Part shown: positions 1-64,000 of the stretch, piece after piece | Layout: every line of letters begins with the position of its first letter | Numbering within the stretch: position 1 is the stretch's first letter | Assembly (NCBI GenBank): GCA_903939735.1 | Contig: CAJAIA010000041.1 | Coordinates: 1-64,000, forward strand | DNA from: an uncultured Ignavibacteria bacterium | GTDB taxonomy: Bacteria; Bacteroidota; Ignavibacteria; Kapaibacteriales; Kapaibacteriaceae | DNA length: 64,000 nucleotides | Reading direction: 5' to 3' | Position numbers and translations under genes: made by a program | Notes under the pieces: model-generated | The model's database searches: none | Seen by the model: the letters and a program-made list of their open reading frames with translations, nothing else | What the model was told of the DNA's origin: nothing

Positions 1-542
1 CCGTTATCACTTCGGATATGCTCTGGCGTGCCATGCTCAACAAAGAGATCTGTCAGCAGGTCGAGTACATCCGAGGCTCTTATCCTGCGTGCTACGTGAC
101 ATGCCAGTGCTTGGTGTGTATACTCATCGATGACATTGAGCGTCCTGAACTTGCGCCCGTCGCTGGTCTGATCTGTGACGAAGTCATAGCTCCAAACATG
201 GTTCTTGTGTTCCGCACGCAAACGGACGACCGATCCATCTGAGAGGAACAGCCGAGCACGCTTGGGTTGCATATCTGACATCGCCCCATCTATCACGATC
301 AATCACCAGCTTTGACGAGCAAGAGCACTCGTTGTGCGGTTGCGAAGACACATTGAGCCCACTACATGCGATGAAGGGGGCACTTCTCTCTCCACTGAAC
401 TTCACTTTATTGCATGTGAAGAGCACTGCAATCTCTACATCAACCGCGATCTGCACTTCCGTGTGACGCTTCCGCCCCATACCGGGATCGCTTCGAGAAG
501 CAAGCTATCGTTTCAGTTGGTAGTGATGTGGGGAGCAGGTCA
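1..542 (-). mobile_element. IS3-family insertion sequence fragment (OrfB DDE core plus left-end sequence), runs off the left window edge
   Basis: Minus-strand translation of ~282..1 reads QPKRARLFLSDGSVVRLRAEHKNHVWSYDFVTDQTSDGRKFRTLNVIDEYTHQALACHVARRIRASDVLDLLTDLFVEHGTPEHIRSDNG, an IS3 OrfB/rve core (WSYDF and SDNG motifs). The right end at 542 reads TGACCTGCTCCC on the minus strand, followed inward by an OrfA-like start MGRKRHTEVQIA (minus, from 480). Confidence 0.85.
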
Positions 543-714
543 CGATCATCTTCCAAACGTCATTCAAGGAATTGTTTATGAAGATGGACTGATGAAAATG
601 GCCGCTTAATTCAAGCAACCACAGGACGCCTCATCTACACCATTTGGATGCTTCCCCTTACTTCCCTACCTTTTCTCCTCATACGCTAGCAATTTCATAC
701 TGGGGGCATATATC

Positions 715-1680
715 ATGCGGGAATTCATTAACAAATCGGGCCTTGCTTCACTCGGCATCATCACTTCACTAATATTTAGTGTGACCTCGGCCAGTGCACA
801 GATTCCCTGCTATCCGCGCTTCGATTCGGAGTATTATACCTTCAGTTTACCGACACAATATCCACCATTGGTGACTAGCATGCCATTGAATGTGTTGGTG
901 GGCCATATTGCCTTGGATAGTTTGTGTACCGTCAAGACACACACGGAAATAGAGACATTCTTTCAAACGAGAACATCTTGGGATGACACGCTTCGATATG
1001 CTGCCAAGTACATGTTGACATTGGTGGATTACAATCCGGTACTTCTCAGACTGACCCGAGGTGGGTCCGCCTCATACAATAGTCTAGTCAATGTATATCG
1101 CGACTACCTTGTCCAGTTGGCCAGTGGGCTGTCAGCTCGGCAAAAACTTGACGAGGCCATTCTTGGAAGCGACTATATCCTCGTTGTCGATGTCACATCC
1201 GTGGCCGACGGATTCGACACATCGGCAGCGTTTGCGCAGAGCACACGCATCGTTCGATTCACCGTGGTAGACACCATTCTTGGACACGTGCTACCTGGGT
1301 GTTATTCGAGCGGAGGATCGGGCGCAACTATCCCCCCCGGATGCAACTGGTTCGACATAAGTCGCGAACACGTTGGCATCGGTCTCGAAAATGCGGGGCT
1401 ACCTTCAGACTCGAGCGCAATAACGTCGGCGATGCCAGGTAATGGAAAACAATACCTCGTATTCCTGCGTTTGAGCACGCTATGCCAGACGTCAACCTCA
1501 GCCTACATGACATTGATGCCTCTATATCCAATCAGCGCCAAATCCGGCATATTTGAAGTGACAGCCAATGCAATTTCTGATCCATCGAACCTCTTCGGGG
1601 CGGGCACCTCTCCGACGCTGTCGGTGGTAACCGCCGCCATCCGTGCACGCCTTACTACACTGCTCTCGCTGGGGAACTGA
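715..1680 (+). CDS. Secreted protein of unknown function
   Basis: 321 aa ORF with N-terminal signal peptide (ITSLIFSVTSASAQ); no recognised domain. Confidence 0.7.
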   Translation: MREFINKSGLASLGIITSLIFSVTSASAQIPCYPRFDSEYYTFSLPTQYPPLVTSMPLNVLVGHIALDSLCTVKTHTEIETFFQTRTSWDDTLRYAAKYMLTLVDYNPVLLRLTRGGSASYNSLVNVYRDYLVQLASGLSARQKLDEAILGSDYILVVDVTSVADGFDTSAAFAQSTRIVRFTVVDTILGHVLPGCYSSGGSGATIPPGCNWFDISREHVGIGLENAGLPSDSSAITSAMPGNGKQYLVFLRLSTLCQTSTSAYMTLMPLYPISAKSGIFEVTANAISDPSNLFGAGTSPTLSVVTAAIRARLTTLLSLGN

Positions 1681-1682
1681 CC

Positions 1683-2861
1683 GTGAGAACGCTGTGCATT
1701 ATATTCCTGGCTCTTACTGGGGTTGCCAATACATTTGGACAATGCGGCACGACTCAGGCCTGCCGCAACCAGAAGTTCCCCTACAGATTTTGCCCACTGG
1801 TCAACGGTGAGATTCAGGTTGTCTGTACGGACAATCCAACGAACGTCCCGGGCAAGAAACCTTTCCGAAACGTCCTTCCGATTTGTGCCCGCGTCATAAC
1901 GGGTCCTGACGATCCGCAAGAAGTGAAGATGAAGGACGCGAATGGTGTAGACGTTGTGGTATAGAGCCCAGCGCAATTACAAGCGGATCTCGATTTGGCC
2001 GTTGCCGCTTGGAATTGCCTATGTGGATTTACACAGCAGAACATGCAGGTATCGGAGTGCTGCACTGAGATCGTGTGGACCAGGAACACCCGTGACTTTT
2101 CTGCGATTAGTGCTGGCACGTTCCGCCTCGGCGAACAGCGCACCAGCGTGACCAAGACACCTCCTGATTTATGTGGCGAGTTAGGCTGTTATAAGGATGA
2201 AAATGGTGTACGTATCCCAATCGGCCTACATCGGATGTATTTGAACAATACCGATGATTTCCGGTCGCCCGTGGGAGCAGGTCCGTCTGCTACACGTATG
2301 CTGTATTCAGGACCTACCCTTCCGAAAGGACCTGGCAACGCGGCGCTTAACAATCTGACGCAGGTGTGGAGTTTACGCGATGTCCTTACGCACGAGCTTG
2401 GACACTGGGCGGGATTGCTGCATCCCGACGCGGAGAATCCTCCGAACTACACTCTTCTATGCGATCCTGTGGGAGCCCCTTCTGCTGGTTTGATGACCTC
2501 GACGACGAGCAGCGGAACCGAGCCCAAGGGTCTTTCGGACCAGGATAAGTGTCAGTTCATGCGCCTGTATTGTCCAACAATCACAGGTATCGAGGAAGAG
2601 ATACGATTAGTATACGCTACTAGGAAGATTGTAGCTGTTTCCATTCTTGACGTCTATAGGTGGAAAGTCGATGGATGTGATGGCAATGTCCTGCGGGCCT
2701 GGAGCGTGCGTGGCGAGGAACTACAGCCTCCAGTTTACAGCCAAGTAGACGATGGCTACGTAAACGTTTATTGCCATACCATGCCAAGAGGCGTTTTCGT
2801 CCTTTCTTTAACATGTACAGGCACGGAGGATATCCAGTACTGCCTCCTTCAAGTAGAATAG
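1683..2861 (+). pseudogene. Secreted metzincin-like zinc metalloprotease interrupted by an in-frame TAG at 1962-1964
   Basis: ORFs 1683-1964 and 1995-2861 are in the same frame; signal peptide in the first, HELGHWAGLLHP zinc motif and T9SS-like C-terminus in the second; sequence between is ...DVVV*SPAQLQADLDLAVAAWNC... Confidence 0.7.
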
Positions 2862-2890
2862 AACGACCTTCACGCGTCACCCTAACGTGG

Positions 2891-3282
2891 TGCCCTGCCC
2901 CCGTTTGTTAGTCCATCGGACGTGTTATACTCATGAGCACAACCTACATTCTTCTTGAAAGGCATGCCTTCCCGTCAATTGAAGCCGTTTGCCCGCGATG
3001 TACGAGCCCTTACGTGCAATGACGCCAACTGGGCTGCAAATACGACATCGCCCCTGCTTTCACGATCAACAACACTCGTTGTGGAGTTGCCAAGACACAT
3101 TGAGCCCACTAAATGCGATAAAGGGGGCACTTCTCTCTCCACTGAACGTCTAGTTATTGCATGTGAAGAGCACTGCAATATCTAAATCAAGCGCGATCTG
3201 CACATCCGTGTGACGCTTCCGCCCCATTCCGGGCTCTCTTCGCGAAGCAAGCTTTCGTTTCAGTTGGTAGTGGAGCAGGTCA
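2891..3282 (-). mobile_element. Internally deleted, non-autonomous IS3-like element (~392 bp)
   Basis: 3033-3282 is a diverged copy of 277-542 (e.g. AAGACACATTGAGCCCACTA...GGGGGCACTTCTCTCTCCACTGAAC...GTTTCAGTTGGTAGTG). Outer ends TGCCCTGCCCCC (2891, +) and TGACCTGCTCCA (3282, -) form imperfect terminal inverted repeats. No transposase core. Confidence 0.6.
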
Positions 3283-3302
3283 GGGGCATGTCATCGCAAT
3301 TT

Positions 3303-4568
3303 TTAGTTCGTAACAACAAAGAATCGTGTAAAATCGCGTCCGCTGCTGGTTCTCACTTTGACTGAGTACATTCCAGATGATAAACTGCTCGTGGGAATCA
3401 GCCAGTCTGAGAATGGAGCAGAAGGTCCATTGCCACTATGAACCAGCTTGCCTGTATTGTCAAAGATGAAGACCGTACTCTGAGCTGCCTCTACTCCGCT
3501 TAAAGTGATTCGAACCGCGTTATCACCCTGAGCAGTTTCGACCGTAAGGACAGCCCGATCTGATAAAGAACGTTCTGCTTTCACGCTCTGTTTTGCAAAT
3601 GATGGATCTTCTAATGTGGAAATCCACCACAGCGTATCTTGTCGGTGATAACTGTTGCAATTCGAGCTGAATCGAGTGTCTGGAAGGCTACCAAGGTATG
3701 CATTGTATGCGTTTTCAAACCCAGAAGGCCAACTTCGTAATCCGATAAGAGTTGCCGTGCAGCCGTTGAGCGCCAATGCTGCCGCGTGTGCGACTAGTAA
3801 AGATTGCATTTGAGCGGCACCCACAGTATCATTGGTGAGTGAGTCCAACCAACGAGGATATTGGTTAGGGAATGCCCTATCTGGCTCTTGTTCGTAGAGA
3901 TATCCGAGATTGTAGTCCATGGCAAACTTGCGATGAACAATCCCGGCTGCAGTTGCGCCATATCTGTACGGCACTGCCCGAACGAATGCAACTCTGCCAT
4001 TACAACTATCGGGGATTGGGACCATTCTTATGCTTACATCCGGCGCTGTGCCATACCGCAGTGCTATCGGGTTTGGACCACCATCATGCACTCCAACCGA
4101 GTCCATCGTTGCAAGCACGGTGCCGGTAGCAGAATCTACGAGTTCTAGGAGAAAGACAGTCGTGTCTAACAATCGTCCCGTTCCTGTTGTCCATCTGACG
4201 TCAGACCAGCTATGAGTTACAAGACTTTTAATGTCGGCCTGGGGCAGCGAGCCAATTCTGTTGCTCGTAAACAGTCTAAAGAACTTCAAACTCGATGTGA
4301 TCGGTATCGTAAAGTTTCGAGTTTGAGCCGTGTTGTAGAAGGATACTATTCGACCTTTCAGAGAGTCTTCTGAGATTGAAGAACGGCCATCGGACAGCCA
4401 CTCTGCAACTGTCAGCGACAAGAAAATCGGGTGCGCGGTGTCCGAACTCACAACAGAGAATTCACCTACTGTGTATTCTACTTGGACGGAGTCGAACGTG
4501 TTAGTGTAGGAGATGTACCAGTTATGGCGCGCCCACTCTCTGCTAACGCTCGGCCGAATCTCCAGTTA
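3303..4568 (-). pseudogene. 5'-truncated T9SS-cargo-like secreted protein remnant
   Basis: C-terminus (VFIFDNTGKLVHSGN...SLSSGMYSVKVRTSSGRDFTRFFVVTN) is a T9SS sorting-domain type. Frame is open upstream of the ORF start to about 4568 (EIRPSVSREWARHNWYISYTNTFDSVQVEYTVGEFSVV...) but shows no signal peptide before a stop. Confidence 0.55.
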
Positions 4569-4590
4569 GGGGGCTCGGAGTCTTCAGTAT

Positions 4591-5751
4591 CTAGACCAAA
4601 CGTACACTGGCGATCTCTCTCAAAGGAAGTGCTGTGATCTTGTCGGACAATGCATAGCGTAGTGTTCCGGGATACACTACCCACAGGTGCTCAAGTTGGA
4701 GATCATCAAGTGCAACATGCATGGACTTCGTTGTCCTTGGAGCATCGGTACACTTGAATTCAAATCCCCAGCGCTTACCTCGTCGTAGGAGAAGCAGATC
4801 GAGTTCAGCTCCTCGCTGTGTGCCGTAGAAATAGGCGTCACGCTGGCCGTGAACAGCGAGTGTCTGCTCTAATGCAAATCCCTCCCAGCTTGCACCATAG
4901 CGTGGATGGGTGCGCAGCTCAAGCATTTCACCGATGCCTAGCAGGTGATGAAGTACGCCGCTATCGCGCACAAATATCTTTGGTGATTTAACGAGTCGTT
5001 TGCCCAGGTTCTCGTACCATGGTGGAAGCACACGCACCATAAACGTGCCGGCCAGCAAATCACGGTAGTGGTTCACTGCCGTTTGACTCAAATCCATTGA
5101 GCGAGCGATCTCAGATGCATTCCACGTTTGCCCGTGATAGTGCGATAGCATCCGCCAGAACCGGCCCAGGGCCTCAGGTGCTACTCTGGAGCCCAGTCCA
5201 GGGATGTCTCGCTCGAGAAATGTCCGAGTAAAACTTTCCATCCACCGATCCCACCCATCGCGCGACGAGGCCTGAAACGCACTTGGGAACCCGCCTCTAA
5301 GCCAAAGGTGATCTTGGGCATCAGGGCCTACTTCAGATAAAGAAAATCCCGAGACGTCCACAAACTGAATCCGTCCAGCCAGAGTCTCTGACACACCCTT
5401 GATGAGTTCCCATGAGGCACTGCCCAAGAGGAGGAACACCGCGTTGCGTTTAGGATCATCGCACAGTGGACGTAATAGCTCGAACAATTCTGGCAAACGC
5501 TGTACCTCATCCAGAACAACTAAACCGCTTTGGTCAGACAACAGCTTTTCTGGCGTGGCCCGCAAGGCCTCTCGAGTCTCTGACCTTTCGAGATCGAAGA
5601 CAACCGTTTGTCCTGCCCAACCAGCTGCCACCTGTGCTGCAAGTGTTGTTTTGCCTACTTGTCTTGCACCCAATAATGCCACTACCGGCGACTCGGACAA
5701 TCTCACCCGGATTGATTCAAGGTAGTCAGTTCGTTCAATAGATTGTAGCAT
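4591..5751 (-). CDS. ATP-binding protein, AAA_14 / DUF4143 type
   Basis: MLQSIERTDYLESIRVRLSESPVVALLGARQVGKTTLAAQ (Walker A), LVVLDEVQRLP (Walker B), C-terminal FEFKCTDAP typical of DUF4143 ATPases. Confidence 0.85.
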   Translation of the reverse strand: MLQSIERTDYLESIRVRLSESPVVALLGARQVGKTTLAAQVAAGWAGQTVVFDLERSETREALRATPEKLLSDQSGLVVLDEVQRLPELFELLRPLCDDPKRNAVFLLLGSASWELIKGVSETLAGRIQFVDVSGFSLSEVGPDAQDHLWLRGGFPSAFQASSRDGWDRWMESFTRTFLERDIPGLGSRVAPEALGRFWRMLSHYHGQTWNASEIARSMDLSQTAVNHYRDLLAGTFMVRVLPPWYENLGKRLVKSPKIFVRDSGVLHHLLGIGEMLELRTHPRYGASWEGFALEQTLAVHGQRDAYFYGTQRGAELDLLLLRRGKRWGFEFKCTDAPRTTKSMHVALDDLQLEHLWVVYPGTLRYALSDKITALPLREIASVRLV

Positions 5752-5961
5752 ATTGCTCCTTATGTTGTGCAATATACTACAATTGTGGGAGTCTTCAGCA
5801 ACCACCCACCCTCAACTTTATCATCAAGAACGATTCACATCATGCGCGATAGCATGCTCACGCGCGACCTTCAAACACGGCTGTCAATGCAGATGTATAC
5901 TCAGTCCACCACTAGCACACTAGCACGGGCGAAGCCATCGGGGAGAGCTGAGGAGCTGAGC

Positions 5962-6170
5962 GTAGGTCCCTCGCAAAGCCTCGGGATGACGCCGCGTCGC
6001 GATTATTTTTAAAAGAGAAAGGCGAGCACCATCATGGATGGTGCTTGCCTTTCTTCTCTACGTACCTGCGAGCCGTTGCGTCATCCCGAGGAGCGGAGCG
6101 ACGAGGGACCTGCGTCATCCTGAGGAGGTAGGGTCGAGGCCATGCCTCGACCTTTCCGACGAGGGACCTA
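5962..6170. repeat. Intergenic palindromic repeat block with internal hairpin
   Basis: AGGTCCCTCG...CGGGATGACG (5964-5991) is inversely repeated as CGTCATCCCGAG...CGAGGGACCT (6079-6111), then partly again at 6114-6170. Confidence 0.6.
6014..6057. terminator. Strong stem-loop, possible bidirectional terminator
   Basis: AGAGAAAGGCGAGCACCATC-ATG-GATGGTGCTTGCCTTTCTTCT. Confidence 0.65.
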
Positions 6171-6416
6171 TAGGAGTTTTCGCGGAATGTGATCACTTGC
6201 GTTTGCAATCCATATAGTGAAGTGGTCAGTCACGTGCGGAATGACATGGTCAACGCGAGCGAAATCTCCTCGCAGTTCACGCCAAACTGTCTCTGGGTTC
6301 GAAGCCCCGAATAGGGCCAAATACCGTCAGTATCGGCGTCAGTAAGCGACCGTCAGTAAATGGAAGGGGCTTTACAGTAAGCGATTGCGGGATTTCTTCC
6401 GAGTCCCTGCGGGGTC

Positions 6417-6458
6417 ACAAAAGCCCTGCTGCACATCGTGTAGCAGGGCTTTTGTTTT
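6417..6458. terminator. Stem-loop terminator
   Basis: CAAAAGCCCTGCT-GCACATCGTGT-AGCAGGGCTTTTGTTTTT. Confidence 0.75.
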
Positions 6459-6497
6459 TCAGACATGATTGGCTGCGGCGGGAGGTGTCGAGCCGTA

Positions 6498-7052
6498 TCA
6501 ACCCAAACGCTTCTTCAGCTTCCCGTAGGCTTCTGGCACCTTGCTTGAGGCAACATCTTCCAGATAGAAGATCCAGCCGTCAATGTATCCGCCATCCCCG
6601 TCGTCCATTGGTCCGAAATACGCAAGCTTCACTCCACGATCTGCATATAAACGATACAGCTCCTCCGAGACAGTATTCGCAACCATGATCGAACCAGCAC
6701 GTGAGATGATGTTGCCAAACATGTGAGCCGACAGCTCCAACCGCTCACGAAATCTTCGTCGTGTTGCATCAAGCCACAACGTCCCTAGCTCATATGTGTC
6801 AAGTCCTTGTGCTCGCGCACAGAAGTGGTCGGCTATCTCTTTGGGGATGTAACTGAGCGTTCTATAATCCTGCTTTACGTTAATGCTGTATCCGGCGAAG
6901 GGCTGGCCCTCCTCATCACGGAACAGATACACCTCTTCGCAGTTGCGCAGAAAGTCGATACTCAGGATGCCGGCTCCATAAGCCTGCGCATAGCACTCGA
7001 CAAAGGTTATGAAATCTTCTTCGTCCGTTATGCGGCAAGCACTGGTTGTCAT
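6498..7052 (-). CDS. Hypothetical protein, possibly GNAT-like acyltransferase
   Basis: 184 aa ORF overlapping the upstream CAT-like gene by ATGA; weak GNAT-like layout (FAGYSINVKQDYRTLSYIPKE...ELGTLWLDATRRRFRERL...LYRLYADRGVKLAYFGPMD). Confidence 0.55.
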   Translation of the reverse strand: MTTSACRITDEEDFITFVECYAQAYGAGILSIDFLRNCEEVYLFRDEEGQPFAGYSINVKQDYRTLSYIPKEIADHFCARAQGLDTYELGTLWLDATRRRFRERLELSAHMFGNIISRAGSIMVANTVSEELYRLYADRGVKLAYFGPMDDGDGGYIDGWIFYLEDVASSKVPEAYGKLKKRLG

Positions 7053-7738
7053 AGAGCGGTACTTTCAAACAATGATTGATACTCACGTTGAATCAGAGTT
7101 GGGTCGTCGAGATGACACTGCACGTTGTGAACAAGATGTCCAACATGGTATCCATCCATCAGAGCATGGTGCACCTGCAAGCTAATGGCCAGCTTCATCC
7201 GACCAGCCTCTTCTTGGATTTTACCAACAATGAATCCTGGTATAGAGGCTAGTCGTCGAGCAAAAGGGAGTTGTGCAGCAGAGTGTGTCGTCCAAGGATT
7301 CGTCGTGATAAACAATCTGCCAAGATCGTTACCTCGAGGGGGCATCTCGATCCCACTGCGGACGCGTTCTTGGATTGCCACGTTCTCGTTGTAGTCATCA
7401 GCGAACCTGTCGGTATAGACACCTTGCATGAACTCTAAGATCCTATCCGGTTTCAATACCGTGAGCACAGGTACAACCTTATCGTACTCAACAACTACAT
7501 CGTCATGGATGCGATGTCGAAACTCAGCAATGTGGTTTGCTGCCCGTGTGAGGATGAATCCTATTGTAAGTGAAAACTTGAGATTGTTCTCACGACAGAA
7601 CTTTTTGAGTTCTGTGACGTCGAACTGAATCGTCTTGTAAATCAGCGGGTTGTCAAATGCACAGAAGTAATCGAACCAGTCTTTCCTGGCATAGGACTGC
7701 ATATCGATAGCGGTTGCTGTGGGGGCTGAGTTTATCAT
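7049..7738 (-). CDS. Chloramphenicol acetyltransferase-family acyltransferase
   Basis: 229 aa with QVHHALMDGYHVG (CAT catalytic HHxxxDG) and CAT-type N-terminus (RKDWFDYFCAFDNPLIYKTIQFDVTEL). Confidence 0.85.
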   Translation of the reverse strand: MINSAPTATAIDMQSYARKDWFDYFCAFDNPLIYKTIQFDVTELKKFCRENNLKFSLTIGFILTRAANHIAEFRHRIHDDVVVEYDKVVPVLTVLKPDRILEFMQGVYTDRFADDYNENVAIQERVRSGIEMPPRGNDLGRLFITTNPWTTHSAAQLPFARRLASIPGFIVGKIQEEAGRMKLAISLQVHHALMDGYHVGHLVHNVQCHLDDPTLIQREYQSLFESTAL

Positions 7739-7751
7739 GCTCTCTCCTTCG

Positions 7752-7771
7752 TATCAGTATATTTACTGATA
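7752..7771. promoter_or_regulatory. Perfect 20-bp palindromic operator candidate in divergent promoter
   Basis: TATCAGTA-TATT-TACTGATA between divergent CAT-like and ferredoxin genes. Confidence 0.6.
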
Positions 7772-7825
7772 ATTCAGAAGGGCACAAACATCCTTCATGT
7801 TTTTTTGTGTGATCATAGCTCCACA

Positions 7826-8062
7826 ATGAACAACGAACAATCACCGAGCCATATCATTTCGATCAACCCCGATCGATGCCAAGGTCACAGCCGCTGCTGC
7901 ATGCTCGCACCCGAACTCTTCGACTCAGACGATCTCGGCTATGGTCTGGTAAGGGGCGAGGGTATCGTCCCCAATGAACTATTGGACAAGGCCAAGCTCG
8001 CGGTAGCGAACTGCCCAGAGTTTGCCATTGTGATCAAGAGAACCGAACAACCAAGTACATGA
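7826..8062 (+). CDS. P450-type ferredoxin (single Fe-S cluster)
   Basis: INPDRCQGHSRCCMLAPELFDSDDLGYG...AVANCPEFAIVI: P450-partner ferredoxin signature with CXXHXXC...CP. Confidence 0.85.
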   Translation: MNNEQSPSHIISINPDRCQGHSRCCMLAPELFDSDDLGYGLVRGEGIVPNELLDKAKLAVANCPEFAIVIKRTEQPST

Positions 8063-8102
8063 TGTCCGAAACGACATGAATTCCCCGAATTCCTGACACA
8101 CC

Positions 8103-9314
8103 ATGCGACCACCTGTAACAGACTGGGAAATCGATTTTGATCACTTGGACCCGCATTGGTCTGAGAATCTGTATGCGCTTTGGAGTCAGCTACGCCAAAC
8201 ATGTACCGTAGCCACGTCTCAGCGCTTTGAGGGTGGCGCCTATCTACCATTGCGGTATCAGGACATACACGACATCGCCTACGACACAGAGCATTTCTCA
8301 TCGCGACTAATGGTCGTTCGCGGACAGAAGTTGCCGGTTTCTGGCATGCCCCCTGTTACGTCGGACCCACCTGAACACACACCCGCTCGCCGATTGATTT
8401 TGCCTCCGTTTGCACCAAAGGAGATTGCAAAGCTCGAACCACGCATCCGCGAGATTGTTGTGTCACTGCTCGATGCACTGGAGGGACGTGATGTAGTTGA
8501 TGCCTCCTCTGAGTTTGCGCGAGAAATCCCAGTGCTCATGACAACAGATATGCTTGATGTGGATCCGTCTGATGCCCTGTTGTTTCGTCATTGGATCCAG
8601 GCACTTGGCACCGACAGTGTTTCCTCGATAGAGCCTGCAATGAAAGCCGGCGAAGAGGTAGAAGAGTACTTTGGTCGATACATGCGGGATCGTCGTGCGA
8701 ACCCTGGCAATGACCTCATCTCGTACCTCGTTCAAGCCGAGTTAGACGGCCAGCCCCTTACCGACCTCCACATCATCGGCACACTCACGTTGATCATGGT
8801 CGCTGGTACAGAAACAACGTGGAGTGCGCTTGGTTCTGCATTGTGGCATCTAGCAACACATCCGGACGACCGACGTCGACTCACCGCCGAACCAGAGCTT
8901 ATCCCAACAGCAATCGAAGAGTTCTTGCGCGCCTACGCTCCTGTTACGATGGCCCGCGAAGTGGTCAAGGAGACAACAGTTGGCGGATGTCCGTATTCAA
9001 GGGGCGGACAGGTCTTACTATCATTCGCTGCTGCTAACCGCGACCCTGCTAGGTTTGAAAACCCAGACCAAGTGATAATCGATCGCAAGCTTAATCCACA
9101 TGCTGCATTTGGTCTTGGACGTCACCGGTGCCTTGGCTCAAACCTTGCCCGTCTCGAGATGACAATTGCCATCGAAGAATGGCTCAAGCGCTTTCCAGAT
9201 TTCGAGCTCGTGGCCGATAAGCCCGTTGTCAGATCTGAGGGTCAATTGCATGGAGTAAAGGAGCTGTGGGTAACATTGCCGACATTCGCGCCAAGACATC
9301 CAGGCTTGAGGTAG
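8103..9314 (+). CDS. Cytochrome P450
   Basis: I-helix AGTETTW, ExxR (EEFLRAYAPVTMAREV), heme-binding FGLGRHRCLGSNLAR. Confidence 0.95.
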   Translation: MRPPVTDWEIDFDHLDPHWSENLYALWSQLRQTCTVATSQRFEGGAYLPLRYQDIHDIAYDTEHFSSRLMVVRGQKLPVSGMPPVTSDPPEHTPARRLILPPFAPKEIAKLEPRIREIVVSLLDALEGRDVVDASSEFAREIPVLMTTDMLDVDPSDALLFRHWIQALGTDSVSSIEPAMKAGEEVEEYFGRYMRDRRANPGNDLISYLVQAELDGQPLTDLHIIGTLTLIMVAGTETTWSALGSALWHLATHPDDRRRLTAEPELIPTAIEEFLRAYAPVTMAREVVKETTVGGCPYSRGGQVLLSFAAANRDPARFENPDQVIIDRKLNPHAAFGLGRHRCLGSNLARLEMTIAIEEWLKRFPDFELVADKPVVRSEGQLHGVKELWVTLPTFAPRHPGLR

Positions 9315-9486
9315 CAGCTGTGCGGGCGCGACAAGGTGATGCCACTCTCGCACCTATGGCGCACGTGGAGTGGGACGAACTTGTGGCCAAGCACGGCAGT
9401 CCTTTCCATGTCATGATCACTATCTTCTCTGTGTCGAACTGGTCTACGAATTCGACCCTACTCATACCAACAGAAAGAGTTTTTGC

Positions 9487-10299
9487 ATGTCGAACTCCAG
9501 TCCATATTCGTCAGAGCAATTCGTAAATGACGAGGCAGACAATGAGATCTCAAGATTGGAAGAACAGGCGCGTGTAAGGTGGCCTCAGGAAGTACTTGTT
9601 CTACGGAACGCAGGATTGAAGGCAGGTAACAGCATTGTAGATATCGGTTGTGGTCCCGGAATAATCACAGAGTATTTAGCCAAGGAAGTCGATGAATCAG
9701 GCTTGGTAGTTGGCATTGAGAAAAATGAAATGCTTTATAGTCTCGCTACGACGAGAACTGCTACGTACAACCAGGTTCAGATACGCAATTATGACGCCTG
9801 CGATCTCATCGAAGTCAATGACAACTCGTTTGATTTTGCGTACGTAAGATTTGTCTTGCAACATCTTCCAGATCCAAACAAGCTGCTAATTGAAGCACAT
9901 AGAATTCTAAAACCTGGTGGCAAGCTGATCGTCATGGATGTTGATGATTCTCTATTCCACATAACGCCATATCACCAAGAATTGGCTCAGTTTTTATCTG
10001 AGGTGTCAAAAGGTCAAGACAACTATGGTGGAGATAGATACATAGGTCATAAGATACCATGCATGATGTTTGATGCCGGATTTACTCAGATACATACGTC
10101 TGTCTATACGTTTACGTCCAAGAACATCAGCCCGCAGGAGTTTCTCGATATCACAACTAAATTCAAAATTGATCTACTGGATCCCGCTCTCAAAGACTGG
10201 GGTAACGATGTTTTGAATGAAATCTATCGTAAGTCGCAGGATGGTGCATTTTTCGGAACGGCAGGTGTTTACTGTGTAATCGGTGAAAAAGAGATGTGA
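9487..10299 (+). CDS. Class I SAM-dependent methyltransferase
   Basis: VDIGCGPGIITEYLAKEV (motif I), FDFAYVRFVLQHLPDPNKLLIEAHRILKPGGKLIVMD. Confidence 0.9.
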   Translation: MSNSSPYSSEQFVNDEADNEISRLEEQARVRWPQEVLVLRNAGLKAGNSIVDIGCGPGIITEYLAKEVDESGLVVGIEKNEMLYSLATTRTATYNQVQIRNYDACDLIEVNDNSFDFAYVRFVLQHLPDPNKLLIEAHRILKPGGKLIVMDVDDSLFHITPYHQELAQFLSEVSKGQDNYGGDRYIGHKIPCMMFDAGFTQIHTSVYTFTSKNISPQEFLDITTKFKIDLLDPALKDWGNDVLNEIYRKSQDGAFFGTAGVYCVIGEKEM

Positions 10300-10302
10300 C
10301 CT

Positions 10303-10395
10303 GCGGGGTTGCACCCCGGGCTATGATATCGCGCGTCGATGGCCCTCTATCGATCGAGGGCTGAATACTCGACCTATCCCCGCGTGGGACAACGC
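10303..10395. repeat. Dispersed GC-rich palindromic intergenic repeat, copy 1
   Basis: GCGGGGTTGCACCCCGGGCTATGATATCGCGCGTCGATGGCCCTC...GATCGAGGGCTG...CCTATCCCCGCGTGGGACAACGC; related segments at 18744 and 33098. Confidence 0.6.
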
Positions 10396-10419
10396 AGACT
10401 GTGTTAGGGAGGCAGCTTC

Positions 10420-11106
10420 CTAGTATTCACAAAGCCGCACATCACCGTCGTCGGTAATGACCACGTAACTCGATGGAATGTCCGTCCAACAGCCAGAGTT
10501 CACGTATGTTGATCCGTCTTTCTCGACGGTTGTCGGCTGGTGAGTATGACCGCAGATGACGACATGGGCTTCATAATGCTTGCGTCCATAACGTATAGCA
10601 TCGTCTGCGACCTTATTCGCCAAACGCAGCCACTTCTTACTTGTGCGCTTCACCCAACGTGAGGCGCGGTGATGTGGGTCAAGCTTCTGGATAAGAAGAT
10701 ACAGCCACGATGCAACAGCTGTGATCACGGCGTGATCGTTGATCCATTTATCAAACTGGTGACCATGAATCGCGAGGAATCGTCTATCGCCATGTGTCCA
10801 TGCATACTCCTCATGCACGTCGACGCCAAGAAGATGACTCAGAACTTCAGCGACTCCCCCATCATGATTTCCGACAACCCATATTACTTCGCGATCTGAA
10901 CGTGGATTCGATTGCTTTCGGATGTACGATAAGAACCTCCAGTCATCCTTCTTGAGGCGATGGAAATTGAGATCATCAAAGACATCCCCATTCAATATGA
11001 GACGTCTGTATGATGTCTGCTGAAGGAACTCCAAAAGGACACGTGATCTTGACACGTGTGATCCAAGGTGGATATCGGACACGACAACTGTGTCGATTGT
11101 CGACAT
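10420..11106 (-). CDS. UDP-2,3-diacylglucosamine diphosphatase (LpxH)-like metallophosphoesterase
   Basis: MSTIDTVVVSDIHLGSH, LNGDVFDD, VVGNHDGG, IHGHQFD, VICGHTHQPT: calcineurin-like metallophosphoesterase motifs in LpxH-like arrangement. Confidence 0.8.
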   Translation of the reverse strand: MSTIDTVVVSDIHLGSHVSRSRVLLEFLQQTSYRRLILNGDVFDDLNFHRLKKDDWRFLSYIRKQSNPRSDREVIWVVGNHDGGVAEVLSHLLGVDVHEEYAWTHGDRRFLAIHGHQFDKWINDHAVITAVASWLYLLIQKLDPHHRASRWVKRTSKKWLRLANKVADDAIRYGRKHYEAHVVICGHTHQPTTVEKDGSTYVNSGCWTDIPSSYVVITDDGDVRLCEY

Positions 11107-11113
11107 CGTTACA

Positions 11114-11890
11114 TCATTTGTCACGTTGGTCTGCTCGAAATGCATAGACGGTCTGCTGGAAGTACGACTCAGGATATTCCTCACCACCTATGCCATACCG
11201 CTCTGGCTTACGGTGTCGAGGGAGATACGCGGTACCAAACATCCAATCCCAGATTGCAAGCTTCGTAGAGAAGTTAATGTTCGTCACGTGCTCATCATCG
11301 GCATGATGCCATCGATGCATTTCCGGCCCGTTGATGATGTACTGCAACCACCCTGTTGACACATCGATATTCGCGTGTATGTACATGCCCCATACCGCAT
11401 CAACAAACCCCTTGAGTAACACGACCTCTGGTGACGCGAAGATCACAAGTGGGAGAAACTCCACGGTTTGATTAATCAGGATTTCCGTTGGGTGTGATCG
11501 GCTTCCACTCAACCAGTCGACATCATGTGACGAGTGGTGGGCTTCGTGTATTCGCCATAAGAATGGGACGGCATGCTGTAGGCGATGGAACCAGTAGATG
11601 TAGAAGTCGTGCACCAGAATTGCAATTCCGAGCTGAGCCAATAACGGCAGGCTACGGAAGACTCCGATATCTTCTGGTGCAACGTGAGGCCGAACAATTC
11701 CGATGATGCCATATATCACCAAGCTGAGGACATAGGACTGGAGAATAGCATACCAGACGAAGTCGACATAGAACCCTTTCCTAAACAGACGCTGACCCTT
11801 TGCATAGGGATACCGCCATTCAAGGAATATGAGCACGCATGCCGAAGCGGCGATCGCTACGAACGTGAACCATACAATGTCGATGTTCAT
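11114..11890 (-). CDS. Sterol desaturase / fatty acid hydroxylase superfamily protein
   Basis: His-cluster motifs HDFYIYWFHRLQH, HEAHHSS, HRWHHADDEH with hydrophobic helices. Confidence 0.85.
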   Translation of the reverse strand: MNIDIVWFTFVAIAASACVLIFLEWRYPYAKGQRLFRKGFYVDFVWYAILQSYVLSLVIYGIIGIVRPHVAPEDIGVFRSLPLLAQLGIAILVHDFYIYWFHRLQHAVPFLWRIHEAHHSSHDVDWLSGSRSHPTEILINQTVEFLPLVIFASPEVVLLKGFVDAVWGMYIHANIDVSTGWLQYIINGPEMHRWHHADDEHVTNINFSTKLAIWDWMFGTAYLPRHRKPERYGIGGEEYPESYFQQTVYAFRADQRDK

Positions 11891-11893
11891 GGG

Positions 11894-12784
11894 TTACCCA
11901 GCCGGCGACATTACTCTGCGGAGCTTTGCACGAACCCCGTGCTCGCTTTCATACACACGCTTGACACCGTCTCCAAGTGCTGCCTGTACGTCTCGGATAT
12001 CACGTACAAGTCGCTGCAGACCGCCTGTCTCGACACTCGCAGCTTGATCGCTTCCCCACATCGCACGATCGAGCGTAACGTGACGTTCAATGAAGGTTGC
12101 TCCAAGAGCAACAGCTGCATGTGTAGTCGCTAGACCTACTTCATGTCCGCTGTAGCCGATCGGTACGCTCTGGAACTTCTGCTGAAGCGTTGGTATCATG
12201 CGCAGATTCAATTCTGACGTTGCGCAGGGATACGCCGATGTTGCGTGCGCAATCAGAAGTGTGTCGATATTCAACTCTGCAACAGCCTCGTCGATTTCCT
12301 CCATCGTCGACATACCTGTCGATATCATGAGCGGCTTTCCCGTCGACTGCATGAGCTTTAGCAGCGCATGATCGGTCAGCGACGCAGATGCGGCCTTGTA
12401 AAACGGAACATTGAAATGCTGCTCCATAAACTCGACAGCACCCTCGTCCCAGCATGATACCGTCCAGTCTATCCCAAGCTCTGCACAGAATGTTTCGATA
12501 TCGCGATATCCATGTTCATCGAATTCGACACGATAGCGATAGTCAAGGTATGTCATCCGTCCCCACGGTGTATCACGCTCGATGGAACGTTGATCCTCGG
12601 GTACACACAGGAGAGGTGTGCGCTTCTGGAATTTGACACAGTCAGCACCGGCGTCATGAGCCTGCTTGATCATCGCCTTCGCGACGTCAAGATCGCCGTT
12701 GTGATTAATACCAATCTCTGCAATGATGTACACCGGTTGGCCTGTACCAATTGTCCGGTTGCCGATGTTGCGTGTTGTGTTCAT
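11894..12784 (-). CDS. NeuB/SpsE-family sialic-acid-type synthase
   Basis: VYIIAEIGINHNGDLDVAKAMIKQAHDAGADCVKFQKRTP; KPLMISTGMSTMEEI; GYSGHEVGLATTHAAVALGATFIERHVTLDR: NeuB family motifs. Confidence 0.9.
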   Translation of the reverse strand: MNTTRNIGNRTIGTGQPVYIIAEIGINHNGDLDVAKAMIKQAHDAGADCVKFQKRTPLLCVPEDQRSIERDTPWGRMTYLDYRYRVEFDEHGYRDIETFCAELGIDWTVSCWDEGAVEFMEQHFNVPFYKAASASLTDHALLKLMQSTGKPLMISTGMSTMEEIDEAVAELNIDTLLIAHATSAYPCATSELNLRMIPTLQQKFQSVPIGYSGHEVGLATTHAAVALGATFIERHVTLDRAMWGSDQAASVETGGLQRLVRDIRDVQAALGDGVKRVYESEHGVRAKLRRVMSPAG

Positions 12785-12816
12785 GTGATCTCCTTCGAGA
12801 TGGTGTTGAAGATTGT

Positions 12817-13623
12817 TTACCATGTTGTCCATCCCCCATCCACTTGGAGGTTCTGTCCAGTGACATATCGTGAAGCATCTGAAGCAAGGAACAACAGGGC
12901 TCCTGCGAAATCGTCGGGTAGAGCCATGCGGCCCAGCGGTGTCCGAGCGCTGTATTGTTGTACGAACCATTCTTCCTGTCCGTTCTGCACGCCTCCTGGC
13001 GAAATGCAGTTTGCGCGAACACCACGCGGTCCCCAGTACGTGGAGATGAATCGCGTCATCATGATCACTGCCGATTTGCTGACGGGATATGCAACACCCT
13101 TGTAAAAGCGCTGGACGCCATTCACATCGCGGTAGAGATCTTGATTCGGTGCTGCAACGCCATACGTGCTGCCAATATTGATGATGCTGCCCTTACCGGC
13201 CAGAGCCATGAGCTCACCAAGCACCTGCGTCGTATAGAACATCGAGCTCACATTGACATCCATCACGCGACGGAACATGTCGAGTCCGTAGTTCTCGAAC
13301 ATCGAGTCATGCACTGTGGAGTTCGGACGTTCCACCATGTCGTTGATAGCAGCGTTGTTGACAAGTATGTCGACTCCACCATGATTGCTCTTGAGCTGAT
13401 CACGAAGTCCGAGCACACCCTCTGCGCTCGTAACGTCAAGGACATATGGGACGTGCTGATCACCCAGTTCACGCACGAAGGTGTGTAACGGTTCTTCTTG
13501 CATGTCGACTGCATAGACTGTCGCACCTGCATCAGCAAGCGTCTTGCAATGCTGGATTCCAAGCAGTCCCGTCGCCCCTGTGACGACTGCTACGCGACCT
13601 TCGAGTGAGAATGACGCGCTCAT
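12817..13623 (-). CDS. SDR-family oxidoreductase
   Basis: VAVVTGATGLLGIQHCKTLADAGATVYAVD; ILVNNAAIND; YPVSKSAVIMMTRF; DGGWTTW. Confidence 0.9.
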   Translation of the reverse strand: MSASFSLEGRVAVVTGATGLLGIQHCKTLADAGATVYAVDMQEEPLHTFVRELGDQHVPYVLDVTSAEGVLGLRDQLKSNHGGVDILVNNAAINDMVERPNSTVHDSMFENYGLDMFRRVMDVNVSSMFYTTQVLGELMALAGKGSIINIGSTYGVAAPNQDLYRDVNGVQRFYKGVAYPVSKSAVIMMTRFISTYWGPRGVRANCISPGGVQNGQEEWFVQQYSARTPLGRMALPDDFAGALLFLASDASRYVTGQNLQVDGGWTTW

Positions 13624-14951
13624 GCTGTTGCTCCTTGGCGTGGTTTCGTATTGAAGTTCCCTGTTCGACGAAACACGGGCTCCATGGGCACACCCTTGAT
13701 GTGCTCTGCAAGTCGGCCTGCAGAAACGAGATCGAACAATCGTGGAAGCACATCATCATAGGCTTCCAGCGTATCTGCTATATCGTTCTCGGTGTGTGCA
13801 AGCGAGAGATTGTGGAACCCGTTCCATAGGATTCCATGTCGGAGAAGCTCCTGATGTATGAACGATTTCACGAGAAGAGCTTCATCGAGAGGACGTGCAA
13901 TAGCGAGCATCGTGCGCGATCCAAGACCTTTGATCGATAGCCAGTCAATGCCAATGTCAGCGATAAGCGATTGTATCTGATCACGGAGATGATCACCTCG
14001 CTGTTCAATTGTCGCGAGCACTGACTCAGTAGCGATCACATGCATCGTTGCCTTCGCGGCAGCGAGAGACAGTGCCTCTCCGCCGAAGGTGGTGAAGAAG
14101 AACACATCCTTGTCGAGCAGTCGCATAATGTCTGCCTTACCTGCAAGCACTGACAGTGGCATCCCATTAGCTATTGCCTTCGAGTAGCAAACGAGATCCG
14201 CTTGCACACCAAATCGCTCCTGTGCGCCGCCTCGTGCAATTCGGAAGCCCGTCCACATCTCATCGAAAATGAGCACGATCCCGTGCTGTGTACAGAGCTC
14301 ACGCAACTCATGGAGGAATGTCTCATGCGGCTCATCCACAACCATCGGTTCAAGAATGATTGCCGCGGTGTCGCTATCAATGGACTGACGGACGCTTTCG
14401 ATGTCGTTATAGGTGAAGGTGTATGTGAGATCCTTCACTGCCTGGGGAATCCCGAGCGAGCGGTCGGTTGTGCCGATGTACCAGTCGTGCCATCCGTGAT
14501 ACCCGCAACACAGTACTGTCGACCGACCTGTGTAAGCTCTTGCAAGTCGCACCGCAGCTGTTGTGACATCACACCCAGTCTTTGAATAGCGGACCATCTC
14601 GATTCCAGGCACCATCGACTGAATCTGTTCCGCTACCTCTACCTCAAGTGGGTGCATCAGCGAGAACGTGATGCCGTCAGCCAGTTGCGCACGGATGGCA
14701 TCGTTCACCGCATCGTGCCCATACCCAAGCACGAGTGGTCCTACCGCCATAGTGTAGTCGAGATATCGATTTCCATCAACGTCCCACAGATGTGCACCTT
14801 TCCCTCGCTGGGCAAAGACAGGCGACACACCACGGACATACTGTCCGGGACCCTTAGCAAGTGTCTGTGTACGTGCTGGGATGACAGCTTCACAGCGCTC
14901 TAGCAATGCTGTCGAACGCTCAATTGAAGGCAGAGTAGATTCGATGTTCAT
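13620..14951 (-). CDS. Class III aminotransferase, glutamate-1-semialdehyde aminotransferase-like
   Basis: HLWDVDGNRYLDYTMAVGPLVLGYGHDAVNDAI; LIFDEMWTGFRIARGGAQERFGVQADLVCYSKAIANGMPLSVLAG. Confidence 0.9.
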   Translation of the reverse strand: MNIESTLPSIERSTALLERCEAVIPARTQTLAKGPGQYVRGVSPVFAQRGKGAHLWDVDGNRYLDYTMAVGPLVLGYGHDAVNDAIRAQLADGITFSLMHPLEVEVAEQIQSMVPGIEMVRYSKTGCDVTTAAVRLARAYTGRSTVLCCGYHGWHDWYIGTTDRSLGIPQAVKDLTYTFTYNDIESVRQSIDSDTAAIILEPMVVDEPHETFLHELRELCTQHGIVLIFDEMWTGFRIARGGAQERFGVQADLVCYSKAIANGMPLSVLAGKADIMRLLDKDVFFFTTFGGEALSLAAAKATMHVIATESVLATIEQRGDHLRDQIQSLIADIGIDWLSIKGLGSRTMLAIARPLDEALLVKSFIHQELLRHGILWNGFHNLSLAHTENDIADTLEAYDDVLPRLFDLVSAGRLAEHIKGVPMEPVFRRTGNFNTKPRQGATA

Positions 14952-14967
14952 GTCTCCGTTGGTAGGG

Positions 14968-15924
14968 TTATGATGAAATCTCATCAGTCGTCGGTCGCTC
15001 AGGTGCCGATTCGTTGTTAAGAAGAGTGCGGATTCTAGGTGCAATTGAGTCCGCATCAAGACCGGTTACGCGGAGAACCTGCGGCAACCGTCCTGCAGGG
15101 AACCACGTCGTGAGTCCGATTGGATGGATTGCCGCTGCAATACGATGACGAACAGCGATCTCGCACACAGCACTGTAGAGTCCACTTCGAATCAAGTGGT
15201 CCTCAACAACAACAGTCATTGTTGCATCATTAAGTGCCTCAACAATGATCGCTTCATCTAACGGCGCAAGCATCGGCATGTGAATCAGTCTCACACTCAC
15301 GCCTTGTTGCTCAAGCTTCTGAGCTGCTTGAAGTGCGTGTGGGAGCATCGCTCCGTAGGTCAACAATGCTACCTGCGGACAACATTCGCGTTCATCACAT
15401 ACGGTGACTCCTCGGTGCAGTGTGGTGCGTTCTTCACGATGGTACGATGTTGGCGTGCCGACATAACGCACATAGCAGGGACGTGGATTATCGAGAAGCT
15501 CGGCCATACCCTCTACGAATTCCTCCTCGTCGGCGGGAGCAAACACTCCCACGTTTGGAAGCCCGCGCATAAGGCCAACATCGTCGATTGCCTGATGTGT
15601 AGGACCATTCCCATCGCTAAGAACACCCGGTACCATGCCAACCATGATGACAGGTAGATTCGGAATAGCGACATCATCGCGGATAAACTCGAACGCTCGA
15701 AGTGTCAGAAAGGCTGCCAACGCGTGAACGATTACCACGCGGCCGCGTGAAGCAAGTCCAGCCGCCATACCGAGCATCGTCTGTTCAGCGATGCCAACAT
15801 CCACAAATCGATCGCCGAGATACGGTGGCACATTGCGCATGTGACCGCGATTTTCTGCTGTCAATACCATCACCCGTGGATCGATCGCGCAGCGATCGCG
15901 AAGAAGCAGTTCGTATCGGTTCAT
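14968..15924 (-). CDS. Transketolase C-terminal subunit-like protein
   Basis: RFVDVGIAEQTMLGMAAGLASRGRVVIVHALAAFLTLRAFEFIRDDVAIPNLPV...GPTHQAIDDVGLMRGLPN. Confidence 0.9.
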   Translation of the reverse strand: MNRYELLLRDRCAIDPRVMVLTAENRGHMRNVPPYLGDRFVDVGIAEQTMLGMAAGLASRGRVVIVHALAAFLTLRAFEFIRDDVAIPNLPVIMVGMVPGVLSDGNGPTHQAIDDVGLMRGLPNVGVFAPADEEEFVEGMAELLDNPRPCYVRYVGTPTSYHREERTTLHRGVTVCDERECCPQVALLTYGAMLPHALQAAQKLEQQGVSVRLIHMPMLAPLDEAIIVEALNDATMTVVVEDHLIRSGLYSAVCEIAVRHRIAAAIHPIGLTTWFPAGRLPQVLRVTGLDADSIAPRIRTLLNNESAPERPTTDEISS

Positions 15925-16775
15925 CGGACGATGAGTGTTGGTGACACAAGTGTTGCCACGGCATTGCCATGGAGTTCATCAGTAAGCTGCGCTACTTCAT
16001 CATGCGTGAAGTTGCAGAACCATCGATCTGCACGTTCCTGGATACTCGGAACACCCTTGCCACGCATCGTATCGGCGATGACGACCGTTGGTCGACCTGT
16101 TCCGATCGGTAGTGACGACATACATGCATGAAGCGCATCGAAGTCATGTCCGTCAACACGTGCCGTATTCCAGCCGAATGCTCGGAACTTCTCGTCTAGG
16201 GGCTCCAACGGTATCAACTCCTCTGTTCGCACGTTTGCTTGAAACCAGTTGCGGTCCACAATGGCGACGAGGTTATCCAGGTGCAACGCGTGGGCTACCT
16301 GAAGCGCCTCCCAGATACTACCTTCATTGAGTTCCCCATCACCAAGAATCACGATAACGCGACTGGCACGCTGCTCCATGCGTATCGAGAGTGCCATCCC
16401 CATGCCGACAGAGAGGAGGTGACCGAGTGAACCTGAGTGGAACTCAACACCAGGCACGGCACGATTCGGATGCCAGTAGATATGGTCGTTGCAATCGAGG
16501 TGATTCGCAAGACGTTCACGCTCAATGAAGCCGAGTTCCGCAAACGTCCCGTACAATGCAGGCACGTCGTGTCCCTTCGACAACAGCAGGATATCGCGAT
16601 TGGGATCCGTCAACGTATCTGGTCGGACGTTGAGGTAGGATGTGTAGAGATACACCAGAAGATCAGCACACGACAGCGAGGCACCGGTAAAGCAGCCACC
16701 GTCAGTCGACATGGCCAGAATATGCTCGCGCACACGTATTGAGATCTCCTCACATCGGCCACGATCGTACGTCAT
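15921..16775 (-). CDS. Transketolase N-terminal (TPP-binding) subunit-like protein
   Basis: LLSKGHDVPALYGTFAELGF; GSLGHLLSVGMGMALSIR; VILGDGELNEGSIWEALQVAHALHLDNLVAIVDRNWFQ. Confidence 0.92.
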   Translation of the reverse strand: MTYDRGRCEEISIRVREHILAMSTDGGCFTGASLSCADLLVYLYTSYLNVRPDTLTDPNRDILLLSKGHDVPALYGTFAELGFIERERLANHLDCNDHIYWHPNRAVPGVEFHSGSLGHLLSVGMGMALSIRMEQRASRVIVILGDGELNEGSIWEALQVAHALHLDNLVAIVDRNWFQANVRTEELIPLEPLDEKFRAFGWNTARVDGHDFDALHACMSSLPIGTGRPTVVIADTMRGKGVPSIQERADRWFCNFTHDEVAQLTDELHGNAVATLVSPTLIVR

Positions 16776-17593
16776 ACTTGTCCTCCTGCATGATTATAGA
16801 ACGAACGTGTTTGTTCGTTATGGATCGTCTGAAGAGAATCCAAATGATGACGGTACCAGTTGACGCCACGGAGGTGGGCATTAACACCCGCTACTTCCGG
16901 GTGTGCCGATAGGTACTCGAGAGCCTCCTCGCACGTGAAGTGACGTGCCTGTGTATACAGAGCATCGTACACAGCCTTAATCAGGACGTAATCTTCCGGA
17001 TAGTCTATTGTCCATCGATGGGTAGCACTGTAGTCCTGGCCATCCCGACGCACCACGTTGGCGGTACGCACATCTCGATTAGCATCCCACATCCATGGTG
17101 TCGTATGCTCGCGCTCATAGCTCCGGTCGGCAAGCTTCGCAGCACGTTCGAGTAGCTCGATCGTCATTACTTCGACATCATTTCCATCCGGCCACGTCGG
17201 TGGATGAAGATTGCTGATGAAGTCAACATGTTCCCGCATACCATTGAATGCACGGAGTACATCGTCGATAACGTGAGGATCAATCATTGGACAATCAGAT
17301 GGAACCTTTACAATGACATCCGCACCCACCATTTGCGCAGCCCCCAGATGGCGATCGAGGAGGTCTGTGGGATGTCCTCGATACACATCGATTCCGCTCG
17401 ACGCACATAGCTCAACGATCACGTCATCACTAGGATCAGTTGTCGTTGCAACGACAACGACATCAGCCATACGCGATGCTTGTAAGCGTTCAACACAACG
17501 AAGAAGCAAAGGCTTCCCAGCTAGAGGAAGAAGCACCTTCCGTGGAAGCCGCGTTGACGTCGTTCGTGCTTGACAAATAATGGCAGTTCTCAT
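16772..17593 (-). CDS. Cytidylyltransferase-family protein (SpsF-like)
   Basis: IICQARTTSTRLPRKVLLPLAGKPLLLRCVERLQ; DVIVKVPSDCPMIDP; RWTIDYPEDY. Confidence 0.88.
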   Translation of the reverse strand: MRTAIICQARTTSTRLPRKVLLPLAGKPLLLRCVERLQASRMADVVVVATTTDPSDDVIVELCASSGIDVYRGHPTDLLDRHLGAAQMVGADVIVKVPSDCPMIDPHVIDDVLRAFNGMREHVDFISNLHPPTWPDGNDVEVMTIELLERAAKLADRSYEREHTTPWMWDANRDVRTANVVRRDGQDYSATHRWTIDYPEDYVLIKAVYDALYTQARHFTCEEALEYLSAHPEVAGVNAHLRGVNWYRHHLDSLQTIHNEQTRSFYNHAGGQV

Positions 17594-18633
17594 GCGACCT
17601 TTCGCTCTCTTCGCGTGTACATCAACGGGGAGTTATGGTCCACACGTTGCACCACGTGATTCAGCAGAGCGACGCATTCGCGCGCGATATTCGCAGCCGA
17701 CGTGCCAGCGTTCTGAATCGGACACATGTGGCGTAGACTGTCGAGTGCAAAGTCGCTGTACACTTCCTTGCCAAGAGCGATACCCACATAGACACAGGAA
17801 GAGTACTTTGTGACAAGAGCATCGCAACGAGCAATGAGAGGCTCTATCGGAACACCTGTGAGCACGATTGTCCCAGGTACATACCGTTCGATCTCACGCG
17901 TCGCACGCTCGTAGTTCTCGTTCGGGTGGAGCTTAACAATCAACTGTCGACCCGCTGCTATCTCGGCAGCGCGAAGCAGGAACGCTTTGCGATTCTCGTA
18001 CTTGAATGTTTCTCGACTATCACTCGTTGCAACGAGAACGAAGTTCTCGTACTCGCACGGCTGTGCTGCATACTCAACGCAGTTGTCAAAGTTTGGTATG
18101 CCCGTAACGCGAATAAGTTCCGATTCAACCCCTTTGTGTACGAAATGATCTCGGTAGCCCTCCGACGCCACACACAGAACATCGTATGCATGCGACAGAC
18201 CGAATGTGGCTGTAGATGCCAGATATCGTGGCAGTCGAAGACGACGCACAAGACGGTAAGTAGCGTTCTCAGGGTCGGTCATTCCCTCCTGCACCAGGAT
18301 GATCTTGCTGCGAAGGATATTCTTTGGCACAACCAGATCACTACACGTCAGCACCAGATCGTATTCATTACGTTGTCCACGGACATCAATCTGTAGACCC
18401 TCGGAACGCAGGTATGCCTCAGCTCGTGATTTGTGTCGGTTTCCTGCAACTGTCCACTCTAACAGATGCCGATCTTCCAGCACCCGGATGTAACCATCAG
18501 TGTAGTATGGGGTAAACCAGCAGTCATATGTCCCAAGCAGATGACGGGCAATCTTGACCATCATCGTTGTCTGGTTCATAGAACCACAGATAAACAGGAT
18601 TTTTTGCCTGTGCTTAACTCGTGACATCAACAC
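17590..18633 (-). CDS. CDP-glycerol glycerophosphotransferase / polysialyltransferase-like glycosyltransferase
   Basis: GT-B-like C-terminal half: LIVKLHPNENYERATREIERYVPG...VPIEPLIARCDALVTKYSSCVYVGIALGKEVYSDF. Confidence 0.6.
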   Translation of the reverse strand: MLMSRVKHRQKILFICGSMNQTTMMVKIARHLLGTYDCWFTPYYTDGYIRVLEDRHLLEWTVAGNRHKSRAEAYLRSEGLQIDVRGQRNEYDLVLTCSDLVVPKNILRSKIILVQEGMTDPENATYRLVRRLRLPRYLASTATFGLSHAYDVLCVASEGYRDHFVHKGVESELIRVTGIPNFDNCVEYAAQPCEYENFVLVATSDSRETFKYENRKAFLLRAAEIAAGRQLIVKLHPNENYERATREIERYVPGTIVLTGVPIEPLIARCDALVTKYSSCVYVGIALGKEVYSDFALDSLRHMCPIQNAGTSAANIARECVALLNHVVQRVDHNSPLMYTRRERKVA

Positions 18634-18743
18634 AACAATCCTTCAACAGCGTGTACTGCGAAGTTGCGTCGCGCGCATTACCTCAGCGTTGTGGGAGTGT
18701 TACTGTGCGTTGTGTAACGGAAACACAGTCGTTACATCTCGAA

Positions 18744-18767
18744 TACCCGGGGTTGCATTCCGGGCGG
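18744..18767. repeat. Dispersed GC-rich palindromic repeat, partial copy 2
   Basis: ACCCGGGGTTGCATTCCGGGCGG, near match to GCGGGGTTGCACCCCGGGC at 10303. Confidence 0.5.
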
Positions 18768-18819
18768 ATATCTGTCGCGTCGCATCCCCGAAGTAAGAGA
18801 CTTCAGTTTTCCCCTGGTT

Positions 18820-18940
18820 TTCATCCTTTTTCGGGATGGCCTTGGGATACAAGGCCTCAATGGCGATGGTTCGAACTAATTGCGATTAAGCTACGTTAGG
18901 AATTGGGCCTCGAGGGCACTTCCTCGGGCTCGAATTCCTA
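18820..18940 (+). promoter_or_regulatory. Structured 5' leader (three consecutive stem-loops) upstream of the glucan locus
   Basis: CATCC-TTTTTC-GGGATG; GGCCTT-GGGATAC-AAGGCC (18838-18856); TAGGAATTGGGCCTCGAGG...CCTCGGGCTCGAATTCCTA (18897-18940). Confidence 0.45.
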
Positions 18941-18988
18941 TTTTCCGTGGATTTACGACCACAGAAACTTGACCCGATATCGGCACCC

Positions 18989-20860
18989 ATGAAAACTCTC
19001 CTTTCGAATCTTTGTCCAGGATCTATCTGTCTTTCGCTGGTCCTTTTACTCGCTGGTTGTGGCGATCGCATGGTCGATGGTCTATCGGCTCCTGGTTACC
19101 CCAAGCGAGGACAGGTCTTCATCGATGACTTCGAGAGCGATCTTGTTTATGCTGCGTTTGGTGGCTCTGATGTAAAAGCCTTTCAGGTTGACTACACGAC
19201 GACATACAACGCGTCCAAGGCTTCAATGAGATACGAAGTGCCAGACGCAAACAGTCCGCAAGGAGCGTACGCCGGTGGAGCATACTTCAGTAAAACAGGC
19301 AGGGATCTATCCGGCTTTAACGCATTGACGTTCTACATCAAGGCTACACAGTCAGCTACGATCGATGTGATTGGCTTTGGCAATGACTTTGGCGCATCGT
19401 CTTTCCAGGTCGCAATGAATGCACTCCCTGTCAATACGAACTGGAAGAAAGTGATCATTCCAATCCCAGATCCTGCAAAACTCAGCGGAGAAAAGGGGTT
19501 GTTCTACTACTCAACTGGTCCGATTAACGAGAAGGGGTATACATTCTGGGTTGATGAAGTTCAATTCGAACATGTACCCGACCTCGGCATGTGCGTAGGT
19601 GTGATATACAACGGAGAAGATAGGAAGGTACCAACTACGGAGAAGGGTGCTTCGATTAGGATCGAAGGATTGCAAGCCATCGCGGGCCTACCGAACGGCA
19701 CTACGCAGGTTATTGGCGCTTCCCCATCCTACTTCATGTTTGAGTCCTCTGATTCCAGCGTCGCTACCGTATCGCGGCAGGGTATCGTGCAGGTTCTCGA
19801 TTCAGGTAATGCAACGATTACGGCACGGCTTGGATCCACCGCGGCAAGAGGCTCACTCGAGCTATCAGCCAAAGGTACTGCGCTACTTCCCACGAGCGCT
19901 GCACCTGCGCCAACGTTGGACAGAGGGAATGTCATATCCCTCTACAGCAACGCATACACGAACGTTCCAGTTGACACATGGAACACACGTTGGCAATACT
20001 CAACAACAGAGAGTGCGTTTATCAAAGTGGACAACGATGACGTCATCCGCTATTTCAATTTGAATTTCGTGGGGGTTGAGTTCTCTTCAAGCCCGATCAA
20101 TGCGACGCCAATGACGCACTTCCATATCGATGTATGGACACCGGACCCTACACCTAGTCCGAAGAATATCAAGATTATGCTTGTCGACTTCGGCGCTAAT
20201 TCGGTGTATGGTGGTGGTGATGACGTCTCTCATGAAATCACGGTCAGCGCTCCAACATTGCAATCCAACAAATGGGTAAGCCTCGACATTCCTCTGGCAA
20301 GTTTTACCGGGTTGACCACAAGGGCTCACCTCGCACAGCTTGTACTATCGGGTACAGTGTCCAACCTCTTCGTTGACAACGTGTATCTGTACAAGACACA
20401 GACTGGACCTTCGGCACCGGCACCAACGCCAACGTTCCCTCCCGGAGACGTGATTTCGATTTTTAGCGACGCCTATCAGAATGTGAGTGGGACGAATTTT
20501 TCGCCCAACTGGGGTCAATCTACTGTGGTTACCCAGCCATCAATTAGTGGCAATGCAACGCTGCTGTACACAGGCCTGAATTATCAGGGCATCCAACTCG
20601 GAGCAAGTCAGAACGTGTCCTCGTATGGATTCCTCCATCTTGACTACTACTCAGCGAATGCAAGTGCGTTGCAAGTATTCGTGATTAGCCCGGGCCCAGT
20701 AGAGAGCGCGTATTCACTGCCAGTCCCAACCGGATCTGGTTGGAAGAGCGTCGACATTCCTCTCAGTGCATTTTCTCCTGTCGCTCTAACAAATGTGATT
20801 CAGCTGAAGTTTGTCGGCAACGGCAATGTGTATCTCGACAACATCCTGTTCCGAAAGTAA
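18989..20860 (+). CDS. Surface lipoprotein with CBM11-like, BIG2-like and two glycan-binding-like beta-sandwich repeats
   Basis: Lipobox LVLLLAGCGD; repeats NVISLYSNAYTNVPVDTWNTRWQ... and DVISIFSDAYQNVSGTNFSPNWGQS... each ending NLFVDNVYLYK / NVYLDNILFRK. Confidence 0.7.
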   Translation: MKTLLSNLCPGSICLSLVLLLAGCGDRMVDGLSAPGYPKRGQVFIDDFESDLVYAAFGGSDVKAFQVDYTTTYNASKASMRYEVPDANSPQGAYAGGAYFSKTGRDLSGFNALTFYIKATQSATIDVIGFGNDFGASSFQVAMNALPVNTNWKKVIIPIPDPAKLSGEKGLFYYSTGPINEKGYTFWVDEVQFEHVPDLGMCVGVIYNGEDRKVPTTEKGASIRIEGLQAIAGLPNGTTQVIGASPSYFMFESSDSSVATVSRQGIVQVLDSGNATITARLGSTAARGSLELSAKGTALLPTSAAPAPTLDRGNVISLYSNAYTNVPVDTWNTRWQYSTTESAFIKVDNDDVIRYFNLNFVGVEFSSSPINATPMTHFHIDVWTPDPTPSPKNIKIMLVDFGANSVYGGGDDVSHEITVSAPTLQSNKWVSLDIPLASFTGLTTRAHLAQLVLSGTVSNLFVDNVYLYKTQTGPSAPAPTPTFPPGDVISIFSDAYQNVSGTNFSPNWGQSTVVTQPSISGNATLLYTGLNYQGIQLGASQNVSSYGFLHLDYYSANASALQVFVISPGPVESAYSLPVPTGSGWKSVDIPLSAFSPVALTNVIQLKFVGNGNVYLDNILFRK

Positions 20861-20867
20861 TGACAGC

Positions 20868-21734
20868 ATGATGCCTCACTCTTCTAGCACACAACATTCA
20901 ACCTTCATGCGACGCCCCCTCCGCACTGTCTGCTATTCTCTCGTAGCGATGGCTCTGTTCCTTCTCGGATGTGAGCAGCAACCAATTCAATCGCTACCTC
21001 AACGAACATGGTCATTGTCTTGGAGCGATGAATTCGACGGAGGCGCTGGCAGCAGTCCGGATACCTCAAAGTGGACATTCGATATAGGCACCGGAGTTAA
21101 TGGCTGGGGCAACAGTGAGCTTGAGTACTACACAAACAGACCGAGCAACGTTCAGCTCAGCGGTGACGGCCATCTCGTCATAACAGCCAGACGAGAGTCC
21201 TACGCAGGCTCAGGTTTCACATCTGCCCGATTGAAAACACAGGGCTTATTCAGCCAGAAGTATGGCAGGTTTGAAGCGAAAATCAAGACACCATCTGGAC
21301 CGGGTATATGGCCTGCTTTCTGGTTGCTTGGCGACAACATTCGTGAAGTGAGCTGGCCACAATGTGGCGAGATCGACATCATGGAGCAGCGGGGACAACA
21401 GCCGGCACTTACGCATGGAAGTGTGCACGGACCTGGATATTCTGGCGCAAATGCAGTAACGAAACCTTATGCTCTGATGCAGGGTCGATTTGATGCCGAA
21501 TTCCATGTGTACGCCATCGAATGGGGAGCAGATTACATCGATTTCTACGTCGACAACTATTTGTACCAGCGCATTCAGCCAGGCGACCTCTCAGGTAACT
21601 GGGTGTTCAATCAGCCATTCTTCATCATTCTCAATGTTGCAGTTGGCGGAAACTATGTGGGCTATCCTACTACTGCTACCCCATTCCCTCAGTCAATGAT
21701 TGTCGACTATGTTCGAGTGTACACACAATCATGA
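20868..21734 (+). CDS. GH16 family beta-glucanase (laminarinase-like) lipoprotein
   Basis: WSLSWSDEFDGG; KIKTPSGPGIWPAFWLLGDN; GEIDIMEQRG catalytic ExDxxE; lipobox LFLLGCEQQ. Start may be 20907. Confidence 0.9.
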   Translation: MMPHSSSTQHSTFMRRPLRTVCYSLVAMALFLLGCEQQPIQSLPQRTWSLSWSDEFDGGAGSSPDTSKWTFDIGTGVNGWGNSELEYYTNRPSNVQLSGDGHLVITARRESYAGSGFTSARLKTQGLFSQKYGRFEAKIKTPSGPGIWPAFWLLGDNIREVSWPQCGEIDIMEQRGQQPALTHGSVHGPGYSGANAVTKPYALMQGRFDAEFHVYAIEWGADYIDFYVDNYLYQRIQPGDLSGNWVFNQPFFIILNVAVGGNYVGYPTTATPFPQSMIVDYVRVYTQS

Positions 21735-24700
21735 TGGAAGCAGACAACAGCGCAAACAAATACGCACCAACATCTACCCATTTACCCAACGACGTACTTC
21801 AGGTTGTAGAACGCGACAATCAAGAGTACTTCAAGATTGGGGATGCCGACTCCATGCCCGTGTTCTTCATGAGCATTGTGAGCGACTCTAACCACTGGAT
21901 GTTTCTCGCGAGTAACGGCGGCTTGACTGCTGGTAGAGTCAACTCCGATAGCGCGCTCTTCCCCTATTGCACAGACGACAAGATCATCGATTCCAGCGAA
22001 TACGTCGGGAGCAAGACGATCATTCAGGGATATCGGAATGGAACTGTCTACAACTGGGAGCCGTTCTCATGTCAGAGCCATCGCTTCACGATAGAACGCA
22101 ACCTGTACAAACACCGACTCGGCAATTCGGTAATCTTAGAAGAACACAATCACGATTTGAACCTGTGTTTTTCCTATGAGTGGTCGACAAGTGATCGGTA
22201 TGGTTTTGTAAAGACATCAACCCTCGTAAGTCATTCGGAACATGTGCACGAGTTGCGGATTCTCGATGGCTTGCAACATGTCATGCCTGCAGGCGTTGAG
22301 AGCGACCTACAAAATTCTTTTAGCAATCTCGTCGATGCATACAAGCACTCTGAGCTTGATGTAGCCACTGGACTCGGTGTATTCGCCCTTAGTGCTCGCA
22401 TCACAGATCGTGCCGAACCCAGCGAGGCGCTGTTTGCGAACACCGTATGGTCTAAGGGAATGGAGGAGCCCGTCGTGCTGTTGTCGTCGAGGCAGATTGA
22501 ACAGTTTCGCCGTGGCTCAGACATCACAACTGAGTACGACAACAAAGGAAGTCGCGGAGCATACCTCATCTCATCCAGCGTCGCGCTTTCACCAGGCGAG
22601 CATTCCACGTGGAAGTGTATCGCCAATGTCAATCAATCACAATCGCAAGTTATCGCGTTGATTGACGCCATTTCGTCCGCGGAAGACATCGTTCGCGAGG
22701 TGAATATCGACGTGCAGCGTGGGACAGATGCACTTGTGCAACGAATGATGAGTGTCGATGGAATCCACCTTACGGGTGATCCGTTGATAGATAGTCGACA
22801 CTATTCTAACTCGCTGTTTAACGCCATGCGTGGCGGCGTCTTCCCGAAGAACTATACGATCGAGAAGCAAGATTTCATTGAGTATGTTCGGTCATGCAAC
22901 GCCCCATTGTACGATGAACTGTATGATGTACTCAGACATTTACCAGATGAATTCACACTTCGTGAACTACGTGCAGAGATTGCCTCAATCGCAAGTCATT
23001 CGCTCACGAGGATTGCGCTAGAATATCTACCGCTCACCTTTAGCAGAAGACACGGAGATCCAAGCCGTCCATGGAACAGGTTCTCAATCAACACAAAGAA
23101 TGCAGACGGCACGCTTAGGTACGACTACCAGGGTAACTGGCGCGATATCTTCCAGAATTGGGAAGCGTTAGCGCACTCGTACCCTTTATTCCTCGAAGGA
23201 ATGGTACGGAAGTTCCTCAACGCAACGACAATCGATGGATACAATCCATACCGGGTGCAGAAGAACGGCTTCGACTGGGAGGTTATTGAGCCACACAATC
23301 CGTGGTCATACATCGGATATTGGGGCGACCACCAGATCATCTATCTCCTAAAGCTCCTAGAACTGCTTCGTGACACGCAGCCTGATGCCCTGCATGATTT
23401 GGTTAGCACAGAAGGATTCGCGTATGCCTGCGTACCGTATAGATTGAAGTCGTACGAAGACATCGTACGCAATCCAAAAAGCACAATTGTGTTCGACCAC
23501 GAGCTTCACGCTATTGTCACCGCCGAGATTGAGAATATTGGGTCAGACGGTGCATTGGTCAAGGACTCATCAGGGGGCATCCGTCATGCACACTTCATTG
23601 AAAAGATTCTGATTACTCTCCTTGCTCGCTTGACCAACTACGTTCCAGATGGTGGAATCTGGATGAATACGCAGCGACCTGAGTGGAACGATGCCAACAA
23701 TGCCCTAGTGGGCAATGGTCTGTCGATGGTCACATTGAGCTACCTGCATCGCTTCATCGTCTTTTTCAACGAGATCCTTGACAATCACCACAACACTACG
23801 TTCTCAATCTCTCATGAGGTAGCAGAGTACCTTACGTCAACCTCAGCTGTTTTCATGCACTACCCGAAGGAATCGACTGAGTACAGTGAAGAGATGAGAA
23901 GATCAATGATGGACGAACTCGGACAGATTGGCAGCGACTATCGTGCTGCCGTCTATGCTGCGTCGTTCTCAGGCAAGCTGACTACAGTATCACAACAGAC
24001 ACTGAAGAGCTTCTGCCAAAACGTCCTCATGCACATACGGTTCTCGATCAACAAGAACAAACGATCTGACGGCTTGTATCATTCATACAACCTCATCACA
24101 CTTGCACCTGACAAGGCTTCAATCGCTCGATTACCAGCCATGCTTGAGGGCCAGGTAGCCGCCCTTAGCTCGGGATGTGTCGCGTCGCCAGATGCGATTG
24201 CCCTTCTGACATCTCTCTCTACAAGCGATCTGTTTCGGCCAGATCAGAACAGCTACATGCTGTATCCGATCAAGAGAGTGCCAAGCTTCCTTGAAAAGAA
24301 TTTCATTCCGAAGGAAAAGGTTGAGAGCTCGCGATTGCTAACGACGCTCATGTCCGATGGCAACACTGACATCATTCATCGTGACGTACATGGTGACTAC
24401 CATTTCAATGGCACGCTAACGAACATCCGAGAGTTCCAGGTGGGACTTCGCGCTCTTGACACGTCATATCATGACATGATGATGTCGGAGGAAGTAGACC
24501 TTCTTGATCTCTATGAATCAGTGTTTCATCACAAACAGTTTACTGGCAGGTCAGGATCATTCTTTGCGTACGAAGGTATTGGATCCATCTACTGGCATAT
24601 GGTATCGAAACTGAGATATGCCGTTCAAGAGATCTACCATTTGGCGAGCAAGGAACATGGCAACAGCAATACCACGTCTGCAATACTCGCATTCTACAGA

Positions 24701-25195
24701 ATGATCTGCGACGGTATTGGAGTCCATAAATCTCCGCGAGACTATGGCGCATTCCCAACTGATCCATATTCACACACTCCCCTATCGAGAGGCGCACAGC
24801 AGCCAGGAATGACTGGCCAAGTGAAGGAGGATGTGATTTGTAGAATGCGCGAACTTGGCGTGTTTTATGATCATGGAACAATTCAGTTTGTGCCAAACAT
24901 GGTCTCACGGACGGACTTCCTCCACCACAAGCGCACCATTGAGTTTGAGAGCATTCGAGGTGAACTCCAACATATCTCACTCGACGAAGGGACGCTGTTC
25001 TTCTCCATCTGTCAAACACCGATCAGGTACGCACTAGCCGATACGACCGAAGTGACGATTTACTGGAGCAATGGCAACGTTCAATCCTCTGCAACACTTT
25101 TGCTGCCCCCTATCGTCAGCAGCAGCATTCTTGCACGGACTGGCGACATCACGTTGATCCACGTCGCACTCGACCGTACAAGCGTGTGCGTGTGA
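21731..25195 (+). CDS. Large cytoplasmic (alpha/alpha)6 glycoside phosphorylase-like protein, possibly GH149-like beta-1,3-glucan phosphorylase
   Basis: 1154 aa without signal peptide; YWGDHQIIYLLKLLEL, RPEWNDANNALVGNGLSMVTLSYL, LSRGAQQPGMTGQVKED; overlaps the GH16 gene. Confidence 0.6.
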   Translation: MMEADNSANKYAPTSTHLPNDVLQVVERDNQEYFKIGDADSMPVFFMSIVSDSNHWMFLASNGGLTAGRVNSDSALFPYCTDDKIIDSSEYVGSKTIIQGYRNGTVYNWEPFSCQSHRFTIERNLYKHRLGNSVILEEHNHDLNLCFSYEWSTSDRYGFVKTSTLVSHSEHVHELRILDGLQHVMPAGVESDLQNSFSNLVDAYKHSELDVATGLGVFALSARITDRAEPSEALFANTVWSKGMEEPVVLLSSRQIEQFRRGSDITTEYDNKGSRGAYLISSSVALSPGEHSTWKCIANVNQSQSQVIALIDAISSAEDIVREVNIDVQRGTDALVQRMMSVDGIHLTGDPLIDSRHYSNSLFNAMRGGVFPKNYTIEKQDFIEYVRSCNAPLYDELYDVLRHLPDEFTLRELRAEIASIASHSLTRIALEYLPLTFSRRHGDPSRPWNRFSINTKNADGTLRYDYQGNWRDIFQNWEALAHSYPLFLEGMVRKFLNATTIDGYNPYRVQKNGFDWEVIEPHNPWSYIGYWGDHQIIYLLKLLELLRDTQPDALHDLVSTEGFAYACVPYRLKSYEDIVRNPKSTIVFDHELHAIVTAEIENIGSDGALVKDSSGGIRHAHFIEKILITLLARLTNYVPDGGIWMNTQRPEWNDANNALVGNGLSMVTLSYLHRFIVFFNEILDNHHNTTFSISHEVAEYLTSTSAVFMHYPKESTEYSEEMRRSMMDELGQIGSDYRAAVYAASFSGKLTTVSQQTLKSFCQNVLMHIRFSINKNKRSDGLYHSYNLITLAPDKASIARLPAMLEGQVAALSSGCVASPDAIALLTSLSTSDLFRPDQNSYMLYPIKRVPSFLEKNFIPKEKVESSRLLTTLMSDGNTDIIHRDVHGDYHFNGTLTNIREFQVGLRALDTSYHDMMMSEEVDLLDLYESVFHHKQFTGRSGSFFAYEGIGSIYWHMVSKLRYAVQEIYHLASKEHGNSNTTSAILAFYRMICDGIGVHKSPRDYGAFPTDPYSHTPLSRGAQQPGMTGQVKEDVICRMRELGVFYDHGTIQFVPNMVSRTDFLHHKRTIEFESIRGELQHISLDEGTLFFSICQTPIRYALADTTEVTIYWSNGNVQSSATLLLPPIVSSSILARTGDITLIHVALDRTSVCV

Positions 25196-26724
25196 ACAGA
25201 CATCCATTGCATCTTGCCATGATTCTCGCATGCATGGCCGTTATATCACTATCCAGCGCTCAATACTCGGTACCAACGCCAATGTTGTTCGACACTCGTG
25301 ATTCATACTCGATTCGAATCCTGGAAACTTCTGCTGCTGGTCACGCTTTGACGGAGATACAAGCGACACTTCCATGCTCTGATGCTATCACGATTACTAT
25401 CGACACCGGATCAAGGCATCAGACTGTCCTTGGTTTTGGAGGGTCATTCACAGAAGCTTCAGCATATCTGTTGAATCGCATGAGTCTGAAGCAGCGGGAT
25501 AGAATCATCAACGCATACTTCTCCGATGAAGGCGCTCAATACTCTCTCGCTCGAACACACATCAACTCTTGCGATTTCTCTCGTGATCATTACGCATATG
25601 CCATGGTACCGGGAGATACGCTTCTCGAGAGTTTCAGTATTGAGAAGGACAACGACGATCTATTCCCTTTCATCAGAAAGGCACAAACGGTTTCACGCAA
25701 TGGGTTCCGGTTGATCGCTTCACCATGGACTGCACCACCATGGATGAAGGACAACCAGAGTTGGGTTGGTGGCAAGCTCCTCGATACATACCGCGACACT
25801 TGGGCTCTGTACTATGCCAAGTACGTGCAGGCGTGCGCTGACAACGGCATCTCTATCTGGGGCATCACAGTGATCAACGAACCTCACGGGAATGGGAATA
25901 ACTGGGAGAGCATGCATTTCACGCCAAAGGAAATGACAGACTTCGTACAGGATCATCTCGGGCCAACCTTGGAACGAGAAGGACAGGGTAATGTTCAGAT
26001 TCTGGGGTACGACCAAAATCGCGCTGGATTGAGGGAGTGGGTTGATGAAATGTACAGGGATGCTTCCTCTTCGAAGTACATTGCAGGCACCGCAGTTCAT
26101 TGGTATGAAAGCACCTATGAGGTATTCCCGAAAGAACTACAATACGCTGCGGACAAGGCCCCTGGTAAGTATCTGATCCAGACAGAGGCCTGTATTGATG
26201 CCGAAGTACCGCGCTGGAACGACGATGCGTGGTATTGGCGCGAAGAGGCTACCGACTGGGGCTGGGACTGGGCTCCACAAGAGCAGAAGTATCTCCACCC
26301 GAAGTACGCTCCTGTGCATCGATATGCGCGCGACATCATCGGATGTCTACAGAGTAAGGTTCATGGATGGATCGATTGGAATCTGGTTCTCGACCGACAA
26401 GGCGGACCCAACTGGGCGCGCAATTGGTGCACGGCACCCATCATCGTGGATCCTGCTATGGACGAGGTGTACTTCACGCCGCTGTACTATGTCATGTGCC
26501 ACTTCAGCAAGTACATCAGACCTGGGGCTCACGTCGTTACCAGTACAATCCAGCATCCTGAAATCATGGCAGTCGCAGCGGTCAACCCTGACAAGTCGAT
26601 ATGTGTTGTTGCGTTCAATCCTACAACGCAACGGCACAACCTGCGAGTCGAGCTGGATGGCAGCAGCGTCTTCGTTCCAATCAACGAGCAAGCATTACAG
26701 ACCATAGTCTTCCTTCCGAGGTAA
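25186..26724 (+). CDS. GH30-family glycosidase
   Basis: HQTVLGFGGSFTEASAYLLNRMS; LIASPWTAPPWMKDN; ITVINEPHGNGNNWESMHFTP; YLIQTEACID; HGWIDWNLVLDRQGGPNWARNWC. Confidence 0.92.
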   Translation: MRVNRHPLHLAMILACMAVISLSSAQYSVPTPMLFDTRDSYSIRILETSAAGHALTEIQATLPCSDAITITIDTGSRHQTVLGFGGSFTEASAYLLNRMSLKQRDRIINAYFSDEGAQYSLARTHINSCDFSRDHYAYAMVPGDTLLESFSIEKDNDDLFPFIRKAQTVSRNGFRLIASPWTAPPWMKDNQSWVGGKLLDTYRDTWALYYAKYVQACADNGISIWGITVINEPHGNGNNWESMHFTPKEMTDFVQDHLGPTLEREGQGNVQILGYDQNRAGLREWVDEMYRDASSSKYIAGTAVHWYESTYEVFPKELQYAADKAPGKYLIQTEACIDAEVPRWNDDAWYWREEATDWGWDWAPQEQKYLHPKYAPVHRYARDIIGCLQSKVHGWIDWNLVLDRQGGPNWARNWCTAPIIVDPAMDEVYFTPLYYVMCHFSKYIRPGAHVVTSTIQHPEIMAVAAVNPDKSICVVAFNPTTQRHNLRVELDGSSVFVPINEQALQTIVFLPR

Positions 26725-26730
26725 CACATC

Positions 26731-28155
26731 ATGACGAACACATCGACAACGGCTAAGGTGCCGTTACTCCAAAAGATTGCCTTTGGCTCTGGGCACCTCG
26801 TCAACAACTTGTTTCCCGGGTCGTTGGGTGTGTTTTCATTCTTCTTGCTCACGACCTATGGGATGGATCCCGTCTGGGCTGGACTTCTGGGTGGCATACC
26901 GCGGATTTACGATGCGATCACAGATCCCATCATGGGGTATATCTCCGACAATACCACGTCAAAATGGGGCAGAAGACGTCCGTACATTTTCATTGGAGCG
27001 ATCACGAGCGGTCTGTTGTTCGCTGCGCTATGGCAGCTCCATACCGAGAACAGCCAGATCTACAACTTCTGGTACTTCATGATCTTTTCTCTGCTGTTCC
27101 TGACTGGAAACACCATCTATTCGACACCGCTCATTGGGCTTGGATACGAGATGACGTCCGATTACCGGGAGCGGACACGACTGATGGGGTTCTCGCAGAC
27201 AGTCAGCCAGATCGCATGGATGTTAGTCCCTTGGCTGTGGGTGATCATTGCCGACCCAGATTTGTTCCCTAATCAAGCTGTCGCCATTCGAAGCCTATCA
27301 ATTTGGGTTGGCGTAGCATGTCTCGCCCTGGGGATCATGCCGGCGATCTTCTGTCGTGAGATCAATCAAGAAGCTCTCTCAAATCGTGACAGTATCACAC
27401 TGAAGAACCTCATTCAGAACATGAAGGGGCTTTGGAGAAGCATGAAGTTGATTTTCAAGAACGTTCCGTTTGTGCGCCTCTGCATGGCCACGTTTCTTGT
27501 CTTCAACGGGTTCCAGTTGGTTGCCTCATTCAGCTTCTTCATCATTGTGTACTACCTCTTCAATGGCAGTTTTGAGAATGCGGGACATTGGCCAGCTTGG
27601 TTCTCGACAATCAGTGCTGTGTTCACGGCCTTCCTGATCATTCCTGTTGTTACGTGGATGTCAAATGGTTGGGGTAAGCGAAATGCCTTCTTGGTGTCTA
27701 CGGGCATTTCCGTTGTTGGGTACATCCTAAAGTGGTGGGCGTTCGACGCAGAGAACATCTGGTTGATGTTCGTCCCTATTCCATTGCTCTCGTTCGGTCT
27801 TGGCGGTCTCTTCACGCTCATGATGTCGATGACCGCTGACGTCTGCGACCTCGACGAGCTCGTTAATGGCATGCCCCGAAAGGAAGGAACGTACGGAGCG
27901 ATTTACTGGTGGATGGTTAAACTCGGGCAAGGATTGGCTCTGGTACTCGGCGGTCTGGTACTAAAGTTCATTGGATTCGATGGCGGAGCCGCGGTGCAGA
28001 GCCCTGAAACCATCGTAAATCTCAGGCTCGCAGACATTATCATCCCCTCGCTGACTGCTGTTTTGGCCATTGTTGTGATGTGGAATTACGACCTCAACGA
28101 GGAAAAAGCGCACCAGATTAAGGCTGAACTGGTGAAGCGGCGAGGCGAGCTGTAA
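26731..28155 (+). CDS. GPH/MelB-type MFS sugar transporter
   Basis: Multi-TM; IPRIYDAITDPIMGYISDNTTSKWGRRRPYIFIGAI typical of GPH:cation symporters. Confidence 0.9.
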   Translation: MTNTSTTAKVPLLQKIAFGSGHLVNNLFPGSLGVFSFFLLTTYGMDPVWAGLLGGIPRIYDAITDPIMGYISDNTTSKWGRRRPYIFIGAITSGLLFAALWQLHTENSQIYNFWYFMIFSLLFLTGNTIYSTPLIGLGYEMTSDYRERTRLMGFSQTVSQIAWMLVPWLWVIIADPDLFPNQAVAIRSLSIWVGVACLALGIMPAIFCREINQEALSNRDSITLKNLIQNMKGLWRSMKLIFKNVPFVRLCMATFLVFNGFQLVASFSFFIIVYYLFNGSFENAGHWPAWFSTISAVFTAFLIIPVVTWMSNGWGKRNAFLVSTGISVVGYILKWWAFDAENIWLMFVPIPLLSFGLGGLFTLMMSMTADVCDLDELVNGMPRKEGTYGAIYWWMVKLGQGLALVLGGLVLKFIGFDGGAAVQSPETIVNLRLADIIIPSLTAVLAIVVMWNYDLNEEKAHQIKAELVKRRGEL

Positions 28156-28241
28156 CGACCTTGAGTCGGAACTATTCTTTCTTTGGTCACGTTGCCGTAA
28201 CGTTGCAATAACGATCCCGTCCACTTTTCCAGGTTCCATCC

Positions 28242-29804
28242 ATGAAGCAAGCCGTTACATCGTTTTTTAGCTTGATTGTAGGCGTCGTTGGAGTATTAGC
28301 CCAGCCCACATCAAGCGCGCCAACGCCCCCTGCGCGAAATGCCGCTGATGTCATTTCGATCTTTAGCGGTGCATACACCGGTGTTTCGGGCGTCAACTAC
28401 AACCCAAATTGGGGTCAGTCGGGCGGTGTCAACGCAGCGTTTGATCCGGGCACGGGCGACGTCGTCTTGGCATATACGAATTTCAACTACCAAGGAACAG
28501 GGTTCGAAGGAAGTGCTCAGAATGCTTCTGAGATGGAATTCGTTCACATTGATGTTTGGACAAGCAACGCCACGGTGCTGAAGTTCACACCAATCGACAA
28601 CAGCGGCGATGGTGCTGGCGAAGTTCTCGTCGATGTTCCCCTCGTTTCTGGTCAGTGGAGCAGCGTGGACCTGCCAAAGAGCGCGTTCACAGGCATGTCA
28701 TGGAAGTCTGTGATTCAACTGAAGTTTGACGGCCAAGCAGGCGTGTCACCTTCTGATATCTATCTGGACAACATTTACTTCTGGAAGAAGCCTGCTGCAA
28801 AGGGTGAAGACGCAACACTGAAGGATCTCAAGGTCGACGGAACGACGATCCCTGGGTTCGCTCCGAGTGCGTTAACCTACGCTTTTGGAGTATCAGAGGG
28901 CAGCCCAGTACCTCAGATTACGCTTGCAACTGCAAACGACTCAAACGCAACGATCACCAAGATCACGCAGGCAACTGCGATCCCAGGTGATGCAACTGTT
29001 CTTGTGACGGCAGGTAACGGCACAACAACAGCAACGTACACGGTATCGTACTTCTACAGCTCACCTGAGAATCCGGCACCAACCCCAACAGCGACGACTG
29101 TGATTTCGATGTACAGCGACGCGTACACAAATGTTGACGTTGACACGTGGCGAACAGACTGGAGCCAATCGTCCTTCGAGGCTACGTCCATTAAGGGCAA
29201 TGCAACATTGAAGTACACGAACCTTGGCTTCAACGGCATCGAAACGATCAAGAAGCCTATTGATGCCTCTGCAATGACAACATTGCACATGGATGTCTGG
29301 TCCCCGAACATCACCGTGTTCAACGTGAAGCTCGTAAGCTTCTTGGGTGATGGTTTCGCCGGTGGCAATGGTGATTCGGAAGCGAACGTCAATGTCACAC
29401 TCAAGGCGAATCAGTGGAATCAAATTAGCATCCCGTTAAAGGATTTCACGGACGCAGGCCTCAAGAGCCTCGCGGACCTCAATCAATTGATCATCACATC
29501 GACTCCATTCGGCTCGGGCATCGCATTCATCGACAACATCTACTATTCAAGCTCAACAACTAGCGTGGATGAGGAGAACGATGGCAATGCCATGAACGTG
29601 TATCCAAACCCGATCACGCGCGGTGGTACGCTGCGCTTCAGCAATCCAGTGAAGAACGTTGTGATGTACGACGTTAACGGACGTGTTATGCTCGAATCAC
29701 AAGAGCAGGTCGTCAACCTTCTCGGTTTGCCAGCAGGCTCGTACACGGTGAAGTCAGTCGAAGAGAACGGCGCTGTTCGCATTCGCACAGTCATCGTTCA
29801 TTAA
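28242..29804 (+). CDS. Secreted T9SS-cargo glycan-binding-like protein
   Basis: Signal peptide; same A and B repeats as the lipoprotein at 18989; cadherin-like linker; C-terminal VYPNPITRGGTLRFSNPVKNVVMYDVNGRVM...GSYTVKSVEENGAVRIRTVIVH. Confidence 0.8.
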   Translation: MKQAVTSFFSLIVGVVGVLAQPTSSAPTPPARNAADVISIFSGAYTGVSGVNYNPNWGQSGGVNAAFDPGTGDVVLAYTNFNYQGTGFEGSAQNASEMEFVHIDVWTSNATVLKFTPIDNSGDGAGEVLVDVPLVSGQWSSVDLPKSAFTGMSWKSVIQLKFDGQAGVSPSDIYLDNIYFWKKPAAKGEDATLKDLKVDGTTIPGFAPSALTYAFGVSEGSPVPQITLATANDSNATITKITQATAIPGDATVLVTAGNGTTTATYTVSYFYSSPENPAPTPTATTVISMYSDAYTNVDVDTWRTDWSQSSFEATSIKGNATLKYTNLGFNGIETIKKPIDASAMTTLHMDVWSPNITVFNVKLVSFLGDGFAGGNGDSEANVNVTLKANQWNQISIPLKDFTDAGLKSLADLNQLIITSTPFGSGIAFIDNIYYSSSTTSVDEENDGNAMNVYPNPITRGGTLRFSNPVKNVVMYDVNGRVMLESQEQVVNLLGLPAGSYTVKSVEENGAVRIRTVIVH

Positions 29805-29826
29805 TTCGGTTTCTCTTGCTGATCAT

Positions 29827-29863
29827 TAACGCCCCTTCTCTCACACAGAAGGGGCGTTGTTGT
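29827..29863 (+). terminator. Rho-independent terminator
   Basis: TTAACGCCCCTTCT-CTCACAC-AGAAGGGGCGTTGTTGTT. Confidence 0.85.
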
Positions 29864-29932
29864 TCCTGACACAATCCGTTCCCACTTCAACGCAGGTCGA
29901 CTGCATCCCCCACCTTCACACGTCCCCATATC

Positions 29933-32900
29933 ATGCGAACATTCATCATAACCGCTCTGTGCCTCTTTCATGCGTGCTTCAATGTTGTCGCAGCACAGGA
30001 TACCGTTGAGCTACGCTCATATAATGAGCAGCATGTTCTCGTTGTGAATGGAACCAAGTTGTTCGTCAAAGGCATGAACTGGGACTACTACCCTACGGGA
30101 ACGAATTACTCCTACAGCCTGTGGAATCAGCCTGAAGCCACTATCATCGCTGCGCTCGACTACGAGATGGGGCTATTGAAAAACATGGGGGTGAATGTCA
30201 TTCGCCAATACAGTGGAGTTCCGTCAAAGTGGATCACATACATCCATAAAAAGTTCGGCATCTACACCGTCGTGAATCACACATTTGGTAGATATGGACT
30301 GACAGTAGACAATACCTGGACTACCAATATCGACTACGCGAATCCAGATGTCCAGTCTATCCTACTGCAAGAAGTACAACGAATGGTGTCGGACTATATG
30401 GACACTCCAGGCCTGTTGATGTATCTCTTAGGAAATGAAAACAACTACGGATTGTTCTGGCGTGGTGCTGAGACTGAGGACATCCCTGTCAAGGACAAGC
30501 AATCAACGAAAGATGCTATCCAGATGTACAGGCTGTTCAACAAGGCTGTGCGAACAATGAAGATTGTTGATTCTCGACATCCAGTCGCTATCTGCAACGG
30601 AGATCTTCTGTTCCTGGACATCATAGCAGAGGAATGCCGCGACGTAGACGTGTTGGGAATCAATGTGTATCGAGGAATCTCCTTCGACAATGCGTTTGAT
30701 AGAGTGCGCAAGGAATATGGGAAGCCGCTCATGTTTACCGAGTTCGGTTCAGATGCCTACAACACGCAAACAAACGCGGAAGATCAAGAATCACAAGCCA
30801 AGTATCTAGTGGGCAATTGGAAGGAGATTTATGCCAACGCAGCAGGCAACGGCAAGGCCGGTAACTGCTTGGGTGGATTCACGTTCCAGTTCAGCGATGG
30901 ATGGTGGAAGTACGGACAGACCTTGAATCTCGACGTACACGACATGAACGCCTCGTGGTCGAATGGTGGATACCAGAACGACTATGTCGAGGGCGAAAAC
31001 AACATGAACGAAGAATGGTTTGGCATATGTGCCAAGGGCAAAGCCAATGAACAGGGATTGTATACGCTCTATCCACGAGCTGCATACTATGCACTCAAAG
31101 AAATCCATGCGTATAGTCCATATGACGCTGCAGCCGATTCTCTACAGTCACGGCTCGATGGTTCAACTATCACGCAATCGATGCTTCTGGCAAATGCTGA
31201 TAAGTCAGCTCGGGAACAGAACAAGAGTTCGATCTACCTTAGCGACCTACAAGCCACATTTACCACATACAACACTGGCGGCAGCCTCATCAGCACTGGT
31301 CAGCAAGGCATTTCTAATACTCCTGCCTACCCTAAGAAACTCGGCTTTGACCACATGCAGTCGTTCAACGTAGGCGTAACCGCGAATCCTGCACCGAACG
31401 TGACTGCAAACGTACAATTCAACATTCTCGGCAATGTAGCTGAGAACCCAATCGACGAAGTATTCTATGAGAATCGTGGCCGACCAATCACTGTAAGGAA
31501 TCCCGACGGCACACAACAGAACATTGTCAATGACCGCATCGTCCTGTATAAGAGCAGCCTCTCGTGGAACTCAACGTACTTCAATCTCACTGGTTTTTAT
31601 CGAACGGGTCATTTCCATTGGGGCTATGAAGGAGATTTCTTTGGCCTGTATCCGGAGGCTAATTATGGACCTAACATTGACATCTACTCGGCAAACACAC
31701 CGTTCGGATTTGAGTTTGAGGGAAAGAAGTTCATGAAGGGCTTGAAGGTTGCCTTCGGTCCTGAGTTATGGTGGGGTGCCAATCCAGCCATCTTGGTCAA
31801 GTACTCAACGTCTCTCTTCTCCACAGATATCACAGGCATGTTCCAAGAGGACCTGATGCAGAGGGACAACATCCAGAGCTCCTTTGCCATCCCAGTTCCG
31901 AAGACGAGAAAAGCAGCCCTGAGTCTTCAGAAGAGTTTTGATAATCTGCGTGTAACCATTGGTGGTTTATGGGGCGGTCAACCTCTGAATGGAAGACCCT
32001 TTCAGGTTATCAGAGGCGACATCGACAACTATGCCGTCTACGAGGACACAATACGTTCCTCCGACAATTTCGGTGGTAAGATTAAAGTCACCTATGAAAG
32101 TTCAACCTTCAATTGGTACGCACTTGGATCAGTCCTGGGATTGGTTGCAAATGGCGGCTTTGACAACACGAGAACATTCACGGGTTGGAGATTGAAAGAT
32201 GTTGGAAGTGGCAACATGATGAACTTCCTAACAGGCTTCACCTTCAATGTAGGACAGCTGCAGGTCGCGCCCAACATGCTATGGCAGAAGCCACTTGAAG
32301 GACCGATTGCATCCTGGGTTGACGCTCCGGCAAGACCACGAAACATTCTCGATGACCCGTTTTCTGTTCGTTCAAACAGAGAGACAGTTGCTGGCGAACT
32401 TCTCCTCACATATGATCCCACACCGGCGACCTGGATGTACGAGTGGGACAATGATCGTGCGGAAGATGCCGAGTTCGCAGCGAGTCTGAACGTACTCTAC
32501 CGACATCTTCCCACTACACAGGACGCCGCGATTGGCATTTTGTCAAACGGGCGGACAACATTCGTGTTCCCTGGCGCAGCTCCAGCTCAAGACCTCTGGG
32601 AGGCAAATGCTCGAATCGTATCGAAAGTCAGTCCAGAGTTCGGAATCATCGCCAACATTTACGTTGGCAATGGACAAGCCAACGGAAGTGATACACGTAC
32701 CATTCAACGATTTGGCGCTGACCTGCGCACGGTGTACAAGCAATCGAAGCTGGTACTTTTCTGCAAATTCAACGACTGGGGTCCATTCGATTACCACCGC
32801 GATTTCAACTTGACATTCCCATTGCAACTGATGGCCGAGCTGTCGACAGAGCTAGCAAGGCCCGACTGGTTCATGCTTCCTGGAACCAAGGTGGGAATGA

Positions 32901-33061
32901 GAGGCACGTATCGAACATTGAACAAGTACTCGCCTCGGTACTCCCCAACTCTGACTCTGGATCCTGCTGGCAACTGGGTGCCTGATCCGAATGCTATTGG
33001 ATTCCCTGACGGAAATGAGTGGGAAATTAGAACCTTCGTTCAGGTATCGATTGGGTCGTAA
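29933..33061 (+). CDS. Clan GH-A glycosidase fused to predicted outer-membrane beta-barrel
   Basis: Signal peptide; LYVKGMNWDYYP-type start (TKLFVKGMNWDYYP), LLGNENNYG and MFTEFGSDAYN catalytic-Glu motifs; residues ~475-1042 rich in alternating/aromatic beta-strand pattern. Confidence 0.7.
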   Translation: MRTFIITALCLFHACFNVVAAQDTVELRSYNEQHVLVVNGTKLFVKGMNWDYYPTGTNYSYSLWNQPEATIIAALDYEMGLLKNMGVNVIRQYSGVPSKWITYIHKKFGIYTVVNHTFGRYGLTVDNTWTTNIDYANPDVQSILLQEVQRMVSDYMDTPGLLMYLLGNENNYGLFWRGAETEDIPVKDKQSTKDAIQMYRLFNKAVRTMKIVDSRHPVAICNGDLLFLDIIAEECRDVDVLGINVYRGISFDNAFDRVRKEYGKPLMFTEFGSDAYNTQTNAEDQESQAKYLVGNWKEIYANAAGNGKAGNCLGGFTFQFSDGWWKYGQTLNLDVHDMNASWSNGGYQNDYVEGENNMNEEWFGICAKGKANEQGLYTLYPRAAYYALKEIHAYSPYDAAADSLQSRLDGSTITQSMLLANADKSAREQNKSSIYLSDLQATFTTYNTGGSLISTGQQGISNTPAYPKKLGFDHMQSFNVGVTANPAPNVTANVQFNILGNVAENPIDEVFYENRGRPITVRNPDGTQQNIVNDRIVLYKSSLSWNSTYFNLTGFYRTGHFHWGYEGDFFGLYPEANYGPNIDIYSANTPFGFEFEGKKFMKGLKVAFGPELWWGANPAILVKYSTSLFSTDITGMFQEDLMQRDNIQSSFAIPVPKTRKAALSLQKSFDNLRVTIGGLWGGQPLNGRPFQVIRGDIDNYAVYEDTIRSSDNFGGKIKVTYESSTFNWYALGSVLGLVANGGFDNTRTFTGWRLKDVGSGNMMNFLTGFTFNVGQLQVAPNMLWQKPLEGPIASWVDAPARPRNILDDPFSVRSNRETVAGELLLTYDPTPATWMYEWDNDRAEDAEFAASLNVLYRHLPTTQDAAIGILSNGRTTFVFPGAAPAQDLWEANARIVSKVSPEFGIIANIYVGNGQANGSDTRTIQRFGADLRTVYKQSKLVLFCKFNDWGPFDYHRDFNLTFPLQLMAELSTELARPDWFMLPGTKVGMRGTYRTLNKYSPRYSPTLTLDPAGNWVPDPNAIGFPDGNEWEIRTFVQVSIGS

Positions 33062-33097
33062 TCGCTTTGAGAACATCGTCCGGCTAATGTTCTTGGG

Positions 33098-33160
33098 CAC
33101 CCATATCGATCGAGAGCTGTAAGCCCGTCCTATCGCCGCCTGGGGCAACGCCCCGGGTTT
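33098..33160. repeat. Dispersed GC-rich palindromic repeat, partial copy 3
   Basis: CCCATATCGATCGAGAGCTGTAAGCCCGTCCTATCGCCGCCTGGGGCAACGCCCCGGG aligns with the 3' half of the 10303 copy. Confidence 0.55.
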
Positions 33161-33251
33161 TAGAGAGAAGGCGAAGGTGGTTGTTCATTAACACAACGAC
33201 GATTCCGTATGTTATGCGTACAATCTTACGCTGTGTTGAAGGGGGCAAACC

Positions 33252-35702
33252 ATGCGCGCGATCTTCACTCGGATCAGAGTTGGAAGCATTCGTTCTGTTA
33301 TTACTCCGCTGTTGCTCGGTCTTTTACAGGCATCGGGTTTATCTGCCCAGCCCTGCAAAGAGATCGTCGGGTACTACCCCAACTGGCAGTGGTACGACCG
33401 CAACAAGGCTGTGCGGCCGCAAACGATTGCGTATGAGAAATACACAGTTCTCAATTACTGCTTCTTCATTCCAAAAGCGGATGGATCAATTGGATCCAAT
33501 GATCAATGGGCTGACGACAATCTGCTTCTGGGAGAACAAGATTGGTCGAACGGTGGACGGAGAAAGCCTGAGACAGCGATCACGTACATCGCCCGTTCAC
33601 GAGGCGTAAAGGTACTCGCTTCAGTTGGTGGATGGACACTGTCAAGTACGTTCCCTGGTATCGCCGCTGACTCCGCTCTTCGCAGAACGTTTGCAGCATC
33701 GTGCGTCGACCTTGTACGCACATATGGATTCGACGGCATCGATATCAACTGGGAGTTTCCTGGTTACACGCCGCATAATGGAACCGCAGCTGACAAGCGA
33801 AACTTCACGCTACTGATGCAAGAGATACGCAAGGCTCTCACGACGTACGGCACGACGAAGAACGCGACGATGCTCCTCACAACAGCAGTGGGCGCAGCAC
33901 CCGAGCGTATGGATGATGTTGAATGGGACAGTATCGCAAACGTCGTTGACATCATCAACGTGATGACCTACGACTACTATGGCACATGGGATCAGACAAC
34001 AAACCACAATGCACCACTCAAGCGTCCCGCTGTCGGTGCTGCCGAATACAATGTCGAATCATCCATAGCCACATTACTTGGCACCTACGGTGTCAATCCA
34101 TCAAAGCTTACCGTTGGTATGGCCTTCTATGGCAGGTCAGCTGCGACGGTTGGTGTACCGGGATTGCACGTGCCATCACGCGGACTAGCCGACCTAGCAA
34201 CGTTTGCTGCAGATGAGGGAACGCCCCTTTACTACAACGTGCTTGCAGCGCTCCCGAACTTTACCGAGCATTGGGACACCACGGCGCAAGTTCCCTATCT
34301 ACTTGGCAAGCCTGGCCTCAACACGTTTGTCTCGTACGACAACAGGGAATCAATCCGCGCGAAGAGTCGCTTTGCAGTTGATAAGGGGCTCCGTGGTGCA
34401 ATCATCTGGGAGATTACCGGCGATTACATCGAGACGGCTCCGGGCTCAGGTGTGATAGCTAGCACACCTCTCGTCGATGCGATCAATGATGTGTTTTGCA
34501 CGTACACCTCCTCATCTACCCCACGCGATACGTTAGCTCCAGTGTTACGCGCCGATCGTACATGCGGCACTGTTACAGTGACCGCGACAGAGTTGCGTAA
34601 CGACCCGAATCCTCCGCGCTCACAGCCCCTTTCAACGGATCAGGTCGACACTGGTATCGCGAGTGTTGTTCTTGGTTCAACGAGTGCTGACTCGAACTAC
34701 CGCCTTGTGGTCCTTACACAAACCCCGTTTCCACGAGATAGTAGTTTCAAAGAGGTGTCATTCCGACTAAGCGTCATCAACCCGTCGAAGAATGCACGAG
34801 CAACCTATACTGTGCGCGATTGGGCTGGCAATAGTGTCACGGATACGGTAGCCTACATTGCAGCGCCACTCAGTTCGAATCGTACATCGATCAACGTGGG
34901 AGCTATTGAACTTGGCGACTCTGCTGCGCAGAACGTGATGATCACAAATCGAAGCAATGCACCAGTTACGATAACATCCACTCGACTCGTCTACGGTTCA
35001 GCATTTCGACTTACGCCGCTCACATTGCCGCTCACATTGCAAGCTGGAGGCACGCTAACTGTCGGTGTAACATATCGTCCACGGCTGCAGGATGTCGACA
35101 CAATGCCTCATCGCGATACACTCCGCGTCGAGACAGCATGCTCCGCACTATGGATCAACTTGGAGGGTCTTGGTCGTGTGACATGCGACTCGTTGTCGCA
35201 ACCTCCACGCGACACCATGGTCGCTCCAGGAAGTCTTGTTCGATTTACTGTGCGCCACACACCTACGCGCGGTCTGTCGTACTCGTATCAATGGCAGACA
35301 AGTCTCGGCGTTGGCTGGGAGGACGTTGTCGATGCAGGACAATACGTCGGTGCAAACACCACGACACTCTGGATCTCGAATGTGACGACGGCTCAGAACC
35401 GTCAGAAATTCCGGTGTGCTGTCAAGACAGACTACTGCGAAGTAATCGGCTCAAGCGCTTCACTCTACGTCGAACCAGGCACGTCGGTCAACGATGACAT
35501 CTCCGACATCACGACGATGCAGGAATACAACAACAAGCCATACATTGTCATGGACGCGGTTGGTCAGACACTACTCCAGGGCATTATGTCAGACCCTTCG
35601 TCAGGCGAGCGCCTCCTGTCGGACATTCGCGCACTGCCGAACGGCTGGTACATGCTTGTCATCGGTGGTCGTCCATTAGCACCGATTGTCGTCTGCCGGT
35701 AG
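33252..35702 (+). CDS. GH18 chitinase-like secreted protein
   Basis: CKEIVGYYPNWQWYDR; VKVLASVGGWTLSSTFP; YGFDGIDINWEFPG; VDIINVMTYDYYGTWD; Ig-like/T9SS-like C-terminus. Confidence 0.9.
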   Translation: MRAIFTRIRVGSIRSVITPLLLGLLQASGLSAQPCKEIVGYYPNWQWYDRNKAVRPQTIAYEKYTVLNYCFFIPKADGSIGSNDQWADDNLLLGEQDWSNGGRRKPETAITYIARSRGVKVLASVGGWTLSSTFPGIAADSALRRTFAASCVDLVRTYGFDGIDINWEFPGYTPHNGTAADKRNFTLLMQEIRKALTTYGTTKNATMLLTTAVGAAPERMDDVEWDSIANVVDIINVMTYDYYGTWDQTTNHNAPLKRPAVGAAEYNVESSIATLLGTYGVNPSKLTVGMAFYGRSAATVGVPGLHVPSRGLADLATFAADEGTPLYYNVLAALPNFTEHWDTTAQVPYLLGKPGLNTFVSYDNRESIRAKSRFAVDKGLRGAIIWEITGDYIETAPGSGVIASTPLVDAINDVFCTYTSSSTPRDTLAPVLRADRTCGTVTVTATELRNDPNPPRSQPLSTDQVDTGIASVVLGSTSADSNYRLVVLTQTPFPRDSSFKEVSFRLSVINPSKNARATYTVRDWAGNSVTDTVAYIAAPLSSNRTSINVGAIELGDSAAQNVMITNRSNAPVTITSTRLVYGSAFRLTPLTLPLTLQAGGTLTVGVTYRPRLQDVDTMPHRDTLRVETACSALWINLEGLGRVTCDSLSQPPRDTMVAPGSLVRFTVRHTPTRGLSYSYQWQTSLGVGWEDVVDAGQYVGANTTTLWISNVTTAQNRQKFRCAVKTDYCEVIGSSASLYVEPGTSVNDDISDITTMQEYNNKPYIVMDAVGQTLLQGIMSDPSSGERLLSDIRALPNGWYMLVIGGRPLAPIVVCR

Positions 35703-35704
35703 GC

Positions 35705-38700
35705 CTACCTCCACCCACCACCGAGCGCACGATAGAGTGCAACGTAGGCTAGGTAGAGATTGGTCTTTGCATCCAACTCACGTCGCTGCGCGTCAAGTAG
35801 CGACCGCTGTGCGTCGAGTACCTGCAGGTACGGTGTTGCACCATAGCGATACCGCAGTTCCGACAAGCGCAATACTTCCCTATTCGACGTCACTACGCCG
35901 GATGCAGAAGCTACCTCGATGCGTCGATTGCGTAGATCGACCATAGCATCATTGACCTCGCGAAACGCAACAACTACGGTGCGCTGATAGTCAGCCACGG
36001 CAGCGCGCGTGCTAGCATCGGCAGCATCAACTTGTGCGGCCAAGCGTCCACCCTGGAAGATCGGTTGCACGAGATTGCCCACAGCATTCCACATCAGGGA
36101 ATTGGCGTCGATGAGCGGCTGGCCCGACAATGCCTCAACACCACCGCCAACCGATAGTGACAATCGCGGATACTGTTCCGCAATTGCTCGTCCAATAAGT
36201 GCATTCGCGGCGATTACGCGCTGTTCTGCAATGATTACATCTGGACGTCGCTGCAGAAGCTCGCTCGGCTGTCCAACAGCAACATCGGCAGGTACACGCT
36301 GCTGGGTGAGCGTTGTGCCCCGTTGCACATCCGTTCCAATTGGACGCGCCAGCAAGACGTTAAGCGCGTTCTCCGTTTGCGCTATCGCTGTATTGATAAC
36401 AGGCACTTCGGCTTCTACGCGACGCAGCTCGCCCTCGGCCTGACGCCAGTCGAGCTCGGATGTCTTGCCCCCTTCGAAAAGCGTTCGCGCGAGTCGCTCG
36501 TATTCACGCCGGGTCGCTAGGTTACTATCGATAATCTGCCGGAGTGCATCAAACTTGCGCAACGTGATGTAGGCTTCAGCAACAGCAGCCGAGATCATGA
36601 GTCGCGACGCACGATACGAGGCCTCGGAGGCGCGCAGCTGCGCTGTCTGAGCTTCGGCACCTCGTCGGATTCGTCCGAAGATGTCGAGCTCCCACGAGAG
36701 CGTTCCCATGATGCCGAAGATGCCAGTCGGACCCAATGCAGCGCCAGGGTTGAGCACACCAACGCGATTGGCAGAGTTCCGAATACCAGTTGCTGAGCCC
36801 CCTAACCCAAGTTGCGGGAAGAGTTCACTATTGGCAATGGTCACATTCGCGCGAGCTGCTTCGATGCGCGCAAACGTAGCTTGGACATCGTAATTACTAT
36901 CGAGTGCTGTCGAAATGTACGTGGTGAGCACTTGGTCCTCATACACGCGCCAGTGTGGCTCAATCGCGAACGATGAGTCCGTGCGTGCGCGCTCACGCCA
37001 TGTATCTGATGTAGGCAGGGATGGGCGCACATAGTCGGGTCCGACCTTGCAGCTTTGCAAGCCAGCACCTATTCCGATGATCATCAGGATCATCGCCCCC
37101 TGCCGCATACGCTTGCGATAGGCAAACCCCTCGATGAAGGCAAACAATCCCGGAACGATAATCACACCAAATGCCGTTGCGACCAACATCCCATAGAACA
37201 CCGTTGTGCCCATGGCTACACGTGACCCAGCACCAGAGCCGGAGGCCGTCATAAGCGGCACCACTCCAAGAATGAATGCGAATGCCGTCATGAGAATCGG
37301 ACGGAAACGAAGACGCGCTGATTCAAGCGCGGCATCTTGCGGCGAAAGTCCTTCACGATCCTGCTTCTCCTTGGCAAACTCAACGATCAGGATAGAGTTC
37401 TTTGCTGCAAGTCCGATCAGAAGAATGAGGCCAATCTGCGTGTACACGTTGTTGTCGATACCCATCATCCACACGCCGAAGAATGCTCCAAACGCGGCAA
37501 TAGGCGTACCGAGCAGAACTGACCATGGCAAGCGCCACGAATCATACTGTGATGCAAGGAGCAAGAAGACGAGCACGATAGCGAGCACGAAGGTTGGGAT
37601 CGGACTCGGAGCACGCTTCTCTTCGTAGGAAAGTCCGGAGAAGGCAAGACTCATGGTTTGTGGAAGCACTTCCTTGGCGACGTCTTCAAGTGCCGTGAGA
37701 GCCTGCCCCGAGCTAAAGCCTGATGCGGCATTACCACTGATGGCCACACTGCGTAACAAGTTGAAGCGATACGTCACTTCGGCACCAGATGTGTCATTCG
37801 AAGTGACGATCGTCGACAGTGGAATCATTTCTCCTGTCGTTGCACTTCGCACATAGAATGCCCCAATATCATTCGGAGACTGTCGGTACTCGGGTTCCGA
37901 CTGCATGTAGACGCGGTACAAACGGCCGAAGCGATTGAAGTCGTTCACATACGCTCCACCCAACGCAGCCTGCATCGTGGTGAACACATCCTGAATCGTC
38001 ACGCCCAGTTTTCGAGCCTTCTCACGATCAAGCTGCACGCCGATTTGCGGAACGCCTGCATCGAATTGTGTAAACAGACTCGTGAGTTCTGGTCGCTGCG
38101 ACGCAGCAGCCATAAACCTCGCTGTCTGTTCCTGCAGATCACCGACACTCATTGCACCCGAGCGATCCTGCAGGTATGCCGAGAAGCCCCCTGCCGCACC
38201 AAAGCCCGGGATCGTCGGCGGAGCAAAACAGAACGAGATAGCTTCAGGGATCGACATAAACTGTCGATTGAGCGTGGCCATAATCGCTTTAGCATGTTCT
38301 TCCTTCGCCGTACGTTCTTCCCACGGCTTGAGTCGGATCAGGAACGATGCCACATTCGATGTGTACGCGTTGGTAAGGAAGGATAATCCACCAACCGTGT
38401 TGTACGATTCAATAGCTGGATTCTGAGCCAAGATCTTCTCAATCTTACCGCATACCTCGTCGGTGCGCTCAAGTGATGCAGCGTTAGGCAACATCACGTT
38501 GACAAGGAAGATGCCTTGATCTTCGTTCGGCACGAATCCCGACGGGATCTGTCCGACAGTGATAAGCGACAGCACAGCAAATGCTCCGACACCAACAACC
38601 GACAAGACAGACTTGCGGACAAACGAGCGAGCGATGCCGACATATCCTGTTGTCGCACGTCCAAACACACGATTGAACCAACGATAGAAGGCTTTGAGCG

Positions 38701-40222
38701 GACCCTTCCCCTCGATACTTGTTGGCTTGAGGAGCATAGCAGCAAGTGCCGGACTCAACGTTAGTGCGTTGAAGGCCGAAAGCACAACAGAGAATGCAAT
38801 TGTCATCGCAAACTGCTGGTAGATCATTCCCGTGATTCCACCAAGGAATGCCACTGGAACGAACACAGCCGCCAAGATGAGTGCAATGGCGATCACCGGA
38901 CCCGACACTTCGCTCATGGCCTTCAACGTGGCTTCTCGGGGACTCATCCCATGCTCGATGTGATGCATCACCGCCTCGACCACCACAATCGCATCGTCAA
39001 CTACGATGCCGATAGCGAGCACAAGCCCGAACAGCGACACTGTATTAATCGTGAAGCCTACGAGTGGGAAGATGGCAAACGTCCCGATAAGACTCACCGG
39101 CACCGTCAGCAGCGGAATGAGCGTAGCACGTCCGTTCTGCAAGAAGATGAACACGACGATAATCACCAGCAACACAGCTTCGAACAAAGTCTGTACGATC
39201 TCCTCGATTGATGCCTCAACGGCTGGTGTGGTATCATATCCCACCTCAGCGATTACATCCTTCGGGAAAATGGTCTTCATCGACTCGAGCATTGCGTAAA
39301 TACCCTTCGATGATTCGAGCTGATTAGCACCCGGAAGAAGGTAGATCGCAAGCATGGCCGACGGCTTACCGTTGAGGCGACCGAATGACTTGTAGTTCTC
39401 CGAACCAAGCTCAACGCGGGCCACATCACGCACACGAACAATACGTCCGTCAGCCGTCTCCTTGATGATAATGTCGCCGAACTCCTCAGGAGTTGTCAGA
39501 CGTCCTGGAGCACTTACCGTATAGGTATTCTCCTGTCCCGGAGCAGATGGAGCAGCTCCGATCTTGCCAGCAGGCGCCTGGACATTCTGGTCGCGAACTG
39601 CAGCCCAGACGTCAGTACTTGTGAGACCTAATGCCGCCAGGCGATCCGGCTTGATCCAAATACGCATAGCATACTCGGAACCACCCAGGAGCTCAACCTG
39701 CGATACGCCTGGAACGCGAAGCAACTGATCGCGTACATTGATCATTGCATAGTTGTTGAGGAACTCCGCATCATAGGTTCCACCCGGTGAGGCAACGCTC
39801 ACCATCATGAGCAACGATGGATTGATCTTCTGAACAATCACACCTTGTTGCAATACATCCTGTGGAAGACGTGAATTCGCGCGTGCAACACGATTCTGCG
39901 TGAGCACGTTCGCGTTGTTGAGATCCGTACCCACATCAAACGTCACATCAATCGAGGCAGTTCCGTCCGAGGTATTGCGCGACATCATGTAGATCATGTT
40001 GTCGACACCGTTGATCTGCTGCTCAATTGGTGTTGCAACCGATTGCTCAACCGCTTCGGCACCAGCTCCAGGATACACTCCCGTGACACGCACCATCGGC
40101 GGGGACAATCGAGGATACTGTTCGATGGGCAGTCCCATCAATGCGACAAGTCCAACAATCACCGTCACAATCGAAATCACGATTGCCACAATGGGACGCC
40201 GCACAAAGAATGCTGAGAACAT
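35705..40222 (-). CDS. HAE1-type RND efflux pump (AcrB-like) fused in frame to outer-membrane factor lipoprotein (OprM/NodT-like)
   Basis: N-terminal ~1038 aa AcrB-like (MFSAFFVRRPIVAIVISIV...LIEQYP, VDDAIVVVEAV, GIVPLMTASGSGAGSR); from 37108 MRQGAMILMIIGIGAGLQSCKVGPDYVRPSLP...LGGGWR is a full OprM-like protein; no stop between. Confidence 0.9.
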   Translation of the reverse strand: MFSAFFVRRPIVAIVISIVTVIVGLVALMGLPIEQYPRLSPPMVRVTGVYPGAGAEAVEQSVATPIEQQINGVDNMIYMMSRNTSDGTASIDVTFDVGTDLNNANVLTQNRVARANSRLPQDVLQQGVIVQKINPSLLMMVSVASPGGTYDAEFLNNYAMINVRDQLLRVPGVSQVELLGGSEYAMRIWIKPDRLAALGLTSTDVWAAVRDQNVQAPAGKIGAAPSAPGQENTYTVSAPGRLTTPEEFGDIIIKETADGRIVRVRDVARVELGSENYKSFGRLNGKPSAMLAIYLLPGANQLESSKGIYAMLESMKTIFPKDVIAEVGYDTTPAVEASIEEIVQTLFEAVLLVIIVVFIFLQNGRATLIPLLTVPVSLIGTFAIFPLVGFTINTVSLFGLVLAIGIVVDDAIVVVEAVMHHIEHGMSPREATLKAMSEVSGPVIAIALILAAVFVPVAFLGGITGMIYQQFAMTIAFSVVLSAFNALTLSPALAAMLLKPTSIEGKGPLKAFYRWFNRVFGRATTGYVGIARSFVRKSVLSVVGVGAFAVLSLITVGQIPSGFVPNEDQGIFLVNVMLPNAASLERTDEVCGKIEKILAQNPAIESYNTVGGLSFLTNAYTSNVASFLIRLKPWEERTAKEEHAKAIMATLNRQFMSIPEAISFCFAPPTIPGFGAAGGFSAYLQDRSGAMSVGDLQEQTARFMAAASQRPELTSLFTQFDAGVPQIGVQLDREKARKLGVTIQDVFTTMQAALGGAYVNDFNRFGRLYRVYMQSEPEYRQSPNDIGAFYVRSATTGEMIPLSTIVTSNDTSGAEVTYRFNLLRSVAISGNAASGFSSGQALTALEDVAKEVLPQTMSLAFSGLSYEEKRAPSPIPTFVLAIVLVFLLLASQYDSWRLPWSVLLGTPIAAFGAFFGVWMMGIDNNVYTQIGLILLIGLAAKNSILIVEFAKEKQDREGLSPQDAALESARLRFRPILMTAFAFILGVVPLMTASGSGAGSRVAMGTTVFYGMLVATAFGVIIVPGLFAFIEGFAYRKRMRQGAMILMIIGIGAGLQSCKVGPDYVRPSLPTSDTWRERARTDSSFAIEPHWRVYEDQVLTTYISTALDSNYDVQATFARIEAARANVTIANSELFPQLGLGGSATGIRNSANRVGVLNPGAALGPTGIFGIMGTLSWELDIFGRIRRGAEAQTAQLRASEASYRASRLMISAAVAEAYITLRKFDALRQIIDSNLATRREYERLARTLFEGGKTSELDWRQAEGELRRVEAEVPVINTAIAQTENALNVLLARPIGTDVQRGTTLTQQRVPADVAVGQPSELLQRRPDVIIAEQRVIAANALIGRAIAEQYPRLSLSVGGGVEALSGQPLIDANSLMWNAVGNLVQPIFQGGRLAAQVDAADASTRAAVADYQRTVVVAFREVNDAMVDLRNRRIEVASASGVVTSNREVLRLSELRYRYGATPYLQVLDAQRSLLDAQRRELDAKTNLYLAYVALYRALGGGWR

Positions 40223-40232
40223 TGTGCGACCC

Positions 40233-41393
40233 TTATGGACGTGTGAGAAGACTGTCAATGGCCACCGTTACGCGCTTTGGCGCAACAACTGCCCCATCAC
40301 GCACTTTCTGTAGACCCTCATACACGATTGTCTCACCTGCGCTGAGGCCAGCTTCAATCACGTACGTTGCACCTACACGATGCGATATCACCACAGGACG
40401 CATCGAAACTGCCTTCGATTTGGCATCCACCACAGCGACATACTGTGTGCCCTGAAGCTCGGACACTGCCCGCTGAGGAATAACAATTGCTCCACGCGCT
40501 TGATCAAGCGCTGCGCGAACACGTGCGAATTGACCAGGACGAACCATGCCTTCAGGGTTTGGGAACATTGCCTCAATCATAATCGTCCCCGTCTGCGGAT
40601 CAATCGCATTGTCGATTACTAACGCTTCACCGAGGTACGGATGCACCGATTTGTCAGCCAGAATCAGCTGCAGAGGAATCGGACGCTTACGTGCTGATGA
40701 GTCAAGCTGACGACGTCTCTTCGTTACACGAAGCCACTCGACTTCCGACATACTAAACTTCACACGAATCGGATCCAGCTTCGACACCGTGGTCAAAGGA
40801 CCTGCCGCAATACGTCCGATAAGGTCTCCTACTTCGACAGATGATGATCCGGCCAAGCCGTCGATCGGCGACGTTACGGTGCAGTACCCTAACTCAACTT
40901 GCGCCTTTTGGACACTGCCACGCATTGCTTGCACCGATGCACGACTTGCCTTCGCCATCTGCACTGCTGTCTCGTATTCTTGACGCGAGATCGCATTCTG
41001 TTCGACAAGGGGCGTATAGCGTGCCACGTCCTGCTCTGCACGCGCGAGATTCGCTTCTGCCTCCGCGAGCTGACCCTTGGCCACGTTGACGTTCGCAGCG
41101 TACTGAAGCGGGTCGACAACGTACATCACCTGTCCGCGACGTACATACGTGCCTTCCTTGTACACGACTCGATCAACATACCCTTCAACGCGTGAGCGAA
41201 TCTCGACTTCTTCCCCTCCTCGTGTCTGGCCTACCCACTCGGAGTACACCGGCACATCGCGTGCTTCAAGTGTGATCACACTCACGGGAATCGCAGGGGG
41301 TGGTCCCTCTACTTTGTGTTCGCAGCTTGTGAGAACCATCACAACACATGCGCATGCAAGGAATGTCGAACGTACCATCATACCAAACTCCAA
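40233..41393 (-). CDS. RND efflux periplasmic adaptor (AcrA-like) lipoprotein
   Basis: VVMVLTSCEHK lipobox; SEWVGQTRGGEEVEIRSRVEGYVDRVVYKEGTYVRRGQVMYVVDP. Confidence 0.9.
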   Translation of the reverse strand: MEFGMMVRSTFLACACVVMVLTSCEHKVEGPPPAIPVSVITLEARDVPVYSEWVGQTRGGEEVEIRSRVEGYVDRVVYKEGTYVRRGQVMYVVDPLQYAANVNVAKGQLAEAEANLARAEQDVARYTPLVEQNAISRQEYETAVQMAKASRASVQAMRGSVQKAQVELGYCTVTSPIDGLAGSSSVEVGDLIGRIAAGPLTTVSKLDPIRVKFSMSEVEWLRVTKRRRQLDSSARKRPIPLQLILADKSVHPYLGEALVIDNAIDPQTGTIMIEAMFPNPEGMVRPGQFARVRAALDQARGAIVIPQRAVSELQGTQYVAVVDAKSKAVSMRPVVISHRVGATYVIEAGLSAGETIVYEGLQKVRDGAVVAPKRVTVAIDSLLTRP

Positions 41394-41415
41394 ATGTCTA
41401 CGCGGTGATCGCCCC

Positions 41416-42810
41416 TTAGCGAATAAACCGTGGGTGCATCAAATTATCAGGAGAAAAGATTTCGGCGAGCTTCTCCTCAGAGAGGAGTCCCTTCGACCGC
41501 ACTATGTCGATCACCGAACCACCTGTCTCAAAGGCTTCTTTTGCAATCGCGGCACTCTGCTCATATCCGAGGATTGGATTGAGCGCTGTGACGATTCCTA
41601 CGGAATTCATCACCATGGCATACGTATGCTCGGCGTTAGCAGTAATGCCATCGACACATCGTTCGCGCAACGTTGCACAGGCTCGCGTGAGCACTTCAAT
41701 GGACTGGAACAGACAGTATGCGAGTACGGGCTCCATCACATTTAGCTGCAGCTGTCCTGCCTCGGCTGCAAACGTCACCGTTACGTCATTCCCAATCACG
41801 AGATAACACACCTGATTGACCACTTCCGGAATCACAGGATTGACCTTCCCCGGCATGATGCTCGAACCCGGCTGCAAGCGCGGTAGGTTGATCTCGTTAA
41901 ATCCACAGCGCGGACCAGATGAAAGCAGGCGTAGATCGTTGCAGATCTTCGAGAGTTTGACCGCAACACGCTTAAGGACGCCACTTACCTGAACATAGGC
42001 TCCGTTGTCCCACGTAGCTTCGATGAGATTCTGCGAGAGCGACACAGGGATGTTCGATACGTCCTTCAAGTACTGCACAGCCAGCGCCGGGTAGCCTTCA
42101 GGCGCGTTAATGCTCGTGCCAATGGCTGTCGCTCCAAGGTTAACTTCTGTGACAAGCGAGCGAGCTTCCTCGAGACGACGGATATCTTCGCCGATGTTTA
42201 CGGCAAACGATTCAAACTCCTGTCCAAGAGTCATCGGCACAGCATCTTGCAATTGCGTGCGCCCCATTTTCAATACATCCTGAAACTCAACACCCTTGCG
42301 TGCAAACGCATCACGAAGCAATCCAAGCTGCTCGATGAGTTGTCCGATTTCAATGTACAAACTCAGACGGAACGCAGTTGGATAGGCGTCGTTGGTGCTC
42401 TGTGAACAGTTAACGTGATTGTTAGGATGCACGATATCGTACGTGCCCTTTGGATGACCAAGAATTTCGAGCGCCGTGTTAGCAATCACTTCGTTGGCGT
42501 TCATATTGGTCGACGTGCCAGCACCTCCTTGAATCACATCAACGATGAACTGTTCATGGAGGTCGCCGGCGATGATCCGATCACATGCAGCACAGATCGC
42601 GTCTGCTACCGCTGGATCAAGGACATCGAGATCTTTGTTCGCCAACGCTGCAGCTTTCTTCACGTACCCAAAGGCTACGATGAAGGATCGCGCATGACTA
42701 ATGGGGATGCCCGTAATGTGAAAGTTCTCTTTTCCGCGGAGTGTCTGCACGCCGTAATAGGCGCTATCAGGAATCTCGCGCTCACCCAAGAAATCGTGCT
42801 CAATGCGCAT
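41416..42810 (-). CDS. aspA: Aspartate ammonia-lyase / class II fumarase family
   Basis: MRIEHDFLGEREIPDSAYYGVQTLRGKENF; GSSIMPGKVNPVIPE signature. Confidence 0.88.
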   Translation of the reverse strand: MRIEHDFLGEREIPDSAYYGVQTLRGKENFHITGIPISHARSFIVAFGYVKKAAALANKDLDVLDPAVADAICAACDRIIAGDLHEQFIVDVIQGGAGTSTNMNANEVIANTALEILGHPKGTYDIVHPNNHVNCSQSTNDAYPTAFRLSLYIEIGQLIEQLGLLRDAFARKGVEFQDVLKMGRTQLQDAVPMTLGQEFESFAVNIGEDIRRLEEARSLVTEVNLGATAIGTSINAPEGYPALAVQYLKDVSNIPVSLSQNLIEATWDNGAYVQVSGVLKRVAVKLSKICNDLRLLSSGPRCGFNEINLPRLQPGSSIMPGKVNPVIPEVVNQVCYLVIGNDVTVTFAAEAGQLQLNVMEPVLAYCLFQSIEVLTRACATLRERCVDGITANAEHTYAMVMNSVGIVTALNPILGYEQSAAIAKEAFETGGSVIDIVRSKGLLSEEKLAEIFSPDNLMHPRFIR

Positions 42811-42815
42811 GCGTC

Positions 42816-44222
42816 TTATACCTCACAGTGTTCTGAATACGCCGGCAAGAATGCCGACACACCAAATCGTTCTTGAATCTTGTCACGAAGAGGATTGCGC
42901 GCTCTGTCCTCGCCGTGCGTTAACAGCAGCGTCGACACACCCGATTGCGCAACGGTACCAAACCAGTCGAGCAACTCGGTCTGTCCGGCATGCGCACTGA
43001 ATCCCCCGAGCGTATGGATCTTCGCGCGGACGTTGTGGTACTCACCCATGAGCTTCACTCCAGGAGCGCCATCGACCAGCTTTCGTCCGAGTGATCCACG
43101 GGCTTGATATCCAACGATCACGAAGTGGCTCGTTGGATCGCTAATCGAGTTGCGAATGTGGTGCATGATCCGTCCGGCTGTACACATCCCTGAGCCGGCG
43201 ATCACGATGAATGGTCCTTGCTCGTCGTTGATAGCCTTCGATTCATCAGCAGTAACGCATACCCGCACGCTCCGCAGATCGTGCCAGAGTTGTCCACCCT
43301 CAACCAGCTGCGAGCTTTCGGTATCGAAGAGCTCGGTATGCTTCCGATAGACGGCATCAGCCTTGATAGCCATGGGGCTGTCAAGGAAGATGGGAATCGC
43401 CGGAATGCGCTTACTACGCACCATTTCAGCAATGTGGAACATCATCTGCTGTGCGCGACCGATAGCAAACGACGGGATAAAGATCTTCCCCTTTTGTTCG
43501 ACAGCATCAACGATGATCTGCTGAAACTCATTCAGAGTTTCTTCCAATGTGCGGTGATCACGATCCCCGTAGGTCGACTCAAGTACAATGACATCGGCTT
43601 TGACAGGGGGCGCTGGGTCGCGCAAGTATGGAAGATGCTGGGGTCCGACATCGCCCGAGAACACAACGATGCGCTCACGATCGGCATCTTGAATACGCAC
43701 CTCAACGCTGGCTGATCCCAACAGGTGGCCTGCATCATGGAACACTGCGTGCACACCGGTGGCGACTGGCACCATAACTCCATACTCAACGATGACGATC
43801 TGACTGAGTGTTTGATCAACATCTTGCTGGTCGAACAATGGAGCGTCGTACCGACCCAGTCTTCGGCCAGTGCGTTGCGCCCGACGATGTTTCCGCTCGT
43901 AGTCGTACTCTTGAATGTGTGCTGCATCATTGAGAATGATCTCAGCAATGTCTCGCGTTCCGTGCGTGCAGTAAATTGGACCGCGATATCCGTCGCGGAT
44001 GAGAACCGGGAGTCGTCCGGAGTGATCGAGATGTCCGTGCGTAAGCAGCACCGCATTCACGGTTGCACGATGGACACCTCCCGGTACGACGTTGCGAGCA
44101 TCGTCGTCCTTGTCGCCTTGGAACATGCCAAAATCGACAAGCACCGTGGCCGCATCAGATTCGAGCATGTAGGCAGATCCCGTGACCTCGCCTGCAGCTC
44201 CATATGGTGTTATTCGTATCAT
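42816..44222 (-). CDS. MBL-fold/beta-CASP RNA-specific metallo-hydrolase
   Basis: LLTHGHLDHSGRLP; FIPSFAIGRAQQMMF; VIAGSGMCTAGRIMHHI; GGFSAHAGQTELLDW. Confidence 0.9.
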   Translation of the reverse strand: MIRITPYGAAGEVTGSAYMLESDAATVLVDFGMFQGDKDDDARNVVPGGVHRATVNAVLLTHGHLDHSGRLPVLIRDGYRGPIYCTHGTRDIAEIILNDAAHIQEYDYERKHRRAQRTGRRLGRYDAPLFDQQDVDQTLSQIVIVEYGVMVPVATGVHAVFHDAGHLLGSASVEVRIQDADRERIVVFSGDVGPQHLPYLRDPAPPVKADVIVLESTYGDRDHRTLEETLNEFQQIIVDAVEQKGKIFIPSFAIGRAQQMMFHIAEMVRSKRIPAIPIFLDSPMAIKADAVYRKHTELFDTESSQLVEGGQLWHDLRSVRVCVTADESKAINDEQGPFIVIAGSGMCTAGRIMHHIRNSISDPTSHFVIVGYQARGSLGRKLVDGAPGVKLMGEYHNVRAKIHTLGGFSAHAGQTELLDWFGTVAQSGVSTLLLTHGEDRARNPLRDKIQERFGVSAFLPAYSEHCEV

Positions 44223-44270
44223 ACAGCAAAGTTACCAGATCAACGGAGAGCACCATCTGGTTGATCCACG

Positions 44271-46055
44271 ATGAAAGCGGTAAGTTTGTGCGTGCAACAA
44301 GACCCGCCCATAAAGAAAAGCGTCGACTACAGTCTCCTCCGGAGACTCCTCGTCTTTCTTAAGCCGTATCGCCTTCACCTAGTTGGCGCCATTCTGCTCA
44401 CCCTATCGGCTTCTGCGCTGGGTCCGCTCCGGCCATTCCTTACCAGGATCGCTGTCGACGACCATATCATCAAGGGCGACCTCAGTGGCCTGCTGATGTT
44501 CACCGGACTGATTCTTGGGCTCTTGTTCCTACAGGGGCTTCTGCAGTATGGACTGTCCTTGCTCATGACCTGGATCGGTCAACGCGTCTTGCTTGATATC
44601 CGCAACACACTCTTCCGTCATGCCGAGGGGCTGGCGCTGCGATACTACGATACGACGCCCGTCGGACGCATCGTAACGCGCGTGACGAACGACGTCGAGG
44701 TTCTCAACGAGTTGTTCTCCTCTGGGGTCGTGTTGATGATCTCTGATGTGATGGTGATCGTGTGGATTCTGACATTCATGTGGAACACATCGCATGAGCT
44801 CACACTCATGACAATCATTGTTCTGCCGTTCCTGTTGGTAGCGTCATTCATCTTCCGCGCGAAAGTCCGCACGGTGTACGATAAGATCCGTCGACAAGTG
44901 GCACAGATGAATGCGTTCATCAACGAATTCGTCACGGGTATTTCTATCGTGCAACTGTTCCGTCAAGAACGCCGGATGCAGTCGCAGTTTGCGGAGATCA
45001 ATGCCGAACACCGGCGCCTACAGGATCAATCGATCATGTACTACGCCACGTTCTTCCCAGTCGTGGAGTTCCTGAGTGCTGTGTCGCTCTCCATTATCGT
45101 GTGGTATGCGGCAGGCAACATTGCGTCGGGATTAATGACCATCGGCATGCTGATTGCCTTCAGTCAGTTTACGGAAATGTTCTTCCGACCAGTACGTGAT
45201 CTAACGGAAAAGTATAACACACTGCAATCAAGCATCGTTGCGTCTGAGCGCATCTTTGCGCTCTTGGACACAGCACAACGAGTTGATGATGCACCGAATG
45301 CTACTCCGTTTTCCGGATTGCAGCATGGGGTTGAGTTCAAGAACGTGGACTTCAGCTACGATGGAACGATTCCTGTGTTGCGCAACGTATCGTTCTCTGT
45401 AACGAAGGGGCAAACCATTGCATTGGTTGGGGCGACAGGCTCAGGTAAGAGCTCCATCATCAATGTACTTAGCCGTTTCTACGAGTACCAAGGGGGCGAT
45501 GTGCTCATCGACGGACATAGTATCCGCTCGATTCGGCAGGACGATGTTCGCTCCAAGATTGCTATTGTGCTTCAGGATGTGTTTCTCTTCTCACGCTCAG
45601 TAGCCGATAACATCGGACTCGATCGTGACGGTATCACGCGTGCTGACATCGAACGTGCTGCTACGGCGCTCGGAGCTGACGCCTTCATCCGCAAGCTGCC
45701 ACACGGTTACGACACGAACGTGCGTGAGCGTGGCGCGGTTCTTAGCGTTGGACAGAAGCAGTTAATCTCGTTCTGTCGTGCACTCGTAACAGATCCCGAC
45801 ATTCTCATTCTGGACGAAGCCACATCCAACATCGATACTGAGTCTGAGCAGATTATCGAACGTTCGATCTCAACATTGCTCGAAGGCCGCACCTCAATCG
45901 TTGTTGCCCACCGTCTCTCAACGATTCAGCGGGCCGATGCCATCGTGGTACTCCATCATGGAGAAATCGCTGAAATGGGCACACACCAAGAGCTGCTCGC
46001 CAAGGGCGGCGTCTACGCGAAGCTCCACGCCTTGCAGTTTGCAGCAGCGTCGTAA
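44271..46055 (+). CDS. ABC transporter, fused TMD-NBD exporter (MsbA/MdlB-like)
   Basis: ALVGATGSGKSSIINVLSRFYEYQGGDVLIDG; LSVGQKQLISFCRALVTDPDILILDEATSNID. Confidence 0.95.
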   Translation: MKAVSLCVQQDPPIKKSVDYSLLRRLLVFLKPYRLHLVGAILLTLSASALGPLRPFLTRIAVDDHIIKGDLSGLLMFTGLILGLLFLQGLLQYGLSLLMTWIGQRVLLDIRNTLFRHAEGLALRYYDTTPVGRIVTRVTNDVEVLNELFSSGVVLMISDVMVIVWILTFMWNTSHELTLMTIIVLPFLLVASFIFRAKVRTVYDKIRRQVAQMNAFINEFVTGISIVQLFRQERRMQSQFAEINAEHRRLQDQSIMYYATFFPVVEFLSAVSLSIIVWYAAGNIASGLMTIGMLIAFSQFTEMFFRPVRDLTEKYNTLQSSIVASERIFALLDTAQRVDDAPNATPFSGLQHGVEFKNVDFSYDGTIPVLRNVSFSVTKGQTIALVGATGSGKSSIINVLSRFYEYQGGDVLIDGHSIRSIRQDDVRSKIAIVLQDVFLFSRSVADNIGLDRDGITRADIERAATALGADAFIRKLPHGYDTNVRERGAVLSVGQKQLISFCRALVTDPDILILDEATSNIDTESEQIIERSISTLLEGRTSIVVAHRLSTIQRADAIVVLHHGEIAEMGTHQELLAKGGVYAKLHALQFAAAS

Positions 46056-46059
46056 GACG

Positions 46060-47013
46060 TTACTCTGTCCACACACCCATTTGGTAGAACTTCTCGCGAC
46101 GTTCCTTCACGAGCTGATCCACTGGCATCTTCTCGAGGGCTCGGAGTTCTTCATCAAGCACTGACGTGACGGTATCGAACATGACGTTCGGATCGCGATG
46201 CGCGCCACCCACAGGTTCAGGAACGATGCGATCGATAACCTTGACGTCGATAAGATCCGTTGCGCCAAGTCGCAACGCCTCGGCTGCCTGCTCCTTGTAG
46301 TCCCATGAGCGCCAGAGAATCGACGAGCAGCTCTCCGGTGCAATCACGGAGTACCAGGCGTTTTCCAACATCAGGATGCGATTCCCGATACCAATTCCCA
46401 GTGCGCCGCCAGAAGCCCCTTCGCCGATGATCATGATGATGATTGGCGTCTTTAACTGTGACATCAGGAGAAGATTGCGTGCGATAGCTTCGGCCTGTCC
46501 ACGCTCTTCTGCTTCAAGACCCGGGAATGCGCCGGGCGTGTCGAGGAGGCAGATTACAGGCAGACTGAACTTCTCTGCCATTTGGAACAAGCGATACGCC
46601 TTGCGATAGCCATCGGGGTTCGGCATGCCGAAATTCCGGTGAAGATTCGACTTGGTATCACGGCCCTTTTGATGGCCGACCACTACAACATGACGTCCAT
46701 TGAGGGTGGCAAGACCACCGACAATTGCCGGATCATCGCGGTAGGTACGATCACCGTGTAGCTCGACGAAGTCCTCGAAGCAGTGCGTGATGTAGTCAAG
46801 CGTATATGGACGATCAGGATGACGCGCGATCTGTACGCGCTGCCAACGTGTGAGATTGCGATAGATATCGGCACGAAGTTTGTCAACCTGCTGTTCGAGT
46901 TCATCGATCTGAGGCTGAATGTCAAGCGTATCGGTAAGCGCCTTCATCTCCTCGATCTTCTTCTCGAGTTCGACGATTGGCTTTTCGAATTCAAGAGCTG
47001 ATGTTGTTGCCAC
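46060..47013 (-). CDS. accA: Acetyl-CoA carboxylase carboxyltransferase subunit alpha (GTG start)
   Basis: [74 protein letters not shown]. Confidence 0.95.
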
Positions 47014-48949
47014 GTAGACGCCGTAATAGGTGTTTCAAGATGATCTCGATATCAAGTGCTAGTGTATAGGACTCGATATAGTAGTCGTTGAGTTGTGATA
47101 CTGCCGCCGATGATAAGCGCTTCGGCGAGCTGATGTGTGCTAGACCTGTAACGCCCATCCGACCGGTCGACCGTGTCTTCCCGTCCGGATAGAGTCCGAC
47201 CACACTTCGACGTCCACGCAGGACATCAAACCAGGTCGGCATAGCACGCCGAACACCCGGCAAAATTAGGCCTGGCACGGAGAGCGTCAAAACGAGAAGT
47301 GCCAGCGTGACATCCAGGAAGCGCTTCGCAACGCGATTACGGAAGCGCAGTAGCGGTGGAAGCGATACCGTTGGCTCTACGCCAGCGACGTCGTTGATAA
47401 TTCGAGCTGTGATCACGTCGTCGTAATCTGTTGCAAGATGGAACCGTGCGCGATAGCCAGAACACGCAATCATGAGCTCCATGATGCGCTCCTTGCTCAC
47501 TGTTGGATCTGTTAGGATCACCTCTTGCGCTCCGGTAGCATCAAGGATGCGCGCAAGGTACGTTGCATCACCAACAATGCGAAGACCGGCAAATGTCTCG
47601 CTGGTGAACGAGGTGGTTGCGACAATTCCGACGAGCTCTGTGTGTCGGTTCTCCGCTGTTGCGAGTTCCTGCGCGATGCGTTCGGCATGAGGCGTGCACC
47701 CAACAAGCAGTACACGTCGCGTCGCTACCGCACGTGATCCTTCACGTAATGCAACGACTCCACGTAGCAACGTCATGACAACCGCAGTAAATCCAATTGT
47801 CATCAATAGAACGCCTCGGCTAAACGCATACTCCTTGAAGAAGTAGGTCAGCGACGACAGAACAAAGAACGTAACCAGGAGACCGACAATACTGCGGCGC
47901 ACAGTCGGACGATATTCAACGTACTCACCGACGGCAACGAGTGAGAATGTTGCGACGAGCGTAACCACAATCTGCACAAGCGGATAGGCATACTCGGGAA
48001 AACCGAAGGGTCCGTCGAAGCGCACCGACGTTGCTGCTAACAACGCAGTATTCAACGCCAGCATGTCGAGCAACCACGTGATGATCTCACGGCGCTTGCG
48101 CATTGCACGCGCGAGTACCGCGCGAACACCGATTCCAAGCCGAAGGAATGCGAGAAAGATTCGCGAACCACCAAAATGCTTCTTCGCAAAGATCTCCATC
48201 GCATCGTAGAACACGCGCACTTCGTTAATGGAGCTTCGCTTTGTGCTCTCACCTTTGTAATGCACGATGCTCGTTGTGTGCACGTAGGTTACGTCGAATC
48301 CAGCTTGTTGCACGCGGTAGCAGAGATCGATGTCCTCACCATACATGAAGAACGCCGGATCGAATCCACCAAGAGAACGCATGAGTTCTGTGCGACCGAC
48401 CATAAACGCACCGATCAGAGCATCAACAGCGTAGGTGGCGTCAACAGGGAGATAGGTGAGGTTATACCCAGCAAAGAGCTTCGACGATGGGAAGAGACGC
48501 TGAAGTCCGAACAGTTTGCAAAACGACACCCACGGCGTGGGAAGTCCGCGACGGCAAGCAACCTGAAACGAACCGTCAGGATTAAGAACCTTGCATCCCG
48601 CTATGCCTGTCTTCGGGTGTTCGTCGAGGAACTTGCACATCACCGATAGTGTGTCGGCACCGATGATCGTATCTGGATTGAGATACAACACATACCGACC
48701 AGATGCATGTTCGAGGCCGACGTTGTTTGCACGACCAAAACCTATGTTCTCGTCAAGTGCAATCCACCGGACGGAGGGAAACAACGGCTGCAGCTCCTCA
48801 ACAGAACCATCATGTGAATCGTTGTCGACAACGATGACCTCTGTCGTAACACTCCCTACCGAAGCATTCAGTGACCGCAAACACTGAAGGAGATAATCCT
48901 TCACGTTGTAGTTCACAATGATGACGGATATGTCGGGAGTCGAAGTCAC
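46991..48949 (-). CDS. GT2 glycosyltransferase fused to degenerate polyprenyl glycosylphosphotransferase-like domain
   Basis: N-term [20 protein letters not shown]...[15 protein letters not shown] (GT2); C-term CoA-binding-like + sugar-transferase remnants ([21 protein letters not shown]...[14 protein letters not shown]...[25 protein letters not shown]). Confidence 0.8.
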
Positions 48950-49665
48950 GCGCGACCAAAGGTGAAGATCGTCGTCAATTTGAGCTTCCAGACAAGAAAC
49001 GCTGCTTCGTAGACGATGTTCTTGCTCATCTTCGACACACCATGCACGCGATCCATAAAGATGATCGGGATCTCATGCACACGTGCTCCCGACCGCCATG
49101 CCTTGTAGTTCATCTCGATCTGAAAGGCATACCCATTTGATCGAATCTTTGTGAGATCAATTTTGCGCAGCACATCACTGCGATAACACTTAAACCCGCC
49201 CGTAGCATCAGCTACCGGCATGCCCGTGATGACACGTGTATAGAGGTTGGCGAACCAGCTCAACAGCAGCCGACTCATCGGCCAGTTGATCACATTCACG
49301 CCTTGAATGTATCGCGAGCCGATCACAAGATCATAGTTGGCAATCTCTTCAAGCAGTCGCAACAGATCCTTCGGATCATGCGAGAAATCCGCATCCATCT
49401 GCAGAATGAGATCAAAGCCCTGCTCGAGTGCATAGGCGAAGCCTGCACAGTAGGCAGTTCCAAGACCAAGCTTGCCACTACGCGTAATCAGATGCACACG
49501 CTCATCTATGGCTCGACGCTCGGCAACAAGCTGAGAGGTGCCATCGGGCGAACCATCATCGATTACAAGCACATGTGTGTCGGGAACAACGGCGTGCACA
49601 GCATCGATCATGCGAAGGATGTTCTCACGCTCGTTATACGTTGGGATGCAGACAATACTTCTCAC
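48946..49665 (-). CDS. Polyprenol monophosphomannose synthase-like GT2
   Basis: VCIPTYNERENILRMIDAVHAVVPDTHVLVIDDGSPDGTSQLV; LILQMDADFSHDPKDLLRLL. Confidence 0.92.
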   Translation of the reverse strand: MRSIVCIPTYNERENILRMIDAVHAVVPDTHVLVIDDGSPDGTSQLVAERRAIDERVHLITRSGKLGLGTAYCAGFAYALEQGFDLILQMDADFSHDPKDLLRLLEEIANYDLVIGSRYIQGVNVINWPMSRLLLSWFANLYTRVITGMPVADATGGFKCYRSDVLRKIDLTKIRSNGYAFQIEMNYKAWRSGARVHEIPIIFMDRVHGVSKMSKNIVYEAAFLVWKLKLTTIFTFGRA

Positions 49666-51134
49666 GCTCTTCCATGCCCTCGCAACATCACGAATACAGT
49701 ACGAACCATGATCTCAAGATCGAGCTTAAACGACATGTTTTCGATGTAGAAGAAGTCGTACCGCAGTCGATTCTTGATCTCCTCCAGTGATTCTGGATTT
49801 GATTTTACCTTCACCTGCCACCAACCCGTCACTCCAGGACGGACCTTATGACGCCGACGATAATACGGAAGCATCTGCGTGAACTTGTCCACGTAATGCG
49901 GCTGCTCTGGACGTGGGCCCACGAGGGACATCTCTCCCTTGAGCACATTCCACAACTGCGGGATCTCATCGAGGTGTGTCTTGCGAATAAATCGACCAAT
50001 CGGCGTTACGCGAGGATCGTTTTCTTCCGTCCATGTCGGACCACGACGATCGTCAGTGTACATCGATCGGAACTTGGCCATGCGGAATACCGACCCATTC
50101 TTTCCTACCCGTGCCTGCACAAAGAACATCGGACCCTTCGACGTCACCTTCACCGCAAGCGCTGTGAGAAGCCACACCGGAAGACCCAAGCCCAGAATCA
50201 ACAGACTCACGACGATGTCTGTTGTACGCTTGGCAAACTCTTCCCAGGGCTGCATCAGCTCTGGGCTTACTTCGATAAGGGGCGACCCATAGATCTGCTG
50301 TGTTCGCGCCTGACCGGAGAAGATCTCGTAGAGATCTGGAACGATGCGCACAAGCGCACCTTCATCAGCAGCCTGCGCCGTAACCTTCAGCAAGGCGTCA
50401 TGATCGGTATGATCCATCGTCACAAGCACTTCCCGCGGACGCAGAGCACGAACAACCGTTGGGACATCATCAATCGTCGTACCGAGACGAGCGACACCGA
50501 TGGTTGCTTGTGACGCATCTGCGCCCCCTACTTCAACCACACCTAGAACATCATATCCCCAAGCAGGCTCGTCACGGAGGTCGATAAGGAGCTCGGCAAG
50601 ACGCTCACGTGTGCCAATCAATACCGTTGGGATTGTGATGATACCCCGCTCGCGAAAGCGCCGCTGGAGCTGTCGTGCTGTGATACGACCGATGGCCGCA
50701 AGGCCAAAGAGCACGAACCAGTAGATCCCGAAGACATATCTTGGATTACTCTGGAAGTCCTCAGAGCTACCAAAGAAGATCAACAAGAAGATGGTAACAG
50801 AGCCGAGGAAGGATACGCGAAACAGCGCAAAGAACTCCTCAAACGGCGAGCGGATGTAGTAATCGCGATAGAGTCCGCCCAGCCAGAACACCATGCACCA
50901 GAACGCACAGGATACCGCTGCAATTGCTGCATGATCGGCGAGTGAGAATACGCGCACGTCGCTCAAAATCAGTGGCCGTACCATTTGGTACACAGCGAAA
51001 CTTATCGTGAATGCAAGGATATCGACGGCAAGCTGCATCATCGACGGACGCCACACGATGCCAAACGGGCGACGCGGTGTCGCCTCTGCGACCGCGCCCA
51101 GAATGGATGATGGATGATGATGCGTTGATGCCAT
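49662..51134 (-). CDS. Undecaprenyl-phosphate glycosylphosphotransferase (WcaJ/WbaP family)
   Basis: GPMFFVQARVGKNGSVFRMAKFRSMYTD; THLDEIPQLWNVLKGEMSLVGPRPE; RPGVTGWWQV. Confidence 0.95.
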   Translation of the reverse strand: MASTHHHPSSILGAVAEATPRRPFGIVWRPSMMQLAVDILAFTISFAVYQMVRPLILSDVRVFSLADHAAIAAVSCAFWCMVFWLGGLYRDYYIRSPFEEFFALFRVSFLGSVTIFLLIFFGSSEDFQSNPRYVFGIYWFVLFGLAAIGRITARQLQRRFRERGIITIPTVLIGTRERLAELLIDLRDEPAWGYDVLGVVEVGGADASQATIGVARLGTTIDDVPTVVRALRPREVLVTMDHTDHDALLKVTAQAADEGALVRIVPDLYEIFSGQARTQQIYGSPLIEVSPELMQPWEEFAKRTTDIVVSLLILGLGLPVWLLTALAVKVTSKGPMFFVQARVGKNGSVFRMAKFRSMYTDDRRGPTWTEENDPRVTPIGRFIRKTHLDEIPQLWNVLKGEMSLVGPRPEQPHYVDKFTQMLPYYRRRHKVRPGVTGWWQVKVKSNPESLEEIKNRLRYDFFYIENMSFKLDLEIMVRTVFVMLRGHGRA

Positions 51135-51156
51135 GAAAGAAGAGGTCGATTCGTAA

Positions 51157-52617
51157 TCAGGTCGAGGGAGTCTCGGAACGCAGCCGCGAACGCACGTGGC
51201 GCAAATCATTTGCACCAACGAGCCCAACCGCAACAGCTATTCCGCATGTTCCGAGCAAAGCACCAGCCGACGCGATGAACGGTGCAATGGGTAGTTCTGC
51301 GAGTGCGTATGAAACACCCATGGAGCCCCCTATCACGATCACAATTCTGGCCAGAACCCACAAATCTACGGGTTTCGCCATGAAGCGGTACAGCAACCAG
51401 ACACAATACACGGCACCTACGGCGAGTGTGGAGAGACGGGCAACGACGGCTCCAAGGGAGAGCATGCCGGGAATCCAGAGGATTCCGAAGATGGCCGTAG
51501 CAAGCACAAGGACACCTGCGATCGCAACATTGCGGCGCTGATGCCCGAGCGTCACGGCAATCTCTTGCACAAACACGACGATGGCGGCCAGCGGGGCCGA
51601 CCACAGGAACCACGTGAACACGTTGATATCGGTGGAGTAGCGTCCGGAGCTTACCAACTCGACGAACATGGGCAGCAATGGAACACCCGCCGCGGCACAA
51701 CAGGCAGAGATCACAACGAGCACGCGTAGCATCGCAACAATCGACACATCACGTCGCTCGACGGCTGATGCTTGGCGGGCAATCTCGGGCATAAACGCAA
51801 GCGAAACGGCCTGCGGTATAACCACGAGGAAAGGGCCTATCGCCGCGTACACGGCACCGAGAATACCGACATCACGCGCACTGCCGAAGGTTTCCAGAAG
51901 GACTGTATCAAGTGTGGTATGGACCGCGATGAGTCCAACGGCAACAATGATCGGAAGGGATTCAACGAGAAGCGAACGTATCTCACCTACCGAAACGTAC
52001 TTCGGTCGTATACGCGCTTCTTTGCGAGCAACACCAATGACAAGGAATCCAGGAAGTGCTGCTAATGCATACACCAAGATGACGATCGACGGCGATAACT
52101 GTTCGCGCATGAACCAGATGCCAATCGTGAACAGCACCGCATCGAGCACGCCAAGCGCACTGACCACGTTGAATCGCCCTGTTGTGCGAAAGGGCAATTC
52201 GAGCACATACCGTCCGAGCGTGGTGCGTGCAGAGATAAAGACGTACACAGCCCACACGGCCGAATCTATGGGCGAATAGCCGTTATAGACGGCGACACCT
52301 GCTCCAACAAGTGTTGCAACGAGGGCCATGATCAGGCGAAGAGCAATGGCCGAAGAGAGGATCTCTGATGCGCGGTGATGTTCATGGACGATCCTTCGAA
52401 CAAGGATGCCATTCATACCAAGATCAACCAGGACGACCATCAGAAAGTCGATCACGCGACGCTGAAAAAACAGTACGCCGTTTGCTTCTTTTGATAGCGA
52501 TGATAGGATTTCGCGCTGCGCAATGAACATCAGCCCAAGCACGAGCGCTTGGGAGCCAATCATCCAGAGGCTGCCAGACACAACACGTCGCGCGACATTG
52601 CCCTGAAGTGATGACAC
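51157..52617 (-). CDS. Polysaccharide flippase (Wzx-like)
   Basis: 486 aa multi-TM polysaccharide-biosynthesis protein with LQGNVARRVVSGSLWMIGSQAL start; exopolysaccharide context. Confidence 0.8.
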   Translation of the reverse strand: MSSLQGNVARRVVSGSLWMIGSQALVLGLMFIAQREILSSLSKEANGVLFFQRRVIDFLMVVLVDLGMNGILVRRIVHEHHRASEILSSAIALRLIMALVATLVGAGVAVYNGYSPIDSAVWAVYVFISARTTLGRYVLELPFRTTGRFNVVSALGVLDAVLFTIGIWFMREQLSPSIVILVYALAALPGFLVIGVARKEARIRPKYVSVGEIRSLLVESLPIIVAVGLIAVHTTLDTVLLETFGSARDVGILGAVYAAIGPFLVVIPQAVSLAFMPEIARQASAVERRDVSIVAMLRVLVVISACCAAAGVPLLPMFVELVSSGRYSTDINVFTWFLWSAPLAAIVVFVQEIAVTLGHQRRNVAIAGVLVLATAIFGILWIPGMLSLGAVVARLSTLAVGAVYCVWLLYRFMAKPVDLWVLARIVIVIGGSMGVSYALAELPIAPFIASAGALLGTCGIAVAVGLVGANDLRHVRSRLRSETPST

Positions 52618-52625
52618 GTTTGCGC

Positions 52626-54362
52626 CTATCGCAAAACAGCAATCAGCGTTGCCGTCAATGCAACAACGCTCGAGACAATACTCGCGATGATTGCATATGT
52701 CTGCAGCTCTGTTCCAACGGGAATATCCGGCGGACGTGGCACGTAGACTTCGTCACCAGGTTCGACGAACACCTTGTCGTTATCCTCAACCCAGACCTTC
52801 GACTTCCCCTTGATGATGCGGGCACGATCGTCGCGGGCGCCTGCTGCATATCCGCCAGCACGCTCGACATACCATTCGAGACGCTTGTTCGGTGTGAATG
52901 GCACATAACCCGGACGTGACACCTGACCGTAAACGAAGACGCGATCTGGGGTCGGCTGCACAACAACGATGTCTCCAGTCTGCATCACAATATTGTCGGC
53001 AGAGGCTGAGTCGCGAAGCGCAACCGCCATGTCACAGGACACATACGGAAGACGGTACTTCTGATCAATATGATAGCGCGTTGTGTCTTCGAGCTTGAGA
53101 TCTGAATACTGGAATGTGCGGTAGGCGTCATCGCGCTGCTGGAGTGGTGTAATCGCACCACGCTCTGGGCGCACGATGTAGGATAGTGCGAGAGATGCTT
53201 GTGGAAGCACACCACCAGACACAGAGAGTACTTCGCTTAACCGTGTTATGCCCGGTTTGATAACCACAGCTCCAGGCGATGCGACTTCGCCATACACCTG
53301 CACAACACCCTGCGATGCCGGAGCTCCGGTTTCCACGCGACGTTCAACAATGATTGTGCTTCCAGGCTGAAGTTCAACATCCTGTCCGTCGACGTCGAAC
53401 GATGGTGTTACTGTCAGTCGCTGCTTCCCACCGCCCGTTGAGTGAATCACGTAGACACGCGAGAGATCTGCGTCGGATGTTGGACCGCCCGCGGCGGCCA
53501 GCAACAGCGATACGCGATCGCCTTGCTTATAGGCAAGCGTCGTTGGGGAGACAACCGCACCAGAGATTGAAACCGTGGCAAACGTGTGATCCTCGTATGG
53601 CACTTCGATTTCATCACTCTCACGCACGTGTGGGTCGAGATGCGAGTTGCCATTGACACGCGACAATGGGATGTCTGCGATTTGTGAACCACGACGATGG
53701 CGAACAGCAATGTTCCGCGAAGCGAACGGACCCAACGTGGTAATCGTCGACCTCGTTAGCTCTTGTGCCTTCGTGGGAATAACATTCAATCCCGTTCCCT
53801 TTGCCATTTCGGAGAGCCCGCCATCCTTACTGAGGAGCCAGGGTTGACGCATCACCGTAAGGAAGGTCGACACACGCATCGATGCAGGCACGGCATACGT
53901 GCCAGGATAGGTGACGTTGCCCTTGAGCGTCACATACACCAGTCGTGCGCGGCGGAGTGTAACGAAGATGTCCACCGACGCTGATCGGAGCTTCATGATT
54001 GATGAGAGCGTATCACGGAGTTGCTGCAAGGTCTTCCCTGCCACGTTGACCACGCCGATGCGCTCGAGCATGATGGTATTCTCTGGGCTGACGACCGTCA
54101 TCTTCTCCATGAAGTCGATGCCGGTGGTCTGATATGCCAAGATATCTCCAGGTCCAAGCATATACACGGTTGGATCCACGACGTCATCCGTCGGAAACTG
54201 TTCAGCCGTGAGCAGCGATGACAGGCTGCCTTGCGCCTTCGTCGCCGATGACAGGCGATCGAGGTCGAGTCCGCTTCCACTTCCCTGTGCCAGGAGCACA
54301 CATGGTGCAAGAGCACACGCGATAACTACGATCAGTCGAGCAAAACGCTGTGAACGAGACAT
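52626..54362 (-). CDS. SLBB-domain polysaccharide export protein (Wza-like)
   Basis: YMLGPGDILAYQTTGIDFMEKMTVVSPENTIMLERIGVVNVAGKTLQQL; several SLBB repeats; C-terminal hydrophobic helix. Confidence 0.88.
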   Translation of the reverse strand: MSRSQRFARLIVVIACALAPCVLLAQGSGSGLDLDRLSSATKAQGSLSSLLTAEQFPTDDVVDPTVYMLGPGDILAYQTTGIDFMEKMTVVSPENTIMLERIGVVNVAGKTLQQLRDTLSSIMKLRSASVDIFVTLRRARLVYVTLKGNVTYPGTYAVPASMRVSTFLTVMRQPWLLSKDGGLSEMAKGTGLNVIPTKAQELTRSTITTLGPFASRNIAVRHRRGSQIADIPLSRVNGNSHLDPHVRESDEIEVPYEDHTFATVSISGAVVSPTTLAYKQGDRVSLLLAAAGGPTSDADLSRVYVIHSTGGGKQRLTVTPSFDVDGQDVELQPGSTIIVERRVETGAPASQGVVQVYGEVASPGAVVIKPGITRLSEVLSVSGGVLPQASLALSYIVRPERGAITPLQQRDDAYRTFQYSDLKLEDTTRYHIDQKYRLPYVSCDMAVALRDSASADNIVMQTGDIVVVQPTPDRVFVYGQVSRPGYVPFTPNKRLEWYVERAGGYAAGARDDRARIIKGKSKVWVEDNDKVFVEPGDEVYVPRPPDIPVGTELQTYAIIASIVSSVVALTATLIAVLR

Positions 54363-54405
54363 CCAAACTCACGAGATTGAAGAAGGGTTGGCCGACGCGC
54401 CAAAG

Positions 54406-55494
54406 TTACGAATAGTGTCCGGTGATGATGGCTGCAATGCGCTCGGCAGCCTTACCGTCCCACAGCGGCGGAATTGTGCCCTTGGGCCCATCTCCACGAC
54501 GCACACGGGCCACCGCGTCGAGAATCGCCTCGCGGGTAGGCTCAACGAGGATATTCGTACCACATTCTACCGTCACAGGACGTTCCGTAGTGGTGCGTGA
54601 GGTGATACACGGCACGCCAAGAGCGGTTGTCTCCTCTTGAATGCCACCAGAGTCGGTAAGGACCATCGCCGCTGATTTCATCAGGGCGAGAAACTCCACA
54701 TAGCCCACAGCATCCAGAAGAATCACCGACGAAGGCACGGTGATACCAAACTCGGCGATGTTCTTGCGTGTACGAGGGTGCACGGGAAACACCACCGGCA
54801 GATCGCTTGAAACACGAGCCACGACATCCATCAACATCGCGAGTTGCTCCGGCGAGTCGACATTGCTCGGTCTGTGCATCGTCACCAGCACATAGCCACC
54901 AGGCATGCATCCGAGTCGTTGAAGGATGCTACTCTCGGCTGACTTGGGCAGTGCATAGTGCAGCGAGTCGATCATCGTATTTCCAACGAAATGGATGCGC
55001 GATGGATCAACTCCCTCGCGGAGCAAGTGCATGCGTCCACTTTCTTCGGTCACGAACAGATCATCAACAATCGCATCGGTAGCAAGACGGTTAATCTCCT
55101 CGGGCATCGCGCGATCGCCAGATCGCAGACCAGCTTCAACATGTGCTGTGCGGATGCCAAGTTTGACGCTCACAAGGGCGCATGCGATTGTGCTGTTAAC
55201 ATCACCAACAACAATCACGTAATCTGGCTGTGCTTCCTTGCAGACCTGCTCGAATCCCGTCATCACGCGAGCCGTTTGTTCTGCATGCGAACCGCTTCCG
55301 ACTCCGAGGAAGTACGCCGGGTGTGGCATGTCGAGATCAGAGAAAAAGGCATCCGACATCGCAGCATCATAATGCTGTCCTGTGTGCACGATGCTATGCG
55401 ACCATGATTCGGCGTAGCTCCCAAAGGCACGGTGAATCGGTGCAACCTTCATGAAATTCGGTCGCGCACCAACAACAGAGATGATGCGCTTCAC
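54406..55494 (-). CDS. wecB: UDP-N-acetylglucosamine 2-epimerase (non-hydrolysing)
   Basis: ISVVGARPNFMKVAPIHRAF; HTGQHYD; HVEAGLRSGDRAMPEEINR; DSGGIQEETTALGVPCITSRTTTERP. Confidence 0.95.
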   Translation of the reverse strand: MKRIISVVGARPNFMKVAPIHRAFGSYAESWSHSIVHTGQHYDAAMSDAFFSDLDMPHPAYFLGVGSGSHAEQTARVMTGFEQVCKEAQPDYVIVVGDVNSTIACALVSVKLGIRTAHVEAGLRSGDRAMPEEINRLATDAIVDDLFVTEESGRMHLLREGVDPSRIHFVGNTMIDSLHYALPKSAESSILQRLGCMPGGYVLVTMHRPSNVDSPEQLAMLMDVVARVSSDLPVVFPVHPRTRKNIAEFGITVPSSVILLDAVGYVEFLALMKSAAMVLTDSGGIQEETTALGVPCITSRTTTERPVTVECGTNILVEPTREAILDAVARVRRGDGPKGTIPPLWDGKAAERIAAIITGHYS

Positions 55495-56804
55495 TTTCCG
55501 TCTCCTAGCAGCACAACATTCTTCTTCGGACCGCGGACGTTCTTCGTTGCATTGCGCGTATCGATCACAACTGTTGCATTGGCGACAATCATCTCAACAT
55601 CAAACGAGCTATGATCGGTCGTGATCACAACCACATCGTGGCGTTTAATGAATGCTGGCGTGAGTGTCTTTTTCGACGTCAGTGTTTTGCCATGAACATC
55701 AACCGATGGGATGTACGGATCGAAGTAACTGATGTTCTCGATTCCACCCTCATGAAGCAACTCCGCTACCTTAAGGGCCGGTGAATGTCGCAAGTCATCG
55801 ACATCCTTCTTGAAGGCCATACCAAGCAGAAGCACTTTCGCTGATTTCATCGTCACCGGTTGACGTGCGATCTCACGTTCGATCATGGAGCGTACGTAGA
55901 ACGGCATCGATTCATTGACTTCAGCTGCGAGCGTAATGAAGTTCGTCACAAAGTCCACTTCCCGCGCTGCCCACGACAAGTAATACGGATCGATCAGAAT
56001 GCAGTGTCCACCAATGCCTGGTCCTGGGTAGAACGGCATAAAGCCAAACGGCTTCGTCTTAGCGGCATCGACGACTTCCCAGATGTTCACGCCGATACGA
56101 TCACACAATTGCGCGAGTTCATTGACGAGAGCGATGTTCACACTGCGGAAGATGTTCTCAAGGAGCTTCTCCATCTCGGCTACCGATGGTGAACTTACGG
56201 GAACTACTTCGTTAATGATGCGACGGTTTACGGCGATTGCCAGGTCGGTACATGCCGACGTAACGCCACCCACTACTACCGGAGTGTTGTGCGTCGTCCA
56301 TGTCGCATTTCCTGGATCAATGCGTTCAGGTGAGAACGCCAGGAAGTAATCACGTCCGCACACAAGCTTCGTCGCATCAAGAATAGGCTTGACGTACTTT
56401 TCGGTCGTTCCAGGGAACGTCGTGCTCTTCAGGATAACCAGCTGTCCCTTCCGAAGCGACCGTGCAATTTCTTGCGTGGCATGCACAATGTGGGAGATAT
56501 CCGGATCCTTATTGGCAGTAAACGGCGTCGGCACGCAGACGTAGATGACGTCACACTCAGCCAATACGCTGAAGTCGCGTGATGCCGATAGCATCTTCGT
56601 CGTCTTCACAACACGGCGAATCTCTGCGTCATCCAGATCTTGGATGTAGTTCTTTCCTGCGTTGAGCGACGAAATCTTTTCGGCACTTACATCCACACCG
56701 ATCGTACGGATACCGCTCTTGGCAAACTCGAGTGCGAGCGGCAAGCCGACGTATCCCAAACCGACGACGCCCACAACCATGCGGCCGTCCAAGATCTTCG
56801 CCAT
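55491..56804 (-). CDS. Nucleotide-sugar (UDP-ManNAc/UDP-GlcNAc type) dehydrogenase
   Basis: VGVVGLGYVGLPLALEFAKSGIRTIGVDV; GPGIGGHCILIDPYYLSWAARE. Confidence 0.93.
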   Translation of the reverse strand: MAKILDGRMVVGVVGLGYVGLPLALEFAKSGIRTIGVDVSAEKISSLNAGKNYIQDLDDAEIRRVVKTTKMLSASRDFSVLAECDVIYVCVPTPFTANKDPDISHIVHATQEIARSLRKGQLVILKSTTFPGTTEKYVKPILDATKLVCGRDYFLAFSPERIDPGNATWTTHNTPVVVGGVTSACTDLAIAVNRRIINEVVPVSSPSVAEMEKLLENIFRSVNIALVNELAQLCDRIGVNIWEVVDAAKTKPFGFMPFYPGPGIGGHCILIDPYYLSWAAREVDFVTNFITLAAEVNESMPFYVRSMIEREIARQPVTMKSAKVLLLGMAFKKDVDDLRHSPALKVAELLHEGGIENISYFDPYIPSVDVHGKTLTSKKTLTPAFIKRHDVVVITTDHSSFDVEMIVANATVVIDTRNATKNVRGPKKNVVLLGDGK

Positions 56805-56881
56805 GAGGGCTTTTTCTGACGAGCTCACGTTTGCACGTGGGCGTCCGACGCGACGTAGCGCCATGCTGGTAATCCTCGTTG

Positions 56882-57928
56882 TTACAATGTGGTGTTGTAC
56901 TGCGTTTCGTAATACGTTCGATAGGCACCGCTTCGAACATTATCGCTCCACGTCCGATTGTGCGTGTACCATGCGATTGTCGACTGCAAGCCTTCGTCAA
57001 GATTTCGTGTAGGAGCCCATCCAAGTTCACGATGTGCCTTTTCGGCATTGATCGCGTACCGGCGGTCGTGTGCTTTGCGATCGGCGACATACGTGCAGAG
57101 GTCCGGACTCGCCCCAGTCTGCGCAAGAATGGCCGAGACCATTGCTGCGTTTGTGCGCTCGCCATCTCCGCCGAAGTTGTAGACCTCGCCCGAAACTCCG
57201 CGCTTAAGTGCGGCAAGGAGTCCGTAGCAATGATCATCAACGTGCAGCCAATCACGCACCTGCTGTCCGTCGCCATAGATCGGCAGCGGACGACCCTCAA
57301 GGGCATTGAGTGTCATCAACGGGATGAACTTCTCCGGAAACTGGTAGGGTCCGTAGTTGTTCGAGCACCGCGTTATCACTGCGTCCAGACCATGGGTGCG
57401 GACAAAGGACTGTACTAGCAGATCGCTAGCAGCCTTTGATGCGGCATATGGCGATGTTGGATCGAGAGGTGTTGTCTCGACAAACGGCGCGTCGTTGGGT
57501 CCGAGCGTTCCGTAAACCTCATCCGTAGAAACATGCACAAATCGTGCATCGGGCAGTTCGCGCATGGCTTCAAGAAGTACAAGCGTCCCCTTCACATTTG
57601 TCTCAACGAAGGGGGCTGCAGAAGCAATTGATCGATCAACGTGTGACTCTGCTGCCAAATGCATGATTGCAGATGGTTTGTGATCTGCCAGAACTTGGCG
57701 TACACGGCTGGCGTCGGTGATATTGCCGAGTTCAAACACGCAACGCTCTGTGTCGAGCACGTCCGTGAGGTTAGCGAGATTTCCTGCATACGTCAGCGCG
57801 TCGAGCACCACAACGTGATAGCTGCCACTCTCGACCATCATACGGACGAGATTGCTTCCAATAAACCCAGCTCCACCGGTGACAAGTACACGCTGCACAG
57901 ATTTTCCTGATACAAGGTCGTAATTCAT
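56882..57928 (-). CDS. rmlB: dTDP-glucose 4,6-dehydratase
   Basis: RVLVTGGAGFIGSNLVRMM; HLAAESHVDRSI; VSTDEVYGTLG; SPYAASKAASDLLV; ITRCSNNYGPYQFPEKFIPL. Confidence 0.93.
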   Translation of the reverse strand: MNYDLVSGKSVQRVLVTGGAGFIGSNLVRMMVESGSYHVVVLDALTYAGNLANLTDVLDTERCVFELGNITDASRVRQVLADHKPSAIMHLAAESHVDRSIASAAPFVETNVKGTLVLLEAMRELPDARFVHVSTDEVYGTLGPNDAPFVETTPLDPTSPYAASKAASDLLVQSFVRTHGLDAVITRCSNNYGPYQFPEKFIPLMTLNALEGRPLPIYGDGQQVRDWLHVDDHCYGLLAALKRGVSGEVYNFGGDGERTNAAMVSAILAQTGASPDLCTYVADRKAHDRRYAINAEKAHRELGWAPTRNLDEGLQSTIAWYTHNRTWSDNVRSGAYRTYYETQYNTTL

Positions 57929-58006
57929 CTTCCGCAAAAACACAGTAACGGCGGGCTTTCGCGAACCATCAGTTGTGTGTTTGCACGAATTCCCGACCAA
58001 AATACG

Positions 58007-59536
58007 CTAATTCTGATGGACTGATCGACCAATCAAGCGCATCACACTGGCAGCGATGGACGGAAGCGTGTCGGAATACGTGTACATTGTCATCGTGGCG
58101 GGAAGCTGATCGATCCCATATGGGCTTCCACAGGCCACAACAATGGTCGGACGTCCCTGGGCGAGTTGTTCCATAACGTACGGGACGCGATCGAAACCCG
58201 GAAGCTTGCCCTTAAACGCCACGGCTTTGCCGAAGAATGCAAATACAACGCAGGTGGCATCACTGATGCCATCGACGAGCGATTGAAGATCCGATTCGGC
58301 GATTGTACCGTCGACGAAGCCCATGTCGATGTTGAGTTCCGTTGCTTGTGCAAGTGACTGGAACCATGTTGTAGCCGTATCGGCTTCTGATTCATCAAGA
58401 ATGGCGAATGCTGCAACATGCGGATGCTGGGTAATCGGCAGCAACGCGCTATCCCCTGTAACCTGCAGAGCAGCATCAGCTGCCTGCAAGGCTATCATTG
58501 CATGTGTAGCTTGGTCGATCGCCAACGGCTCGCGTGAGCTATATGCCGCGCCCGCCGTGGTGCGAAGTCCGACAAAGGCCCGCGCGTCTTCCCAGCGAGC
58601 GTCTGATGCATCAAGGTCGACACCGTCAAGATCGCCGCACTCGATCGCGTTCATCACTGCACCTATTGCCGCGTGTGGATCTTCTGGCATCAGCACAACA
58701 TCGACGCCAGCCTTGAGGGCAAGAAGTGCTGCCTCACCGCTGGACCAGCGAGTGCGAATCGCACCCATATCAAGTGCGTCGGTCGTGATCAGGCCCGTGA
58801 AGCCCCAGGAGGTGCGGACCAAGTCAGTTACAACGCGGCGGCTCAAGGATGAAGGAAGATCCGGATCAAGAAACGGCACGACGATGTGCCCCATCATCAG
58901 CGTCCGCACGCCCCCTTCGATACATGCGCGGAAAGGCACAAACTCGCGTTGCTCTGCTACGGCGCGATCGAGGTCAATCACCGGCAGATCTATGTGGGAG
59001 TCAACGTGGGTATCACCATGACCTGGAGCGTGTTTGGCACAGGCCAGGACACCGACGCGTTGCGTACCCCGGACATAGGCGCATGCGTGCTGTGCAACGA
59101 CGTCTGCAGTTTCACCGAAGCTGCGCGTATTAACAATCGGGTTGTTCGGGTTTGCATTGATATCGGCCACCGGAGCCCAATTCCAATGCACGCCAAGCGC
59201 ACGTGCCTCGTCGGCAATACACTGTGCCACATGCTCGGTGATTCCAGGAAGTGTTCTGCCCAGCGCCATGGCGCGAGGGAAGGACACACCGCCACTCAGT
59301 CGCATGGGGAGACCAAACTCGTAGTCCCCGGCGATCACAAGACGGCGACCGCCCCGGCGCTGAAGGTCCTCGATCATCGTGGCCGTCTCCTCAAGTCCAC
59401 CGAGGAAGACTCCGACGCCCCCTACCCCACGATCCACCAGGCGATAGAGACCGTCCCGGTAGTCCGGAGAATTCCAATGCTGCGCGTCCGCGCGTACCAT
59501 GAATCGTGCCGAAGCACGTCGTTCGAGTGAAGCCAT
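58007..59536 (-). CDS. GH3 beta-N-acetylhexosaminidase (NagZ-like)
   Basis: KHAPGHGDTHVDSHIDLPVIDLD (NagZ-type KHxPGHGxTxxDSH); FTGLITTDALDMGAI. Confidence 0.9.
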   Translation of the reverse strand: MASLERRASARFMVRADAQHWNSPDYRDGLYRLVDRGVGGVGVFLGGLEETATMIEDLQRRGGRRLVIAGDYEFGLPMRLSGGVSFPRAMALGRTLPGITEHVAQCIADEARALGVHWNWAPVADINANPNNPIVNTRSFGETADVVAQHACAYVRGTQRVGVLACAKHAPGHGDTHVDSHIDLPVIDLDRAVAEQREFVPFRACIEGGVRTLMMGHIVVPFLDPDLPSSLSRRVVTDLVRTSWGFTGLITTDALDMGAIRTRWSSGEAALLALKAGVDVVLMPEDPHAAIGAVMNAIECGDLDGVDLDASDARWEDARAFVGLRTTAGAAYSSREPLAIDQATHAMIALQAADAALQVTGDSALLPITQHPHVAAFAILDESEADTATTWFQSLAQATELNIDMGFVDGTIAESDLQSLVDGISDATCVVFAFFGKAVAFKGKLPGFDRVPYVMEQLAQGRPTIVVACGSPYGIDQLPATMTMYTYSDTLPSIAASVMRLIGRSVHQN

Positions 59537-59620
59537 GGATAAAATTACCATCAATTCGTGGCTTCAGGTGTAACACGCCGGCGCGTTCTGCGTCAGTACC
59601 TCTGTAGTTCGAGGGGTGTA

Positions 59621-60217
59621 ATGGGAATGGGGATCACACAACAACAGCGACGGGCCTTGGCAGATGAAACGCCAGACCTTGAGCTGTATGCTAAACTGGC
59701 ACATGAAGATGCGCCGGCGCAGGCTGCGTTGTCGATCCTCTACCGTCGTTACAGCCAGCGTATCTACACGTATTGTCGGAAGATTATCGGAGACTCCACT
59801 ACCGCTGAAGATCTCTTGCAAGAGACCTTCGTAAAAGTGCTGGAGTCTGGGCGTCAGCAACGCGCCATCGAGAACTTCCCGGCATACCTCATGACGATTG
59901 CGCGAAATCTGTGTTTGTCGCACCGAGCTCGTTCAAAGCGTCAATTCGTGGAGGTCGAGGACTTTCATCTCTCCTACCGAGATGTTCCCTACGAGCAACG
60001 CGAACTCTTGCAGCTGATTCAGGCATCGCTTGAATTGTTGCCGGAAGATTATCGCGAGGCTTTTGTGCTTCGCGAGTACAATGGATTGTCTTACAACGAG
60101 ATTGCCGAGGTCATTGGCGAATCACTGGATGTGGTGAAGGTGAGAATCTTTCGTGCTAAGAAGAAACTGCGCGACATTCTTGCACCGTATCTGGCCGATC
60201 TCCACTCCAAAGCCTAG
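59621..60217 (+). CDS. ECF RNA polymerase sigma-70 factor
   Basis: IYTYCRKIIGDSTTAEDLLQETFVKVLE; LPEDYREAFVLREYNGLSYNEIAEVIGESLDVVKVRIFRAKKKLRDIL. Confidence 0.92.
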   Translation: MGMGITQQQRRALADETPDLELYAKLAHEDAPAQAALSILYRRYSQRIYTYCRKIIGDSTTAEDLLQETFVKVLESGRQQRAIENFPAYLMTIARNLCLSHRARSKRQFVEVEDFHLSYRDVPYEQRELLQLIQASLELLPEDYREAFVLREYNGLSYNEIAEVIGESLDVVKVRIFRAKKKLRDILAPYLADLHSKA

Positions 60218-60235
60218 AACGAGGTCAACGTACAC

Positions 60236-61399
60236 ATGCCTATGAACGAGTTTCCGCTAACCCCACTTCAGCCAGACGAAGCGCTTTACGCGTTTCTTGA
60301 TGGTGAGCTTCAACAACATCACGAACAGCCTCTCTTCGATGAGCTAGCGGCACAACCTGAACTCCGAACGGAGATGAAGGACCTTTTAGCAATTCGCAAT
60401 GCTGTGCATCGCGATGCGGTGTTCCCTCCTCCACAAGCAGATATGGGGCTTGCACCAATCCCACTCGCCGCAGCAGCTGGTGCCGGTGCATCGACAAGCG
60501 CTCTTTGGCCATCGGTCATCAGTGGAATTGGTGGGGTGATTGTCGGCGCTGTTGCCGTTGCATTGATGATGTCAAGCGGTGATCAAACACCGCCAGTGGC
60601 ATCGAATGGAATCGCCGGACAGACGGCAACGGCACCTGAGCGTGTCGTCGTTGTCGATACGGTTATCGTTACACGCCGCGTGCCTACGCCTCCGACGGTT
60701 GCTGCAGTTCCACCTCCTACAACCGATGTTTTCGCATCCGAACCATCCGACGACGCTAGTTCTGTCGAACCTGCGACAGCACCGGAATCCAGCGTCATCG
60801 CATCGGTGCAGCCGCTACGTGCTTTTACACGCACAGCAAATGCATCAGACCAAACATTCCACACTGCATCAACTATCGGACAGCCTGTAGCGCCGTTGCC
60901 AGTTAGACTTGGCTTCCGTTCCCTCGCAAGTGGTCTATCGACCGGCGAGGCAGTTCCAAGCAGCGTCCAATCGGCACTCCTTCCGAACACGGCGTTCTCG
61001 CTTACGATTCCATTGGCCGACGACCATCGTATCGGCGTCGAGATGGGATCTGAATCATTCGTACAGTCGTTCACCGGATTCGATGGCTACCGCACGGCAG
61101 AATGGCTGCAGACACCAGTCTTGTTCTGGCTCGGAGCAACATACGTCTTCGAACCAATGTCGCTTGAGTTCCTCCCTGGGCTGCGTCCGTTTGGCAATGC
61201 TTCGGTTGGCACGGTGTTCGCACAAGGACCGATCGCCCGCGGAACTGTTGGTTTGGCGTATCAACCAATTGGACCAGTACGGCTTACCGTTGGGGTCGAC
61301 GGAGCTGCTCTGATGTATAATTTCCAGGGTGCATGGTTCTCATCGACTAAGCTCGGGTTGTCGTACGGACTTACCATCGACATGGGAGGTTGGAAGTAA
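60236..61399 (+). CDS. Putative anti-sigma factor with C-terminal beta-barrel-like domain
   Basis: N-term EALYAFLDGELQQHHEQPLFDELAAQPELRTEM (anti-sigma type), TM PSVISGIGGVIVGAVAVALMM, Pro/Thr linker, C-term ~170 aa beta-rich ending TKLGLSYGLTIDMGGWK. Confidence 0.6.
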   Translation: MPMNEFPLTPLQPDEALYAFLDGELQQHHEQPLFDELAAQPELRTEMKDLLAIRNAVHRDAVFPPPQADMGLAPIPLAAAAGAGASTSALWPSVISGIGGVIVGAVAVALMMSSGDQTPPVASNGIAGQTATAPERVVVVDTVIVTRRVPTPPTVAAVPPPTTDVFASEPSDDASSVEPATAPESSVIASVQPLRAFTRTANASDQTFHTASTIGQPVAPLPVRLGFRSLASGLSTGEAVPSSVQSALLPNTAFSLTIPLADDHRIGVEMGSESFVQSFTGFDGYRTAEWLQTPVLFWLGATYVFEPMSLEFLPGLRPFGNASVGTVFAQGPIARGTVGLAYQPIGPVRLTVGVDGAALMYNFQGAWFSSTKLGLSYGLTIDMGGWK

Positions 61400-61975
61400 A
61401 TGCGCATCGCAATTATGATCGCCGTTGGAGCAGTGGTGCTTCTGCATGCATGCAGTTCACCGCTGGACCTTGATGTCGATCGCACGAAGAACTATCCCGA
61501 CGGTGGAACGCACCCAACGCGACTGTCGCTGTATTACTACTTCGGCGATAGCGCCTACGAAGCTATTGTCACCGACACACTCCTGCTGAACAACATCTGG
61601 ATCGAACGCGGATCTACGCCGTATCGGATCACAATTCCTACCCTTGAGTTTCATCTTCCTGACACGATCCAGGCGAGTCCGCAATTCACGCCGTTTGTGC
61701 GAGCGTTTGCATTCTCAAGCACCAATGTATTGTGCGATGGACAGTTCACGACGTGCACCTCACCACTGACGTGGCTCGCTGGCGAGTATCTCAGTCAGCA
61801 GGGCACGTGGGAACCCTTCAAGTGGTCGACAGATACTGGCAACCGCCAGCTTCGCATCGCGTTTTACGATGTGCCAACAGAGCGGCTCATCAAGGCATCG
61901 CTCCAGATCTTGGTGGGAGATCCTGCACTCCCTCGCTACGCATCGTACCGCGCGTTAATCACGCTCGAGTACTAG
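61400..61975 (+). CDS. Lipoprotein of unknown function
   Basis: MRIAIMIAVGAVVLLHACSSPLDLD lipobox; last gene of the sigma/anti-sigma operon. Confidence 0.7.
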   Translation: MRIAIMIAVGAVVLLHACSSPLDLDVDRTKNYPDGGTHPTRLSLYYYFGDSAYEAIVTDTLLLNNIWIERGSTPYRITIPTLEFHLPDTIQASPQFTPFVRAFAFSSTNVLCDGQFTTCTSPLTWLAGEYLSQQGTWEPFKWSTDTGNRQLRIAFYDVPTERLIKASLQILVGDPALPRYASYRALITLEY

Positions 61976-61998
61976 GTTGCTCTTTGCCGATCCCGAGT

Positions 61999-62487
61999 CT
62001 ATCCTACGTGTTCGCCTTCGAACGCGCGAATGAGTGAGCGGTACGAATCAGGAATGCGCTCAGGCTTATTCTTTGCAGGGTTGAGGTGAACAAGCACGCT
62101 GCTTGCAGCAGCTAGGATCGTACCGTTCTCGTGACGGATTACATGATCAAAGCCGAAGGACGAGTTCTTGACGAATGACACACGCGTAAACACGGTGTAT
62201 GGGTCGTCAAACTGTGCTGCTGAACGGTATTCGATCGACGTCTGCGCAACGACAAAGCGATGCTTCGTCACGAATGAATCACGATCGATTGGTACGCCGA
62301 TATCGCGAAAGTACTCGATGCGCGCGGCTTCAAGCCAGTAGAGGTACACAGCATTGTGCACAATGCTCTGACGATCAACATCGTACGAACGCACGCGACT
62401 GTGAAGACGGTGGTGATAGGTTCCGTGTCCTTCAATGGTCACTGGACCATGATCGATGACTGCTTCTTCTTTATCTGACGTTGGCAT
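61999..62487 (-). CDS. Acyl-CoA thioesterase (4HBT family)
   Basis: RVRSYDVDRQSIVHNAVYLYWLEAARIEYFRDIG; hot-dog fold family motif. Confidence 0.88.
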   Translation of the reverse strand: MPTSDKEEAVIDHGPVTIEGHGTYHHRLHSRVRSYDVDRQSIVHNAVYLYWLEAARIEYFRDIGVPIDRDSFVTKHRFVVAQTSIEYRSAAQFDDPYTVFTRVSFVKNSSFGFDHVIRHENGTILAAASSVLVHLNPAKNKPERIPDSYRSLIRAFEGEHVG

Positions 62488-62527
62488 AGTTATTCGGCTG
62501 TGTGTGTGACACAAACATACGGGTGCA

Positions 62528-63553
62528 TTATCGGTTTTCGAGCACACGACGAACAATACCAGATGCCTCGTTGCAAGCCTCGTCACTGATCTGGTGATAC
62601 ATCACGGCGCGCATCACTCCCGAACGGATTGGCGCTATACGGAGTCCCTGCTCCTGACATGCCTGCACAAATGCGGCGTCCTGCCATCCCGGCACCGAGA
62701 AGGCAACAATGTTCGTTTGCACGCGCGTGAGGTCAATCAGCACTCCCTCAATCTCTGCAAGTGCTTGGGCAAAGGTCTGGGCACGACGGTGATCATCCAC
62801 AAGCTTTGGTAAGATCGTATCAAGAGCATACAAGCCGGCTGCGGCAAGAATGCCTGTCTGCCGCATTCCCCCACCGAGCATCTTTCTCCAGCGACGCGCA
62901 CGCTCGACATTCGCACGCGTGCCGAGTATCAGTGAGCCAACAGGTGCCCCGAGCCCCTTGCTCAGGCAAACACTCAGTGTATCGAATATGTCCCCATAGG
63001 CGCGCGCTGAGGTTCCAGTCGCAACCATGGCATTCCAAAGCCGGGCGCCATCACAGTGCATAGGCAAGTTGTGTGCTGTTGCAAGGTCTCGCAATTGCGT
63101 CAGATACTGCGCCGACACAACGGTGCCACCGTGACGGTTGTGGGTGTTCTCGACGGCGATCACCGCTGTACGTGGGTAATAGTATGCCGATGGTCTGACC
63201 GCCTCACGAACCTGGTTGAGGTCCATTTCGCCAGCACCTGAGCTTATGCGGTGAATCTGCGCACGCGCTACCACACTCGTAGCTGCGTTCTCGTAGTGGA
63301 ATATGTGCGCATCATGTTCGGCAATCACTTCGTCACCGGTCGACGCGTGAAGTGCTAGACAGATCTGGTTACCCATCGTCCCGCTTGGCACGAACAAGGC
63401 CGCCTCGCAGCCGAACATGTCGGCAACACGATCCTGCAGATGTTCCACTGTAGGATCTTCTGAATACACATCATCGCCAACGCGTGCGTTGGCCATTGCT
63501 GCACGCATACCTTCATCGGGCACCGTGAGGGTATCACTTCGTAGGTCAATCAT
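62528..63553 (-). CDS. Low-specificity L-threonine aldolase
   Basis: [66 protein letters not shown]. Confidence 0.94.
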
Positions 63554-63608
63554 GATCGCAATCTACGATGCACAGGAGTGGTCTCATTCGCCGTTGTAAT
63601 TTGTACGC

Positions 63609-64000
63609 ATGATGAATCACATCCACCCAGGACGGTTCGCACACGGTCTGTCACCCGAAGCAGTTCCACAGTCATTCCTCAGTTGGGGGGCACTGATGCG
63701 GCATCGTGATGCCACATGCTTGGAGCAGCCCTGGCTCATCTACTACGACGACAAGGGTGTTCGGACGTCATGGTCGTACAGCGTGTTTATCGATGTGTCA
63801 CGTCGTCTCGCGACATTGCTGACGCAACACGGCGTGGAACGTGGTCATCGTGTTGCCATTGCGAGTCACAATCACCCCGATACCATCCTTGCCTACTTCG
63901 CATGCTGGTATCTCGGAGCATGTGCCGTCCCACTCAACATGACGGAGGACGATCAACGCATTGGCTACATTCTCGAGCAATGCACGCCAACGGTCGTACT
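63609..64000 (+). CDS. AMP-dependent synthetase/ligase, N-terminal part, truncated by window end
   Basis: Open frame to the edge: MMNHIHPGRFAHGLSPEAVPQSFLSWGALMRHRDATCLEQPWLIYYDDKGVRTSWSYSVF...GVERGHRVAIASHNHPDTILAYFACWYLGACAVPLNMTEDDQRIGYILEQCTPTVV. Confidence 0.8.
   Translation, partial: MMNHIHPGRFAHGLSPEAVPQSFLSWGALMRHRDATCLEQPWLIYYDDKGVRTSWSYSVFIDVSRRLATLLTQHGVERGHRVAIASHNHPDTILAYFACWYLGACAVPLNMTEDDQRIGYILEQCTPTVV

Follow-up and report, generated by a model that had tools for sequence, protein, structure and literature searches.

A putative trans-envelope anti-sigma factor of the Kapaibacterium lineage, with the architecture of the Bacteroides Dma proteins and apparently unrelated parts

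The window analysed here, a stretch of 64,000 nucleotides from an uncultured member of the Ignavibacteria, encodes an ECF sigma factor followed, after a gap of 18 bp, by a 387 aa protein that is likely to act as an anti-sigma factor and cell-envelope sensor, crossing the envelope as one polypeptide. It joins an anti-sigma domain to a predicted beta-barrel by way of a transmembrane helix and a long linker (Table 1). This architecture is already known and named, from the Dma proteins of Bacteroides; the version in the window appears to be made from unrelated parts. We lean towards the view that the Bacteroidota evolved trans-envelope anti-sigma factors on two or more occasions, using anti-sigma domains and barrels that are not related, and that the Kapaibacterium barrel is an exchangeable and expanded sensor module, present on at least two types of sigma/anti-sigma pair.

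Table 1. Features of the sigma/anti-sigma operon and its surroundings, in window coordinates
Feature	Position	Strand	Basis
Barrel-fused anti-sigma factor, 387 aa	60236..61399	+	Open ORF
N-terminal cytoplasmic anti-sigma domain (predicted), residues 1-66, LDGEL...LRxEM motif	60236..60433	+	Profile matches to RseA/DdvA
Single transmembrane helix, residues 94-112	60515..60571	+	Hydropathy; family-wide conserved position
Low-complexity periplasmic linker (predicted), residues 113-216	60572..60883	+	P/T/S/A/V content
C-terminal beta-barrel domain (predicted), residues 224-382	60905..61381	+	AF2, Foldseek, alternating hydrophobicity
ECF sigma factor, 198 aa	59621..60217	+	Pfam Sigma70_r2 and Sigma70_r4_2
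Predicted ECF-type promoter, 5' of the sigma gene	59569..59594	+	Alignment of 7 orthologous upstream regions
Putative lipoprotein, 191 aa, third gene of the operon	61400..61975	+	Signal peptide; lipobox-like LLHAC
GH3 family enzyme, encoded divergently to the sigma gene	58007-59554	-	Neighbour in all relatives checked

A sequence-only reading of this region had described a single ORF downstream of an ECF sigma gene; the frame is indeed open, and the peptides quoted from it are present. The sigma factor is identified by matches to two Pfam families (Sigma70_r2, E 3e-17; Sigma70_r4_2, E 6e-17), and the lipoprotein gene begins at the base directly 3' of the anti-sigma stop codon. As listed, the sigma ORF opens at a GTG at 59558, but the gene probably starts at the ATG at 59621, which is preferred because a conserved promoter-like element falls inside the longer ORF; this ATG is conserved in the alignment of orthologues, 3' of the element. 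Across the seven upstream regions aligned, TGTAACA and GTC are kept at a fixed spacing over a variable spacer, giving the consensus TGTAAC-N17-GTC, of which the version in the window is TGTAAC-N16-CGTC. From its conservation we take the element to be a promoter of the ECF type, at which the cognate sigma factor would act, with autoregulation presumed. The 5' end of the GH3 gene adjoins it. A genome-wide search with the motif found no enrichment (6 sites, against 22 for a reversed control pattern), and gives no support for a wider regulon. Two of the other sites precede genes for secreted-looking proteins.

The anti-sigma factor itself has no match in Pfam or NCBIfam. Its N-terminus carries the motif LDGEL...LRTEM, and when a profile of residues 1-66, built from 25 members of the family, was compared with the sequences of the PDB, the best match was RseA (1or7_C, E 0.0016), followed by DdvA (8rlz, E 0.011); RsiW was weak (E 1.1), and ribosomal eS7 proteins appeared from E 0.019 upward. 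The Pfam family RseA_N weakly matches seven of 26 family members, with a best E value of 1.4e-4. Hence the support for assigning this domain to the RseA type, drawn from profile similarity, is good but not overwhelming. The domain also varies with the neighbouring sigma factor: pairwise distances between sigma factors correlate with those between N-terminal domains (rho 0.63) and between barrels (0.51), and the partial correlations are 0.51 for the N-terminal domain when the barrel is controlled for and 0.30 for the barrel when the N-terminal domain is controlled for. This pattern fits a sigma-binding domain, with shared descent adding to the correlations of all three distances. The profile matches and the co-variation both speak for the earlier description of the N-terminus as anti-sigma-like.

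The single transmembrane segment and the Pro/Thr/Ser-rich linker of about 100 residues that had been read from the sequence both stand. The position of the helix is conserved across the family in hydropathy, and the linker has 104 residues, 66% of which are P, T, S, A or V. Among 48 members, the distance from the end of the helix to the start of the barrel ranges from 99 to 204 residues, with a median of 131.5 and none below 99, whilst the length of the barrel, unlike that of the linker, is near-constant. If each residue adds roughly 0.3 nm, a tether of 99 would extend to an estimated 30 nm or so, enough for crossing a periplasm. In the window protein the linker contains the motif VVVDTVIVTR after the transmembrane helix, of which D141-T142 (60656-60661) is invariant in 12 close relatives; standing in an otherwise variable linker, this is possibly a protease or partner site.

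The C-terminal domain, of about 165 aa, was modelled with AlphaFold2 from a 12-sequence alignment, giving an all-beta fold with a mean pLDDT of 84.8 and a pTM of 0.74; the full-length protein, run as a single sequence, gave an unusable model (pLDDT 34). DSSP marks 10 strand segments, read as eight long antiparallel strands. A beta-strand domain had been proposed from about residue 215: the model agrees with this, save that the beta region begins near residue 222. The leading Foldseek matches in the PDB are the N-terminal barrel of OprF, OmpG, FadL, NspA, OmpA and OmpW, with probabilities near 1 and otherwise modest scores (E 0.003 and above, TM 0.45-0.59 for the best small barrels, rmsd 7-8 A), and the best match in a library of viral structures, at E 2.6e-5, is annotated as an outer membrane protein. 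Averaged over the family, hydropathy alternates along the strands with hydrophobic residues outward (combined p < 0.0002 by permutation). The terminal F of a classical OMP C-terminus is present in 23 of 48 members; the window protein lacks it, its last strand being followed by MGGWK. None of 26 family members matches PF13568 (OMP_b-brl_2) at E 0.1. We take the C-terminal domain to be a predicted barrel of the outer-membrane type.

A soluble beta sensor in the periplasm, or close to the inner membrane, that never reaches the outer membrane might also give such a model. The structural similarity is modest, two of the best 50 PDB matches, the MS2 coat and an extrinsic chain of photosystem II, lie outside the membrane barrels, and a paralogue in the same genome bears a helical, repeat-like soluble domain in this position. 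However, the other 48 of these 50 matches are outer-membrane or designed transmembrane barrels, the strands alternate with hydrophobic residues outward, many relatives have the OMP-type terminal F, and the linker has been kept long, for which a soluble sensor close to the membrane would have no use. We therefore regard a soluble sensor as rather improbable. The structure prediction favours an outer-membrane-type barrel over a soluble periplasmic fold, and the proposed span from outer membrane to cytoplasm gains support from the predicted barrel together with linker lengths compatible with crossing the periplasm.

On the reading of the C-terminal domain as a barrel, the RseA-like domain would sequester, on the cytoplasmic side, the ECF sigma factor encoded with it, the one transmembrane helix would be the anchor in the inner membrane, a disordered tether of about 100-130 residues would span the periplasm and the eight-stranded barrel would be seated in the outer membrane. 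A trigger at the outer membrane, be it a ligand, failed folding or insertion of the barrel, or an altered distance between the membranes, would act via the tether, which would most likely become open to site-1/site-2 proteolysis. Once released, the sigma factor would drive transcription of its own operon, and with it of the downstream lipoprotein gene, whose product may be an effector or a feedback partner. Computation establishes the order of the genes, the architecture of the protein, the prediction of a barrel-type fold, the length of the linker, the promoter-like footprint and the synteny; in the scheme given here we infer the sequestration of the sigma factor, the insertion into the outer membrane, the release, whether proteolytic or mechanical, the nature of the signal and what the lipoprotein does.

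Of the better known systems, the class I anti-sigma factors RseA, RsiW and DdvA share with the window protein similarity of N-terminal sequence, a single transmembrane helix and an adjacent sigma gene. In RseA the periplasmic part is a small domain to which RseB binds, whereas the periplasmic side of the window protein ends in a predicted outer-membrane-type barrel. In the FecR-FecA system too, an anti-sigma factor relays to an ECF sigma factor a signal that comes from a barrel in the outer membrane; there the barrel, a TonB-dependent receptor, and the anti-sigma factor are separate proteins. The window system differs in being one polypeptide, with a small barrel, in an operon without a TonB-dependent receptor. 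This absence, along with the lack of a FecR match, led us to set aside cell-surface signalling of the FecR type.

The architecture is not a product of chance: homologues are found in 57 of 60 related genomes; those relatives that are named are Candidatus Kapaibacterium and Ignavibacteria MAGs, Kapaibacterium being placed in the Bacteroidota by the NCBI taxonomy. An ECF sigma gene lies within 200 bp upstream in 48 of 51 distinct full-length members drawn from the loci retrieved, and in two of the three exceptions (L027 and L029) a sigma ORF is found slightly further upstream. A scan of the collection with a 12-row alignment yielded 13 loci, and all 10 of these with a full-length gene (L033-L039, L041, L042 and L044) keep the order dehydratase, GH3, the sigma/anti-sigma/lipoprotein operon, thioesterase and threonine-aldolase-like gene, save that in L036 the outermost neighbour is absent where the contig ends. 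In 12 of the 13 a homologue of the lipoprotein gene follows the anti-sigma gene immediately, the remaining locus ending inside the anti-sigma gene; matches to the lipoprotein profile are also found behind anti-sigma paralogues. Judged by this synteny, the locus is a core one and vertically inherited. The source assembly is fragmented, with 45 contigs, which might suggest that an ordinary OMP gene had been fused to an anti-sigma gene through an error of assembly or annotation; this is refuted by the same fused ORF, in conserved synteny, in dozens of independent genomes, and its probability is close to nil.

Full-length matches, with both the N-terminus and the Kapaibacterium barrel, are confined to the same order. 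Sister orders of the class (L113-L121) have the same N-terminal domain and the same sigma clade with strongly diverged, OMP-like C-termini, several of which end in F, and none of which matches a barrel family above the Pfam cut-offs. Within the order, L122 and L234-L236 carry the Kapaibacterium barrel family on a different N-terminus, of the form ARxEAPVVSFEE in L234-L236 and related in L122, and stand behind sigma factors of a third lineage. The barrel and N-terminal modules appear to be exchangeable because these proteins pair the same barrel family with another N-terminus and sigma factor.

The genome of the window holds two paralogues that bear on the range of such proteins. One (L128/L002; G000:C9:43235-44368) is a second barrel-fused anti-sigma factor, with 33% identity and its own sigma factor, followed by a weakly similar lipoprotein ORF (E 0.006). 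The other (L129; G000:C6:76500-82000, ORF 2917-3786 in minus-strand numbering) has an ECF sigma gene upstream and shares the N-terminal domain, transmembrane helix and linker, with a helical, repeat or TPR-like C-terminus instead of a barrel. A 7.9-Mb genome of the order (G037) has 27 matching places, which suggests an expansion of sensors.

The Dma proteins offer the closest parallel. In Bacteroides thetaiotaomicron, Dma1 and Dma2 consist of an N-terminal anti-sigma domain, a transmembrane helix, a disordered tether and a C-terminal beta-barrel, and adjoin ECF21 sigma factors; the architecture was described as occurring solely among Bacteroidota, and deletion of dma2 leads to more vesicles only when its sigma factor, das2, is present (PMC13088901, which cites Pardue et al. 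PNAS 2024 on Dma1). A search of the literature available to us found no precedent from the Kapabacteria or Ignavibacteria. For comparison, we collected 23 Dma-type proteins through a barrel-family search in Bacteroidales, recognising them by architecture and by a NigD1/NigD2-like neighbour rather than against the BT genes; that the source order is Bacteroidales we infer from Mfa2 genes and the neighbours of the loci. Starting instead from the nearest sigma factors, whether in Bacteroidales or in one further family of the Bacteroidota, we arrived at FecR-type and short anti-sigma factors and at most one truncated barrel candidate. The Dma-type loci comprise a sigma gene, the barrel protein (PF13568, E 1.5e-17) and a NigD1/NigD2-like lipoprotein (NF051862, E 1e-6 to 3e-5, below its curated cut-off); their linkers are 118-201 residues long, and the barrel protein is matched in 42 of 119 genomes of the presumed Bacteroidales order.

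The window protein thus resembles Dma in its anti-sigma domain, one transmembrane helix, long tether, barrel, adjacent ECF sigma factor and three-gene operon, all within the Bacteroidota, whereas sequence homology is undetectable in either domain: in hhalign, a profile of 26 Kapaibacterium sequences met the 23 Dma-type proteins with a probability of 0.5%, and of less than 3% for each domain. The N-terminus of the window protein is RseA-like, that of the Dma-type proteins short and unclassified, with no match to any anti-sigma family; the Dma-type barrel belongs to PF13568 and that of the window family lies outside it. In the sigma tree, the window sigma groups with relatives from the same class (support 0.94), outside the clade of the 29 Dma-adjacent sigma factors. 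The third gene is NigD-like in the Dma-type loci but not, by profile, in the window, where the lipoprotein has no NCBIfam match and hence no NigD-like one. On its architecture, then, the window protein would work like Dma; common descent was tested for, and none was found.

A single ancestral operon in the ancestor of the Bacteroidota, both domains of which have since diverged past recognition, would make the window protein a true Dma member, and would account for the identical four-part plan and the three-gene operon with a lipoprotein in third place in one phylum. A Pro-x3-aromatic motif, loosely Dma-like, stands in the third type of N-terminus, that of L234-L236 and its relative in L122, and the undetected homology may reflect divergence, given the rapid evolution of barrels and of short anti-sigma domains. 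Against this, the profile comparison is silent in both domains, the sigma factors fall into separate groups, and only the window family has an N-terminal profile that matches RseA. We consider descent from a shared operon unlikely, and that a Dma-like plan was probably assembled independently in the Kapaibacterium lineage. If independent assembly is right, a single polypeptide tethering the outer membrane to RNA polymerase would not be peculiar to Bacteroides; it would be a general solution at which the phylum had arrived more than once, and the conserved minimum length of the tether, the barrels that appear to be exchanged and the lipoprotein encoded alongside would pose a testable question, namely whether a ligand, the assembly of the outer membrane or the distance between the membranes is sensed.

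Some minor observations arose from the searches. In Bacteroidales, an ORF of L172 (2036-3415 in minus-strand numbering) has a Dma-like N-terminus and a transmembrane helix behind an ECF sigma factor, with a C-terminus resembling a domain of the secretion or gliding-motility type, not a barrel. Two Kapaibacterium-type loci with conserved synteny come from records titled Bradyrhizobiaceae (L041; JAGFIZ010000121.1) and Melioribacter (L043; CAMCXP010000092.1), names that look wrong.
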